In this document: one piece after another, positions 1 through 52,173 of the stretch | How the letters are laid out: each line of letters starts with the position of its first letter | Position numbering within the stretch: the first letter of the stretch is position 1 | NCBI GenBank assembly: GCA_036504445.1 | Contig: DASXVE010000018.1 | Location: 1-52,173, forward strand | Length of the DNA: 52,173 bases | Reading direction: 5' to 3' | Origin: Candidatus Aquicultor sp. | GTDB taxonomy: Bacteria; Actinomycetota; Aquicultoria; Aquicultorales; Aquicultoraceae | Position numbers and translations under genes: made by a program | Notes under the pieces: generated by a model | Told to the model about the DNA's origin: nothing | Database searches by the model: none | Seen by the model: only the letters and a program-made list of their open reading frames with translations

Positions 1-125
1 ATGAAGCAATTGGTCATATTCCCCCAGCGGAAAAGGAGGCGATGTATTATTGTGAAAACATGTCTGAGGAAAGCGAAAACCTATCTGAAAAAACATTGGA
101 AATTGTAGGTTCAAAGTCTCTATGA
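1..125 (+). pseudogene. 3' end of an IS3-family (OrfB-like) transposase, cut by the window edge
   Basis: An open frame enters from the left edge (codons in phase with base 3) and stops with TGA at 123-125. About 40 residues are visible, beginning EAIGHIPPAEKEAMYY. The stretch with H, the IGHIPP turn and the PAEKEA tail resembles the C-terminus of IS3-family integrase-type transposases, where a motif like RPHxSLGYxxPAE closes the DDE domain. The upstream domain lies outside the window, so I cannot say whether the element is intact. It is the only plus-strand gene for more than 20 kb, which fits an insertion beside the core operon block. The family call rests on a short motif. Confidence 0.5.
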
Positions 126-162
126 AACCCGGGGCTGTTCAGAAAAACAAAATAGCCAAAGC

Positions 163-525
163 TCAAGCAACACTCTTCCCTGTCATTGCTCGTAGCAATC
201 CTTCCAGCTTGAGGATGGTCGGCAGGTGCCCTTTCGCCTGGATGCGCTTTTGCTTAAACGCCTCAAGGGCACTGCGGACGCTGCCGTCGGCAAGGAGCGC
301 CTCGAAGTCATCAACATGGCAGCTCAACGTGCATTTTGGGTCTTTGGTTCTGCCCTGCGCTATGGCTGGGTTCTCGGTAAGATCGAGCGTCCAGTAGCCG
401 CCGTTCTCTCCCGTCAGCTCGATGCCGAGGACGGCATTCACTTTCCGGGCGATCTGGGGGTTATCCGATAGAATTTGCGGGACAGTATGATTAAATATAT
501 GCTCAGCCGATAGCTTTTCTTGCAT
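163..525 (-). CDS. SCP2 sterol-binding domain protein
   Basis: A 120-residue protein that is a single SCP2-like lipid-binding domain. It shows the family's N-terminal helix, then a strand pair (GGYWTLDL, CTLSCHVDDFEALLADG) and a closing helical KGHLPTILKLEGLL segment. SCP2 domains bind hydrophobic ligands such as fatty acyl or isoprenoid chains in a cytosolic pocket. No signal peptide or membrane segment is seen. The start ATG has a GAGGAG site five bases upstream. It lies 16 bases downstream of the cyclopropane-synthase-like gene on the same strand, so the two are probably co-transcribed. The SCP2 domain may present or accept a lipid for the methyltransferase; that link is inference. Confidence 0.75.
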   Translation of the reverse strand: MQEKLSAEHIFNHTVPQILSDNPQIARKVNAVLGIELTGENGGYWTLDLTENPAIAQGRTKDPKCTLSCHVDDFEALLADGSVRSALEAFKQKRIQAKGHLPTILKLEGLLRAMTGKSVA

Positions 526-541
526 TAGCGCTCCTCTCTGT

Positions 542-1480
542 TTATAGGGTCATGCGTTCTCTGGTTAAGGGCAGGGCCGGACGCAGGTCGCCTGCGTTGT
601 TTAATCGGCAAAGAATCTGGTTGCATAGCGTATAACCTGTTTCAAAACCGACGATGTAGCCGGCCATCATAATGATAAACTCACGATATTTATCTTCGGG
701 CAGCACGACGCCTGCGAGGGTTTCTTCGTTGTTTTGCAGGTTCTCGAGCCACCGCTCGCACGTGAGTTGATAATGGCGGGTTATATTCTCGTGGTCGAGT
801 ATCTCAAAACCGGCATACTCGAGGTCGCGCATTACTTCCCAGGTACTCTTCCAGTAGCCTGCCCCGAAGTGCTCCTTTACGAGCTCACTGACTTCGGACG
901 TTACACCGGCTAGCTCTTGCTCGCGCTCGGCCCACGGTTTCGTCATGCCGTGCACGAGCAATAAGCCATCGTCTTTGATTGCGCCGGCGCACTTTCCGAA
1001 CGCGCAGGCCAGATCGTCCATGTGTTCGATTGCTCCGATGGTCACAACTTTGTCGAAATACCGGGCGGGGTAGTTCATGTCATAGACGTGAATCACGTCT
1101 GCCATTACTTTATCTGAGAGGCCTTTTTGCGCGGCCACATCGTTAATAAATTTCGCCTGTTCGCTCGAGAGCGTAATCCCGACCGTAGTGCATCCGTAAT
1201 TCTCGGCGGCGTAAAAGAGAAAACTGCCCCAGCCGCACCCGATATCAAGAACCGTGTCGGTCTCTTTGATGTCGAGCTTCTTTGCGACAAGCTTAAGCTT
1301 GTTTTCTTCGGCGACGGCGAGCGGATTATTCTCGTCGGTAAAGTAGGCGCACGAATACGCCATCCTCGGGCCAAGAAAGCTTGCAAAGAATTGAGGCGGC
1401 AAATCGTAGTGTGATGCTACGGCTTGTGTTTGAAACGATATTAAATCTCGAAGATCGGTTTGCTTGGAATTCAACGACAC
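542..1480 (-). CDS. Cyclopropane-fatty-acyl-phospholipid synthase family methyltransferase
   Basis: A 312-residue class I SAM-dependent methyltransferase of the CFA synthase/mycolic-acid-synthase type. The family's HYD motif is at residues 24-26, the YSCAYF segment at about 42-47, and the SAM-binding glycine motif VLDIGCGWG at about 77-85. This is followed by the TVGITLS strand and a C-terminal helix with the GYIVGFETG pattern. Such enzymes add a methylene or methyl group from SAM across acyl-chain double bonds at the membrane face. Length is slightly under that of E. coli Cfa because the N-terminal domain is absent, as in the actinobacterial and short forms. The start is GTG behind a G-rich site. 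It is followed 16 bases later by the SCP2 gene. The exact product (cyclopropane or branched) cannot be told. Confidence 0.82.
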   Translation of the reverse strand: MSLNSKQTDLRDLISFQTQAVASHYDLPPQFFASFLGPRMAYSCAYFTDENNPLAVAEENKLKLVAKKLDIKETDTVLDIGCGWGSFLFYAAENYGCTTVGITLSSEQAKFINDVAAQKGLSDKVMADVIHVYDMNYPARYFDKVVTIGAIEHMDDLACAFGKCAGAIKDDGLLLVHGMTKPWAEREQELAGVTSEVSELVKEHFGAGYWKSTWEVMRDLEYAGFEILDHENITRHYQLTCERWLENLQNNEETLAGVVLPEDKYREFIIMMAGYIVGFETGYTLCNQILCRLNNAGDLRPALPLTRERMTL

Positions 1481-1545
1481 TCCCTACACCCCCTTGGTTG
1501 CTTACACACCAATTTTGTACATACCCGAAATAGGGCGATTTAAAC

Positions 1546-1583
1546 CAAAAAACTAAAAAGCTACCGAAAGTTTTTCCGGTAGC
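1546..1583 (-). terminator. Intrinsic terminator after the M16 peptidase gene
   Basis: A 7-bp stem (1560-1566 with 1577-1583) is followed on the minus strand by CTTTTTAGTTTTTT. It lies about 70 bases past the peptidase stop and before the CFA-type gene, so it closes the long translation/RNA operon. Confidence 0.75.
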
Positions 1584-1653
1584 CTCTTAGTTGTGTATTT
1601 AACCGCGTCTTGTAGCACAAAAGCTAAGTTTCAGACCGCGTAGTTACTATTAT

Positions 1654-2922
1654 CTATGTGCTCGCCAGATGAGCCAGCTTTTCCAACTCGAACGGGCCGA
1701 TGATGGTAAGAACCATCTTATTCGGCGAGAACAGCTCTTGGGCGAGCTCGGTTATACCGTCGCGTGTGACCGCATCAATGCGTGTGATAATCTCATCGAG
1801 CGAGAGCAGCTCGCCTTGCGTTATCTGGAGTTTGCCGAGACGGGTCATCCTGCGGCTGGTACTCTCGAGGCCAAGCATAAGCTGGCCTTTGATCTGTTCC
1901 TTTGCCCGGTAGACTTCCTGATCGGTGATGCCCCCGCCTACGATGTCGTCGATCTGCTCGTGCATGATTTTGACGACTTCTTCGGTGTTCGCCGGGGCGG
2001 TGCCGGCATAAGCGGCGACATAGCCCGTCTCTTTATAGAGCGAGTGATACGAATACGTCGCGTAGGCTTTGCCCCGTTTCTCGCGAATCTCCTGGAAGAG
2101 GCGCGAACTCATGCCCCCGCCGAGGATGCTATCCATAACTGCGAGTGTGTGGCGGCGCTTATCGTTTGCAGAAATCGCCTCGGTGCCGTAGACGATGTGC
2201 GCCTGCTCGGTTTGCTTGGTATACACGTCCAGCTTCTTTTCGACAGACGGTGTAAATTCTTTATGAAGCGGTCTCTCACCCATCGCGTTTACAAAGTGTT
2301 GTTGGATGAGATCGACCATTACGTTGTGATCTATATTGCCCGCCGCTGCGACCACCAGGTTTTTTGCTCCGTATTCCTGGCGGAAAAACCCTACAACGTC
2401 GTCTCTGGAAAAGTTGCCTACGGTGTCGACGTGACCGAGAATCGGTTTGCCCAGCGGGTGCTCCGTCCAGAGTGATGTTGCAAAGAGATCGTGAATACGC
2501 TCGTCAGGGCTGTCCTCGTGCAGGTTTATCTCTTCAAGCACAACGTTTCGCTCAGAATCGATATCATTTGAGTCGAATTTCGGATGTTGGATCATGTCCG
2601 CTAAAATCTCAACGCCTTCCGCCACATGTTGGTCGATAAGCCGCGTGTAATAGCACGTATATTCCTTGGCCGTGAAGGCGTTAAGCTCGGCGCCGAGAAT
2701 ATCGAACGCCTCGGAAATTTCCTGAGCGGTTCTCTTCTCTGTTCCCTTAAAGAGCAGGTGCTCGATAAAGTGCGACATGCCGTTGACCGGATCGATTTCG
2801 TCACGCGAGCCGACGCCTACCCAAAACCCGATCGCAACTGAGCGAACTTGTGGCATTTTTTCGGTTATGATCGTTATCCCTGAAGGTAACGTTGTGCGTT
2901 CAAAGAACTGTTTATCTGCCAT
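1654..2922 (-). CDS. M16-family zinc peptidase (processing-protease type)
   Basis: A 422-residue pitrilysin-type (M16B) metallopeptidase. The inverted zinc motif HFIEH lies at residues 51-55. The downstream glutamate sits in the NVVLEEINLHEDSPDE segment, which supplies the third zinc ligand in this family. The C-terminal half is the usual second, non-catalytic M16 domain. Length matches the Bacillus YmxG/MlpA type. There is no signal peptide, so it is probably cytosolic. It is the last gene of the rimP-to-pnp transcription unit; peptidases of this type sit just downstream of pnp in many Gram-positive genomes. An AGGTAGGA site precedes the ATG. The substrate is unknown. Confidence 0.85.
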   Translation of the reverse strand: MADKQFFERTTLPSGITIITEKMPQVRSVAIGFWVGVGSRDEIDPVNGMSHFIEHLLFKGTEKRTAQEISEAFDILGAELNAFTAKEYTCYYTRLIDQHVAEGVEILADMIQHPKFDSNDIDSERNVVLEEINLHEDSPDERIHDLFATSLWTEHPLGKPILGHVDTVGNFSRDDVVGFFRQEYGAKNLVVAAAGNIDHNVMVDLIQQHFVNAMGERPLHKEFTPSVEKKLDVYTKQTEQAHIVYGTEAISANDKRRHTLAVMDSILGGGMSSRLFQEIREKRGKAYATYSYHSLYKETGYVAAYAGTAPANTEEVVKIMHEQIDDIVGGGITDQEVYRAKEQIKGQLMLGLESTSRRMTRLGKLQITQGELLSLDEIITRIDAVTRDGITELAQELFSPNKMVLTIIGPFELEKLAHLAST

Positions 2923-2944
2923 ATTTAATTCCTACCTTAATAAA

Positions 2945-2988
2945 TTTGCAGCGCCTCAAGCATGATAATGCTAAAGCGGCGCTGCAAA
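2945..2988 (-). other. Two-stem hairpin between pnp and the M16 peptidase
   Basis: An 11-bp stem (2945-2955 with 2978-2988) encloses a smaller AGCAT/ATGCT stem. No strong T-run follows on the minus strand, so it looks like an mRNA processing or stability element, or a weak terminator, rather than an efficient stop. Confidence 0.5.
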
Positions 2989-3008
2989 AGTAGTTTTATG
3001 TTCGCTTT

Positions 3009-5207
3009 TTATTCGCCGCGATTTTGACCTCTGTCATCGCGATTATTGCCCTTGTCGTCGCCTTGGTACTCAAGGTTGAGCGCCTGAAGGCTGACTTTAC
3101 CCGTTTGCCTGTCGACGTCGAGCACTTTTACCCGAACCTTGTCGCCCACGTTTACAACCGACTCAACCGTCGGCACTCTGCCCTTGGTGAGGCGTGAGAT
3201 ATGGACAAGGCCTTCTTTGCCGGGTATGAGTTCAACGAACGCACCGAAACCGGTGGTCTTGGTAACCGTACCGTCGTATTCCTCGCCGATCTGCACCTCT
3301 TTGGCATAGAGCTCGACCATCTCGCGAGCTCTCTCGCCCGCTTCACCGTCGGTTGCGGCGATAAAGACCGTACCGTCTTCTTCGATATCGATGGTGACGA
3401 GGTTTGCCCCGACCGTCTCGATAATGCCGCGGATGTTCTTGCCCTTAGGCCCGATAAGCTCACCGATTTTATCCTGCGGGATTTTAACCGTGATAATACG
3501 GGGTGCGTATTTCGAAAGCTCAGGACGCGGTGCCGGCAGAACCTCGGCCATCTTACTGAGGAGGTACAACCTGGCATCGCGTGCCTGGTTAAGCGCTTTA
3601 GCAAGGATATCGCTGCCTACGCCCACAACCTTCATATCCATCTGAAGCGCGGTGATACCCTTCTCCGTACCGGCGACTTTGAAGTCCATATCGCCGAGCG
3701 CGTCTTCCATGCCGAGAATGTCGGTTAGAATCGCTACGCGATCTTCTTCCTTTATGAGACCCATTGCGATACCCGCGACAGGAGCCTTAATTGGAACACC
3801 GGCATCCATGAGTGAGAGCGTACTACCGCACACGCTGGCCATCGATGATGAACCGTTCGACTCCAGTACTTCGGAGACAATTCGGATGGTGTACGGGAAT
3901 TCATCCTCTTTCGGTACCACCGGGAACAATGCCCGCTCGCCGAGCGCGCCGTGACCGATCTCGCGGCGTTTCGGCCCTCTAAGGAAGCCTATTTCACCGG
4001 TTGAGAACGGCGGGAAGTTATAGTGATGCATATAGCGCTTCGATTCCTCAACGCCGAGTCCGTCGATCATTTGTTCTTCGCGAACGGTACCGAGCGTTGT
4101 AACCGAGAGCACCTGCGTCTGGCCCCTGGTAAAGAGTGCCGAGCCATGCGGCCTCGGCAGGACGCCCGCCCTGATGAGAAGCGGCCTGATCTCGGTTGTC
4201 GAGCGGCCGTCTGCGCGCACGTTCTCGTCGAGAATCATGCGGCGCATCTCTTCCTTGCGGATTTTTGCGAGCACTTTTGAGACGTAACTCTCTTTGCCCT
4301 CGATAAGTGACTCGAGCTCTTCCAGTGTCTCATCCTCGATGAGATCTTCCTGGTGCTCGCGCGCAAGCTTATCCGGGTTGCGAATCGCATCGCGAAGTTT
4401 GCCGGTCGCAATCTCCCTGACTTTTTCTTCAATTTCGGTATAACTAAGATCGGCCGCCGGCATCTCGAATGTTTTCTCAGACGGCGGATTGACCTTCATA
4501 AACGCTTCTTTGAAGCGCTCTTGGAAATCGCAGATTTGGATAATGGCTTTGTGCGCTTCCTCAAGCGCCCTAACCGTATCGTCCTCGGTAATTTCTTTTG
4601 CGCCGGCCTCAACCATGAGAATGGCGTCACGGTTGCCAGCAACGATGATATCGAGGTCGCTTCCATCAAGCTCCTCGAATGTCGGGTTGAGGATGAACTG
4701 GCCCTCGACGCGCCCGACGCGTACGCCTGCGACCGGGCCGCTAAACGGCGAATTGGTTAATACGAGCGCCATCGACGCGCCGTTAAGCGCTAAGATGTCA
4801 GGTTGATTTGCGAAATCGACTGAGAGGATTGTCGCAAGAACCTGGATGTCGTTGTAGAACCCTTTTGGGAATGACGGGCGAAGAGGCCGGTCGATAAGGC
4901 GGGCTGTAAGCGTCGCCTTTTCACTCGGGCGCCCTTCTCGTTTGATAAAACCGCCCGGGATCTTACCTGCAGCATACATCTTCTCGTCTACATCAACAGT
5001 TAGCGGCAGGAAATCGCGCCCTTCTGTGGGCTTACTTGCAACCACTGCGGTAACCAGGACGACTGTCTCGCCCATGCGCACGAGTATCGCGCCGTCGGCT
5101 TGCTGGGCTAAAAGGCCCGACTCGAACGAGAGTGTTTTCCCACCGATCTCTAATTCTTCACGTACTACTTCTCTCACTTGCACACCACTTGGTGCATTAG
5201 GCTCCAT
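3009..5207 (-). CDS. pnp: Polyribonucleotide nucleotidyltransferase (PNPase)
   Basis: A 732-residue PNPase, the usual length. It degrades RNA phosphorolytically from the 3' end and can add tails. Two RNase PH-like cores are present, with the active-site DMDFKVAGT segment in the second core. An all-helical linker lies between them. A KH domain carries the GPKGKNI loop at about residue 585, and an S1 domain at about 640-710 contains GFGAFVELIPGKEGLVHIS. The hydrophilic tail is rich in D, G, N and R. The ATG has an AGGAGG site upstream. It follows rpsO, the classical rpsO-pnp arrangement, with an intercistronic hairpin that may be processed. Confidence 0.97.
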   Translation of the reverse strand: MEPNAPSGVQVREVVREELEIGGKTLSFESGLLAQQADGAILVRMGETVVLVTAVVASKPTEGRDFLPLTVDVDEKMYAAGKIPGGFIKREGRPSEKATLTARLIDRPLRPSFPKGFYNDIQVLATILSVDFANQPDILALNGASMALVLTNSPFSGPVAGVRVGRVEGQFILNPTFEELDGSDLDIIVAGNRDAILMVEAGAKEITEDDTVRALEEAHKAIIQICDFQERFKEAFMKVNPPSEKTFEMPAADLSYTEIEEKVREIATGKLRDAIRNPDKLAREHQEDLIEDETLEELESLIEGKESYVSKVLAKIRKEEMRRMILDENVRADGRSTTEIRPLLIRAGVLPRPHGSALFTRGQTQVLSVTTLGTVREEQMIDGLGVEESKRYMHHYNFPPFSTGEIGFLRGPKRREIGHGALGERALFPVVPKEDEFPYTIRIVSEVLESNGSSSMASVCGSTLSLMDAGVPIKAPVAGIAMGLIKEEDRVAILTDILGMEDALGDMDFKVAGTEKGITALQMDMKVVGVGSDILAKALNQARDARLYLLSKMAEVLPAPRPELSKYAPRIITVKIPQDKIGELIGPKGKNIRGIIETVGANLVTIDIEEDGTVFIAATDGEAGERAREMVELYAKEVQIGEEYDGTVTKTTGFGAFVELIPGKEGLVHISRLTKGRVPTVESVVNVGDKVRVKVLDVDRQTGKVSLQALNLEYQGDDKGNNRDDRGQNRGE

Positions 5208-5252
5208 ATATTTAGAACCTCCTACTTCCTCGAATTATTATGGATAAATATG

Positions 5253-5280
5253 GTTCGGGCAACCTTTAAGGCTGCCCGAA
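5253..5280 (-). other. rpsO-pnp intercistronic hairpin
   Basis: An inverted repeat (TTCGGGC at 5253-5259 with GCCCGAA at 5274-5280, plus inner pairing) lies between the rpsO stop and the pnp start. No U-run follows. In E. coli a hairpin at this position is cut by RNase III and lets PNPase control its own mRNA. The same role here is by position only. Confidence 0.5.
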
Positions 5281-5294
5281 TTCGTTCCCTCTAT

Positions 5295-5564
5295 TTAAGC
5301 CCTCAGGCCTAATCGCGATATCAACGCCCTATAGCGCTCGATATCTTTATTCTTAAGGTAATTAAGCAGTCTTCTGCGATGACCGACCATCTTCAGAAGA
5401 CCACGGCGAGAGTGATGATCTTTTTTGTGCTCCTTCAGGTGCTCTGTAAGATCGCTGATTCTCCTGGTGAGGATTGCAACTTGCACTTCCGGTGAGCCTG
5501 TGTCGCCGTCGTGCTGCTTGTAATCTTCGATAATCGTACCCTTGATATCTTTCTCTAAAGCCAT
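5295..5564 (-). CDS. rpsO: 30S ribosomal protein S15
   Basis: An 89-residue S15 with the family hallmarks [26 protein letters not shown] and [10 protein letters not shown]. It binds 16S rRNA at the central domain junction. Its AAGGAGGTGA site precedes the ATG by an ideal distance. It lies upstream of pnp and downstream of ribF, on the same strand. Confidence 0.97.
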
Positions 5565-5653
5565 GGTTTCACCTCCTTTTCAATACCCCGCAGACCAAGT
5601 AGACGTTGGTGAGTCGATCAACTTAGTGAGCGGTTCGTTTCGCATACTGAACA

Positions 5654-5682
5654 ATCTTAACATAAAGTACAAGCTGCGTAAA
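5654..5682 (-). promoter_or_regulatory. Candidate promoter for rpsO-pnp
   Basis: On the minus strand, TTTACG and TAAGAT are separated by 17 bases in the ribF-rpsO gap. This leaves a leader of roughly 80 bases before rpsO, long enough for S15 autoregulation. Similarity to the sigma-70/A consensus is moderate. Confidence 0.4.
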
Positions 5683-5686
5683 TGCA

Positions 5687-6628
5687 CTAACCGGGTATGC
5701 GGGCAAGCAATCCCCGGGCTTTCCCTATGTCAAGGAGAATTTGCTTTTTCAGTTCATCTACATTGTTAAAGGTCATTTCGGCTCGTAGCCTATCAACCAG
5801 CTCAACATCTATTCTCTTACCGTAAATGTCTTTTTTAAAACCTAGGATATGCACCTGTATCTCGGTCTTTGCGACGTCACCGAAGGTCGGAGAAACGCCG
5901 ACGTCGACCACGCACGGCCAGCGCTTCCCTTCAACCCATACCAGGCCGGCGTACACACCCGACTCGGGCAAGAGCTCGCCGTAGAGTGTTTCAACATTGG
6001 CGGTCGGGAAACCGATAGTCGAACCTCCCCGGCCAAGGCCGTGAATCACTTTGCCGCGAAATCTTGGGAATCTGCCGGTCATTGCACGCACGCCTTTTAT
6101 ATCGCCGCTTTTGAGGCGTTTGCGTACCTCGGTGCTGCTTATAACGACGCCGTCTTCCCGTATGTGCGGAACGACTACCGTGTTGATGCCTTTGGCATGC
6201 CCGTATGTTGAGAGAAACCCGGTCGTACCGCGCCGGCTCTTGCCGAATGAGAAATCCTCGCCGACTACTATATACTCGGCATGCAGTTTGCCGATAAGCA
6301 GGTCGTCTATAAAGGACTCTGGCTCCATGGTGGCTATGGCTTCGGAAAACGGTATCACGATAAGGTAATCGGCGCCGAGCTGTGCGATATACTCTGCTTT
6401 TAGATCGGTGGCGGAAAGGAGTGCCGGTGCGTTTTCGGGGTTGACGATGGCCAACGGATGCGGCTCGAACGTAATAACGACGCTTTGACCGGCGATTGTT
6501 TTGGCAAAATCCACCGCCATTTTAATGATCGCCTGGTGTCCTATGTGTACGCCGTCAAACACGCCGATTGTTACGGCGCTCGGCCCCTGTATATCGTTTA
6601 TGTTTTCGACGCCTCGTATGGTTTGCAT
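5687..6628 (-). CDS. ribF: Bifunctional riboflavin kinase / FAD synthetase
   Basis: A 313-residue enzyme converting riboflavin to FMN and then FAD. The N-terminal nucleotidyltransferase domain carries GVFDGVHIGHQ and the SSTEVRKRLKSGDI segment. The C-terminal kinase domain carries GRGGSTIGFPTAN. I chose the ATG at 6628 (beginning MQTIRG) because AAGGA lies seven bases upstream. The longer reading frame would need a TTG at 6652 with no ribosome site and would overlap truB. With this start the gap to truB is about 10 bases. Confidence 0.93.
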   Translation of the reverse strand: MQTIRGVENINDIQGPSAVTIGVFDGVHIGHQAIIKMAVDFAKTIAGQSVVITFEPHPLAIVNPENAPALLSATDLKAEYIAQLGADYLIVIPFSEAIATMEPESFIDDLLIGKLHAEYIVVGEDFSFGKSRRGTTGFLSTYGHAKGINTVVVPHIREDGVVISSTEVRKRLKSGDIKGVRAMTGRFPRFRGKVIHGLGRGGSTIGFPTANVETLYGELLPESGVYAGLVWVEGKRWPCVVDVGVSPTFGDVAKTEIQVHILGFKKDIYGKRIDVELVDRLRAEMTFNNVDELKKQILLDIGKARGLLARIPG

Positions 6629-6638
6629 CTGCATATCC

Positions 6639-7535
6639 TTAGGAAAAAACAATTTCTGGCTTTATAGCACCGGTGCTTTGCATAACGCCGATTGCAAGAA
6701 GCCGGTTGTCAGGGCTTTTCAGTCTTACAAAATCGCCTCCACCAGGCGTTTGCTGCCCGGGTTCGAGGTCACTACTATCAACCGTTCTGCCGTTGAGCAC
6801 TGCTTGTATTATATCGTTTTTTACAACCACCGCTGCCAGATGTGAGAGCGCGTCATCCATGCCGAGCACGTGGCTGATAATCATATCGCCGTCGATGTCA
6901 TCGAGTTCCAATGTCTCGACCAGCGAGTATCTGCCGACGCGCGTGCGGCGCAGGCTTGAAAGAGTGGCTCCTACCCCGAGCGCTTCGCCGATATCGTGGA
7001 GCAGAGTGCGTACGTAGGTGCCGCCGGAGCACACCACGCGAAACGAGGCGTATGTACGGCTGTCTCTTTCAAAGTGATCGAGCATCTCGAGTTCATAAAT
7101 AGTGATCTCTCGCCCGGTGCGCTCTACCTCTTTGCCTTGCCTGGCCAGCTTATAGAGCGGTGTTCCGCCTACTTTTATCGCCGACACCATCGGCGGTATT
7201 TGCACGATACTGCCGGTAAACTGAGGAATTAGTTTAATAAGCTTTTCAATATCCACAGACTCATGCGATTCACGCACGATGTTACCGGTGATATCCTGGC
7301 TGTCCGTTACCGTTCCAAAGAGCGCCTGCGCGACGTATTCTTTCGGTTCCAACTCGAGGAAGCGGGCAATTCTGGTTGCTTTACCGATAAGCATAACGAG
7401 GACGCCTGTTGCCATCGGGTCGAGCGTGCCGGTATGTCCGACCTTTCGTATGCCGGTTCTTTTACGGACGACATTGACGATATCGTGCGACGTCTTTCCC
7501 GCCGGCTTATCAATGACAAGAATCCCGTCCATCAT
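6639..7535 (-). CDS. truB: tRNA pseudouridine(55) synthase
   Basis: A 298-residue TruB that makes pseudouridine 55 in the T-loop of tRNA. The N-terminus has the DKPAGKTSHDIV motif. The catalytic aspartate is in GHTGTLDPMATGVL (about residue 39), and the VRTLLHDIG segment is present. A C-terminal PUA-like region follows. It is tightly packed after nrnA (about 5 bases) and before ribF, so it is translated within the same operon. Two adjacent ATG codons (7535 and 7532) could both serve as start. Confidence 0.95.
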   Translation of the reverse strand: MMDGILVIDKPAGKTSHDIVNVVRKRTGIRKVGHTGTLDPMATGVLVMLIGKATRIARFLELEPKEYVAQALFGTVTDSQDITGNIVRESHESVDIEKLIKLIPQFTGSIVQIPPMVSAIKVGGTPLYKLARQGKEVERTGREITIYELEMLDHFERDSRTYASFRVVCSGGTYVRTLLHDIGEALGVGATLSSLRRTRVGRYSLVETLELDDIDGDMIISHVLGMDDALSHLAAVVVKNDIIQAVLNGRTVDSSDLEPGQQTPGGGDFVRLKSPDNRLLAIGVMQSTGAIKPEIVFS

Positions 7536-7540
7536 GCTAA

Positions 7541-8530
7541 CTACTCATTGATACTTATCGATGCTGATGTCTGAGCGATAATGCGCGTCGATAACCACTC
7601 AACAGCATCTGCTATAGGAATATTAAGGGTAGCTCCTGCGGCGTTACGATGCCCGCCGCCGCTCTTCTCACGCGCAATCGCACCGACGTCGATTGAACCT
7701 TTGGAGCGAAGGCTGACTCGCAAACCCGCGCCAGGCACTTCTTTAAAAATAGCGGCGACGTTTGACTCTTTTGCCATCCGCAGGTAATCAATGAAGTTTT
7801 CGGTGTCGCCCATATCCGCACCGGTTTCTTTGAGATCGCCGTTCAGCGTGTACGAGTAGATAAGTTTACTCTCAGCGATATACTTGGCGCGATCTAAAAC
7901 TCTTGCCAGTAGTTTCAGCGTAGAAAACGAAAGATTTTCGTAAATCTTATGGAAGATATTGTTCGGGATGACGCCGAATTCGACAAGCTCGGTCGCGATA
8001 CGAAGCGTTTGTGCGGTTGTATTTTGATACTGGAATCTGCCGGTATCCGTGACAATTCCGGCATAAAGCAGCGTAGCCACGTCGGAGTCGATATCCGCAT
8101 TCATAAAACGTAATAGCTGGTAGACTATCTCGGCCGTTGCGGATGCGTAGAAGTCTAAAATATTTATAGTACCGAAGTTCGAATTATCAACATGGTGGTC
8201 GATATTGATAATTGATTTAAACCCGGGAAGAGAACTCTCCATCATGCCCAGACGGCGTTCGTTTGCGCAGTCCAGCGTGATAAGCAGATCGCCTTCAGTG
8301 CATTGCCGGCAATCAACTACGGTATCAATGCCTGGCATCCACTGGTACTGCGGCGGGATTCTGATCTCTTCGCCCCAGGTAGAGCACACGTTCTTACCGG
8401 TTTGTTTAAGGCACGTAGCCATGGCTAACAGGCTCCCGAATGCATCGCCGTCGGGCTGAACGTGGGCTGCCAGGACTATGGATTCAGTTGCATTGATTAA
8501 TAGCGCGGCTTCCGCAAATGGTTTATTCAT
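7541..8530 (-). CDS. nrnA: DHH/DHHA1 family bifunctional oligoribonuclease/pAp phosphatase
   Basis: A 329-residue DHH-superfamily phosphoesterase. The N-terminal DHH domain shows the metal-binding HVQPDGDAFGS, the LDCANERR segment and the signature NIDHHVDN. The C-terminal DHHA1 domain ends with the substrate-binding GGGHRNAAGATL. NrnA-type enzymes degrade 2-5 nt RNA (nanoRNA) and dephosphorylate pAp. Its start overlaps the rbfA stop by 8 bases, so translation is coupled. Position between rbfA and truB is the conserved one for this family. Confidence 0.93.
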   Translation of the reverse strand: MNKPFAEAALLINATESIVLAAHVQPDGDAFGSLLAMATCLKQTGKNVCSTWGEEIRIPPQYQWMPGIDTVVDCRQCTEGDLLITLDCANERRLGMMESSLPGFKSIINIDHHVDNSNFGTINILDFYASATAEIVYQLLRFMNADIDSDVATLLYAGIVTDTGRFQYQNTTAQTLRIATELVEFGVIPNNIFHKIYENLSFSTLKLLARVLDRAKYIAESKLIYSYTLNGDLKETGADMGDTENFIDYLRMAKESNVAAIFKEVPGAGLRVSLRSKGSIDVGAIAREKSGGGHRNAAGATLNIPIADAVEWLSTRIIAQTSASISINE

Positions 8531-8912
8531 TATTTCCCTCGTTGGTATTATTTTGTAGTTTTCCCTCGTTTTTGTGCAATTTTCTTATTACCTTATCGAT
8601 GCGCATGCCCGCTTCGATAGAAGGGTCAATTTCAAATTTCAGGTCGGGAAAATATTTAATTCTAATTCTATGAGCGAGCTCTTTCTTGAGGAATCCGCTT
8701 GAGCTTTGCAACCCTTTGATCGTTTCGCTTCTTTTCTTGTTGTTTCCAAGCACGCTTACATACACGGTGGCATGCCGGAAGTCGGGCGTAACCTCGACCC
8801 CCGTGACCGTTACAAGGCCAATTCTCGGGTCTTTGACCTCGCGCTGGATTATTTCGCTTAATTCTTCTTTGATGAGTTCGCCCACTCGATGAGTTCGCGC
8901 GGTCTCAGTCAT
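8523..8912 (-). CDS. rbfA: 30S ribosome-binding factor A
   Basis: A 129-residue RbfA, a KH-fold factor that binds the immature 16S 5' region. Motifs include RVGELIKEELSEIIQ, VKDPRIGLVTVTGVEVTPD and the YVSVLG strand. The frame is open further upstream to 8981, but the family begins at MTETARTHRV and a GGGGAGA site lies just before that ATG, so 8912 is preferred. It overlaps nrnA by 8 bases. Confidence 0.93.
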   Translation of the reverse strand: MTETARTHRVGELIKEELSEIIQREVKDPRIGLVTVTGVEVTPDFRHATVYVSVLGNNKKRSETIKGLQSSSGFLKKELAHRIRIKYFPDLKFEIDPSIEAGMRIDKVIRKLHKNEGKLQNNTNEGNNE

Positions 8913-8998
8913 ATCAGTCTCCCCGTTTATCAGTTTCCATGTAATAAAAAACCCAGGGCCAAACAAGCTCGCAAAAGCCATTAGCCCCGGATTTTCAT

Positions 8999-9292
8999 TT
9001 ATTTTTCAGGTGCGAATAACGTAAACTTTCTGTTATTCACTATTGCCTTATCCAGGCCTTCAATAAAACGATCCACATGATCGAGTAAGTGCTTTGTTTG
9101 CTCACCGGTCATTGACACGTGAGCGATACCTATAGTTGCCCGCTGCCACAGATCATGGTTATCAACCTCGGATATAGACACATTAAACTTGCTATCAACT
9201 TTGCCTATAATGCTTTTAACAACCTGTCGTTTATCTTTTAAAGAGTTGGCATTGGGCAGAAAAAGCTCTATTTCAAGTAGCCCTACTACCAT
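8999..9292 (-). CDS. ylxP: DUF503 (YlxP-like) protein
   Basis: A 97-residue DUF503 protein, the small ferredoxin-fold family (Bacillus YlxP) found between infB and rbfA. Recognisable segments are LLEIELFLPNANSLKDKRQVVKS, the KFNVSISEVDNHDLWQRA stretch and the GIAHVS strand. The start codon lies two bases after the infB stop. Its exact role is not established; conserved location suggests ribosome assembly or translation. Confidence 0.9.
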   Translation of the reverse strand: MVVGLLEIELFLPNANSLKDKRQVVKSIIGKVDSKFNVSISEVDNHDLWQRATIGIAHVSMTGEQTKHLLDHVDRFIEGLDKAIVNNRKFTLFAPEK

Positions 9293-9294
9293 AG

Positions 9295-11586
9295 CTATTC
9301 ACCTAACTGGCGCTCACGCTCAACCAGTTTATAGGTCTCTATGATGTCGCCTTCCTTTACGTCCTGGAAGTTCTCGAGGCCGATACCGCATTCGAAGCCT
9401 TCACGGACCATCTTAACATCGTCCTTGAACCTTCTAAGCGACACGATACCGCCATCATAGATAACCTGGCCATCGCGCACCAGGCGGGCGTGATCGTTGC
9501 GATCGATTTCCCCGTTTAAGACCATACAACCGGCGATAACGCCAAGCTTCGGCACCTTAAACGTTGCGCGCACCTCGGCGCGACCTGTCTCGATCTCATC
9601 GATTGCCGGCGCGAGTAATCCGGATAGCGCTGCCGTTATGTCCTCGACGGCCTTGTATATGATCCGGTATGTCCGGATATCAACGTGCTCTTTCTCGGCC
9701 ATCGCAATTGAATTCGTATCAGGGCGAACGTTGAACCCTATAACAATCGCATTAGACGCCGCAGCTAGCATTATGTCTGTCTCTGATATACCACCGACAC
9801 CCGTGTGAATAACTTGTATCTGTACCTCGCTGGTATTGAGCTTGTATAGCGCGTCCTTCAATGCCTCAACCGACCCTTGGGTATCCGCCTTGATAACCAG
9901 GTTAAGGTCTTTAATTTCGCCTTCCTGTATTCGCGTAAAGATATCCTCGAGGGTGACGCGGCGCTGCTTCTCTTCTTTGATCAGCCTGCGCTTCAGCGCA
10001 CGTTCTTCCGCGATGCGGCGGGCGGCCTTCTCGTCTTCGACGACCTTAAGCTCTTCACCTGCTTGCGGCAGTGACGATAAACCGATTAGCTCTACCGGTT
10101 GTGCCGGTGTCGCGTCTTTTACAGGGTGACCTTTATCATCCGTCATTGCTCTGATCTTACCGTAAGCCGTACCGGCTATGACGGCGTCGCCAACGCGCAG
10201 CGTCCCTTTATTAACCAGGACGGTTGCTACCGGGCCGCGTCCACGATCGAGTTTCGCCTCGATGCAAATACCGCGAGCCTGTGTTTGAGCGTTGGCTTTA
10301 AGCTCTTGCACTTCGGCAACGAGCAGTATCATATCGAGCAATTCGTTGAGGTTGATCTGCTGCTTTGCCGATACGTCGACAAAGATGGTCTCGCCTCCCC
10401 AATCCTCAGGAATAAGTTCGTAGCGCGTTAGTTCCTGGCGGACTTTGGTCGGGTCTGCACCCGGTTTATCGATCTTATTCACGGCGACAATAATAGGTAC
10501 GCCGGCCGCTTTGGAGTGGTTGATAGCCTCAACCGTCTGCGGCATGACACCGTCATCAGCAGCAACGACCAATACGACAATATCGGTAACGTTTGCACCG
10601 CGCGCACGCATGGCGGTAAACGCCTCGTGACCCGGGGTATCGATAAATGTAATCTTTTTGTTATCATGGATTACCTGGTATGCACCTATATGCTGCGTAA
10701 TGCCGCCTGCCTCACCCGAAGTGACGTCGGTTTTCCTGATCGCATCAAGAAGCGATGTCTTACCGTGGTCGACGTGACCCATAACGGTAACAACAGGAGG
10801 CCTCGGTGTCAGGGTATCGAGATCCTCTTCGACCTCTTCCTCTTCGTCACTTATTTCTTCAGGATTCACGATATTAACTTTATAACCGAGCTCTTCAGCG
10901 ATAACTTCGATCGCTTCTTGGCTCAGTGATTGGTTAATTGTTACGAGCTCTCCGAGCTTCAACAACATTTTGATTAAGTCGTTCGGCTCCTTGCCGATGA
11001 GCACCGCAAATTCCTTAACCGTAGCGGCTTGCGGTACGTTAAGTATTTTCACAGGTGCGGCAGCTGGTGTTTCTTCAACAACAACAGCCGTTTCCTCGTC
11101 GGTTCTTGGCGGTTGAGCCGACTGTCTCGATTGCTGATCGGCCGGTTTTGGCTGCTGTTTGGCCTGCTCGCCGCGTTGCTCTTGCTGTGGTTGCGTTGTT
11201 GTTGCAGCTTGCTCACCAGGTTGTTTTACCTGGCCGACAGGCGCTTTGCCTGCTGTTTTGCCTTCACTCTGAGCTACCGGCTTTGTTCCAGCCGCCGGTT
11301 GTTTAATCGCAGCAGGTTTCGCCTCAGTTGCAGACGGTTTTACTGCTTTAGGTTTCTCTGCTTTGCTGGCAGTCGTTTCTTGTACTACTGGATCCTTCAC
11401 TTTTGGTGCGCGTGGTGACGAACTGGCACTTTTTGCAGTCTCAGTTTGGGCACCGTCGAGTTTTGCTATCGTCTCTGCATCTACAGTGGACGAGTGACTC
11501 TTGACTTCGATGCCTTGCTTTTTGAGCTTATCCATCAGTTCTGCGCTGGAAATTCCCATTTGTTTCGCCAGCTCATAAACTCTCAT
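9295..11586 (-). CDS. infB: Translation initiation factor IF-2
   Basis: A 763-residue IF-2 GTPase that brings initiator tRNA to the 30S subunit. An IF2_N helix bundle occupies residues 1-45. A low-complexity A/K/P/Q-rich linker spans about 50-180, followed by a second IF2_N-like segment at about 190-235. The G domain has [17 protein letters not shown] and NKIDKP. Domains II-IV follow, with the [13 protein letters not shown] and [12 protein letters not shown] stretches. The linker is A/K/P/Q-rich and is much shorter than that of high-GC actinomycetes. The ATG follows an AAGGTGG site and lies 12 bases past rnpM. Confidence 0.97.
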
Positions 11587-11598
11587 CCTATCACCACC

Positions 11599-11892
11599 TT
11601 ATTTCTGATCACTGGAAGCTTGGATGTATACTTCCAGCTCTTCCTCTATTCTTTTTAGATCGGCCCCGCTTATATCGACTTCAAGCGCATTGGCCAGCCT
11701 TTTGCTCTTAATTGCAGCCTCAAGACATTCTTGTCTCGGGCATATATATGCTCCACGCCCGTTCGCTTTTCCTGTCGGGTCAACGATTATCCGTAGTTCG
11801 GGCGTTCTCACAATCCGTATTAACGTTTTTTTCGGCTTAACCTCGCGGCAGCCGATACACGTTCTTTGAGGAATCTTCTTTGGTTTTACCAA
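11599..11892 (-). CDS. rnpM: YlxR / RnpM-type RNA-binding protein
   Basis: A 97-residue YlxR family protein between nusA and infB. The hallmark RTCIGCREVKPKKTLIRIVR segment at residues 9-28 and the GRGAYICPRQECLEAA stretch are both present. The family binds RNA and in Bacillus modulates RNase P. The start is TTG at 11892, supported by GAGGAG eight bases upstream. The gap to nusA is only five bases. Confidence 0.92.
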   Translation of the reverse strand: MVKPKKIPQRTCIGCREVKPKKTLIRIVRTPELRIIVDPTGKANGRGAYICPRQECLEAAIKSKRLANALEVDISGADLKRIEEELEVYIQASSDQK

Positions 11893-11897
11893 GGAAT

Positions 11898-13094
11898 CTA
11901 CTCCTCGCCTTCCTCAAGCTTCTTATGAACGCCGCAGTACTTGCTACCGGGTTTTGCCTTGTTTGAACAACGCTCACCCGACGATTTTACTGCGCAGCAC
12001 ATACCATCGTCTTCGGTTACGCTGACCTCGATAATGCTTTCCTCGAGGTCTTGCGGCTCGCTAACCGGAATCTCAGCGTCATCCGCCGCCTCAAAAATGG
12101 CGGTTCTTTCGCTCTCGTCTTTTGCCTGAGTCTCGCTCTTAATATCGATTCTCCAGCCCGTAAGCTTTGCCGCAAGGCGTGCGTTCTGGCCTTCTTTACC
12201 GATCGCAAGCGAGAGTTGGCCGTCCGGTACGACAACGAGAGCCGTATGCTCGTCCTCGTTTACCTTGACTTCTTTTACCTTCGCCGGACTGAGCGCATTT
12301 GCCACGAACCTTGCCGGGTCTTCGCTCCACTCAACGACGTCGATTTTCTCACCGCGAAGCTCGCTTACGACCATGCGCACTCTTGAGCCTTTCGGCCCTA
12401 CGCATGCGCCGACCGGATCGATTCCCGGATCGCGCGATGAAACCGCGATCTTCGAGCGGAAACCCGGCTCGCGTGCGACCGATTTGATCTCAACATAGCC
12501 CTCGTAAATCTCGGGCACTTCGAGCTCAAACAGCCTTCTCAGCAAACTTGGATGCGTTCTCGAAACAATGATTTGCGGCTCTTTCGTCGTCCGCCGCACC
12601 TCAACAATATACGTTTTCAAGCGCATGCCGTGGTCGTAACGCTCGGTTGGAACCTGTTCGGTAGGAGGCAAAAGAGCCTCGACCCTGCCGAGGTTTACGA
12701 GCGTATAACGCTGATCGCTTTGCTCGACGATTCCGGTTACGATATCGCCTTCACGGTCGATGTACTCCTGGTACATCTTCTCACGCTCGGCCTCACGGAT
12801 TCGCTGTAGGATAACCTGCTTCGCCGTTTGCGCCGCAATTCGTCCGAAGTTCTCAGGTGTGATTTCTTCTTCGATGAGCTCGGGTTCTTCACCGTCGCGC
12901 TCGACCCATTCCTGTGAAAAGACATGGATCTGACCAGTTTGCTGGTCGATATCCACGCGCACATCGTAATTGCTGCTGTAATTGCGTTTATATGCTGAGG
13001 CTAGGGCAGACTTGAGCGCCTCAAGCACCGTATGGGGATCAATTTGCTTTTCGCGTTCAAGTTGCTTTAGAGCTTCAATCAACTCTCCGTTCAC
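11898..13094 (-). CDS. nusA: Transcription termination/antitermination factor NusA with a Cys-rich C-terminal tail
   Basis: A 398-residue NusA. The N-terminal RNA-polymerase-binding domain is followed by an S1 domain (about 130-200) and two KH domains with DPVGACVGPKGSRV and LSLAIGKEGQNARLA. There are no C-terminal acidic repeats, as usual in Gram-positives. Instead the last 40 residues carry an acidic stretch and a Cys/His cluster (pattern C-C-x7-C-x9-C-x2-H, ending YCGVHKK) that looks like a small zinc-binding knuckle. The start is GTG with AGGGG upstream. It follows rimP by 36 bases. The tail is unusual for NusA and is listed as a finding. Confidence 0.95.
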   Translation of the reverse strand: MNGELIEALKQLEREKQIDPHTVLEALKSALASAYKRNYSSNYDVRVDIDQQTGQIHVFSQEWVERDGEEPELIEEEITPENFGRIAAQTAKQVILQRIREAEREKMYQEYIDREGDIVTGIVEQSDQRYTLVNLGRVEALLPPTEQVPTERYDHGMRLKTYIVEVRRTTKEPQIIVSRTHPSLLRRLFELEVPEIYEGYVEIKSVAREPGFRSKIAVSSRDPGIDPVGACVGPKGSRVRMVVSELRGEKIDVVEWSEDPARFVANALSPAKVKEVKVNEDEHTALVVVPDGQLSLAIGKEGQNARLAAKLTGWRIDIKSETQAKDESERTAIFEAADDAEIPVSEPQDLEESIIEVSVTEDDGMCCAVKSSGERCSNKAKPGSKYCGVHKKLEEGEE

Positions 13095-13130
13095 TTAAAT
13101 AGCCCCTTTCATGCAAAACATACTGTTTTG

Positions 13131-13601
13131 CTAAAACTTAATATCGACTTGAAGGCGTGCCTTCGATACGTCATCGTATGGAATCTCGAAACGCTCTCCA
13201 TCAATTTCAACAACGAAACTGTTATCACCGGCCTCGACCAGCTGTCCTTTAAACTGTTTCCTTTTGCCGATCGGGTGTACTGTCTTAACAAACACCTTTG
13301 AACCGACAAACCGTTGAAAATGAGCGGGTTTGCGTAAAGGTCTCTCAATGCCGGGGCTTGAGACCTCCAGCATGTACTTTTGTGCGATCAAATCCGCTTC
13401 ATCAAGAGCGGGCTCGATGAGCCGGCTTACTTCAGCCACCTTATCCAGGCTTACTCCGCTCTCTTTTGTGTCAAGCAATACACGAAGAACGAGCCCTACG
13501 GGCTCGCGCTTGAGTTCTACATCTACCAGCTCTAGACCCTCACGCTCGACGATTGGTTCTAAGAGCTCCTCTACTTTGTCTGCTCTCGGATCGCGATTCA
13601 T
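13131..13601 (-). CDS. rimP: Ribosome maturation factor RimP
   Basis: A 156-residue RimP needed for 30S assembly. Recognisable are the N-terminal LEPIVEREGLELVDVELK segment, LRVLLDTKESGVSLDKVAEVSR, LEVSSPGIERPLRKP and the C-terminal SH3-like barrel with SFVVEIDGERFEIPY. It heads the nusA-infB operon, with a GAGGGTG site before the ATG and a promoter and hairpin upstream. Confidence 0.95.
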   Translation of the reverse strand: MNRDPRADKVEELLEPIVEREGLELVDVELKREPVGLVLRVLLDTKESGVSLDKVAEVSRLIEPALDEADLIAQKYMLEVSSPGIERPLRKPAHFQRFVGSKVFVKTVHPIGKRKQFKGQLVEAGDNSFVVEIDGERFEIPYDDVSKARLQVDIKF

Positions 13602-13623
13602 TCAGCGCACCCTCATAATTAAA

Positions 13624-13646
13624 TGAGTGGGCATAAAACCCACTCA
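13624..13646 (-). promoter_or_regulatory. Hairpin in the rimP leader
   Basis: A perfect 8-bp stem (TGAGTGGG / CCCACTCA) with a seven-base loop lies about 20 bases upstream of rimP, inside the transcript expected from the promoter at 13674-13702. Only a weak T-rich stretch follows on the minus strand. It may be an attenuator or 5'-end stabiliser, or a leaky terminator after hpt. Confidence 0.55.
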
Positions 13647-13673
13647 CCAAATTCCCATACTCAGTTCAGACAT

Positions 13674-13702
13674 ATAATATCACAAGGTATTGCAGCGCGC
13701 AA
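13674..13702 (-). promoter_or_regulatory. Promoter of the rimP-nusA-infB operon
   Basis: On the minus strand, TTGCGC and TATTAT are separated by exactly 17 bases, about 75 bases before rimP and after the hpt stop. This is a good sigma-70/A-type match in the only sizeable gap of the block. Confidence 0.65.
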
Positions 13703-13745
13703 TTAGCCCGATGCGGCATCAAAGTGCTTTTTACCATGTAACTAT

Positions 13746-14297
13746 CTATGTATCTAGCTCGTAAACCGACTTTCGTAATATGCCGACGTAGGGCAAATTA
13801 CGATACTGCTGCCGATAATCCAGTCCGTATCCTACTACGAATACATCGGGTACGTCAAAACCCTTATATTTGATCGGCAACGTGTAAACGATACGCCGGG
13901 CCGACTTGTCGAGCAGCGTGCAAATCTGAAGGCTGGCGGGCCCACGTGCTTTCAGACTTTTAATAAGGTAATTGAGCGTCAAGCCGGTGTCGATGATATC
14001 CTCGACGATCAGGACGTCTTTGCCGGCGATATTTTCCTCAAGATCTTTTATAACCTGCACAACACCCGATGTGTCGGTTGACGGACCGTAGCTTGAAATC
14101 GCCATGAAATCAATAGTAACCGGTATAGAGAGCGTGCGAATAAGGTCGGCAACAAAGATAAAACCGCCCCTCAGGACACTTATTAGTATGAGGTCCTTAT
14201 TTTCGTATTCTTTTGATATGGCTTGCCCGAGCTCGCAGACCTTGAAACGTATCTCTGCCTCGGTGATTAAAACTTTATCGATGTCGCCGTTTAGCAT
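13746..14297 (-). CDS. hpt: Hypoxanthine phosphoribosyltransferase
   Basis: A 183-residue type I phosphoribosyltransferase of purine salvage (hypoxanthine/guanine to IMP/GMP). The PRPP loop VLIVEDIIDTGLTL is clear. The substrate hood LITEAEIRFKVCELGQAIS and the ISVLRGGFIFVADLIR and VPDVFVVGYGLDY segments also fit. I place the start at the ATG at 14297 because GGAGAA lies just upstream and the family begins here. An earlier ATG at 14339 has no ribosome site. It follows the nuclease-like gene on the same strand. Confidence 0.93.
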   Translation of the reverse strand: MLNGDIDKVLITEAEIRFKVCELGQAISKEYENKDLILISVLRGGFIFVADLIRTLSIPVTIDFMAISSYGPSTDTSGVVQVIKDLEENIAGKDVLIVEDIIDTGLTLNYLIKSLKARGPASLQICTLLDKSARRIVYTLPIKYKGFDVPDVFVVGYGLDYRQQYRNLPYVGILRKSVYELDT

Positions 14298-14362
14298 AGA
14301 TTCTCCAGCAGTAGAGCTGCTATTATTGAATATGCCCATTTAGCAGCAGATAAAAACAGCCG

Positions 14363-14764
14363 TTAACGCGGCAATCCATACTTCACCAACAGGTTCTTAA
14401 AATCCTTCTGGTAGAAGATTTTTATGTTGACGTCGGGGTAGATCTCCTTAAGCATCCTTACTTTGCGGTTCTTCTTGGTGACAAGCTTTTGGCTCATGGT
14501 CGTGAGCTCGATGTAAAGATCTAAATCCGGCAGGTAGAAATCCGGGGAGAAGCTTTGGGTTACGTTTCCTTCTTTATCCCATTCTATTGGAAACGTCTTT
14601 GGCTCGTATTGCCAGCTCAAATCGTAGAAATCGAGAATTCTGGCGCACTGCGCCTCGCTCGGGTGCGCGAATTCAATGCCCTTATAGAGCGTTTTCGTAT
14701 GCTCGACGCTTTGCTCTTGTTTAGCGATTTCGCCATTGTCGGTGCGCTTGATTTCTTCTGTCAT
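14363..14764 (-). CDS. Small PD-(D/E)XK nuclease-like protein of unknown function
   Basis: A 133-residue protein with no signal peptide or membrane segment. A conserved-looking core has a glutamate in HPSEAQ (about residue 37), the SFSPDFYLPD turn (D75), then LYIELTT (E86) and KKNRKVRMLKE. The order E...PD...ExT resembles the restriction-endonuclease-like fold of small resolvase or Vsr-type nucleases. The usual lysine of the (D/E)xK signature is replaced by threonine, so catalysis may rely on a migrated lysine or be lost. It lies upstream of hpt on the same strand behind its own promoter. The fold assignment is by eye only. Confidence 0.6.
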   Translation of the reverse strand: MTEEIKRTDNGEIAKQEQSVEHTKTLYKGIEFAHPSEAQCARILDFYDLSWQYEPKTFPIEWDKEGNVTQSFSPDFYLPDLDLYIELTTMSQKLVTKKNRKVRMLKEIYPDVNIKIFYQKDFKNLLVKYGLPR

Positions 14765-14806
14765 AACTCAGTTCATGTGAATAGATGGAGTCGTATATCC
14801 ATATAA

Positions 14807-14834
14807 ATTATATCAACCAACTGAGGTCGCGCAA
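14807..14834 (-). promoter_or_regulatory. Promoter of the nuclease-like gene and hpt
   Basis: On the minus strand, TTGCGC and TATAAT are separated by 16 bases, about 45 bases before the ATG at 14764. The -35 hexamer is identical to that of the rimP promoter. Confidence 0.65.
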
Positions 14835-14972
14835 ACAGGGCATTAATCGACCTCGTAAAGAGCGAGAATTGCGTGACCGGCACGTGAAATGTAGCCTAAG
14901 CATTAAGGCTGCTCATACATGCAGTTACTCGAAAACAGTATTGCGTAGAATATAATCGCCCCTAATAAATGC

Positions 14973-15788
14973 TTAGAACGTGAGCTGTTCATACTCGGCT
15001 ACCGGCGAGAAGCATCGCCGGTGCAGATCGGTGGGCCCATACTGCCCAAGCGTTGTGAGGTGCAGCGGCGTACCGTAGCCTTTATGAGTTGCAAAACCGT
15101 ACTGCGGATACTCGTCGTGCAGGTCGCACATAAGCCGGTCGCGCGTGACTTTGGCCACAATGGACGCCGCGGCGATCGAGAGCGACGATGCATCACCTTT
15201 GATGATCGCCACATGCGGGATCTCCAGCGTTCGTATGGTAAACGCATCAGATAAAACGTAGTCGGGCGCAGGGTTGAGCCCGCGAACCGCCAGTTCGAGC
15301 ACTTTCATATTGGCCCACTGAATACCAAAACTATCGATGTCTGTGTTCTCGACACGCGCTACATTCCAGGCCACTGCCTCCGCAGTAATGTCCCCGTAGA
15401 GTTTTTCACGCCGCTCGGGGGTAAGTGTTTTACTGTCGCGCACTCCGCGAAGCCGGCATCCGTGCGGCAGAATAACCGCAGCTGCGACGATAGGCCCGGC
15501 GAGCGCCCCCCTTCCCACCTCATCAACGCCGGCGACCAGGTTAAAGCCCTGTGCAATCAACTTAGATTCGTATTTAAGCATCAGGGCGAGCCGGTCGATT
15601 TCCGCTTCTTCGCGCGCCAGCTGCGCCTTGCATGAAGCCGCGAGGTTGCGAACGCCTGTACGGTTATCCCGTTCAAGGGCAGAAAAAAGCTCGATACGCT
15701 GTTTTGTTGATAGCGTATCGAGCAAACCTTTTATCTCTGCGATAGTCATATGCGATAAATCCATATGGTATAACCGCTCGCTTTTCAC
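14973..15788 (-). CDS. rnhB: Ribonuclease HII
   Basis: A 271-residue RNase HII that nicks RNA in RNA-DNA hybrids and at single ribonucleotides. The catalytic GVDEVGRGALAGP motif is at about residues 87-99. A further acidic residue lies in DYVLSDAF, and the SIAAASIVAKVTRDRLM segment and THKGYGTPLH loop are present. The 70-residue N-terminal extension with MTIAEIKGLLDTL is the one seen in Gram-positive RnhB. Several start codons are possible (GTG at 15788, or ATGs at about 15764 and 15749); the ribosome sites do not settle this. It follows lepB. Confidence 0.93.
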   Translation of the reverse strand: MKSERLYHMDLSHMTIAEIKGLLDTLSTKQRIELFSALERDNRTGVRNLAASCKAQLAREEAEIDRLALMLKYESKLIAQGFNLVAGVDEVGRGALAGPIVAAAVILPHGCRLRGVRDSKTLTPERREKLYGDITAEAVAWNVARVENTDIDSFGIQWANMKVLELAVRGLNPAPDYVLSDAFTIRTLEIPHVAIIKGDASSLSIAAASIVAKVTRDRLMCDLHDEYPQYGFATHKGYGTPLHLTTLGQYGPTDLHRRCFSPVAEYEQLTF

Positions 15789-15834
15789 TTCGGATTTTGG
15801 CTAGCCGCTCGTGCCTTTCGTCGCGCACCACTTA

Positions 15835-16458
15835 TTACTGATTAAGCAATCTCGTATGGCTAAGCGGCCAATGGATCATGAATGCCCTACCAAGAATATT
15901 CTTCTTAGGAACCGGCCCAAACACACGGCTGTCCATCGAGTTCGACCGGTTGTCCCCCATAACAAATACAAAATCCTCGGGGATTCGCTTTGGTCCAAAA
16001 TTGCTATAGTCGCCCGGTTCCGTCCGGTAATCCATCTGGAGCTGCTTGCCGTTAACAAACACCAGGCCTTCTTTCACCTGCACTGTGTCACCGCCGACGG
16101 CAACAATTCTCTTGATAAAATCAACGTTCTCATTGTTCGGTGGGATAAATACGATAATGTTGCCCGGTTCCGGGCTGACAAACCGGTAAATAAACTTGCT
16201 TACCAGCACTTGATCGCCGGGAACAAGAGTCGGCTCCATTGATTGCGATGGGATGTAAAAAGGCTGCACGATAAGCCATTTTACAACAAAAGCGATAACG
16301 ACGGCAGTTATGATTAACGCGGGCAATTCCTTCATAAATGTTATAAATGAATCCTTGCCTTTTGGTTTGACTGTGTCCTTTTGCATATCCTCTGGTGCTG
16401 AAGCGCCCGCTAAAACCGGCTCCGAGTACGTTTCGATTCGCTCATTACTATCGGACAT
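15835..16458 (-). CDS. lepB: Signal peptidase I
   Basis: A type I signal peptidase of about 207 residues, cleaving exported preproteins at the outer face of the membrane. A hydrophilic N-terminus of about 50 residues precedes one membrane segment (LIITAVVIAFVVKWLIV). The catalytic serine is in IPSQSMEPTL and the lysine in FIKRIVAVGGD. The GDNRSNSMDSR box D/E region is present. The start is uncertain: the ATG at 16458 is preferred for a weak AAGAG site and typical length, but the frame is open to an ATG at 16506. It lies between rplS and rnhB, a common arrangement. Confidence 0.93.
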   Translation of the reverse strand: MSDSNERIETYSEPVLAGASAPEDMQKDTVKPKGKDSFITFMKELPALIITAVVIAFVVKWLIVQPFYIPSQSMEPTLVPGDQVLVSKFIYRFVSPEPGNIIVFIPPNNENVDFIKRIVAVGGDTVQVKEGLVFVNGKQLQMDYRTEPGDYSNFGPKRIPEDFVFVMGDNRSNSMDSRVFGPVPKKNILGRAFMIHWPLSHTRLLNQ

Positions 16459-16524
16459 GTTATCGCTCTTTTCTGCGAAATGATTTTTCATACAATAATG
16501 CAACATTTGGCCCTTGGTGCGACT

Positions 16525-16869
16525 CTAATATCTTTTCTCTTTAATGCGAGCTTGTTTTCCGATTTTCTCTCTCAGGTAATATAGTTTTGCCCTGCGAACT
16601 TTACCGCGTGTTAAGACTTCGAGCTTTACGATCTTCGGCGAATGAACCGGGAAGGTTCTCTCGACCCCAACACCAAACGAGATCTTGCGGACGGTAAACG
16701 TTTCCCTGATGCCACCGTTTTGCCTCTTGATAACAACGCCCTGGAATACCTGGGTTCTTTCACGACCAGCCTCGACGACTTTGTAGTGAACCTTTACGGT
16801 ATCCCCAGGACCGAATTGCGGGACATCGTCCCGTAATTGTGCTCTTTCAATGCTCTCTATGCGATCCAT
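16525..16869 (-). CDS. rplS: 50S ribosomal protein L19
   Basis: A 114-residue L19 at the 30S-50S interface. The family segments [50 protein letters not shown] and [10 protein letters not shown] are all present. An ideal AAGGAGG site precedes the ATG. It has its own strong promoter although trmD lies upstream on the same strand. Confidence 0.97.
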
Positions 16870-16898
16870 TATATCCTCCTTTTCGGCATAACATTCAG

Positions 16899-16927
16899 AT
16901 TATAGCGAAACTGACCTGCGATATCAA
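16899..16927 (-). promoter_or_regulatory. Strong promoter of rplS-lepB-rnhB
   Basis: On the minus strand, TTGATA and the consensus TATAAT are separated by exactly 17 bases. It is placed about 30 bases before the rplS ATG. It separates rplS expression from trmD. Confidence 0.75.
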
Positions 16928-17024
16928 CCGTTTACTGGAAACTTAACACCAGTAAATACCGCGTATGTGCTTTTTGACAATCTACGTTATCAGCACACAG
17001 GGCTCCGACCTGTCATTCATACGG

Positions 17025-17786
17025 TTAACGGACGTTATCGAGTTCCCCTTTTATCTCGTCGAACAGCTTTTTATCCTGCTCGCTCAAATGCGCTTTCTCT
17101 AACAAGTCGGGTCTTCTTATCAGCGTCGCCTTCAGGCGCTCTTTCCGGCGCCACTTGGCGATCTCAGCATGATGACCGGATAACAAAACATCGGGCACGC
17201 TCAACCCCATAAACTCCTGAGGCCTGGTATACTGCGGGTATTCCAGAAGCCCTTCGGTAAAGCTTTCCTCGGCAAGCGACTCTTCCGCCCCGAGAACGCC
17301 GGGAATAAGCCGTACGACCGCTTCGGTAAGTGCCATCGCGGGCACCTCGCCGCCCGAGAGCACGAAATCACCGAGCGAGATCTCATCCGTTGCAATCTCG
17401 GTATGTACCCGCTCGTCGATTCCTTCATAGCGACCGCACAGCATAATTATACGCCGCTCGCGTGAAAATTCCTCAACCATGTTTTGATGAAGTATTTTAC
17501 CGCGCGGTGTAAACAACACGATCCGGCTATTCGTACGTATCTCCTCAAGGTTTTCCGTGCCGCCTATACCGGTAACGGCGCGAAAAAATGTGTCGGGTTT
17601 CATGACCATGCCCGATCCGCCGCCATACGGTATGTCGTCGACTTGGCGGTGCCTATCGTATGTCCACGTGCGAAGGTCGTGGACATTGATATCGACCAAA
17701 CCCCGCTCGCGCCCGATGCGTATCATGCTCTCTGTTAAAAACCCGTCAAACAGCGTCGGGAAAATCGTAATAATATCAATTCTCAT
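17025..17786 (-). CDS. trmD: tRNA (guanine-N1-)-methyltransferase
   Basis: A 253-residue TrmD, the SPOUT-fold enzyme that makes m1G37 in tRNAs to prevent +1 frameshifts. The conserved IDIITIFPTLFDGFLTESM start, the DDIPYGGGSGMVMKPD segment, and the knot region with LCGRYEGIDERV and SLGDFVLSGGE are present. A GHH motif (LSGHH) and a C-terminal RRPDLLE helix complete it. It is followed by rplS after about 155 bases. Its start sits only 16 bases past a hairpin with a U-run, which could act as an attenuator. Confidence 0.96.
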   Translation of the reverse strand: MRIDIITIFPTLFDGFLTESMIRIGRERGLVDINVHDLRTWTYDRHRQVDDIPYGGGSGMVMKPDTFFRAVTGIGGTENLEEIRTNSRIVLFTPRGKILHQNMVEEFSRERRIIMLCGRYEGIDERVHTEIATDEISLGDFVLSGGEVPAMALTEAVVRLIPGVLGAEESLAEESFTEGLLEYPQYTRPQEFMGLSVPDVLLSGHHAEIAKWRRKERLKATLIRRPDLLEKAHLSEQDKKLFDEIKGELDNVR

Positions 17787-17802
17787 TGCAAATACCTAGA
17801 AC

Positions 17803-17833
17803 CTAAAAAAGAGCGCATGCGACTGGCATGCGC
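17803..17833 (-). terminator. Hairpin with U-run between the nicotinamidase and trmD genes
   Basis: An 8-bp GC-rich stem (GCGCATGC / GCATGCGC, five-base loop) is followed on the minus strand by CTCTTTTTTAGG. It ends only about 16 bases before the trmD ATG. No clear promoter lies between, so it is either the nicotinamidase terminator with read-through into trmD, or an attenuator. Confidence 0.7.
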
Positions 17834-17881
17834 GACGTTACTATACCGCTTGCTGTAGTTACTATACTACGTGCGGAAATA

Positions 17882-18481
17882 TCACGCCACCGCTTCTGCG
17901 GCAATATCCTTCGATGTAATCAGTCGAGCGCCGTGCGCCTTCATATCATCGAGCGCCCGATCAACATCACCCGGTTTGACATCGATGCCGCGTATCGCGT
18001 CGGTAAGCACAGACACATCGAGCCCTTCAGCACGTGCTCCAAGCACGGAATCATGTACGCAATAGTCCGTTGCAACCCCGCCTACAAATATGCGCGATAT
18101 GCCGCGCGCTTTTAGCATATCGCCGAACCGGCTCGTTTCATCAAACGCGGTGTATTGCTCTTTATCCGGGTTGTAGCCTTTGCGTACAATCAGGCTCACA
18201 TTCGACTGGTCGAATCGCGGCGAAAAATTAGCATCCGGTTGCATTTGCAAGCAGTGCGGCGGCCACGGCCCGCCCCGTTCTTGAAACGATATATGGTCCG
18301 GCGGATGCCAATCGGCAGACGCCGCAACCAATTTAAATCTCTTGCTCAGCGGATTAATAATATCGAAAATCTCGTCGCCATGGGATACGGCCAGCACGCC
18401 GCCCGGCATAAAACAAATTTGCGGGTCTATAATTATTAGTGCATCCGTATCCGGGTTAAGCATTACCGGCATCGCGTTCAC
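17882..18481 (-). CDS. pncA: Nicotinamidase / isochorismatase-family cysteine hydrolase
   Basis: A 199-residue cysteine hydrolase, most like nicotinamidase, which converts nicotinamide to nicotinate for NAD recycling. The catalytic aspartate is in IIDPQICFMPGG. The metal-binding DWHPPDH motif, the lysine in VRKGYNPDKEQYTAF and the catalytic cysteine in GVATDYCVHDS are all in order. The substrate pocket residues fit PncA better than generic isochorismatases. The gene is monocistronic or reads into trmD through the hairpin at 17803-17833. Confidence 0.87.
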   Translation of the reverse strand: MNAMPVMLNPDTDALIIIDPQICFMPGGVLAVSHGDEIFDIINPLSKRFKLVAASADWHPPDHISFQERGGPWPPHCLQMQPDANFSPRFDQSNVSLIVRKGYNPDKEQYTAFDETSRFGDMLKARGISRIFVGGVATDYCVHDSVLGARAEGLDVSVLTDAIRGIDVKPGDVDRALDDMKAHGARLITSKDIAAEAVA

Positions 18482-18652
18482 TCCAGACTGTTATAAAGTC
18501 GCATAGCTTATTCCCAAAACCGGCGTCGTTATATCTATCAACGTGCGGTTAGTAGAATGCCGACGGCTTGCTGAGGTTTTAATAGACGCAAAACTTGCCT
18601 GCGGGTCATTGGCCATGGTTTACATCTTGGAGGTTTTTCGAGCCCCGGACAA

Positions 18653-19237
18653 TTACATTTTAGCGGTTTTACGTGCACGAGAGATACCGGTTACCAGGTT
18701 AAACGCTGGAACTTCTTCCATATAAACATCATATTCGTAGCCGATCTTTTCCTGGGCTTGCCGGTCTTCCTCACTCGATGCCGCGAAAAACGCAGCGCTC
18801 GCAATTATCCCAAGCATTATAATAACGGCATTTGCCATGAGCAGAGCGATGCCCAGCGAGGCCAAGATTCCTCCCAAGTGTATCGGGTGGCGAATAACCC
18901 CATACACTCCCTGCGTCATAAAGAGCTGCGTGCTTCCCCAAAGCGAGACTAAGCTCGTCATTTTACGCTTAGATACAAAGGCGCCGATGAGCAGCGCCAA
19001 AGAAACCGCGAGCAGTACAAGGCCGATGGATTCCAAGGTAATGTTAAGGTTTTTATGCATCCTGAGCCGTAAGAACTGCCCGGCGAAGTATGCAACGACG
19101 AAGATTTGTGCGGAAAGCACCGCGACCCCCATGGCGATCAGCGCTTCCGAATAGAGTTTATCGATAATCGATTTCACAATCAGGTATGCGATATAAAACG
19201 AAAAGATTGCGATGATGGCAATGGCGGTAGTATCCAT
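18653..19237 (-). CDS. Isoprenylcysteine/phospholipid methyltransferase-like membrane protein
   Basis: A 194-residue integral membrane protein with about five hydrophobic segments. Near residue 115 it has GVYGVIRHPIHLGGIL, then a membrane segment and a conserved glutamate-rich loop (SSEEDRQAQEKIGYEYDVYMEEVPAF). This is the pattern of the PEMT/ICMT family, where RHPxYxG and the following EE bind SAM; here the tyrosine is histidine. The methyl acceptor is unknown. It stands alone between the nicotinamidase and DUF1540 genes on the same strand. Confidence 0.72.
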   Translation of the reverse strand: MDTTAIAIIAIFSFYIAYLIVKSIIDKLYSEALIAMGVAVLSAQIFVVAYFAGQFLRLRMHKNLNITLESIGLVLLAVSLALLIGAFVSKRKMTSLVSLWGSTQLFMTQGVYGVIRHPIHLGGILASLGIALLMANAVIIMLGIIASAAFFAASSEEDRQAQEKIGYEYDVYMEEVPAFNLVTGISRARKTAKM

Positions 19238-19361
19238 ATCTACCCGCTTCCTTGAGGGCTTGCCGTTACGATGATGACATATTTGATTTTACACGAATCG
19301 GTAATGTTAGAAAACTCTTGCATGTTACGTTCATAGCCGAAAAAGGCCTTGTGTAAACAAC

Positions 19362-19389
19362 AAAAAAAGAGGTGGCATGGCCACCCCTT
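19362..19389 (-). terminator. Terminator after the DUF1540 gene
   Basis: A 6-bp GGTGGC/GCCACC stem with a short loop is followed on the minus strand by CTTTTTTT, 26 bases past the DUF1540 stop. Confidence 0.6.
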
Positions 19390-19414
19390 CGCTGCCATTG
19401 CGCTAATCTGGCGG

Positions 19415-19726
19415 TTACATAGAGTTGCGGAAGGTAAGGCAATCCGCGTGATTACTGTGGTGAGCGACAGTAATCCCCGGCGCTTTGCAATCGTTGCTCT
19501 GGTTGAATTCGCATACGGATACATTGCATACGGCAATATCAGGCATACCCTGATCGACCGGTTGAACATCTGATGTCGTAAACGTATCGCACGCCGGATG
19601 AGTCTGACCTACATTAATATTCGGTGCATGGCACGCCTCACTCTGATTAAATGTGCATTCGGTAACAGTGCAGGTTAAGACACATCCCTCGTTCATTTGG
19701 GGCATACTCGGGTTCATGTTTTGCAT
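19415..19726 (-). CDS. Tandem DUF1540 cysteine-rich protein
   Basis: A 103-residue protein made of two DUF1540 units, each with four cysteines: CTVTECTFNQSEACHAPNI with a later C, and CNVSVCEFNQSNDCKAPGI with a later C. The units begin at about residues 19 and 66 and share the CxFNQS...C.AP.I.V signature. DUF1540 proteins are small presumed metal-binding proteins common in spore-forming and related Gram-positives; no biochemical role is known to me. A GGAAGGAGA site precedes the ATG. It is flanked by terminators on both sides, so it is monocistronic. Confidence 0.85.
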   Translation of the reverse strand: MQNMNPSMPQMNEGCVLTCTVTECTFNQSEACHAPNINVGQTHPACDTFTTSDVQPVDQGMPDIAVCNVSVCEFNQSNDCKAPGITVAHHSNHADCLTFRNSM

Positions 19727-19860
19727 CTACAACTCTCCTTCCTACATAGGATGGATTATCATCTATGCCCGGTGTATACCCACAATTCTTGGTTCTAAGA
19801 ATGGTCTTTTGGGGGTGCATTTCTAAATAACGACAATCGTCTTTACGCAATCACCAAAAT

Positions 19861-19901
19861 AAAAGCAACGGCTGTTATGGTTCATAACAGCCGTTGCTTT
19901 T
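19861..19901. terminator. Strong bidirectional terminator
   Basis: A 19-bp perfect inverted repeat (AAAAGCAACGGCTGTTATG and its complement, three-base loop) with A and T runs at both ends. It lies 30 bases past the stop of the GGDEF/HD-GYP gene and insulates it from the DUF1540 gene. Confidence 0.85.
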
Positions 19902-19930
19902 TCACCGGTATTTAGCTTTAATAGCTATCG

Positions 19931-22141
19931 TTAAGCCGAGATAGATAGCAATTCAAACTCGTCTTCAGTGATTTCCTCGTCGATGGTAGCTAAATCGCTT
20001 TGCACTTGTTTACCGCTGAAAACTTCTATGAACTTGGCGGTGAGCTTCGCATCGAACTGCGAGCCGGCACACCGCTCAATTTCTGCTAGCGCTTCTTCTA
20101 CGGTTAGACCTTTCCTGTACGGCCTGTCTGATGTCATTGCATCGAACGTATCGGCCAGGGCAAGAATTCTGGCTTCGAACGGAATATTTTCACCTTTCAA
20201 CCCACTTGGATAGCCTTTGCCATCCCAGCGCTCGTGATGAGAATTTACCATCGGTATGATCTCTTTTAGTCGAGTTGACTCTAATATCTGAGCACTTAAC
20301 CCAGGATGATTCTTAATGATCTCCATTTCTTCGTCGGTAAGCCTGCCGGGTTTGTTAAGGATCTGGTCGGGAACACCGATTTTTCCGATGTCATGGAGCA
20401 TACCGGCTATCTCGATTCGACTCACAACTTCAGGATCGAGATCGATATACCTTGCCAGTTTTACTGCAAAAGCGCTTACTCGTTTCGAGTGCTGTCTCGT
20501 ATACGGATCTCGCGCATCGACCGCTCGCGCTAGGCTTCGAATCATATCGATGAGCGCCGCGTTCTCAGCTCGGCTGGCACGTTCATCTGCACTGAGTGCT
20601 TCTACTACGTTGGCATCATATAGTAAGGCTTGGTTTTTACCGGTTATTTTGCCCCAGTACAAGGTGCCATCCGCCGTATGCAACAGCTCATCTTTATCTT
20701 TCGCGAGTGTCGGGTACGCGCTTACGCCGACGGTCACGCTGATATCCGCATCCGGGAATTCTTCTTCGAGGCGCAGGCCGATAGCTGCTTTTGTTCCTTC
20801 GGCTATCTTTAGTGCTTTTTCTGCATTCGTTCTCGGTAGAATTATCGCAAATTCATCACCGCTAAGCCTGCATGCCTCATCGGCTTCACGAAGTTTCGAC
20901 AAGATAGCCTTACCGATTGCGGCAAGAACTTTATCGCCAAATATGTGCCCGTACATATTATTAACAGTTGCAAAGTTATCGATATCCACCATTACTAACG
21001 ATAAGTCTCTCTTTGCTTTTTGGGCTTTAAGCATTGTTTTATCAAGCGCTTCTTGGAAATATCTGTGATTATTAAGTCCTGTGGTGTTATCGCGGAGCGC
21101 TTTTGCCTGCAACGCTGCATTATCCGAGAGGAGCAAATGATTCCTGTATACTAAGAGCATTAAAGTTATCGCTGAAATCATACCAAGCACAGGGACCTCG
21201 CCCGGTCTGCCAACGTAGGAATTATACACCCAGACCGCCAGGACAATGACAACTGTCATCATTGGGATAAAAAGCGTCCGCCAAGTACTGTAAATACGTA
21301 TTCCGATTTCCGGAACGAATCCGCTTAGTTTTATTTTTGAGCGATCTATAGTTCCTAGAAGGACACCGCTAACTTCATCAATAGCAGACAAAGCGATAAA
21401 GAAAGCCATCATAATAAACGGTAGGAACGTAAACGGCTCTTTTTCAAGCCCGTTCGTATAGTATACGATATCACCGACTAGCGCCCAGACAAATGCGCTA
21501 ATAAAGAGAACAAGCCAACCCTCAATTTTGGTATCGCGAAGCTTGTATGACGCAGATAGCAGCGATATTAGAACGATACAATCCGTTAGCGGATAAGTGG
21601 CAATAAAAAATATTCGTTGAATCAAGCTCATCTCATCCGAGTACCAAGCTGGCGCAATAACAAATTTATAAGCGACAAGAAGCAGCGCAAAACCGGTCAT
21701 AAACACACCGATAAGGAATTGCTTCTTCTCCATATCAAACGGTGGGTGTATTCGACCCAAGCTCACCATTATTCCAAGTATTAATGGCGCATAAGCTATA
21801 GAAAATATATCGGCGAGGGATGGGGATGGAACATTAGTAACGCCCAAGCGAAACACGTAACTTGCATACGTAGCCTCGCCCGCAAACCATAACAGCATGC
21901 TTATCGACACTAAACGCCAGAGTCTTTTGTATGCTTTGCTATGCTTAACGGCCCAGGAAGAGCCAACAAAAGCATAAAGAACTGATAGAACAACAGGCAA
22001 CCTCAATACAGCATCGTTAACCCTGTTGCCTGTCTGCAAACTAAACATAAGAACCAGATATGCGAGGATAAGCGTTGTGGGTATAGCGATTACAACACGC
22101 CGGAACGTCTCCCCATTATTTTCTGCAAATTCTCTTAACAT
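19931..22141 (-). CDS. Membrane-bound GGDEF and HD-GYP domain protein (c-di-GMP turnover)
   Basis: A protein of about 736 residues with roughly nine membrane segments in the first 300 residues. A GGDEF domain follows at about 340-500, then an HD-GYP phosphodiesterase domain at about 520-700. The cyclase signature reads SGDEF rather than GGDEF, a variant that may weaken activity. The HD-GYP part keeps HDIGKIG, the HHERWDGKGYP loop and DTFDAMTSDRPYR, so hydrolysis of c-di-GMP is likely intact. The N-terminal region looks like a membrane sensor for an unknown cue. I chose the ATG at 22141 because AGGAG lies six bases upstream; the frame is open to 22180. It is divergent from the LuxI-like gene. 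Confidence 0.88.
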   Translation of the reverse strand: MLREFAENNGETFRRVVIAIPTTLILAYLVLMFSLQTGNRVNDAVLRLPVVLSVLYAFVGSSWAVKHSKAYKRLWRLVSISMLLWFAGEATYASYVFRLGVTNVPSPSLADIFSIAYAPLILGIMVSLGRIHPPFDMEKKQFLIGVFMTGFALLLVAYKFVIAPAWYSDEMSLIQRIFFIATYPLTDCIVLISLLSASYKLRDTKIEGWLVLFISAFVWALVGDIVYYTNGLEKEPFTFLPFIMMAFFIALSAIDEVSGVLLGTIDRSKIKLSGFVPEIGIRIYSTWRTLFIPMMTVVIVLAVWVYNSYVGRPGEVPVLGMISAITLMLLVYRNHLLLSDNAALQAKALRDNTTGLNNHRYFQEALDKTMLKAQKAKRDLSLVMVDIDNFATVNNMYGHIFGDKVLAAIGKAILSKLREADEACRLSGDEFAIILPRTNAEKALKIAEGTKAAIGLRLEEEFPDADISVTVGVSAYPTLAKDKDELLHTADGTLYWGKITGKNQALLYDANVVEALSADERASRAENAALIDMIRSLARAVDARDPYTRQHSKRVSAFAVKLARYIDLDPEVVSRIEIAGMLHDIGKIGVPDQILNKPGRLTDEEMEIIKNHPGLSAQILESTRLKEIIPMVNSHHERWDGKGYPSGLKGENIPFEARILALADTFDAMTSDRPYRKGLTVEEALAEIERCAGSQFDAKLTAKFIEVFSGKQVQSDLATIDEEITEDEFELLSISA

Positions 22142-22282
22142 AATAGCTCCTGATATGCCATTGGCAAAATTACGATACATAAGGTATCGGCACGGGTGTT
22201 GTATACTTTAGCGCTTATTGCTAATGATTGCCGAGGTTAAAGCGGTAAGCAATATTGTTTTAAGGAGCAATCATCCGCAAAG

Positions 22283-22312
22283 TTGGAAAAATGTGGAATA
22301 CTATGGTATATT
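22283..22312 (+). promoter_or_regulatory. Promoter of the LuxI/FeeM-like gene
   Basis: TTGGAA and TATATT are separated by 18 bases, about 48 bases before the ATG. The -10 region overlaps an imperfect palindrome (AATACTAT GGTATATT, 22297-22312). The 9-mer GAATACTAT within it also occurs near the HTH genes further along. Confidence 0.5.
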
Positions 22313-22359
22313 ACCGTTTGTAAAGCATACAAGCAGAGAACTGAATTTGGACTAAGGTA

Positions 22360-23136
22360 ATGGCATTAGTAAGACCGCAAAGTTTTTCAAACTTGAGAGC
22401 GTTTATTAAGAATCAATTCCCCACGTTTACAGAGCGTGGGGTTATCGGCAAGCTGCTCGACCCCGACAATCCGACTGAACTGGATTTGCTTCGCCGATTT
22501 AGATACAAGTATTGGGTAGAGCGATTTAAGTACGTCGATGAGACGGAAACCGACGGTGAGTATGAATATGACAAATATGATGAGCACTCAACACATTTCG
22601 GAGTGTTTGATCAAGATACGGAAGATATTATCGGTTATGCCAGGATCATTAGTCCCGGTAAACATGGCTTACAGGTAGATAACGTCTTTGAAGATCTGGT
22701 GCACCCCCGTGCGCCGGATACGGACCGCATGCCAAGAAGTGCAGAATCATCAAGGCTCATCGTAGCTCCCGAAGCGGGAGGCAAGCGCCGTGATGTCGCG
22801 CGCATGCTTTATAAGCTGCAGTACCAATTCTTTAAGCGTTACGGATTCAAATACTGGTACACGACGACATATATTCCCTTTTTAAGAGCTCTGAGGGCGC
22901 AGAAATATAAATTCGACATTATTGGCCCTGGTCAGGATTATCAAGGCCATATGTGTTTCCCCACGTTAATGGTCATGGATGAATTTGACGCCTATTTGTC
23001 CGAAAAGGATCCCGAGCACTATTATTGGCTAAATGATGGCATTGATGAAATCAAAGATATAAACAGCATTTTTTCCGATATTCCGGAAGATCTTCGGCTA
23101 TTTAACCCCGAGTATATAGTTAAGCGGAAAAAATAA
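22360..23136 (+). CDS. LuxI/FeeM-like N-acyl synthase (candidate autoinducer synthase)
   Basis: A 258-residue soluble protein with the autoinducer-synthase variant of the GNAT fold. The family's invariant charged residues line up: Arg48 in FRYKYWVERF, Asp71 and Asp74 in YDKYDEHSTHFGVFD, the IIGYARI strand at 90-96, and Glu129/Arg132 in AESSRLIV. LuxI-type and FeeM-type enzymes transfer an acyl chain from acyl-ACP or acyl-CoA to SAM or to an amino acid; the sequence does not show which. The C-terminal 60 residues are family-specific. The stop lies one base from the end of the convergent ThiF-like gene. The ribosome site is weak (AAGG two bases before ATG). An exosortase-associated acyltransferase is the main alternative, but no exosortase is seen here. 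Confidence 0.7.
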   Translation: MALVRPQSFSNLRAFIKNQFPTFTERGVIGKLLDPDNPTELDLLRRFRYKYWVERFKYVDETETDGEYEYDKYDEHSTHFGVFDQDTEDIIGYARIISPGKHGLQVDNVFEDLVHPRAPDTDRMPRSAESSRLIVAPEAGGKRRDVARMLYKLQYQFFKRYGFKYWYTTTYIPFLRALRAQKYKFDIIGPGQDYQGHMCFPTLMVMDEFDAYLSEKDPEHYYWLNDGIDEIKDINSIFSDIPEDLRLFNPEYIVKRKK

Positions 23137-23137
23137 C

Positions 23138-23914
23138 CTAGAACATATTATAGAAATCGACCGCCAAGTATTTGGGAGCCACGGGGATTCGTTTATTATC
23201 GATAATAAACATGATAACACCCGCAACGAGAAGCGATGCTGCTGCTAAACATCCAAGGCTCGATGTAGGAATATGCATCTCCCTGCGAACCACTTTTTCA
23301 ATGATATTCATCTCTACGTATTTGGGAACCTCAGGACAGAACCTATCAAGCGGTATGATATAGTCCTCAACTTCTTCAGGAGATGCGTTTGCCGGGAGGC
23401 CTATATAATCCTCGAACTTGATACCGTTTGCGTTGAATGCGAACATGGTTGCGCCAAAGCCTATCGCGAAAGCAATAAGTACGGTCTTACCTGCCTCTCT
23501 CGAGGCTTTATTCAGCATAACCGATAGATCTGGCCGATTGTATTCTATGGCATCGATTACAATATCCGCACCGTTGAGGAATTCGCCGACATTTTGCTCG
23601 GAGATGCCTTCTTCCCAGACTTTTAGATTCAGATGCGGGTTAATCTTCAGTAATTCAGACTCAAACATTAGAGCCTTATTCTGCCCTATGGTCTGCTGAT
23701 TTGCCAGAAGCTGCCTATTTGCATTGCCGATTTCAAAAAGTTCGGGGTCAGCGATATGTAATGTGCCTATGCCTAACCGGACGAGCCGCTCAGCTGTAAT
23801 TCCGCCAACACCGCCAACACCCGCTATAGCAACCTTCAAATCTCGCAACCGTTCTTGGTGTTCGGGGATAATAAGCCCTCTATTGCGCTGAACCATCTCA
23901 TTGTAATTGTGCAT
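23138..23914 (-). CDS. ThiF/MoeB/HesA-family E1-like adenylyltransferase
   Basis: A 258-residue E1-like protein. The nucleotide loop GVGGVGG (about residues 32-38), Asp56, the N..NRQ arginine finger (Arg67), Lys80 and the Asp121 metal position in DIVIDAIE are all present, so adenylation of a C-terminal carboxylate is plausible. The CxxC zinc knuckles of MoeB/ThiF are absent. A hydrophobic helix (SLLVAGVIMFII) lies near the C-terminus. No ThiS- or MoaD-like small protein is nearby, so it probably activates something else. It is convergent with the LuxI/FeeM-like gene, with one base between their ends, suggesting functional pairing or mutual antisense effects. Confidence 0.82.
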   Translation of the reverse strand: MHNYNEMVQRNRGLIIPEHQERLRDLKVAIAGVGGVGGITAERLVRLGIGTLHIADPELFEIGNANRQLLANQQTIGQNKALMFESELLKINPHLNLKVWEEGISEQNVGEFLNGADIVIDAIEYNRPDLSVMLNKASREAGKTVLIAFAIGFGATMFAFNANGIKFEDYIGLPANASPEEVEDYIIPLDRFCPEVPKYVEMNIIEKVVRREMHIPTSSLGCLAAASLLVAGVIMFIIDNKRIPVAPKYLAVDFYNMF

Positions 23915-24087
23915 ATTCTCTCCTTCGCTAAGCGATTCTGTTAATACGTTACATGATTTAGCGATATCGGTTCAAGAAATATGTGAAAATTCCTCAGTTT
24001 GCATCAACGACTGCTGTGCGATGGCTTGGGCTATAAGGTATATGTCTCTGTCGAAATATGTATAATATCTAGTGGAGGAATTTACCA

Positions 24088-24792
24088 ATGAAATTGACGA
24101 GCAGTTTCTGGCAGAACTATTTTAAAGCATACGATGTCTTGAACATGGTTTATCCATATCAAGTCCACCTCGACACGATCGCAGAATATTGCGGATTGCA
24201 GAAAGACGGGCGTGTGCTTGATGCTGGCTGCGGAACCGGCAATTTAAGTTGCAAGTTAGGACGGCATTGTTCTAATGTAATAGGGATCGATAATGTTGAG
24301 GCTGCATTAGTTATCTGCCGAAACAAGGTCCCGGATGCAGACTTCATCTTACACGACCTAAACGAGCCTCTTCCATTTACTGATAATTACGTTGATGCAA
24401 TCGTCTGCAATTTTATTATTCATATATTATCCCCCGGCAGACGGCCTTTTTTGATCCAAGAATTCTACAGAATCCTAAAACCGGGCGGCAAAATCGTTAT
24501 AAGTAACCCCGGTAAGGATTTTAGCTCGCTGGCTGTTTATAAAGCTCATCTGCGACACGAGCGCGAACGATTCGGGCGGATAATAACCCTGGTAAGAGCT
24601 GCAAGGCTCGTATTGCCAACTTTGCGAATGTTTTATTACAGCTCGAAAATTCAGGATAATGCTAAGGGCGGAGACCTCTCCTTCTTCATACCTGGCGAAC
24701 AACGGCAATTACTTGAGAGAGCCGGTTTCAATACTTCTCCAGAGCAGCTTTCTTATGCTGGCCAAGGTTTGCTTATTGTAGGCAGAAAATAA
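24088..24792 (+). CDS. Class I SAM-dependent methyltransferase (Methyltransf_11 type)
   Basis: A 234-residue methyltransferase. Motif I is VLDAGCGTG at about residues 39-47, followed by VIGIDNVEAAL, then a DxxxHDLNEPLPF strand and AIVCNFIIHIL. The post-motif helix has EFYRILKPGGKIVIS. The C-terminal half carries the usual acceptor-binding cap. A GGAGG site is well placed before the ATG and TATAAT lies upstream. It is divergent from the ThiF-like gene and convergent (four bases) with the LuxR-type pair, so it sits inside the signalling locus. The substrate is unknown; modification of the acyl product is one idea. Confidence 0.82.
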   Translation: MKLTSSFWQNYFKAYDVLNMVYPYQVHLDTIAEYCGLQKDGRVLDAGCGTGNLSCKLGRHCSNVIGIDNVEAALVICRNKVPDADFILHDLNEPLPFTDNYVDAIVCNFIIHILSPGRRPFLIQEFYRILKPGGKIVISNPGKDFSSLAVYKAHLRHERERFGRIITLVRAARLVLPTLRMFYYSSKIQDNAKGGDLSFFIPGEQRQLLERAGFNTSPEQLSYAGQGLLIVGRK

Positions 24793-24796
24793 TCCT

Positions 24797-25594
24797 CTAT
24801 GATTCAACCGGTGTTTCAACCTGCATGCTGTGGAAATGTTTTATGACATCATCCCTTGATTTTATACCGAGCTTCTTATAGATGCGGTAGAGGTGGTTCT
24901 TGACGGTAGCCTCCGAGATAAAGAGATCGCTGGCAATCTGGGCGTTGGTTCTTCCCTGTGCTAAGCAAGAGAGTACCTGCTGTTCTCGCGCTGAAAGTTG
25001 TGTTTGATCCAGGGGCGCAGCGGCTATAATCTGTTGTGCTGCTTCGAGCTTTTTATCGACCTGAGTTATGTCGTTCTTAGCATTATCGATTTGTTGAATT
25101 ATATGGGCAGGATAGCCAAAGAAGAATGCTATTAAGAAAAACCCAATATAGCTTGAAGCAAGAAGATCGAACGTTTGGTCATTAATGATTTCAGACATCA
25201 GATGCCCATTTGGCACTATATAAGCGGTATATAAAATACTGACATACAGAGCCGAGAGCAGCCCATATCGCAGACCTAGCGCCAATGAGCTCGTTAGGAT
25301 ACAGGATAACACATATAAGTAATATGGGCTCGTCCAGTGGGCATTAGTAAGCCAAACTAAGGCGGTCGCCATAGTAAGGTCAATAAACACCAACCATGGT
25401 GTTCGCTGAACGGCCTTATTTATTTGGCGCCAATAATAAGTGAGAAGCGAACAGTAAATGAATGCGGCTGCTAATACAAGAAGTGAACCTTTGTACGTAT
25501 TGAAAAGGTACAAAAGCGCAGCTGTAAGTAGCGCAAGCCACCGTATAATTAACGCGTTAAAAATACCTCGTTGCCCTCTAGCCAACTTCACCAT
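24797..25594 (-). CDS. Membrane-anchored LuxR-type transcriptional regulator, copy A1
   Basis: A 265-residue one-component regulator. About six membrane segments (roughly 13-33, 36-55, 67-85, 91-108, 110-128, 145-165) are followed by a coiled-coil-like linker (170-195) and a LuxR/GerE HTH at about 200-257, with LSAREQQVLSCLAQG and EATVKNHLYRIYKKLGI. There is no receiver, kinase or autoinducer-binding domain. The membrane part carries a TSPYYLYVLS motif similar to the sensor region of some actinobacterial histidine kinases. It overlaps A2 by 17 bases and is translated second. It is clearly paralogous to the gene at 34089-34886. A ligand in or near the membrane is inferred. Confidence 0.82.
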   Translation of the reverse strand: MVKLARGQRGIFNALIIRWLALLTAALLYLFNTYKGSLLVLAAAFIYCSLLTYYWRQINKAVQRTPWLVFIDLTMATALVWLTNAHWTSPYYLYVLSCILTSSLALGLRYGLLSALYVSILYTAYIVPNGHLMSEIINDQTFDLLASSYIGFFLIAFFFGYPAHIIQQIDNAKNDITQVDKKLEAAQQIIAAAPLDQTQLSAREQQVLSCLAQGRTNAQIASDLFISEATVKNHLYRIYKKLGIKSRDDVIKHFHSMQVETPVES

Positions 25595-26366
25595 TTAACC
25601 TCATCGCCGTGCTGAGCGCCTCTTGTTTTGTTGATACCTGTAGCTTCTCATACACTCTCTTAACATAGGTCTTGATCGTGTTGTTAGTAACATCAAGTTC
25701 AGATGCAATTTGCTCGTAGGTTAGTCCGTCGAATAATAGCATTAAGACTTGAGACTCACGCTGTGATAAGTTGAATTTTTGCAGTGATGCTTCCAGAAGT
25801 TTCCTTGTTTCAATCCAATCGGCTTGAACATTTGCCTTAGTTTTGTTGACCGCTTCTAAGTCTGAAGTCAGTTCAGAGAGGTATGCCATACCATATGCGG
25901 TAACGTAGTATGTGAAAATATATATCATTATGGACTGACCGCGTATTTCGAATTGCAAAGGGCTATACCCTAGCATCCAATCGGCTATAGTAATCAGGAT
26001 GTTTTGGATACTTCCAATAATAAAAGCGCCAGAGTACCGAAAAAGATAACCACCGATGAGCAGCGGGCTAAATGTATAAAGAGAGTAAGGGTTTTTATAA
26101 GCGCCCGAACTTAGTTCAAGTACCATCATCAAGGCTACATCAACGAGCATTAGTAATGGATATTTGAGCAGCAGTCTCACTACTTGTGTCCTGAACGCAA
26201 TAATTAGCACGGTATATACCATGACTGCTGCAAACAGCGGCAGTGACAGATAGCCCAATCCAGTTAAGCCCAGTATTGCCGCATAAACGAGGGTTACAAC
26301 ACGATACATCAGCAGAACAAGGATAATTGTTTGTTCTGCAACTAGTTTATTACGGACTTCATGCAT
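25578..26366 (-). CDS. Membrane-anchored LuxR-type transcriptional regulator, copy A2
   Basis: A 262-residue protein with the same architecture as its partner. About six membrane segments lie in residues 12-165, including the YKNPYSLYTFSPLL motif at about 90-103. A linker helix and a C-terminal LuxR/GerE HTH follow at about 199-256 (LSQRESQVLMLLFDG, NTIKTYVKRVYEKLQV). The ATG has CGGAG eight bases upstream. It is the first gene of the pair. It is paralogous to the gene at 34864-35649 (shared YKxPYxLYxFSP and NTIKTYxKRxYxKLxVSxKQEALS). Two different membrane regulators encoded in overlap suggest a heterodimer. Confidence 0.82.
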   Translation of the reverse strand: MHEVRNKLVAEQTIILVLLMYRVVTLVYAAILGLTGLGYLSLPLFAAVMVYTVLIIAFRTQVVRLLLKYPLLMLVDVALMMVLELSSGAYKNPYSLYTFSPLLIGGYLFRYSGAFIIGSIQNILITIADWMLGYSPLQFEIRGQSIMIYIFTYYVTAYGMAYLSELTSDLEAVNKTKANVQADWIETRKLLEASLQKFNLSQRESQVLMLLFDGLTYEQIASELDVTNNTIKTYVKRVYEKLQVSTKQEALSTAMRLNGEVG

Positions 26367-26775
26367 GCATTTTACTCCGAAAAACTTTGTAAAGCATAAA
26401 TGGTCGATCGGTTATCCATATAGCCAACCTTTATTTTACAGTATTTGCGATTTGCTAAATAGCTTTGAATAATATTCTCTAATAATTATGATTGTTATTT
26501 CAATCTTTGGAACTATAAGGGCAAGCAGTAACCTCGTGAAAGTGAACCAGCTAACTATGATGTAGCTTTGGTTTGTGCAACGAAGACGAGCTTTCTAGAG
26601 GTGTGGTATAGATATGCCCTGCCCTCTTAAATCCCCGATAGCTTTCGCCATGAGAAATTAGGCCAAAATTGACCATGGGCATACATGGGCATGAAAGGAA
26701 AACGTCTTTGAAGAAACAGATCATTATCATGCTAAGAGAAAGCAAAGTATAGTAGGATTGACGAGCGGCGATCAA
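26367..26775. other. Intergenic stretch before the IS256 element
   Basis: This AT-rich 409-base stretch holds the upstream region of the LuxR-type pair (TAAAAT-like -10 candidates around 26440) and a direct repeat of CATGGGCATA near 26675-26695. The longest open frame (74 codons, 26551-26775 minus) has no ribosome site and no natural-looking composition. No gene is supported. Confidence 0.5.
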
Positions 26776-28091
26776 GTCCCACTTTTTCTGTAAATTCGTT
26801 CCCCAGCTAGTGCCCTTACACGGGCACTAGCTTTACCTCCAGTTTTGCCTCGGTCTTCGTCTTGGTTCTCACCGACATATCCAAGTACTTCCGACTTGAG
26901 AGCCATTCGTCAGTTTGCTCTGCCGCAAGCGCAGTAATCAATCTTACTGCCGCCGTCTCATTCGGAAAGATCCGCACAACCTTGGTCCTGCGCTTGATCT
27001 CCTGGTTGAAGCGCTCAAGCATATTGGTAGTTCTCATGCGTTTTCTATGTTTCTCCGGTAGAGAGAAGCACGCCAGAATATCGTCAGCCGCCTCTTCAAG
27101 CATTGTTGTTACGGCCGGATAGCGTTTCTCATAACGCTGCATTATCTCGCTTAAGACTTCGCGTGCCCGCTTACCGTCTGGGCTCTCAAAGACCATGCGC
27201 ATCTCGGCTCTTAAGCCTGCTCTGTCACTTCTTGCAACTTTAGCGCATAAAGTGACACTGACACCGCTGCCAAATAGCGCCGACGAATTGTTTCTCAGCC
27301 GCTTTGACGAGACCTTTGTGTTCGTTGCTTACCACAAACTCAACGCCGGTTAAGCCTCGTTCAGAGAGTGAGCGGAAGAGTTCACGCCAACTGGTCTCGC
27401 TCTCGGCGTTGGCGATCTCGACAGCTAGAATCTTTCGAAACCCGTCATCGTTTATACCGGCGACGATTAAAACGCTTTGACTTACCACCCCGCGGGGTGT
27501 GCGTACCTTCTCGTATCTGGCATCGATTAGAAGATGCGGGTACGCATCTAATGGGCGCATACGAAATGCAAGCAAATCTTGATCAAGCTGGCCGCAAAGG
27601 CGCGACACCTGGCTTTTTGATACCGCACTCCCGCAGAGTTCTTCGGCAATCTTGGTCACGTTTCGAGTCGAGACCCCTTGCACATACATCTCAATAATTG
27701 AGAGCACCAATGCTTTCTCACTTCGCTGGTATCGCTCGAAGAGCTTTGTTGAGAAGTTGCCCTCTCGATCCTGGGGCACGGCCAAGGTGATATCGCCGAC
27801 TCTCGTATGCAGCGTTCTTGGTTTGTAGCCGTTGCGCTCGTCACAGCGCTCATATGGATCGGCAGCCAAGAAATCTGTTATCTCTTCTTCCAGATGCGAT
27901 TGTAAAAACCTTTCTATGAGCGAGCGCAAGAAATCCTTGTCATTTATCAATGCGTCTTGCAAAATACCGCCACTACTCATACGCTTTTCTTGAGCCATCA
28001 AAATTCCTCCTTAGGTTGTTTGGTCACTTCCTAATTTTGAGGAACGATGGCTTGCTTTTCAACTTAGCCCTTTTTACAGAAGTTTAGGGGC
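26776..28091 (-). mobile_element. IS256-family insertion sequence, inactivated
   Basis: An element of about 1.3 kb with a single transposase gene between imperfect terminal inverted repeats. The left end begins GTCCCACTTTTTCTGTAAA; the right end, read inward, begins GCCCCTAAACTTCTGTAAA. Size and transposase match the IS256 family. I found no matching 8-9 bp target duplication at the two ends, which suggests an old insertion or later rearrangement. Confidence 0.78.
26816..28001 (-). pseudogene. IS256-family (Mutator-type) transposase, frameshifted
   Basis: Two frames together make one transposase. Residues 1-253 run from 28001 to 27240 (LLIDARYEKVR with the first catalytic Asp; ends CQCHFMR then TAA). 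The C-terminal part resumes at about 27235 as VARSDRAGLRAEMRM and runs to 26816. Between them the gene keeps 4 bases where the family has about 15, so an 11-base deletion is the simplest explanation. The second catalytic Asp, normally in VSDxHKGL, is Asn here (VSNEHKGL). Both changes argue that the protein is dead. Confidence 0.8.
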
Positions 28092-28181
28092 TTAATCTCT
28101 CAACTCTCACCGGCTGAAACATTTTATTCATGGTAGTAATTACCACGATCAAGACTATGAATATTATCATAACAGCATTAC

Positions 28182-28415
28182 CTAGCTTAACAGTTTTGTT
28201 GTCAGATTTATCAAGCGTTCTAATGCTATAGCGGCTAATACGCCAAGCATTGTAAGAACTAGAGGTATTCCTAATGGTGCCAAAGCTGTAAGAAACGAGA
28301 GAACAAAAATAATTGTTGTTAGTAGGAACAGAAATGTTTTATTTTTAATCAATTTTCGGTCACCGCAAATTGTAAACGTTCTTTTCGCTTGTAATGCCGG
28401 TCCTGCTTGAGCCAA
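28182..28415 (-). CDS. Small two-segment membrane protein, unknown
   Basis: A frame of up to 77 codons. The C-terminal 50 residues form two hydrophobic segments (FLFLLTTIIFVLSFLTAL and IPLVLTMLGVLAAIALERL). No good ribosome site was found at the ATG at 28415; translation may start later. A second, out-of-frame hydrophobic reading overlaps its end and runs into the right end of the IS256 element (about 28097-28165, with VMIIFIVLIVVITTMNKMF). This may be a neighbouring small gene trimmed by the insertion. Function unknown. Confidence 0.35.
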   Translation of the reverse strand: MAQAGPALQAKRTFTICGDRKLIKNKTFLFLLTTIIFVLSFLTALAPLGIPLVLTMLGVLAAIALERLINLTTKLLS

Positions 28416-28459
28416 TTCTAACGCTAGCTTAAGCCGATCACAACCGTTGAAGATCCTAG

Positions 28460-28720
28460 GGATATCTAAGATTTAGCAAAAAAACCAAGCTCAGCTATCT
28501 AGATAATTTCAGCTGGGAGAAAAACCCCAATTACGAAACCGATACGACGCCGAAGTGGGCTAAGGCAAATGAAGTGCCGTCGTTCGGTCTGACCGAAGCC
28601 GTGCCGCTTTATACCTCGATTACCAGCAATCCGGAGGATTTCAAGTACCTGGTCGACCCGGAGCCTTTTATGGACGCGTTTGATAAGGCACTGCAGATGA
28701 CCGGTAACCTGCTCGGATAA
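28460..28720 (+). pseudogene. 3' remnant of an unidentified gene
   Basis: A plus-strand frame of 86 codons with no start codon near its 5' end and an in-frame TAG at 28457-28459. From about 28490 the translation looks natural (SYLDNFSWEKNPNY, VPSFGLTEAVPLYT, FKYLVDPEPFMDAFDKAL) with GC-rich third positions, unlike the surrounding AT-rich sequence. It ends with TAA and is followed 17 bases later by a strong terminator in the right orientation. I read it as the tail of a deleted gene. The family is not recognised. Confidence 0.55.
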
Positions 28721-28736
28721 ATAGCTTTTTCTTTTC

Positions 28737-28775
28737 GCTGATGATGCCTAGAAACTAGGCATCATCAGCCTTTTT
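28737..28775 (+). terminator. Intrinsic terminator of the remnant gene
   Basis: A perfect 14-bp stem (28737-28750 with 28756-28769), a five-base loop and then TTTTT on the plus strand. It outlives the gene whose 3' end precedes it. Confidence 0.85.
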
Positions 28776-28796
28776 ATACCGGGATTGGCTCTAGGC

Positions 28797-29003
28797 TTAT
28801 TGATTACCATGCTTGAGCCTCATAAGCCTTGATATGATTGCATAGGCAATAAAACCAAGTGGGTACAGCACAAGCAAGACAATCAGAACAGCAAGATATC
28901 TATTGATATCATATCGAGCAGCATCAAAAAAACCCATACTGCTGAGCCAAACATTGCAATTAAATAGAGTGCTTCCGTAAAACCAATCCCCTGCATACAT
29001 CAC
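28797..29003 (-). CDS. Small membrane protein downstream of the ABC transporter
   Basis: A 68-residue frame with one clear membrane segment (YLAVLIVLLVLYPLGFIAYAII) and a basic C-terminus (RLMRLKHGNQ). Possible starts are GTG at 29003 or ATG at 29000; GAGG lies very close, so initiation is uncertain. It lies 64 bases past the ABC ATPase on the same strand and may be an accessory subunit or immunity-type protein. No family recognised. Confidence 0.45.
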   Translation of the reverse strand: MMYAGDWFYGSTLFNCNVWLSSMGFFDAARYDINRYLAVLIVLLVLYPLGFIAYAIISRLMRLKHGNQ

Positions 29004-29067
29004 CTCAGACGAATCACGGTATATTTATAGTAATCATAGAACCATAAGTTTGATTGATAAATATGCG

Positions 29068-29733
29068 TTAAACTACGCAAAAACTCTTGTTCATATTGAT
29101 AGCCCGAGTAGCCCTCTCGGCCACCATCGGGTCATGCGTCACCATCACTATGGTCGTTCCCTTTTGGTGGATATCTGAGAATAGATCGAGAATTTCATGT
29201 GTATTTCTTTGATCTAAGTTGCCTGTAGGCTCATCGGCTAAGATGACTTTCGGCTGGTTGATAAGCGCCCTTGCAATAGCGATTCTTTGTTGCTCTCCAC
29301 CAGATAGCTCAGACGGATAATGCTTAGCTCTTGCGATCATGCCTACCCGCTCAAGCACAATTTCCGCTCGTTCATAAGCTTCGTTCGGTTTCAGACCTGC
29401 AATAAGCAGCGGTGCGGCAATATTTTGCAGAGCGTTGAAACTGGAAATCAAATTAAAGAATTGGTGAACGATACCTATCTCTTTGTTCCTGTAGCTAGCA
29501 ATGCTGCCCTTACTCAATGCATAGAGATCGGTGTCTCTGAACAGCACCTGTCCCGACGTAGGCCTAAGAAAGCCAGCCATAATATTCAAGATAGAAGTCT
29601 TCCCGGAACCAGAAGGCCCCATAATTACCGAGAACTCACCTTCCTGAACTGTAATACCGAGATCGCTGATGATGGGTATAAGTCTCTTGTTTAGTGTGTA
29701 GCTTAGGCTTACTGCCTCTAGATTGTATAGCAT
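29068..29733 (-). CDS. ABC transporter ATP-binding protein (LolD/MacB type)
   Basis: A 221-residue ATPase. Walker A GPSGSGKTS is at about residues 39-47, with the Q-loop in IGIVHQFFNL. The signature LSGGEQQRIAIARAL, Walker B VILADEPTGNLD and the H-loop VTHDP follow. The GNLD after Walker B is typical of the LolD/MacB/FtsE group, which drives mechanotransmission by FtsX-type permeases rather than simple transport. It is encoded 11 bases after the permease, in one operon with the secreted protein upstream. Confidence 0.93.
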   Translation of the reverse strand: MLYNLEAVSLSYTLNKRLIPIISDLGITVQEGEFSVIMGPSGSGKTSILNIMAGFLRPTSGQVLFRDTDLYALSKGSIASYRNKEIGIVHQFFNLISSFNALQNIAAPLLIAGLKPNEAYERAEIVLERVGMIARAKHYPSELSGGEQQRIAIARALINQPKVILADEPTGNLDQRNTHEILDLFSDIHQKGTTIVMVTHDPMVAERATRAINMNKSFCVV

Positions 29734-29744
29734 TGTTAGCTCCT

Positions 29745-30902
29745 TTATTCGACAACTAATAAGCGCGAGACATCCATTTTCCTAAGCCTATATTTGAGTT
29801 GAAAGATAGAGAGCACCAGGCAGCCTAAAATTATTACTGCGACAAAGACCGACATTGACATGCTTGTCTCATTTGGAATATAAAGCCCGAGGTTACCCTG
29901 AAGGACGTAAATCCCTAGTGCAATACCTAGAAAGCCTGTTAATGTATTTAGAAGGATTTGCTCAAGAGTAAACATTTTGACGAGCCTGGTTTCAGAAAGG
30001 CCGAGCGAAAAAAGGATTGCGAGGTTCTTTTTCCTTCTTTCCATTCGAGAAAACTGTTCGCGTAGAATGAAGATCGCATAGACTAATAACGCGGCCCAAA
30101 TCGTAGCATATCGAACATTTCTGTTCAGCGTTTGTTCAACTCTTGCCGCACCTTTAGCGTAAGCCTCGGGAACCGGATCGACCAACCACTCGCGTGATTT
30201 TGGAATGGACCTGATCATTGCTGCAGCTTGACTGGGCGAATTGCCGCTTAGCTTAATAAAGACATCCGTAAAAACAACGCCATCGGCAGACAAAAGTTTT
30301 GTGACTTCCGGGTTGGCTGGGCTGACAAGACCGTTTACTTCGTTCGTTGGAGCGTATATGGCGCTTATTATGCCCGCCCGGTGCACTTTCCGTATGTTGC
30401 CAAACCTATCTCCAATTGACTGATCAAAAGCTATCTTGTCGCCAATACCGACGCCAAATCGCTTTGCTGTCATGTAATCTATGCCCCAGGCATCCGCCTT
30501 TCTCATAGCTCCTTTTAGTAGTAAACCATCAGAAAAGTAGGTCATTACAATCCGGTTAACCTGCGATGGTTGGTAGTAATAATTAATAATGTTCTGATAA
30601 AACGTCTTGCCATTAACATAGACTCTTTCAACCGATCCAGCGTTGAGGCCGGTCAACTCAAAGGCATTGGAACTCAAATTCTGATTAATCAATTGGATAT
30701 CTTGCTTTGTAAGTGGCCCGTTGATTCTAAGATCATAGCGAGCGTTCTGGAATGTAGCCGTAAACATGTAGTTTACGGCAGGCCACATTGCTGCAAAAAA
30801 GAATGCTATAGCTACGATGATCACGATGAAAGCCGATTGTCTAAATGTGGCGTAGAGTCGTTTCTTGTACTCTGCACATAAATAACTCGATAGAAATCTC
30901 AA
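29745..30902 (-). CDS. FtsX-like ABC permease
   Basis: A 385-residue permease. One membrane segment lies near the N-terminus (SAFIVIIVAIAFFFAAMW), then an extracytoplasmic MacB-type domain (about 45-250) and three further membrane segments at about 265-375. This is the half-size FtsX/MacB architecture that works as a dimer with the adjacent ATPase. Such systems export lipoproteins, peptides or antimicrobial agents, or signal across the envelope. The neighbouring secreted protein and a lipoprotein 2 kb away are candidate clients. Confidence 0.85.
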   Translation of the reverse strand: MRFLSSYLCAEYKKRLYATFRQSAFIVIIVAIAFFFAAMWPAVNYMFTATFQNARYDLRINGPLTKQDIQLINQNLSSNAFELTGLNAGSVERVYVNGKTFYQNIINYYYQPSQVNRIVMTYFSDGLLLKGAMRKADAWGIDYMTAKRFGVGIGDKIAFDQSIGDRFGNIRKVHRAGIISAIYAPTNEVNGLVSPANPEVTKLLSADGVVFTDVFIKLSGNSPSQAAAMIRSIPKSREWLVDPVPEAYAKGAARVEQTLNRNVRYATIWAALLVYAIFILREQFSRMERRKKNLAILFSLGLSETRLVKMFTLEQILLNTLTGFLGIALGIYVLQGNLGLYIPNETSMSMSVFVAVIILGCLVLSIFQLKYRLRKMDVSRLLVVE

Positions 30903-30959
30903 TACACCCTACCTCCAAAGATGAGGCACCCAGACGCCAGTCTGGGTGCCTGTCTTAGT

Positions 30960-31454
30960 CTAGTTCTTAGTTGTTGTTACCCATGCGGGTGATCCGTAGG
31001 AAATATCCCAGTTAAGCTCTGTGCTCTGACCGTGACGATGTCTGTATTGGCTTCCATACGCTGTATTTTTCGCTACCGCGCTGAAGTTCAAATAAGCATT
31101 CACGGTCGGAGTAATCATCCACCAGCCCGAATAGAAGCGGTACGCCGGACTAACGAAAATGCCCGGGTTGTAATAGCCCCAATTAACGGATGCCGGAACA
31201 TTATACGATGTGTTGACCGGTTTGTTGAACTGAGTCGCGTTTATCTCAGTAACGAAGTTGGAGCTATAAGGATTCGGGATCACGATCCAACCATACGTCG
31301 TCTTAGCCGAGAAATAGATCGTCTGGTTGGTTGAGGGAGTATAATCATTCGCCGTAAATGTGTTTGATATGTTTGACACTGCAAGTGCCGGTATGGCCTG
31401 CACCAAAACAAACATAAAAACAGCGGCAAAAATTACCATTGCACGTTTGCGCAT
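30960..31454 (-). CDS. Secreted protein of unknown function
   Basis: A 164-residue protein with a clear Sec signal peptide: basic MRKR start, hydrophobic core and a cleavable AxA site (IPALA) near residue 25. The mature part is rich in Y, W, N, S and T and has few charges, suggesting a small beta-rich extracellular domain. It ends WDISYGSPAWVTTTKN. An ideal AAGGAGG site precedes the ATG. It is the first gene of the ABC operon and has a structured leader with a possible 14-residue leader peptide. No family recognised; a transporter substrate or sensor is possible. Confidence 0.75.
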   Translation of the reverse strand: MRKRAMVIFAAVFMFVLVQAIPALAVSNISNTFTANDYTPSTNQTIYFSAKTTYGWIVIPNPYSSNFVTEINATQFNKPVNTSYNVPASVNWGYYNPGIFVSPAYRFYSGWWMITPTVNAYLNFSAVAKNTAYGSQYRHRHGQSTELNWDISYGSPAWVTTTKN

Positions 31455-31502
31455 AGCACATCCTCCTTTTTAAGATACATTACTCGTGGTAGAATTATCT
31501 GT

Positions 31503-31553
31503 GCCACCTTTTGGTTCGCGCACGAGCCATCTAGCTCGTTTCCAGAGGGTGGC
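31503..31553 (-). promoter_or_regulatory. Structured leader upstream of the secreted-protein/ABC operon
   Basis: An outer stem GCCACC/GGTGGC (31503-31508 with 31548-31553) encloses an inner ACGAGC/GCTCGT stem. It lies about 50-100 bases before the secreted-protein ATG and directly follows a short possible leader peptide. No U-run follows, so it could act at translation or by antitermination. I do not recognise it as a known riboswitch class. Confidence 0.45.
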
Positions 31554-31554
31554 T

Positions 31555-31599
31555 TTATAACTTCTGACGGTATGGCCCCGCCCACATAGAAACTCTCAA
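31555..31599 (-). CDS. Possible 14-residue leader peptide
   Basis: A TTG codon at 31597-31599 is preceded by AAGGAGGTGG at a proper distance and opens a frame reading MRVSMWAGPYRQKL, then TAA. The stop lies immediately before the stem-loop at 31503-31553, the geometry of a translation-controlled attenuator. The strong ribosome site with no longer gene behind it is the main support. Confidence 0.35.
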   Translation of the reverse strand: MRVSMWAGPYRQKL

Positions 31600-31724
31600 T
31601 ATAACCACCTCCTTCCAGCCATAGCCTTGAAACAATGGCGCTGAGTAGCATCGATGTGCGACTCAACCATACGCAAGACATAAAACCGTTAATTTTAACT
31701 ATATCTCTTAGGCTGTCGCATAAA

Positions 31725-32661
31725 TCATGCCACCAGTCGTTTGATAGATCGTAAGTTTTCACCGTGCACCTTATTCGTGTAAAGGAGCACGTTATAGGCT
31801 AGAATTAACCATTTGAAATGTTCTTTGACATGCGAGAGCTTCTTGAGATAAAAGGGTAGCTCATCTATACGGATTATCTCTTTTAGCTGGGAGAATACCT
31901 GCTCGATCACCGCTCTTTTATTGAGAAGAATTCTGCCAAATCGAGAACGGGTACGTCGAAATGCACGTTTTCTCTCACCCTTGGCAAGAAGGACTGCTTT
32001 TTCGACTGTTTTAGCTCGCCCGTGGGTTAATACGGGCAACAAGTTTTGGTCCTAACTACCTGCGGCACTACTTGTAGAGTGTGGTAACATCATAGGCTGT
32101 GTCCCCGGTCAAATATTTTAGTTTTGAATGTATCTTCGTAGCCTCTTTGAGCATGTATTTTGCCGGGGCAATCTCTTTAGGGGATGCCTTGGTAACGGTG
32201 AAGAATAGCGTAGCACCTTTTAGATCACAGGCTACGTGCAATTGATACCCATAAAACATTCCCTTTGAGGAATATCCTCAAGTTAGCATTGGGTTGTAGT
32301 TTGGGGTCTGCCTCGATTGCCGAAGAACCGATAAAACAGCAATACCACTTGAAAGATTAGTAGTGATCTTTTTATAAAGCCGATCTCGCAGTCTTCTTAA
32401 ATCCGAGTCATTCTTTCTTCTTGCAAGCGTTGCTAAATGCGGAATGTTTCCTGGGCCTAGATTGAAAAGACGTGCCCACAGCCTGCAACTATTAAGTCTA
32501 AAGTAAAGTCCTCTTAAAGATAATCCCATAATGGATACTAAGACAAGCATGACCGAGATATCAGAATCATTATATCTTTTGGGTCTGCCCCTTCGAGGGA
32601 TGCAAGGTCTGCCTCGCTTCTCACCCTCTAATTCTGCAACAAGCTCTCGCTAGATTGTCAC
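31725..32661 (-). pseudogene. Decayed IS4/IS5-type (DDE_Tnp_1) transposase
   Basis: Fragments in several frames add up to one transposase. The N-terminus runs ELEGEKRGRPCIPRRGRPKRY... through NIPHLATLARRKND. Next, in a shifted frame, comes SSAIEADPKLQPNAN, where the family has its first DDE Asp. Then GYQLHVACDLKGATLFFTVTKASP and YLTGDTAYD carry the second Asp. The C-terminus has RAVIEQVFSQLKEIIR with the last Glu. At least three frame changes and in-frame stops (near 32655, 32280 and 32068) interrupt it. No intact copy lies in the window. Exact IS subgroup uncertain. Confidence 0.7.
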
Positions 32662-32687
32662 GATTTTGAATGCAATCTGGTACGGTA

Positions 32688-32752
32688 TGTTCGCCACCTC
32701 TTTCTTATGGGTTTTGTTTTGGCGAACACCATCCTACCAGAAGTGAGGTGGC
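32688..32752. repeat. Overlapping inverted repeats near the dead transposase
   Basis: TGTTCGCC (32688-32695) pairs with GGCGAACA (32721-32728), and the overlapping GCCACCTC (32693-32700) pairs with GAGGTGGC (32745-32752). The two hairpins exclude each other. Position just upstream of the transposase start suggests remains of an IS terminus. Confidence 0.4.
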
Positions 32753-32811
32753 ATTTTCTTATGCAACTGTCAAAGACCAATATTTGCGTGACACGATGAT
32801 ATATAGCAAGG

Positions 32812-33192
32812 CTATTTAATAGTGATATTATCCTTGGGTAAATCTGTATCTAGCGAATCTATAATTACCTTGCCATTTACTGCATGCTCAGTTCCCTTTA
32901 TCGAGAACTTGTTACCTCGAATATCAAAGCTAAGAACAGGTTGAGCTTGATTTCCTCCAAGGGTAAAGACAACGCTGTTCGGTTCGTTTGGGAGGGTTTC
33001 GGCAGCAGGAAGCTTCCAGTCGATATTCTTATGGTTGTTTGCTTTGTCGCCGGCATTATTGAGAAAAGTTCTTAACTGTTGCCGTATACTGTCCTCTCTG
33101 GGCATGGCTCCATTTACTGCAGACATACATCCAGTCACACTCAGCATTATTACTATTGAAATAATTGAAAAAGATACGATAATTTTTCTCAT
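32812..33192 (-). CDS. Small lipoprotein of unknown function
   Basis: A 126-residue lipoprotein. The N-terminus MRKIIVSFSIISIVIMLSVTGC has the lipobox VTGC, with the lipidated cysteine at residue 22. The mature part is about 100 residues of mixed charge with a strand-rich C-terminus (VVFTLGG, PVLSFDIRGNKFSIKG, GKVIIDSLD). The start is set by AAGGAGA nine bases before this ATG; the frame is open upstream to 33324 but that part is not protein-like. It is downstream of the stand-alone HTH gene on the same strand. No family recognised. Confidence 0.72.
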   Translation of the reverse strand: MRKIIVSFSIISIVIMLSVTGCMSAVNGAMPREDSIRQQLRTFLNNAGDKANNHKNIDWKLPAAETLPNEPNSVVFTLGGNQAQPVLSFDIRGNKFSIKGTEHAVNGKVIIDSLDTDLPKDNITIK

Positions 33193-33423
33193 GCGACACT
33201 TCTCCTTAATGAATGCGTTGCCTATATAGGTCGAATTGAATTCGAACGCAGCTAATAACTGCGGCATGCTTCCAAAGACTTGAGATAATAACTTAGCTCG
33301 TATCAGGCAAAGCATTGTTTTCATGAGGTTAGTGCCGATACGTTTCTAAGAGCGGGTTTCTTTAGCTAAGAAGACTAACGTATATGTCTTTAGGAAGCTT
33401 AGCTATCGCTTAATCCCCTCTCA

Positions 33424-33444
33424 GAATACTAAAATATAGTATTC
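33424..33444. promoter_or_regulatory. Perfect 8-bp palindrome, possible operator
   Basis: GAATACTA and TAGTATTC are separated by five bases, 37 bases past the HTH gene stop and 230 bases before the lipoprotein start. No U-run is present, so a terminator is unlikely. The minus strand reads GAATACTAT, the same 9-mer as in the LuxI-like promoter. Confidence 0.4.
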
Positions 33445-33481
33445 ATCTTGAGGGAACAACCCTTAAATACCCTAGGTTACC

Positions 33482-33733
33482 CTATGTTTTTTGAGAAATA
33501 TCCAGCTCAGCTAATTCAAAACGATTTGAAACATTACATTTGCGAAAGGCCTTTGAGGCGTGAGACTCAATAGTTTTTATAGATAACTGAAGCTCAACCG
33601 CAATAGTCTTGTATGGTAGTCCTTTTTGCAGATACCTAAGCACTTGCTTCTCTCGGCCAGTCAGTTTGGCATGATTGTCGCAACTGGATTTGATGACAGG
33701 TTTATCCTCCATCTGATTCTTGTCTTGGTTCAA
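33482..33733 (-). CDS. Stand-alone LuxR/GerE-type HTH protein
   Basis: An 83-residue protein that is almost only a LuxR/GerE HTH (about residues 22-78: KLTGREKQVLRYLQKG, YKTIAVELQLSIKTIESHASKAFRK). The start is TTG at 33733, supported by GGAGGGAG seven bases upstream. It resembles the size of Bacillus GerE. Lacking any sensor domain, it could be a constitutive regulator, or could interfere with or heterodimerise with the membrane HTH proteins. It is encoded 355 bases past the second membrane LuxR pair and before the lipoprotein gene. Confidence 0.75.
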   Translation of the reverse strand: MNQDKNQMEDKPVIKSSCDNHAKLTGREKQVLRYLQKGLPYKTIAVELQLSIKTIESHASKAFRKCNVSNRFELAELDISQKT

Positions 33734-34088
33734 TGATAGCTCCCTCCGATTATTCTCATTTCCGTAGATCGCTTTCTACGATACGTTTACGCTCTGCCTA
33801 TAATCACCATTACCTGCAAAATTACCTTTTCTGAATTGCAGAGCATGATTGGCATAGGTTTTACACTATACGAATGAGTTGATTTGATGTAATTAGGTTT
33901 CAAGTTTCTTAAACGCATGGCAATATCGTGATTTTCAGCTGATGCGCTTCGAAGGTTTGCCAAGCTATCTTAAAATACTATAGGGGCATATTAAGGATGC
34001 GCCTGTCACCTATAAGCATCAAAATGAAGGAAGGGTTTGTCACCCATGAGAATCAAGGCCTGTCACCTAAAAGAACTAATGGCTTTAT
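33734..34088. other. Intergenic stretch with three GTCACC repeats
   Basis: No gene is seen. Near the right end, three degenerate direct repeats of the form CCTGTCACCTATAAG-CATCAA occur at 34002-34024, 34036-34058 and 34059-34082; the last ends at the stop of the membrane LuxR gene. A further AATACTAT copy lies at 33974-33981. The repeats could be an operator array or a remnant of a small repeat family. Confidence 0.45.
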
Positions 34089-34886
34089 CTAGCTGCCGTT
34101 TCGTGGGGATTGGCTGTGGTAGTAAATTACTGCCTCTTCCCGGGAAGAAATCCCGAGTTTTTTGTAGATTCGGTGGAGGTGGCTTTTGACGGTATGTTCG
34201 GAGATGAAAAGGTCTTGTGATATTTGCTGATTTGATTTGCCCTTGCTTATATGTGTAAGTATTTCAAATTCTCGGTTCGATAAAACCGGCGGATTTGTGA
34301 TTGTCGATATAAATGCTTCGGTATCTTGAATTTCTTGTCTTAAGGATGCCGTGTCCTGGCGCAACTTATTGATTCTCTGCACGATGCATGCCGGATACCC
34401 CGATATCATGGCTATCGTCATAATGCCCATATAGCTCGTTATTAAGACATCGAAATCTTGATTCTTTATCAGCTCACCAAGTGCGGCTTTATCAAACAGC
34501 AACCCGACGTTGAGGAGCGCAATAAAGTAAAGAGTCGAACCTACCACATATCGCATGTTTTTTAGAAAGAACGAACTCAAGAATATGCTTGCAAGTGAAT
34601 ATAAGAAAAAAGGGCTTGAGAAAAACCCGCATGAAAACCAAATAAAAGACGCTGTTACTGTCAGATCGATGAGAAACAGATATCGTCGTGTTTCTATGGC
34701 ATTTGAGATTCTTCGCCACAAGACAAGCAGCACCAGATTGTAAATGAAAGCAACGATAAGTAATGTAAGCGAAGCCCTGCTTATCTTGATGGATAAAAGA
34801 AATACAACGTCGAGAAGCGTCAGTAGACGAACTATTAGTAAATGAAAGAGGCTGACTCGCAGATTAATCAATGGCGTATTCCTCAT
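34089..34886 (-). CDS. Membrane-anchored LuxR-type transcriptional regulator, copy B1
   Basis: A 265-residue paralogue of the gene at 24797-25594, with the same length and layout. About six membrane segments occupy residues 15-165, with the FFSSPFFLYSLASI motif. A coiled linker (SLRQEIQDTEAFI) and a C-terminal LuxR/GerE HTH follow (LSNREFEILTHISKG, ISEHTVKSHLHRIYKKLGISSREEAV). There is no receiver or kinase domain. It overlaps the upstream partner by 23 bases. The HTH is better conserved between the copies than the membrane part, consistent with different signals but related target sites. Confidence 0.82.
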   Translation of the reverse strand: MRNTPLINLRVSLFHLLIVRLLTLLDVVFLLSIKISRASLTLLIVAFIYNLVLLVLWRRISNAIETRRYLFLIDLTVTASFIWFSCGFFSSPFFLYSLASIFLSSFFLKNMRYVVGSTLYFIALLNVGLLFDKAALGELIKNQDFDVLITSYMGIMTIAMISGYPACIVQRINKLRQDTASLRQEIQDTEAFISTITNPPVLSNREFEILTHISKGKSNQQISQDLFISEHTVKSHLHRIYKKLGISSREEAVIYYHSQSPRNGS

Positions 34887-35649
34887 TCATAACGAGCGAA
34901 AGCGCTTCCTGTTTCGATGAAACGCCGAGCTTTGCATATATCCGTTTAAAATAAGTTTTGATAGTGTTCTGCGATACGCCAAGCGCTTTACATATCTCGT
35001 CGATATTTCTACCCTCAGCTGCGTGAATAAGCACTTCGATCTCCCGGTTTGAGAGATTTCTGCCGGCAAGAGCTTTCTTGAGTCGTTTCCTTGCCTCCTC
35101 AAGTTCGCAGCTGGCTGCAGTTTTATCACGGTCAGCAAGGTCGAGCTTCTTAAGTAAAGAGCCGACATAGGCCATGATAAATGCGACGAGGAAAAAGAAC
35201 GGCATATATGTAGCGACATGTTCTCCGAAATTTTCGAGGAGTGACATGTCATAATATCCCAGGCGGTAACCAACAAGCCTAAGAACGCTTTCAAGTGAAG
35301 CGATCCAGAGTGCACTAAAATAGCCGCCAATAAAGGAGCCCATCATTATCGGGCTAAAGATGTATAGAAAATATGGTGACTTATAAACCCCTGAGTTAAC
35401 CCAAAGGAAAAGCGATATCAGGATGTCGATCACGATGAGAAACTGCCATTTTCGGAGCACGCCGATAACTGAATCCCAATATTTAAAAAGGATGGTGTTA
35501 TAGATGAGGGCAAAAATATAAGAAGGAATGGCGAGGTAATGTAGACCTACTATGCCCAAGAAACCTGCATACAACAAGATAAATATCCTGTACCATAAAA
35601 GCATTCGCAAAACTGACTGTGCAGGTTGTGTATCCAGCCACGATTTCAT
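34864..35649 (-). CDS. Membrane-anchored LuxR-type transcriptional regulator, copy B2
   Basis: A 261-residue paralogue of the gene at 25578-26366. About six membrane segments include the YKSPYFLYIFSPIMMG motif at about residues 90-105. A charged coiled linker (AASCELEEARKRLKKAL) and a LuxR/GerE HTH follow (LSNREIEVLIHAAEG, NTIKTYFKRIYAKLGVSSKQEALS). First gene of the B pair; AGTGGAGA lies before the ATG. The pair repeats the order, overlap and lengths of the A pair, showing duplication of a two-gene unit. Confidence 0.82.
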   Translation of the reverse strand: MKSWLDTQPAQSVLRMLLWYRIFILLYAGFLGIVGLHYLAIPSYIFALIYNTILFKYWDSVIGVLRKWQFLIVIDILISLFLWVNSGVYKSPYFLYIFSPIMMGSFIGGYFSALWIASLESVLRLVGYRLGYYDMSLLENFGEHVATYMPFFFLVAFIMAYVGSLLKKLDLADRDKTAASCELEEARKRLKKALAGRNLSNREIEVLIHAAEGRNIDEICKALGVSQNTIKTYFKRIYAKLGVSSKQEALSLVMNEEYAID

Positions 35650-36137
35650 TCTATCTCCACTTACATTTGTGGCTCAATGCAAAAATACTTATCGGTATTA
35701 TAACATGGGAGCCAGCTAGGACCTATTATTCAGTCGTTAGAGCGCTTAACTGCTCTATCTACCTATGGTAACTCTAAATAGGTCATTATGAACTAATTAC
35801 TTAGAACTTACGAATGCCGAAATCGATATGATGTGTATCATACAAATTTGGACTGCGCTTTACACGTTGAGAAGGAATACCGTTTCGAAGCCCTGCTCAA
35901 AGCGTGTTGCTGAAGATTCGTAAACTTACCAATTCTTCGTTGATTGTTACGTACTTACCAAATTTGGTGTGTTTTACATGGTAACATTGTAGCCCTTCAC
36001 TAACCTAAATGTCCCATAAACGCTGGTAAAAGCATATTTCCAAGCTTCATCTTTAGGAGTATATTTATCTAATCATTGCTAGATGCAAGACATACCGGTT
36101 GTCTTGCATCGAAGGATAAGGGCACGGCAAGGAAGTT
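35650..36137. other. Divergent intergenic region between LuxR pair B and the KimA-type gene
   Basis: This 488-base AT-rich stretch has no gene. It contains a 12-bp perfect palindrome ACCAAATTTGGT (35957-35968), a repeated ACTTACCAA (near 35925 and 35954), and a TATAAT on the minus strand near 35700. I looked for the c-di-AMP (ydaO) riboswitch often found before kimA and saw no match. Confidence 0.5.
36082..36110 (+). promoter_or_regulatory. Hairpin in the leader of the KimA-type gene
   Basis: A perfect 10-bp stem (GATGCAAGAC / GTCTTGCATC) with a nine-base loop lies 28 bases before the ATG. It has no U-run, so a translational or stability role is likelier than termination. Confidence 0.5.
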
Positions 36138-37961
36138 ATGGCAACGCAAACGTTAAAACGGGTTCTCTTAGGGCAACCTATAGCAAACGAACGCGCTCAT
36201 GAAGAGCGTCTTATAAAAACAATTGCACTTGCGGTATTTTCATCTGATGCTCTGTCTTCGGTTGCATATGCAACCGAAGAGATACTCATTGTTCTCGTTT
36301 TGGCCGGCGCCGGAGCGCTCTACCTGTCTTTTCCGGTTGCGATGGCGATTATCGCGCTTCTTACTATACTTACCATCTCATATCGGCAAGTTATCGAGGC
36401 GTATCCGGGCGGCGGCGGCGCCTATGTCGTATCGCGTGAAAACTTAGGGCAAAAATTCGCAATAATTGCCGGTTGCTCTTTGCTGATAGACTACACATTG
36501 ACGGTTGCCGTTAGTGTCGCGTCGAGCGTTGCCAATATAGCCTCCGCGTTTCCCGTGCTTTTACCCCATAAGGTAATGATCGGTGTTTTGTTCATTTTAT
36601 TGATAGCTCTTACCAATCTTCGCGGGCTTCGCGAAGCCGGCAAAATATTCGCTATACCGACCTATACATACGTGGCTTCGCTGATCTTGCTCATAGGCGT
36701 CGGTGTTTACCGATACTTTACCGGCCACACCGTAATCTCGAGCGGAACGATTACGGCAACAACATTTGAGCCGATTACGATTCTTCTCGTTCTAAGAGCA
36801 TTTGCATCCGGATGTGCTGCGCTTACCGGTGTGGAAGCTATCAGCGACGGCGTGCGGGCATTCAGAAAGCCTGAGGCCAGAAACGCAAAAATTACTCTAG
36901 CCTGGATGGCCATCATCCTGGGCGCACTCTTCTTTGGCATTACCGAGCTCGCGCATATGTACCATATTGTGCCGAATCCTCATGAAACCGTGTTATCGCA
37001 GCTTTCACGCGGTATATTCGGCACTACGTTCATATATTTCTTCATCCAGGTGGCTATCTCCCTTATCCTGGTGGTCGCGGCCAACACAAGCTTTACCGGT
37101 TTTCCGATAGTTGCATCGCTTGTAGCGGCCGACGGCTATATGCCGCGACAACTTACCAACAAAGGCGACAAGCTCGCATTTTCAAACGGTATTTTATCAC
37201 TGGCGTTTTTCTCGATTGTTTTGATCGTATCGTTTGGCGGCGATACCCATAGGCTGATACCTCTCTATGCGGTCGGCGTTTTTACGAGCTTTACCCTTTC
37301 GCAGGCAGGTATGGTTAAGCACTGGCTAACCGAACGAGGTAAAGGTTGGTTTAAGAAAGCGATCATCAATGGCGCAGGAGCGCTTACGACGCTGCTTGTC
37401 CTGATCGTCATAGGCTCCACCAAGTTCATGCATGGTGCATGGATTGTAGTTCTTGCCGTACCGCTCTTGTTCTTACTGCTCCTCACGATCAAGAAGCATT
37501 ACCAGCGTATCGCCGAACAGCTATCGCTGGTTAATCTGAGGCCGCCGAAGCCTGTTCGAAATCACGTTCTCCTCTGCATCGGCGGCGTGCATTGCGGTAC
37601 GCTGCAAGCCCTTAGATACGCCAAAATGATTGCAAACGACGGCGAGATGAGCGTCCTATATGTGAACACGCAAGATGGTGAACCCACCGATATTCTCAAT
37701 AAATGGGAAACGCACGGGTTTAGTACGCCAATCGAGGTCATCAAGTCACCCTATCGCGACATTATTGGGCCGCTTATCAATAAAGTTAAGGAGATTAGGC
37801 AGGAAGCGCCCGATGACTTTATCACGATCGTCGTACCTGAATTTATCGTCAAGCGGTGGTGGGAACATCTGCTTCATAATCAAACTGCGTTCATTTTGAA
37901 GACACGTCTTTTGACAACGCCTAACGTTATTGTTACGAGCGTGCCCTACCAGCTGTCATAG
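36138..37961 (+). CDS. kimA: KimA-type potassium importer (APC superfamily)
   Basis: A 607-residue membrane transporter, the same length as Bacillus KimA (YdaO). Twelve membrane segments fill the first 460 residues. Diagnostic segments are SSDALSSVAYATEEIL, SYRQVIEAYPGGGGAYVVSRENLG, ASGCAALTGVEAISDGV and LIPLYAVGVFTSFTLSQAGM. The C-terminal cytosolic domain (about 470-607) ends with WWEHLLHNQTAFILKTRLL, as in KimA. KimA imports K+ with protons and is inhibited by c-di-AMP. The ATG follows AAGGAAG. It stands alone, with no c-di-AMP riboswitch seen; a related amino-acid permease is the alternative. Confidence 0.82.
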   Translation: MATQTLKRVLLGQPIANERAHEERLIKTIALAVFSSDALSSVAYATEEILIVLVLAGAGALYLSFPVAMAIIALLTILTISYRQVIEAYPGGGGAYVVSRENLGQKFAIIAGCSLLIDYTLTVAVSVASSVANIASAFPVLLPHKVMIGVLFILLIALTNLRGLREAGKIFAIPTYTYVASLILLIGVGVYRYFTGHTVISSGTITATTFEPITILLVLRAFASGCAALTGVEAISDGVRAFRKPEARNAKITLAWMAIILGALFFGITELAHMYHIVPNPHETVLSQLSRGIFGTTFIYFFIQVAISLILVVAANTSFTGFPIVASLVAADGYMPRQLTNKGDKLAFSNGILSLAFFSIVLIVSFGGDTHRLIPLYAVGVFTSFTLSQAGMVKHWLTERGKGWFKKAIINGAGALTTLLVLIVIGSTKFMHGAWIVVLAVPLLFLLLLTIKKHYQRIAEQLSLVNLRPPKPVRNHVLLCIGGVHCGTLQALRYAKMIANDGEMSVLYVNTQDGEPTDILNKWETHGFSTPIEVIKSPYRDIIGPLINKVKEIRQEAPDDFITIVVPEFIVKRWWEHLLHNQTAFILKTRLLTTPNVIVTSVPYQLS

Positions 37962-37989
37962 CAGCCGCTCGCAATGCTTAGCCTATTGC

Positions 37990-38658
37990 TTATTCCTCGT
38001 GCTTTCTAGGTTTTGTTGTATAGATCGAAGTACCGGCGGCGTCTCGAAAATATGAGAGCAGCGGGATGAGAATTGCGATCCCAAGCAGGTAACTTCCTAA
38101 AACATCCGTTAACCAGTGGGCGCCAACGTACACTCGGCCCAGACCGACCAAAACCGGCTCAAGGAAGAAAAGGCCGGCAACAATATATTTTAAAGAGGTA
38201 TTCTTCCCTGTTCGCAAAACGAAGTACCCCAACATTCCAAAAAGCAGTAAGTGCTCTAACCCATGTCCTGAGATATAACTAAATGTTGGTCGATGCTCAA
38301 ATATCTCAACCAGAGGTGCCGTCGGGCGAGGCCGCCCGATAATGTCTTTTATAATGGTTGTGACTATCTCGGATGCAAGCGCCAGCGAAATCAGAAGCCC
38401 GAATCGATAGCGTTTCTGGGTTATGAGAATGCCCAAAAGCAGCAGGTAAAGAAGGCGAAACGCGCTGGAGGCGAAGATTGTATTTACATACAACAGCGGT
38501 TTTGCCCATGGCTGGGTCTGCAGGTATTGGGAAAACCCTGTATCAATTGAATTCATCTGATGCGTAATCACGTAAGCGGTAAGCGCAATAAACAGCACGA
38601 GACAGGCAATTGTGATTGTAAGACCGAGTTTACTCGGAGTTCGCGGTAGATTTTTCAT
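37990..38658 (-). CDS. PAP2-family membrane phosphatase
   Basis: A 222-residue integral membrane phosphatase of the PAP2/BacA-independent type, acting on lipid phosphates such as undecaprenyl pyrophosphate or phosphatidic acid. The three catalytic motifs are KDIIGRPRP, SGH (in FSYISGHGLEH) and GRVYVGAHWLTD; the usual Ser-Arg of motif 3 is Gly-Arg. About six membrane segments are seen. I place the start at the ATG at 38658 because GAGGAT lies six bases upstream. It overlaps the end of the preceding gene by 29 bases, so translation is probably coupled. Confidence 0.85.
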   Translation of the reverse strand: MKNLPRTPSKLGLTITIACLVLFIALTAYVITHQMNSIDTGFSQYLQTQPWAKPLLYVNTIFASSAFRLLYLLLLGILITQKRYRFGLLISLALASEIVTTIIKDIIGRPRPTAPLVEIFEHRPTFSYISGHGLEHLLLFGMLGYFVLRTGKNTSLKYIVAGLFFLEPVLVGLGRVYVGAHWLTDVLGSYLLGIAILIPLLSYFRDAAGTSIYTTKPRKHEE

Positions 38659-40111
38659 TCGTATCCTCATTCTCATCGGAAGGTTTTTGATCGTCATCTT
38701 TGTTGCCGTAAAAATTCTGCCACGTACCTACCGCAAAGAGAAGCATAATTAAAACAGCAACTGCGAGCAGCACGTCTTGAGCGCAAACAGTGGCCGGCTG
38801 TAAAGGCGTTGCGTCTTGTGCACGAACGGCAGTCGGTCGTAAAGTCGTTGCCTCCCGGGTATTGGCGGTCGCAATCCCAGCCAGCAGTTTCGGCGCTGTT
38901 TGCCCGGTGTTCGTATGCCCAAGCCCGAATTCGATTTCGCTTATACACGAATCTGCATCCGTTGTGCCCCGGTAAACGCTATTTATAGTGAACTTCACCC
39001 ACGAAGCCTCAATGGGCTTGCTAAGCTTGATGTACTGAACGCGCGGTTGATCGATCAGATCTATTTGTTTGATCGTACCGTTCGAAAATGTCGCGGTTAT
39101 CTGTTTCGGGCGACTGTTTTGCTTGTAAAGGGCCCGTGTTTTCACGTAACCCGGCAAAATGCGTATCTCCCCTATCTGGGTCGGTTGCTTGAACTCTGCA
39201 GTAAGTGTTTGCCCGATGCCGGTTCCCCGAGCGCCTTCAACCCACGCGGTAGTGACGTTGCCGTCGAATGCTTGCGATGCCGGGTAAAACCGCGAACCGA
39301 TATGAAGCTCGGACGTAGCGGCCACTTTAAGGCCTTTTAAGCCGCCGTTAGTCGTATCACGGAAGAAATTGAATGAAATATCGTCTTTGTTAATTTTCGG
39401 TTCAAGGTTGAAAAACGTCCAGGAGAAACCGTCTTCTTGTTTTGTATAACCGCTTGGTTCGATTGTGGATTTCGGCACTGTGTAGTTAACAGATTTACAT
39501 GCTTTCCTGCCCGGCGTAAAGTCATCCCAGGTGAGGCCGCTTGCGAATGTAACATTTACGTCAGCGCGGCCGATCTTCCCTTTCCAGGTTGCGCCGGTGT
39601 GCATGGTGTAACCAAACCAGGTCATGAAGGATTCTTCCAGGGATGCGGTGCCGCCATACGGTGCTAAGTAGCGGTTTACGATGATCCTGACTTGCCCTTC
39701 TTTAAACGGTACGTCCTGAATGAACCACCGAGATGTGGTTGAAAAATCATTATAGTTGAGCTGGCCCGGTCCAAGCTTGAGCGTGACGGTTCGTACGGGA
39801 AATTCTATATCGTCCACATATGCGCGAAATTGAGTGATTCCAGGATTGCCTTTGCGATCGTAAATATCGGGAAAACCCATTTGAACGGCTTGAGCCTTAC
39901 CTTCATTCTTAAAGCGATAAGCGCATTCGACTTCTGCGTACCCGGGATGCAGGATGATCGAGACTACTTCGGCTTGCATAGCGATATCGTGGCTGTTTCG
40001 CGGCACCGGCGTTTCGGCGACAGCGCCGGCGTATCCATCATCGGCATATGCATAAGCCGGGCAGCATAGTGCGATTACTATGACAATGAGAACTGTAAAT
40101 CGTTGTAGCAT
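38630..40111 (-). CDS. Exported protein with discoidin-like (NADase-type glycan-binding) domain
   Basis: A 493-residue protein with a Sec signal peptide (cleavage near AYAYADD, residue 24). An N-terminal strand-rich domain at about 40-250 resembles DUF4424-type extracellular domains. A discoidin-like domain at about 265-410 follows (ASQAFDGNVTTAWVEGARGTGIGQTLTAEF, YIKLSKPIEASWVKFTINSVYRGT), as in the NADase-type glycan-binding family. After a low-complexity T/A/Q-rich linker comes one membrane segment near residue 455 and an acidic tail. It is thus anchored with its domains outside. It overlaps the PAP2 gene, suggesting a cell-envelope role. Ligand unknown. Confidence 0.7.
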   Translation of the reverse strand: MLQRFTVLIVIVIALCCPAYAYADDGYAGAVAETPVPRNSHDIAMQAEVVSIILHPGYAEVECAYRFKNEGKAQAVQMGFPDIYDRKGNPGITQFRAYVDDIEFPVRTVTLKLGPGQLNYNDFSTTSRWFIQDVPFKEGQVRIIVNRYLAPYGGTASLEESFMTWFGYTMHTGATWKGKIGRADVNVTFASGLTWDDFTPGRKACKSVNYTVPKSTIEPSGYTKQEDGFSWTFFNLEPKINKDDISFNFFRDTTNGGLKGLKVAATSELHIGSRFYPASQAFDGNVTTAWVEGARGTGIGQTLTAEFKQPTQIGEIRILPGYVKTRALYKQNSRPKQITATFSNGTIKQIDLIDQPRVQYIKLSKPIEASWVKFTINSVYRGTTDADSCISEIEFGLGHTNTGQTAPKLLAGIATANTREATTLRPTAVRAQDATPLQPATVCAQDVLLAVAVLIMLLFAVGTWQNFYGNKDDDQKPSDENEDTNEKSTANSE

Positions 40112-40161
40112 GGGCTCTCCCGCTTACAAAGCATTAAAAAGAATCATATCATAACAAGCGA

Positions 40162-40374
40162 TTACTGTTTGTCTTTCGGGACCAGATGCTGGCGTAGTTT
40201 GCATGATATCTTAACCGGAAGCGGCTCATCATCTTCAATCCATTTGCGCATTCTCTCCTGCTCGCGTAGCGCGTCTTTATGCTGCTGTTCGATCAGCGCA
40301 TCTTCCCCGTTGTTACCATGATTATCATGTGTTTCATCTGAGGGCAGGCGTTTAGGTTCGCTTTCGTTATTCAC
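40162..40374 (-). CDS. Small hydrophilic protein, unknown
   Basis: A 70-residue charged protein with no membrane segment. It has an acidic, Asn-rich N-terminal half and the segment ALREQERMRKWIEDDEPLPVKISCKLRQH. The start is GTG at 40374 with AGGTGA six bases upstream, and TATAAT lies about 55 bases further up. It is upstream of the glycan-binding-type gene on the same strand (gap about 50 bases). No family recognised. Confidence 0.5.
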   Translation of the reverse strand: MNNESEPKRLPSDETHDNHGNNGEDALIEQQHKDALREQERMRKWIEDDEPLPVKISCKLRQHLVPKDKQ

Positions 40375-40530
40375 TGCAGATCACCTGGAATAGTAGTTTG
40401 GTTGCTTTATTGCATACCCTTTATTATAGCGGAACCGCGGCTAAAAGTTCGATACCGCCGTGACGGTAAATAAACCCGATTATGCTACAAGTTATACGGC
40501 CTTTGTATAGCTGAAAAACAGGAAGAGGTT

Positions 40531-40558
40531 TTGCAGCCGGCTTGTTGTATACTATAAA
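40531..40558 (+). promoter_or_regulatory. Promoter of the DUF457 gene
   Basis: TTGCAG and TATAAA are separated by 16 bases, about 48 bases before the ATG at 40606. Confidence 0.55.
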
Positions 40559-40605
40559 AATAAGCGAACCCCGCCCAGGTGAACGTTTAGAAAAAGAGGT
40601 ATGCC

Positions 40606-41187
40606 ATGCTCGGTCGAACACACGAAATTGCGGCCGTTGGGGCGGTGGTTACGACAGCACTTCTCACCCCGATGGAGCATATTTCTACAGAAACCGCCAT
40701 TGTGTCGCTTCTGGTCGCGATTATCGGTGGCATTACGCCTGATCTCGATAAACCCGGAAGCAAGATATGGGGAGATGTGCCTGGAGGCGGCTGCCTGTCG
40801 CGCATCATTAATCCGGTTTTTATCGGCGGTCACCGGCATATAACTCACTCGTTTATCGGCATGGTTCTGTTTGGCGGCCTGATGCGACTCATCCTTAACG
40901 CGCTGCCGCTGGGAGATACTATCGACACCAACATCGTGTTTTGGAGCTTTATAATCGCGTTTGCGTCGCATCTGGTTACAGATATGCTAACCAAAGAAGG
41001 CGTCCCGCTGTTGTTTCCTCTACCACTCCATTTAGGATTTCCACCGTTTGAGGCGTTGCGGCTTCGTACCAACGGGTGGGTTGAAAACCTGCTCGTGACA
41101 CCGGCAATAATATGTGGAGTTATTGCTCTCGGGTATTATCGCAGCGACAATGCTCTCTTGCTTCTTAAGGCACTCGGTTTTCATTAG
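40606..41187 (+). CDS. DUF457 / YdjM-type membrane-bound metal-dependent hydrolase
   Basis: A 193-residue membrane protein of the DUF457 (YdjM) family. Conserved motifs are RTHEIAAVGAVVTTAL at the N-terminus, GGITPDLDKPGSKIW at about 41-55 and GGHRHITHSFIG at about 75-86. The His/Asp set HxxH...PDLD...HRxxTHS is the presumed metal site, as in membrane-bound hydrolases of this family. Four membrane segments are visible. The substrate is unknown. It is encoded alone on the plus strand, with AAGAGG before the ATG. Confidence 0.82.
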   Translation: MLGRTHEIAAVGAVVTTALLTPMEHISTETAIVSLLVAIIGGITPDLDKPGSKIWGDVPGGGCLSRIINPVFIGGHRHITHSFIGMVLFGGLMRLILNALPLGDTIDTNIVFWSFIIAFASHLVTDMLTKEGVPLLFPLPLHLGFPPFEALRLRTNGWVENLLVTPAIICGVIALGYYRSDNALLLLKALGFH

Positions 41188-41208
41188 GTTAAAGCGAGCG
41201 GGGCGAGG

Positions 41209-42249
41209 CTAAAATATATTGGAGAACGCTCTGGTTATAAATCCTTCTCCGAGGCCATTTGCGAGCCACACGTAGAGAATAAAGGCAAAATAGAACAGAC
41301 CGCTGAAGATAAGCATGCCGGCATGAAGCGATCCCCGAATCCTAAGATTTATAACCATGACGATGCTCGCCAGTATTCCCAGTGCTGCGGCCACAATCGC
41401 CGGCTCGGTCAAATGCCATGGGGTGAGAAAGATTCCAAACATCGGCAAGAACGTACTCTGAAATACCATCGCCCCGGTTATATTACCTATTGCTAACGTG
41501 TCTTTGTTTTTTCTAACCCAGATCAGGCTATTAAATTTCTCCGGTAGTTCGGTTGCAATCGGCGTTATGAGGAGCGACAAGATAAGCGCCGGTATCGCAT
41601 AGTATTCCGAGACGGCAACCACTTGTTTAATGAAGAGATCCGCACCGAGAATGATCGCGGAGAGCGCTACCGCAAGCTGTAGGGTAATAAACCGCCAATG
41701 TGGCGGCAGCCCCTTTTTGTGAAGATACAGCGGTCGCAAGTCTTCACCTTTTTCACCGCTGTCCTTGATTGTTACGCGAACATAATTGGCGTAAATACCG
41801 ATAAGGCCTACAGCAAGCGCTATCTTAACCGCACGCATTGGCAAAAGGGCTGCAATCAGCGCTATACCATAGCTCAGCAAAAAATACGACAGGTCTCGTG
41901 ACATTCCATCGGTGGACGCACGGACCTGGCGGCTCCGTTTGCGGGTTATTGAAAAGATAAAAATACCGATACCGACGACGAACATCGCCAGCGTTGCAAG
42001 CATGAACGATGAGCCGATAATCGCGCCGATACCGATACTTTCACCGCTTGCTCCGTTTGCAAAAACAATTGCTATTATCGGGATAATCGTCTCGGGAAGC
42101 GCCGTGCCGATTGCCGCGAAAATGCTACCGACGGCGCCTTCCCCCAGATTCAACCTATGACCGAACCACTCAACTCCATTAGTAAAAAGCTCGCTGGCTA
42201 AAAGGATAATTATTAAAGAAACAGCAAAAAGCAAGAATGTTACTGCCAC
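41209..42249 (-). CDS. CaCA-family cation/proton (Na+/Ca2+-type) exchanger under a Mn2+ riboswitch
   Basis: A 346-residue membrane exchanger. Two inverted alpha-repeats are visible: GAVGSIFAAIGTALPETIIP near residue 45 and LILSLLITPIATELPEKFNS near residue 225. Each has the ion-binding Glu of the CaCA superfamily, with five membrane segments per half. The frame is open to an ATG at 42300, but that codon abuts the U-run of the terminator and has no ribosome site. A GTG at 42249 has GGAG seven bases upstream, so I choose it. The upstream riboswitch points to Mn2+ (with or without Ca2+) export as its job; that is inference. Confidence 0.83.
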   Translation of the reverse strand: MAVTFLLFAVSLIIILLASELFTNGVEWFGHRLNLGEGAVGSIFAAIGTALPETIIPIIAIVFANGASGESIGIGAIIGSSFMLATLAMFVVGIGIFIFSITRKRSRQVRASTDGMSRDLSYFLLSYGIALIAALLPMRAVKIALAVGLIGIYANYVRVTIKDSGEKGEDLRPLYLHKKGLPPHWRFITLQLAVALSAIILGADLFIKQVVAVSEYYAIPALILSLLITPIATELPEKFNSLIWVRKNKDTLAIGNITGAMVFQSTFLPMFGIFLTPWHLTEPAIVAAALGILASIVMVINLRIRGSLHAGMLIFSGLFYFAFILYVWLANGLGEGFITRAFSNIF

Positions 42250-42300
42250 GAATACGCTCCAATCACAATAAAAGGGTTTTCTAGATGTAAGCGTTATCAT

Positions 42301-42337
42301 AAAAAGAGACCTTCAATCGTTAACGATTGAAGGTCTC
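42301..42337 (-). terminator. Riboswitch expression platform: intrinsic terminator
   Basis: A perfect 16-bp palindromic stem (42306-42337) is followed on the minus strand by TTTTT. It begins one base after the P1 stem of the riboswitch, so the two must compete or be coupled. It ends 52 bases before the chosen exchanger start. Confidence 0.85.
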
Positions 42338-42338
42338 G

Positions 42339-42438
42339 CAATTGCATACAACTGGTCGTCCGGGCACAAGTGCCGGGTATGTCGATACGACCAACCCGCG
42401 ATACGGGTAGCTACTCCCCTTCCGGTTCTATGTAATTG
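42339..42438 (-). promoter_or_regulatory. yybP-ykoY manganese riboswitch
   Basis: On the minus strand the two signature loops of the class are present: AAGGGGAGTAGC (about 42410-42421) and TATCGACATAC (about 42379-42389). A GGTCGT/ACGACC stem encloses the second, with a CCGGGCAC/GTGCCCGG hairpin. The outer P1 stem pairs CAATTACATA (42438-42429) with TATGCAATTG (42348-42339) with one mismatch. This class binds Mn2+ and usually switches on export genes. Confidence 0.85.
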
Positions 42439-42472
42439 TATCGGATATCATAGTGACTGGCAACATGCCTAA

Positions 42473-45400
42473 TCAAGCCGTATCACGCGCTACCGCTATC
42501 AGCGCAATATCATCGGATAACCGTCCCCCGGTGCACTCCAAAACCGCATTAAAGATATTCGTAATAGTTGAGTGTGGAGATACCGCGTCCATAATTCGAA
42601 TTATCTGCAGCAGCCGTTCTTCCCCAAAAAATCCGGAATTGCAGCGGGCTTCGGTGATCCCATCGGTGTAACAAATTATTATGTCACCTTTATCGACATG
42701 CACTTCACTGTTGGTATAGTGCATATCGGCAAACGCCCCGATGAGCGGCGATTCGGTCTCCAGGACAACGACGTCCCCGGATTTCCGCTTGATTATCCCG
42801 GGTGGATGACCCGCACTGCAATATATGAGCTTACCGGTCTCTATGTCCAAAATACCAAAAAACATCGTAACAAACGAAGTAGGTGTAACCGCCCGGGCGA
42901 TGACAGGATTTGTTTTCTCGAGGGCCGAAGCAGGCTGGCCGTCCTCATAGGCATATGCTTTAATAGTGCTCTTAACAAGAGACGTCAGAGTTGCCGCTCC
43001 AAGACCTTTGCCGGAAACGTCCCCGACTATGATGCCGGCTTTGTTGTGCTCAAGTTCAAATATTTCATAGAAATCGCCCCCTACTTTGGCCGCAATGCTT
43101 GCCGAGCGATACAGATGGCTGAAATCTACCCCTGGAATTCGCTCTGGTGTGGTGAGCAGCGCTGCTTGCAGGGTATCCGCAATATTGCGCTCGACGGCGT
43201 AGAGCCGGGCGTTTTCAATTGCCAAGGACACGGCTATCGCGAGTTTGTTTGCAAAATCAACCTGGATTTCACTGAAATCAACCTGTTTTGACGTAAATGC
43301 GAACCGCAGAACCCCGATAACTTCCTCTCTAACGGTGAGAGGCAAGGCGAGTATAGAGCGTACCCCATGGGCTCGCATGAGGATATTATCAACCCTCGTA
43401 TCGGTGAACGCATCGCTTATTATAGTCGGGGCTTTCGCCGCAACCACCATCTGAGCCTGCTTTGTCTCTTCAGGTCCGAGAGGCTTTCCGACATGCTCAT
43501 CTGAAAATCCATAGAGATATCCGATAATCCAGCGGTCCTTTTCATATAACGCGATGCTGGCGCTATCGGCATCAAGCGCCTTGGAAGCATCCACAACCAC
43601 GAGACGCATAATTTCATCAAAATCGAGTGTTGAGCCGATAACGGCGTTAATAGCATTAAGCGATTCACTTAACTCCCCGGCTGCCCGCTGCTGTTCTTCG
43701 ACTAATTTTCGTTCGGTGATATCGACAACCGAAATAAAGACTTTTGACAGTGTGTTAGCGTACTCATCGGGGACGAAAAACTTAGATACAACGAATATTG
43801 TCTGACCATCCAGCGTCGTATTTGTAACCTCACGCTCAAACGTTGTCTCACCGTTTGCAATAGCGACAAGCTCATCTTTAAACGTTGCAAGCATATCGTT
43901 GGTGAATGTGTCGGTTATATTGCGTTCAAGCTCATTTTTATCGGTGGCACGATAAAGTTCGACGGTCGCCCGGTTGGCGTCATTAACCTTTACCAGGCTG
44001 GCAACCCTATCTATCTCTTCCGGGTGTGCGCCAAAGTACGATTCAAAATCTGTTATGCCCTGTTGGCGCAGGTCGTCAAGATATGCTTTTATCGCTGAGA
44101 AGTCTTCTTCCCAAAGAGATACCGGCGCGTCCTCGAAGAGGCTTCGGTAGCGCGCTTCGCTTTCACGCAGCGCCATCTCGGCATTCTTACGCTTTGCAAT
44201 ATCCGAGAAGGTTACAACTGCACCGGCGATACGCCCTTCCTCCATAATCGGATTGGATGTATACTCGACGAAAAACGGGCTGCCGTCTTTTCGCCAAAAT
44301 ACTTCGGTATCAATATGCACGCCCACGCCCTCCTTGTAGGAGCTGTAAATCGGGCATTGGTATGCCGGATACGGTGTGCCGTTGGGATGCTTATAGTGGA
44401 ACAGGTCATGTACGTTCTTGCCCAATATCTCATCCTGGGTGTAACCGGTCATTTCAGCTGCCGCCCGGTTTATCAGGTTACAAAGGCCATCTAGGTCGAT
44501 ACCGAATATTCCCTCATCGGTTGAGTCGAGCAACAATTGAATCCGCCTCGAAAGCTCTTCACGCTCTTCTTCGAGAAGCTTGCGGTCGTTAATATCACGG
44601 ACGACGGCCAGAATTCGCGGTATGCCGCCGATAACCGCACGCTTTAGATTAACCTCAACCCAAAACAAACGACCGAAACGATCTTTTGCCAACCATTCAA
44701 AGATCTGGGGCCCTTCCTGGGCGGCACGGCGCACCCACTCTAGGGCTGCTTCAGGTGTAAACGGCGGCACGGCGGAACTGATATCGATTAGACTGAGGCG
44801 GCGCAGCTCATGGGTTGGATAACTGTACATTTCAGAAGCTCGCCTATTCACGTCGATAATATCTGCAGTGCTCGTATCGTGCACGAAGATCGCATCGTTT
44901 ACGGCATCGAAGATCGCGCGGTAATTCGCTTCAGACTGCTTGAGCGCAAGCTCCTGCTTTTTGCGAGTAGTAATATCGAGGGTCACGGTCATTATGCCGG
45001 TAATTTTTCCCTCGGCATTGTATAAAGGTGCCGACGAAATGCTAACCGCTATTAACGAACCGTCTTTTCGCTGTCCTTGTACTTCGATCTCTATAACCGT
45101 CGTTCCATGCAGGACACGGTCTCGAAGCGCCTTAAACTCGTTACCGCGATTTTCCGAAACGATCGGCAGTTTTCGTCCCAGCACTTCGCCGGCCTGCCAG
45201 CCGAACATACGCTCAGCACCCGGATTCCACGCCGTGACGCTGTTGTATAAGTCGGTCGCTATGATGGCCACCGGTGATGCTTCGAAGATTGCGGCAAGGG
45301 TTTGATTGGATTCCAGCAGCGACGCCTCTGCTGCACTCTGCTCCGCACCAATATCTTTGAGCAATAGAACAACCCTGTTGCCATCGCCTTTATCATTAAG

Positions 45401-45724
45401 CAGCGGGAATACGTTTATTACTATATCCCTAGGTACACTGTCCGGCCGAACATAGTGATAATGAAGGTCATAAACGGGGCTTGCCGACTTGATTACCCGT
45501 GAAAACGCTTCCCCGATTGCAGATGGCAGTTGATCGGTTTTTGATTCGCCCCGGCCCAGGCTTCTCTGCAGAAAGTCGGTGAGCCTTTGTCCTGTGAAGC
45601 CGAAGATTTTCTCTGTGGCTCGGTTAGCAAGAATGATTGTACCGTTCTGATCGAGTATGAGGACACCCTCGGCGATAAAATCGATTATATTCTCAAAGGC
45701 ATCATTACAAGTTGTGTCTGTCAA
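42473..45724 (-). CDS. Multi-PAS, GAF and PP2C (SpoIIE/RsbU-type) phosphatase
   Basis: A 1083-residue cytosolic signalling protein. About five PAS domains in series occupy residues 10-680 (ILANRATEKIFGF, AWNPGAERMFGW, VNRRASEMYSY and others). A GAF domain lies at about 700-840, and a C-terminal PP2C phosphatase of the SpoIIE/RsbU class at about 860-1080, with VGGDFYE, VGDVSGKGLGAA and YTDGITEA metal-binding motifs. Such phosphatases act on anti-anti-sigma (STAS) proteins in partner-switching control of stress sigma factors. No membrane segment is present. The start is TTG with AGGAG upstream. No STAS, anti-sigma or sigma gene lies nearby, so its target is elsewhere. Confidence 0.9.
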   Translation of the reverse strand: MTDTTCNDAFENIIDFIAEGVLILDQNGTIILANRATEKIFGFTGQRLTDFLQRSLGRGESKTDQLPSAIGEAFSRVIKSASPVYDLHYHYVRPDSVPRDIVINVFPLLNDKGDGNRVVLLLKDIGAEQSAAEASLLESNQTLAAIFEASPVAIIATDLYNSVTAWNPGAERMFGWQAGEVLGRKLPIVSENRGNEFKALRDRVLHGTTVIEIEVQGQRKDGSLIAVSISSAPLYNAEGKITGIMTVTLDITTRKKQELALKQSEANYRAIFDAVNDAIFVHDTSTADIIDVNRRASEMYSYPTHELRRLSLIDISSAVPPFTPEAALEWVRRAAQEGPQIFEWLAKDRFGRLFWVEVNLKRAVIGGIPRILAVVRDINDRKLLEEEREELSRRIQLLLDSTDEGIFGIDLDGLCNLINRAAAEMTGYTQDEILGKNVHDLFHYKHPNGTPYPAYQCPIYSSYKEGVGVHIDTEVFWRKDGSPFFVEYTSNPIMEEGRIAGAVVTFSDIAKRKNAEMALRESEARYRSLFEDAPVSLWEEDFSAIKAYLDDLRQQGITDFESYFGAHPEEIDRVASLVKVNDANRATVELYRATDKNELERNITDTFTNDMLATFKDELVAIANGETTFEREVTNTTLDGQTIFVVSKFFVPDEYANTLSKVFISVVDITERKLVEEQQRAAGELSESLNAINAVIGSTLDFDEIMRLVVVDASKALDADSASIALYEKDRWIIGYLYGFSDEHVGKPLGPEETKQAQMVVAAKAPTIISDAFTDTRVDNILMRAHGVRSILALPLTVREEVIGVLRFAFTSKQVDFSEIQVDFANKLAIAVSLAIENARLYAVERNIADTLQAALLTTPERIPGVDFSHLYRSASIAAKVGGDFYEIFELEHNKAGIIVGDVSGKGLGAATLTSLVKSTIKAYAYEDGQPASALEKTNPVIARAVTPTSFVTMFFGILDIETGKLIYCSAGHPPGIIKRKSGDVVVLETESPLIGAFADMHYTNSEVHVDKGDIIICYTDGITEARCNSGFFGEERLLQIIRIMDAVSPHSTITNIFNAVLECTGGRLSDDIALIAVARDTA

Positions 45725-45914
45725 AGAATCTCCTCTCGCATGGGGTGCGGTCTTTCACATATTTGCACTGCATAACTAAGTATTTATCCCAACCCATGCC
45801 GCCTTAACTGATGGGAATAGATTTGAGGCATGGCTTCATTTTGGATACAAACCGAAGGGGCATTAAAGTAAGAATAATCAAGACATGATATCGAGGTGGG
45901 TTAGAATAATGACA

Positions 45915-47207
45915 TTAACGTCCTGCGGGGCTAGTGTGCTTGTTAATCGCTACGGGAGCCGTTTTTGCTGCCGTTACCGATGGTTTGGCAACGTAAAAGC
46001 CCCAGGTTGTGTTATAGATGTTGCCTCGTTTGCCCCTGCCCTCTATTGAAAGAAAGTGGAAGCCCGGCTTGACGGCGGGATGGCTGCTTATTGCCGCGCT
46101 TAAGTGATCTTCTGCGACCGTATACGTTGTCGCTGCCCCCCTGTAATCAATCGCAAAATGAATTGTTCTTGTATCAACATCGTTGAGGCCGCTCAGACGC
46201 GCCGAGATTATGGGTGCCGTTGTTGCTAGATATGCTCCGTCTTCAGGCGAACACTTTAATACATGAAACGGCGTAACATTAAGCTTACGCGCAAGCATAT
46301 CGGGCGAGCTGTATTTCGTTACTATGATGCGCTTTAGAAGAAGCTTTGATTGCCCACCTTGATAATTGACGCCCCCGTTCACAGTAAATGCCAGTTTATA
46401 TCCCGCATCGGCAGCGGCTTTAACTGCCACGCTGTCATAGAGCCCATACGGATAGGCCAGGCAATATATCTCTTGTTTAAGCGTTTGCTCAAGCCAGAGT
46501 TTTGATCGCTTTAGCTGTATGTTCATGCGATTCACATATGCCGCATACGTCTCGCTCGCTCTTTTTATGAGTGAAGGATGCGACCATGTGTGCGACGCTA
46601 TATCATACCCCAGCGATTTGAGGCGCAGAAGATCGGCTCGCGTCATGAAGTCGCTGCCGTTCCACGTTATCGCCTCGTCGTAGACAAAGAACGTTGCCCC
46701 GAACTTGTATTTGTTGAGAATCGGGACGGCAAACACGCTTTGGTCTTTCCATCCGTCATCAAATGTGAGCAGGATCGGTTTTTGCGGCAACGCTTTACCG
46801 TGCTCCAGATTATCTTTGAGCATTTTCAGGCTTATGCCTTGATAGCCGCTTGCCCTAAGAAACTTCAAATGCTGTTCCAAAAGAGCCGGTGGCACGGCGA
46901 GCTTATTCTTTGGATCGTTTACGATATGGTGGTAGCAAAGAACAGGTATAATCTGCGGTTGGCCGCTATTTGCAGACGAGCCAGTTTTTGCGGTCTTTTT
47001 GGGCGGAGCCGAAGCTTTATTGTTAAGGTTTCCTGTTTGTTGCTTTGAAGCAGCGCCCGTGCCCGCCTTTTGAAGCGCCGGTCTACGATCTGTGTATGTT
47101 ACCAGGACCACAATGGCGGATAGCATGGTCAAGACCAACACAAGTATTACTGCTGGATACAACCCCGGATATGCACGCCACTGTCCTTTTTTCTGCATGT
47201 CTTTCAT
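45915..47207 (-). CDS. Membrane-anchored polysaccharide deacetylase (NodB type)
   Basis: A 430-residue protein. An N-terminal membrane anchor (about 16-38) is followed by a low-complexity A/K/N/S/T linker to about 80 and a NodB-homology carbohydrate esterase 4 domain at about 85-300. Motif 1 is LTFDDGW, motif 2 HTWSHPSL and motif 3 AYPYG. A further domain of about 120 residues (310-425) is strand-rich and not recognised. It probably deacetylates peptidoglycan or an exopolysaccharide outside the membrane. Start at 47207 or the ATG four codons on. The gene stands alone. Confidence 0.88.
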   Translation of the reverse strand: MKDMQKKGQWRAYPGLYPAVILVLVLTMLSAIVVLVTYTDRRPALQKAGTGAASKQQTGNLNNKASAPPKKTAKTGSSANSGQPQIIPVLCYHHIVNDPKNKLAVPPALLEQHLKFLRASGYQGISLKMLKDNLEHGKALPQKPILLTFDDGWKDQSVFAVPILNKYKFGATFFVYDEAITWNGSDFMTRADLLRLKSLGYDIASHTWSHPSLIKRASETYAAYVNRMNIQLKRSKLWLEQTLKQEIYCLAYPYGLYDSVAVKAAADAGYKLAFTVNGGVNYQGGQSKLLLKRIIVTKYSSPDMLARKLNVTPFHVLKCSPEDGAYLATTAPIISARLSGLNDVDTRTIHFAIDYRGAATTYTVAEDHLSAAISSHPAVKPGFHFLSIEGRGKRGNIYNTTWGFYVAKPSVTAAKTAPVAINKHTSPAGR

Positions 47208-47623
47208 GTGTCAGTTAAATCCACCTAAAACAGCTCGTATCTATGAGCTTGCTTGAATAAGGAGCCTTGAAGCTACAGGCATACGCCGTGCTTTCTTCAT
47301 ATCGCTATTATATATGGCGGTCCAGCGGATTTGTATACTGCCCGCGAAACCAATAAAGCAATCATATAGCATTCAGTACCTTGAGCACTGCTTTTTAGAA
47401 ACGACCGGTTTTTGCAAAATATCTTAAGTACTGTTACCGGCAACTTTTTGGTCCTCGAGCGCACCGGTTCCAATCATGTGCCCGTCTTGCTGCCGGTTGT
47501 AACAGCGCTCTTTACGCCCTACCAGTCGGAAGGCTCTAGTCTTTAACTCAATGTTATGGTAATATATTGTATAATATAATCTTATCATGCTATCGTGTGC
47601 GCTTACGTTCAGGAGGTATCACC
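47208..47623. other. Intergenic stretch between the deacetylase and the YedF-like gene
   Basis: This 416-base divergent region has no gene. Several ACCGGTT-type copies occur between 47400 and 47510. An AT-rich TTGTATAATATAAT at 47568-47581 supplies a -10 for the YedF-like gene; its -35 is unclear. Confidence 0.45.
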
Positions 47624-47974
47624 ATGCAAAATGAAAAACCAAGCACAATACTGCTGCTAACAGGCGAGACAATGGGCAGAGGCGACGATGAACTCGGTTT
47701 TATGCTGCTCGGCAATTTTCTCCATTTACTTGCTGAAAACGGTAATGTACCGCAAAATATATTCCTTTTAAACGCGGGTGTGAAACTTGCTGTCGATGGC
47801 GAACCGACAGTCGGTCTCCTTAAGCGCCTTGAGGAGCTAGGCAGTAAAATATTATCGTGCAAAACGTGCGTCGATTTTTTTGAGATCGAGGACAAACTTG
47901 CAGTCGGCGAGATTACAACCGCAAAAGTAGTGGTAGAGAGCGTCGTAACCAGTGATAAAGTAATTACGATGTAA
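47624..47974 (+). CDS. DsrE-family protein, YedF C-terminal-domain type
   Basis: A 116-residue DsrE-fold protein. The segments LLLTGETMGRGDDELGFMLLGNFL, IFLLNAGVKLAVDGE and ILSCKTCVDFFEIEDKLAVGEIT match the C-terminal domain of the sulfurtransferase-like YedF family, linked to selenium or sulfur handling. The N-terminal TusA domain of full YedF is absent. The paired cysteines of SCKTC could carry persulfide. An AGGAGGT site precedes the ATG at 47624, overriding the longer open frame. No selenium genes are adjacent. Confidence 0.8.
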   Translation: MQNEKPSTILLLTGETMGRGDDELGFMLLGNFLHLLAENGNVPQNIFLLNAGVKLAVDGEPTVGLLKRLEELGSKILSCKTCVDFFEIEDKLAVGEITTAKVVVESVVTSDKVITM

Positions 47975-48000
47975 AGCCCTGGCTTCGAAACAGTCTTATG

Positions 48001-48396
48001 CTATATAGGTAACGTGGTGTGCTTTAACCGCTTTACGAAGTACATATCGGCTGGAACGAATTCATAATTATCGAGCTCATCGAGGGCAACCCATGCATAC
48101 GCATCATGTACGACCGGCGTGATGCCGAACCCATCGCATGTTGCCCAATATGCGATAAGCCGGATCGATCCGTGCTCGTTGTTATGAAATATTTCCCCGA
48201 AAAGGTCTCCAACCGTTATATCGATCTGCAGCTCTTCCCTGATCTCGCGTTTTAGGCAGACCTCAGGTGATTCCCCCGGCTCTACTTTCCCACCCGGAAA
48301 TTCCCACATATTAGCAAGCCTATCATGAGCGTTTCGTTTAGCTATAAGTATTTTACCGTCTCTTACAAGCAATGCGGCAATTACCCTGCGAAGCAC
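48001..48396 (-). CDS. Nudix hydrolase (MutT-like)
   Basis: A 131-residue Nudix protein similar to MutT/8-oxo-dGTP diphosphatases. The Nudix box GGKVEPGESPEVCLKREIREEL is complete except that the last Gly is Gln. The preceding AKRNAHDRLANMWEFPGG segment and the later WVALDELDNYEFVPADMYFVKRL fit MutT. The start is GTG at 48396, one base after the stop of the ATP-grasp gene, with a GGGGG site inside that gene, so translation is coupled. A longer frame to 48486 overlaps the upstream gene and is not needed. Confidence 0.85.
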   Translation of the reverse strand: MLRRVIAALLVRDGKILIAKRNAHDRLANMWEFPGGKVEPGESPEVCLKREIREELQIDITVGDLFGEIFHNNEHGSIRLIAYWATCDGFGITPVVHDAYAWVALDELDNYEFVPADMYFVKRLKHTTLPI

Positions 48397-48397
48397 A

Positions 48398-49777
48398 TTA
48401 ACCCCCGAGCAGTAGCTCTTCCTGCTCCTCGCCGAATACGTGAAGCCCTTCCTTGAAAACACCGGCGGCGATTTCAAGGTTTTCACCCAACGCCAGAATC
48501 CCGATAGTGTTTATACCGAATTCCGGTGACGGAGGCAATATGATAACAATACCGGAACCGTCACCGTGCTGCCCCCACAGCAAACCCTTTGCATGCAGTG
48601 CTTCGTAGGCGTTATCAAACGTATGAAATCCATTAAGGTTGACCTTATCTTGCGAGAATATTGAAAGACGCGGCTTTTTTACCGGGGGTTGGTCGCAACC
48701 GTGTCTTGACAGGCAATTCTCGATTTTTATCGGGGGCACAACCGCCGTTGTTCTGCCGTTCATTTCTGCAATGAAGCATTCACCGCTTACCGTAACCATC
48801 CAATCGATATTACCATACCCGCGAAAACCTTTTTCCCGCCATGGCTCAACGATACGCAGCACGGCGGTTTCCACGCCGGTAAAATGCCGTTCGATCTTGG
48901 GATCGGCAATCGGATATGTGAAGCCGTGGAAGCTGCGCCCGGCGCTTAATATCTGATTGCTATGGCTGATAATCAACGTTTCAGTATCATTTGCAAAGAA
49001 CAGCGTTCCCGGTGAGGCATAGAGATCGAGAAGCTCAGCAACAACGTATTCATCCCAAAAGCTTGTGCGAACAAACCGGTCTAAGACGTGGACAAATTCG
49101 CGCAGGTCAAGCAAGCGCGATTCAAGTTCCCTGATTCGGTATTTCGCATTGTGTTTCTCGACTGTAATATTGCCAAAGCCGCCGGCACTGCGGGCTTGCC
49201 TGATAAACAATGGCCTCTCACCGGCAAGTAATAGGTCGACTACATCACTCACGATCTGATCGCTGGTCATGATCCAGTGACGCGGGAGGGGTAAGCCCAA
49301 TGCCTCACACTCGCGGTACAGGTTTGCCTTATCGTTCATTGCATCGACAACCCGGTCTACTACGACCGTTTTCCACCGCTCTTCAGGGATACGTATCCCT
49401 GCTCTGTAGGCCGCCGCAAATGCAGATCTAGACTGTACGTAGAGATTAAGGTCGGGGTCTCGCCGTAGTGTTTCTTCCCAACCGGGATTGTTAACGAGAG
49501 CCTCAAAGACAACGTGAGAGTTCAGGTAGCGCTGAGGGTCGCGACTAAGCCGGTAGCGTAAAACGAGCACGTCTTTAACGTTAAGCACGTTAAACATATA
49601 ATCGATAAACGCTTGGGGGCAATCATCCGATACGACGATAATGTCGCCGGAGACTGCGGAGCCTGCGACGCGGTTCTGAATCTGAATGCATTTAAGTTTC
49701 AGATATCCGTTCACTCCGCCTCCAAGCGGATTTAGAACGTCGAATACATTTTGTATATGGAGCTCGTGCTTATTCAC
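48398..49777 (-). CDS. ATP-grasp domain ligase with pre-ATP-grasp region
   Basis: A 459-residue protein. An N-terminal Rossmann-like pre-ATP-grasp part (about 1-150) includes DIIVVSDDCPQAFIDYMF. An ATP-grasp domain at about 150-360 follows, with KANLYRECEALGLPLPRHW, LFIRQARSAGGFGN (ATP-binding loop) and FIAEMNGRTTA (the metal/phosphate Glu-x-Asn). A C-terminal domain contains a glycine-rich strand (GIVIILPPSPEFGINTIGILALGEN). The layout is close to PGM1-type peptide ligases and related enzymes joining a carboxylate to an amine. The substrate is not known. It is coupled to the Nudix gene downstream. Confidence 0.75.
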   Translation of the reverse strand: MNKHELHIQNVFDVLNPLGGGVNGYLKLKCIQIQNRVAGSAVSGDIIVVSDDCPQAFIDYMFNVLNVKDVLVLRYRLSRDPQRYLNSHVVFEALVNNPGWEETLRRDPDLNLYVQSRSAFAAAYRAGIRIPEERWKTVVVDRVVDAMNDKANLYRECEALGLPLPRHWIMTSDQIVSDVVDLLLAGERPLFIRQARSAGGFGNITVEKHNAKYRIRELESRLLDLREFVHVLDRFVRTSFWDEYVVAELLDLYASPGTLFFANDTETLIISHSNQILSAGRSFHGFTYPIADPKIERHFTGVETAVLRIVEPWREKGFRGYGNIDWMVTVSGECFIAEMNGRTTAVVPPIKIENCLSRHGCDQPPVKKPRLSIFSQDKVNLNGFHTFDNAYEALHAKGLLWGQHGDGSGIVIILPPSPEFGINTIGILALGENLEIAAGVFKEGLHVFGEEQEELLLGG

Positions 49778-49835
49778 TCAACACCTCTTACTTAATGCTT
49801 AGATGCTATGCAACGTATCCAATAACCTTGTACCC

Positions 49836-49873
49836 AAAAAAAGATAAGATGCTTCGAGGTTCCGAAGCATCTT
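49836..49873 (-). terminator. Terminator after the lmo0937-type gene
   Basis: An 11-bp stem (49846-49856 with 49863-49873) is followed on the minus strand by ATCTTTTTTT. Confidence 0.8.
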
Positions 49874-49915
49874 GTTATATGCTATTACGCTATACCAACG
49901 CACACCCTAGGGCAC

Positions 49916-50083
49916 TTACTTCTCGCGCTGTCTTCGACGCGTATTCACGAGTAAGTTATATATCAACAAGATAAGCGCCACTACCAGAAGCAGGTTAATA
50001 AGGCCGCCGGCGATTTTGAGGGCGAAGCCTACCACCCAGAAGATAACGAGAATCGCTATAAGAAACCAGATAAATGATGCCAC
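49916..50083 (-). CDS. lmo0937-type small membrane protein
   Basis: A 55-residue protein with two membrane segments (FIWFLIAILVIFWVVGFAL and LINLLLVVALILLIYNLL) joined by KIAGG, and a very basic tail (NTRRRQRE). This is the pattern of the lmo0937/DUF5670 family of tiny membrane proteins, often stress-induced. The start is GTG at 50083 with an ideal AAGGAGGT six bases upstream. The stop is followed by a strong terminator. Confidence 0.78.
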   Translation of the reverse strand: MASFIWFLIAILVIFWVVGFALKIAGGLINLLLVVALILLIYNLLVNTRRRQREK

Positions 50084-50167
50084 ACCGCTCAACCTCCTTA
50101 AAGCTAAAGATACCCATAAGCGGGCATTCTAATCGGGGTTAAAACAGTGTTGAGGATAATTAGCAGT

Positions 50168-51712
50168 CTATATGCATATGCCGATCGGGCGGTGGTCTTT
50201 ATGACGGTGGATGTGGGGACTTGTATCGTCGTAACCCTGGACATGGTTACGTCCATTATCCTTTGCCTCGTAAAGAGCGATATCCGCAGCGTTTATGAGG
50301 CTTTCCTTGGCAATCGAATCGAACGGATACGTAGCGACACCAATCGATATTGTCAGGCGTCCGGAAGGTTGGTGATCCTCGCCGGTAAAGATCGCGTGTT
50401 CAACGTCATACCTGATGCGCTCGGCAACTGCAAGAGCACTCGCTTTATCAGTGCTTGGCAGCAGTACGCAGAGCTCTTCGCCGCCATAGCGGTATACTGA
50501 ATCACAATCGCGAAGCGCGTTCCTAATTATGGAGGAAACAGAAACGAGTGCTTCGTCGCCAAGCTGATGCCCGTTATGGTCATTATATTCTTTAAAGTGA
50601 TCGATATCTATCATCGCAAACGATAGTATATCGCGATATCGTTTTGCCCTAGTAAATGCACTGACCAAATCCTGGTGAAGTTTCCGGCAATTCCAAAGCC
50701 CGGTTAGCGGATCGGTTAGGCTGAGTTCTTCGGTTTTCTTATGCAGTGTATCGACGTCTCGTCCTATCCAGAGCCAACCGAACACTGCAACCAGCAATAA
50801 CGGCAGAAATACAAGGAAGTTATGGGCGATCTCGTTAGTGGCTTGATTGCGAATATACGTTTTATCGATCCCCGCTCTTGCGTACCAGTTCACCAGCGAT
50901 GCTTGGGTAAAACCAAACATCCTAAGCGTACCTTCGCCTGATTTTGCCTCATAGAAACCACTTTTTTTGTTTACCATCTTCCTAAAGCGGTCGGAATTTG
51001 CTATGTTATGCCCGACCCACTGCTCAGGGTTTTTGCTTCGAGCGATGTAGACACCCTTATCGTCCACAATGCTAAGAATTGTTGATTTATTTGTACCTGT
51101 GCGCATAAGTTTGTTCTGGATTTTCGTAAGGTCGAATGCCGCTGCTACAAACCCTATTCGCTTGCCCGACATATCGAATACGGGATATGTCACGTGCACG
51201 ACCGGCATTTTTGTAAGTTTGCTGTACATAAAGTCACCGACGGCAACACCGTTTGACACGATTCCTCGGCGGTAGCACGCCGTGTCTTTTACACTAATCG
51301 AGGCCAGCTTACGAGCATCTTCGCTGTTTGCCATAGCTGCCGACATGACGGCCACTTTAGCGTCGCCTTTCAAATCAACGAAAGCGATGAGGTGATAGAA
51401 TGGGTATTTCGGGACCACGCCTTCAAGGTAAGCTTTAACCGCAGGATAGTTTTGCATGCGGACATCTTTGTTCGCAGCAATAGGAATAAGGGCTTCACCG
51501 GTTGCATTTATATAATCATCGAGGTCATGGGCAACATTATTGGCGAGTGCTAAAGTCTCAAGCTGATACTGTTGCTCAAGATTATCTTTAATGTCGATTG
51601 CCTTAAACACAGAGAACGTTATGAACGGCAGGATCATCACAACAAGTAAAATAACCAGTCGTTTTCTTAGTGAAATATATTGCATTGAATTATATATCTG
51701 CTTTGCTACCAC
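50168..51712 (-). CDS. dCache-GGDEF diguanylate cyclase
   Basis: A 514-residue membrane protein making c-di-GMP from GTP. An N-terminal membrane segment (about 20-37) is followed by an extracellular double-Cache sensor (about 45-300), a second membrane segment (FLVFLPLLLVAVFGWLW, about 308-325) and a GGDEF domain (about 335-495) with the active motif GGEEL. An RxxD inhibitory site (RDCD) lies five residues before it, so product feedback is likely. The tail is rich in histidine (HIHRHKDHR), perhaps metal-binding. The start is GTG with AGGAGG upstream. Cache ligands are typically small organic acids or amines; here unknown. Confidence 0.92.
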   Translation of the reverse strand: MVAKQIYNSMQYISLRKRLVILLVVMILPFITFSVFKAIDIKDNLEQQYQLETLALANNVAHDLDDYINATGEALIPIAANKDVRMQNYPAVKAYLEGVVPKYPFYHLIAFVDLKGDAKVAVMSAAMANSEDARKLASISVKDTACYRRGIVSNGVAVGDFMYSKLTKMPVVHVTYPVFDMSGKRIGFVAAAFDLTKIQNKLMRTGTNKSTILSIVDDKGVYIARSKNPEQWVGHNIANSDRFRKMVNKKSGFYEAKSGEGTLRMFGFTQASLVNWYARAGIDKTYIRNQATNEIAHNFLVFLPLLLVAVFGWLWIGRDVDTLHKKTEELSLTDPLTGLWNCRKLHQDLVSAFTRAKRYRDILSFAMIDIDHFKEYNDHNGHQLGDEALVSVSSIIRNALRDCDSVYRYGGEELCVLLPSTDKASALAVAERIRYDVEHAIFTGEDHQPSGRLTISIGVATYPFDSIAKESLINAADIALYEAKDNGRNHVQGYDDTSPHIHRHKDHRPIGICI

Positions 51713-51799
51713 TGTGCCTCCTACCTAAATTCACTGCTATTAAACCAATTATCGGCAGAAAAGACCGCTACATTAGTGTATTTATGTGGCAATATAATA

Positions 51800-51831
51800 A
51801 AAAGCAAATAAAACCCCTCAAGAATAAGGGG
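51800..51831 (-). terminator. Terminator after the rubredoxin gene
   Basis: CCCCT (51814-51818) pairs with AGGGG (51827-51831), then TTTTATTTGCTTTTT follows on the minus strand. It includes an eight-base G run on the plus strand. Confidence 0.6.
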
Positions 51832-51868
51832 GGGGTGTAAAAATCTTGCTTAGTGAGCTGGCGTTCAC

Positions 51869-52027
51869 TTACATTTTTGAAAATTCATCTTTGCCGACGC
51901 CGCACTCCGGGCATACCCAATCATCCGGCAAATCATCAAATGATGTTCCAGGTGGAATATCCTGGGTCGAGTCTCCTTCTGCCGGGTCATAGATATAACC
52001 GCACACATCACACACATATTTATCCAT
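51869..52027 (-). CDS. Rubredoxin
   Basis: A 52-residue rubredoxin, the usual length. Both iron-binding knuckles are present, CDVCG (Cys 6 and 9) and CPECGVG (Cys 39 and 42). The Tyr/Trp core residues [21 protein letters not shown] and the C-terminal KDEFSKM also match. It is a one-electron carrier with an Fe(Cys)4 centre, common in anaerobes for oxygen or superoxide reduction chains. AGGAGG precedes the ATG. It is monocistronic between the diguanylate cyclase and an IS remnant, with no partner oxidoreductase in the window. Confidence 0.95.
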
Positions 52028-52067
52028 AATAACCTCCTATGAAAGAAATCTACTCCAACTTACATTT

Positions 52068-52173
52068 TTATGTCGATCTCAGCACAAAGTTGCTGAAATC
52101 CTCAAAGACCCACTTGTTCTTCAGGGTCTGGTAGATGATGCCAAGCAACTTTTTTGCTGTAGCAATAATGGCC
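52068..52173 (-). pseudogene. 3' end of an IS110-family transposase, cut by the window edge
   Basis: The last 34 residues of a transposase are visible, running in from the right edge: AIIATAKKLLGIIYQTLK followed by NKWVFEDFSNFVLRST and TAA at 52070-52068. The AxAxKLLxIIYxxLKNxWVFED pattern is that of the C-terminus of IS110/IS116-type transposases. The catalytic part lies outside the window, so integrity cannot be judged. Confidence 0.55.

Follow-up and report, generated by a model that had tools for sequence, protein, structure and literature searches.

An N-acyl amino acid synthase-like gene and its membrane GGDEF-HD-GYP neighbour in Candidatus Aquicultor

Does a synthase resembling LuxI, found in a bacterium of the genus Candidatus Aquicultor, belong to a quorum-sensing circuit, or is it part of a biosynthetic locus with a different regulatory partner? 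The question is raised by a stretch of 52,173 nt from Candidatus Aquicultor sp. (GCA_036504445.1, contig DASXVE010000018.1, positions 1–52,173, forward strand; here called the window). A sequence-only reading had singled out five genes within 22283–26366, namely an acyl synthase, a ThiF-like adenylating enzyme, a methyltransferase and two LuxR-type regulators, and had joined the synthase and the regulators into a candidate quorum circuit. ORF calls and Pfam/NCBI profile searches place all five genes, with their domains, where that reading had them. Missed was a sixth: a divergent gene for a membrane GGDEF and HD-GYP protein (19931–22180), which lies just beyond the interval.

The synthase and its adjoining enzymes

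The synthase gene (22360–23136, + strand, 258 aa; NAS) probably encodes an N-acyl amino acid synthase-like GNAT, a description that includes a predicted substrate and product. FeeM-type and LuxI enzymes have a common fold, and it was to this fold that the protein had been assigned. AlphaFold2, given seven family homologues, produced a model (pLDDT 77, pTM 0.78) whose leading PDB matches in Foldseek are TofI, RpaI, MesI, BjaI, FeeM and LasI (E 1e-8 to 1e-6), and AHL synthases and FeeM likewise lead when the family profile is compared to PDB sequences: the predicted structure thus falls within the LuxI/FeeM fold. Profile searches agree in part. The protein matches PF13444 (Acetyltransf_5) above the cut-off (4.3e-10; 40.6 bits vs 22.4), but falls below the curated cut-off for the LuxI family of AHL synthases (PF00765; 17.9 bits vs 24) and has no match to the FeeM family (PF21926) at E 0.01, although five of the seven family homologues do match the latter (best 5.2e-19). 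The NCBI model TraI is also matched under its cut-off. No relative came up when contigs were scanned with the NAS protein, and a plasmid tblastn gave no match.

In the alignment of the seven family homologues R48, D71, D74, R95 and E129 are invariant. Glu129 – the candidate catalytic residue – lies within an E-x-S-R motif that aligns with LuxI enzymes; for one NAS enzyme, Nas354, the catalytic Glu has been established by mutation (PMC4897644). The LuxI hallmark set claimed for the protein (Arg48, Asp71, Asp74, Glu129, Arg132) thus holds for its first four members, whereas Arg132 is variable, being replaced by Ser in both g4 homologues.

The ThiF-like gene (23138–23914, - strand, 258 aa) is convergent with NAS across a 1-bp gap. 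Its product matches PF00899 (3.5e-34) and PRK08223 (2.2e-54), the latter match being under the PRK08223 cut-off; PDB entries 9egb and 9egc are the closest full-length solved matches, for which a literature search found no paper. Alignments show that the Gly-rich loop, N66-R67-Q68 and K80 are retained. Glu124, however, stands at the position of the TcdA Asp – the usual E1 Asp, in the adenylation motif – and because of this replacement activity is not assured. A MoeB/ThiF-type role in sulfur-carrier or ubiquitin-like chemistry was considered and rejected: the protein has only two cysteines (Cys193, Cys222) and no CxxC zinc motifs, hence no paired CxxC, and no carrier gene was noticed nearby.

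Among the 11 genomes of the family, NAS is present in six, and ThiF of the NAS type is confined to these. It adjoins NAS in four of the six: in the window, in G004 (where the genes overlap by 4 bp), in G006 and in G008 (where ThiF is cut by the contig end). The synthase does, then, recur with the ThiF-like gene in relatives.

The third enzyme is a SAM-dependent methyltransferase of the UbiE/BioC-like class I (24088–24792, + strand, 234 aa; Methyltransf_25, 3.7e-20). Methyltransferases approximately 30% identical to it adjoin NAS in G001 and in G004 (contig C25). It is convergent with the first LuxR gene across a 4-bp gap; given convergence here and between NAS and ThiF, a point that the sequence-only reading also missed, neither pair is an operon. 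A nitroreductase-type flavin-dependent desaturase (PF00881) was not found among the window ORFs scanned, which cover most of those in the window.

The ThiF-like neighbour points to a NAS product with a free carboxylate. NAS would join an amino acid to the acyl group of a thioester. The resulting acyl amino acid would be adenylated at its free carboxylate by the ThiF-like enzyme, with ring closure to an oxazolone (azlactone) as the most likely outcome, and the cyclised product may be modified further by the methyltransferase. Since ThiF is present and no desaturase was seen, the predicted product is an N-acyl amino acid or a saturated cyclised form thereof, possibly methylated.

A recurring membrane GGDEF-HD-GYP neighbour

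Divergent from NAS lies the gene for the membrane GGDEF-HD-GYP protein (19931–22180, - strand, 749 aa). The intergenic region common to both genes (22181–22359) contains consensus matches, each of them weak: imperfect inverted repeats (22205–22222/22266–22283) and a promoter-like match on the + strand upstream of NAS (22283–22312). An Rfam search of the window gave no match. On its other side the gene adjoins one for an ICMT/PEMT-like membrane methyltransferase (18653–19237), a homologue of which occupies the same place in G004.

The protein matches GGDEF (7.9e-36) and HD_5 (2.9e-46) in Pfam, with an SGDEF signature, HDIGK at 596 and GYP at 656. Having the HDxGK, GYP and GG(D/E)EF-type motifs, it is by sequence a candidate active c-di-GMP enzyme. 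The N-terminal ~345 aa comprise 9–10 predicted transmembrane helices and match no Pfam family above cut-off. In a model of the GGDEF-HD-GYP protein (pLDDT 68), Foldseek finds nothing significant for the membrane domain (best E 0.1). For the same domain VIA-align returns 7-TM bundles at Z of about 10–12, values that according to the tool can be helical-bundle background, and for this reason we make no receptor claim for the domain.

The membrane domain is found in nine of the 11 family genomes (one to three copies per genome). In five of the six that bear NAS (G000, G001, G004, G005, G006) it is encoded no more than about three genes from NAS, and in G004 two GGDEF-HD-GYP copies flank the NAS–ThiF pair; in the sixth (G008) the NAS and membrane GGDEF-HD-GYP genes both lie near contig ends. 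The link is not strict, since the membrane GGDEF domain is also present in three genomes in which no NAS was found (G003, G007, G010). The recurring regulatory neighbour of NAS is nevertheless this protein, and not LuxR.

Within the class, NAS occurs in this family only; across a 396-genome sample of the phylum, NAS matches were found in 21 genomes. Fourteen more distant NAS neighbourhoods were compared, many of them resting on weak matches and on ORF calls that are crude at high GC. A FeeM-family protein of G375 has GGDEF-EAL genes to either side of it, and a NAS in G329 has a GGDEF-EAL gene on one side; the remaining 12 show no GGDEF/HD match nearby, and ThiF of the type described here was found in none of the 14. 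The locus in G375 (L060, 4535–12414) places its FeeM-family protein between two large PAS-GGDEF-EAL proteins. A scan based on ThiF only identified a Planctomycetota locus in which a FeeM-family NAS lies about 6 kb from ThiF. GGDEF matches number 7–23 per genome (eight genomes counted), from which the chance of immediate adjacency is, roughly, about 1% per genome. Two distant NAS genes of 14 adjoining GGDEF-EAL genes are thus suggestive of a c-di-GMP link, not proof of one.

On balance we lean towards a locus for the synthesis of a lipid derived from an N-acyl amino acid, with that synthesis tied to c-di-GMP signalling through the membrane GGDEF-HD-GYP neighbour. The tie could run in either direction. 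The multi-pass membrane domain may sense the lipid, or the effect of the lipid on the membrane, and so set c-di-GMP turnover; alternatively, c-di-GMP may control lipid synthesis. A more specific version – in which NAS, ThiF and the methyltransferase supply an oxazolone-type N-acyl amino acid that is sensed by the GGDEF-HD-GYP membrane domain, making the latter a one-protein receptor that converts a diffusible lipid into a change in c-di-GMP – strikes us as rather doubtful.

Another account is that of an ordinary secondary-metabolite or membrane-lipid cluster (for a surfactant, an antimicrobial or an ornithine-lipid-like compound) with a c-di-GMP gene beside it by inherited gene order only. We regard this as a tenable alternative, if a less probable one. 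Products of NAS enzymes are known as surfactants and antimicrobials (PMC4897644, PMC12479983), and relatives yield weak OlsB matches. Gene order around the locus is moreover common to genera g1, g2, g5 and g6; because the window, G004, G005 and G001 have the same surrounding gene order, they represent one inherited locus and not independent events. Against this account, NAS and GGDEF-HD-GYP occur together in two chromosomal settings, one on the trmD/pncA side and a second, in g4, on the side of aspS (named from sequence); in G375 and G329 the partners of NAS are of another kind, GGDEF-EAL proteins; and published systems offer c-di-GMP parallels, described below.

The tandem LuxR genes

In a quorum circuit the neighbouring pair of LuxR regulators would detect the acyl product within the membrane, and one would expect to find them where the synthase is found. 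Both regulators are real: the genes (24797–25594, 265 aa, and 25578–26366, 262 aa; both - strand) overlap by 17 bp, their products match GerE (4.6e-21 and 1.1e-15), and each has four hydrophobic segments before the HTH, in keeping with the multi-pass membrane domain attributed to them. A Pfam search of the two proteins detected no autoinducer-binding domain.

The distribution of the pair (24797–26366), which we judge to lie outside the conserved locus, is independent of NAS. The genome has four such paralogous tandem pairs (the others at 34089–35649 of the window, L027 1226–2843 and L029 4377–5919), each membrane-anchored and each consisting of two distinct subtypes encoded by overlapping genes. 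Such pairs are present in 10 of the 11 family genomes, five of which lack NAS; G004 has two NAS genes and no LuxR pair, and in the other NAS-bearing relatives the pairs lie on different contigs from NAS. No clear palindrome common to the promoters was found. In each of G003, G006, G008 and G010 a histidine-kinase-like protein begins with a related membrane domain (the kinase being read by eye), which suggests that the domain is a general sensor module.

With the pair convergent to the methyltransferase gene, proximity – adjacency in one genome – is the sole evidence for a quorum circuit, which we consider improbable. Likeness to LuxI/LuxR quorum sensing extends to the fold of the synthase, several hallmark residues and an HTH of the LuxR type; it ends with a synthase under the LuxI cut-off and with LuxR genes whose conservation does not follow that of the synthase and whose products have no autoinducer-binding domain. 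The neighbourhood survey therefore upholds the sequence-only reading as regards the ThiF-like gene and goes against it as regards the membrane LuxR genes, which are probably an unrelated neighbour of the locus.

Several features near LuxR-type genes and related domains may be recorded. Next to the pair in the window is a Mutator-family (IS256-like) transposase in two frames (26816–28001), probably a decayed insertion. About 2 kb from the pair on L029, repeated ORF fragments (VHPRTRGEL/GSSPHPRG; 7555–9656) resemble a translated CRISPR-type array. In g4, proteins of ~560–580 aa (L113 340–2028, L111 1447–3144) combine the related membrane domain with GAF and a histidine-kinase-like region, and are adjoined by a response-regulator-like ORF; these assignments were read by eye and not from profile matches.

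That the synthase is a PEP-CTERM/exosortase-associated acyltransferase acting in protein sorting is hardly credible and, for this genome, largely refuted: TIGR03694 is the best NCBIfam match of all seven NAS homologues (best 8.9e-39) and links between NAS and exosortase have been published for Gram-negatives (Craig et al. 2011, as cited in PMC4897644), but the window NAS scores 64.4 bits against a TIGR03694 cut-off of 111.95, and no exosortase match was found here or in 10 of the 11 family genomes.

Comparison with known clusters

Biosynthetic loci of this kind are known, and the one in the window differs in that no desaturase was found near it among the ORFs scanned. In Mycobacterium, amino acids that have been acylated by TyzA or TrzA are closed to oxazolones, with ATP, by TyzB and TrzS, which are homologues of ThiF (PMC10404671, PMC12856293). 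The window has the same central arrangement as these tyzACB/trzAS acyl-oxazolone clusters of Mycobacterium tuberculosis, in that the gene for a NAS-fold acyltransferase adjoins one for a ThiF-like adenylating enzyme (in those clusters the cyclase); in contrast to them it has a methyltransferase, no flavin-dependent desaturase was found among its scanned ORFs, and Glu takes the place of the conserved adenylation-motif Asp (TcdA, not TrzS, being the aligned reference). The trzAS genes of Mycobacterium tuberculosis also adjoin genes of c-di-GMP turnover, rv1354c and rv1357c (PMC12856293), where the locus described here has the membrane GGDEF-HD-GYP gene.

A second likeness is to the stieleriacine, kyonggic acid and thalassotalic acid clusters, which pair NAS with a ThiF-family gene. 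The stieleriacine cluster contains NAS, ThiF, a nitroreductase and methyltransferase, one of the Stieleria methyltransferases being UbiE-like; no nitroreductase was found among the window ORFs scanned, while the portion of the source available reports no c-di-GMP gene for clusters of the stieleriacine type (PMC12479983). In Nas343/Nas354, which have the conserved catalytic Glu, NAS is coupled to c-di-GMP by fusion to a PilZ c-di-GMP-binding domain (PMC4897644): there the c-di-GMP partner is an effector domain within the same protein, whereas in the window it is an enzyme with a gene of its own beside NAS.

Two separate published hints point the same way as the c-di-GMP neighbour: the position of trzAS next to c-di-GMP genes, and the NAS–PilZ fusion. 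A cluster without an O2-dependent desaturase would suggest that a saturated cyclised product is possible as an end point. A conserved, membrane-bound c-di-GMP enzyme beside the synthase provides a concrete and testable partner, and hints at the role that such compounds may have.
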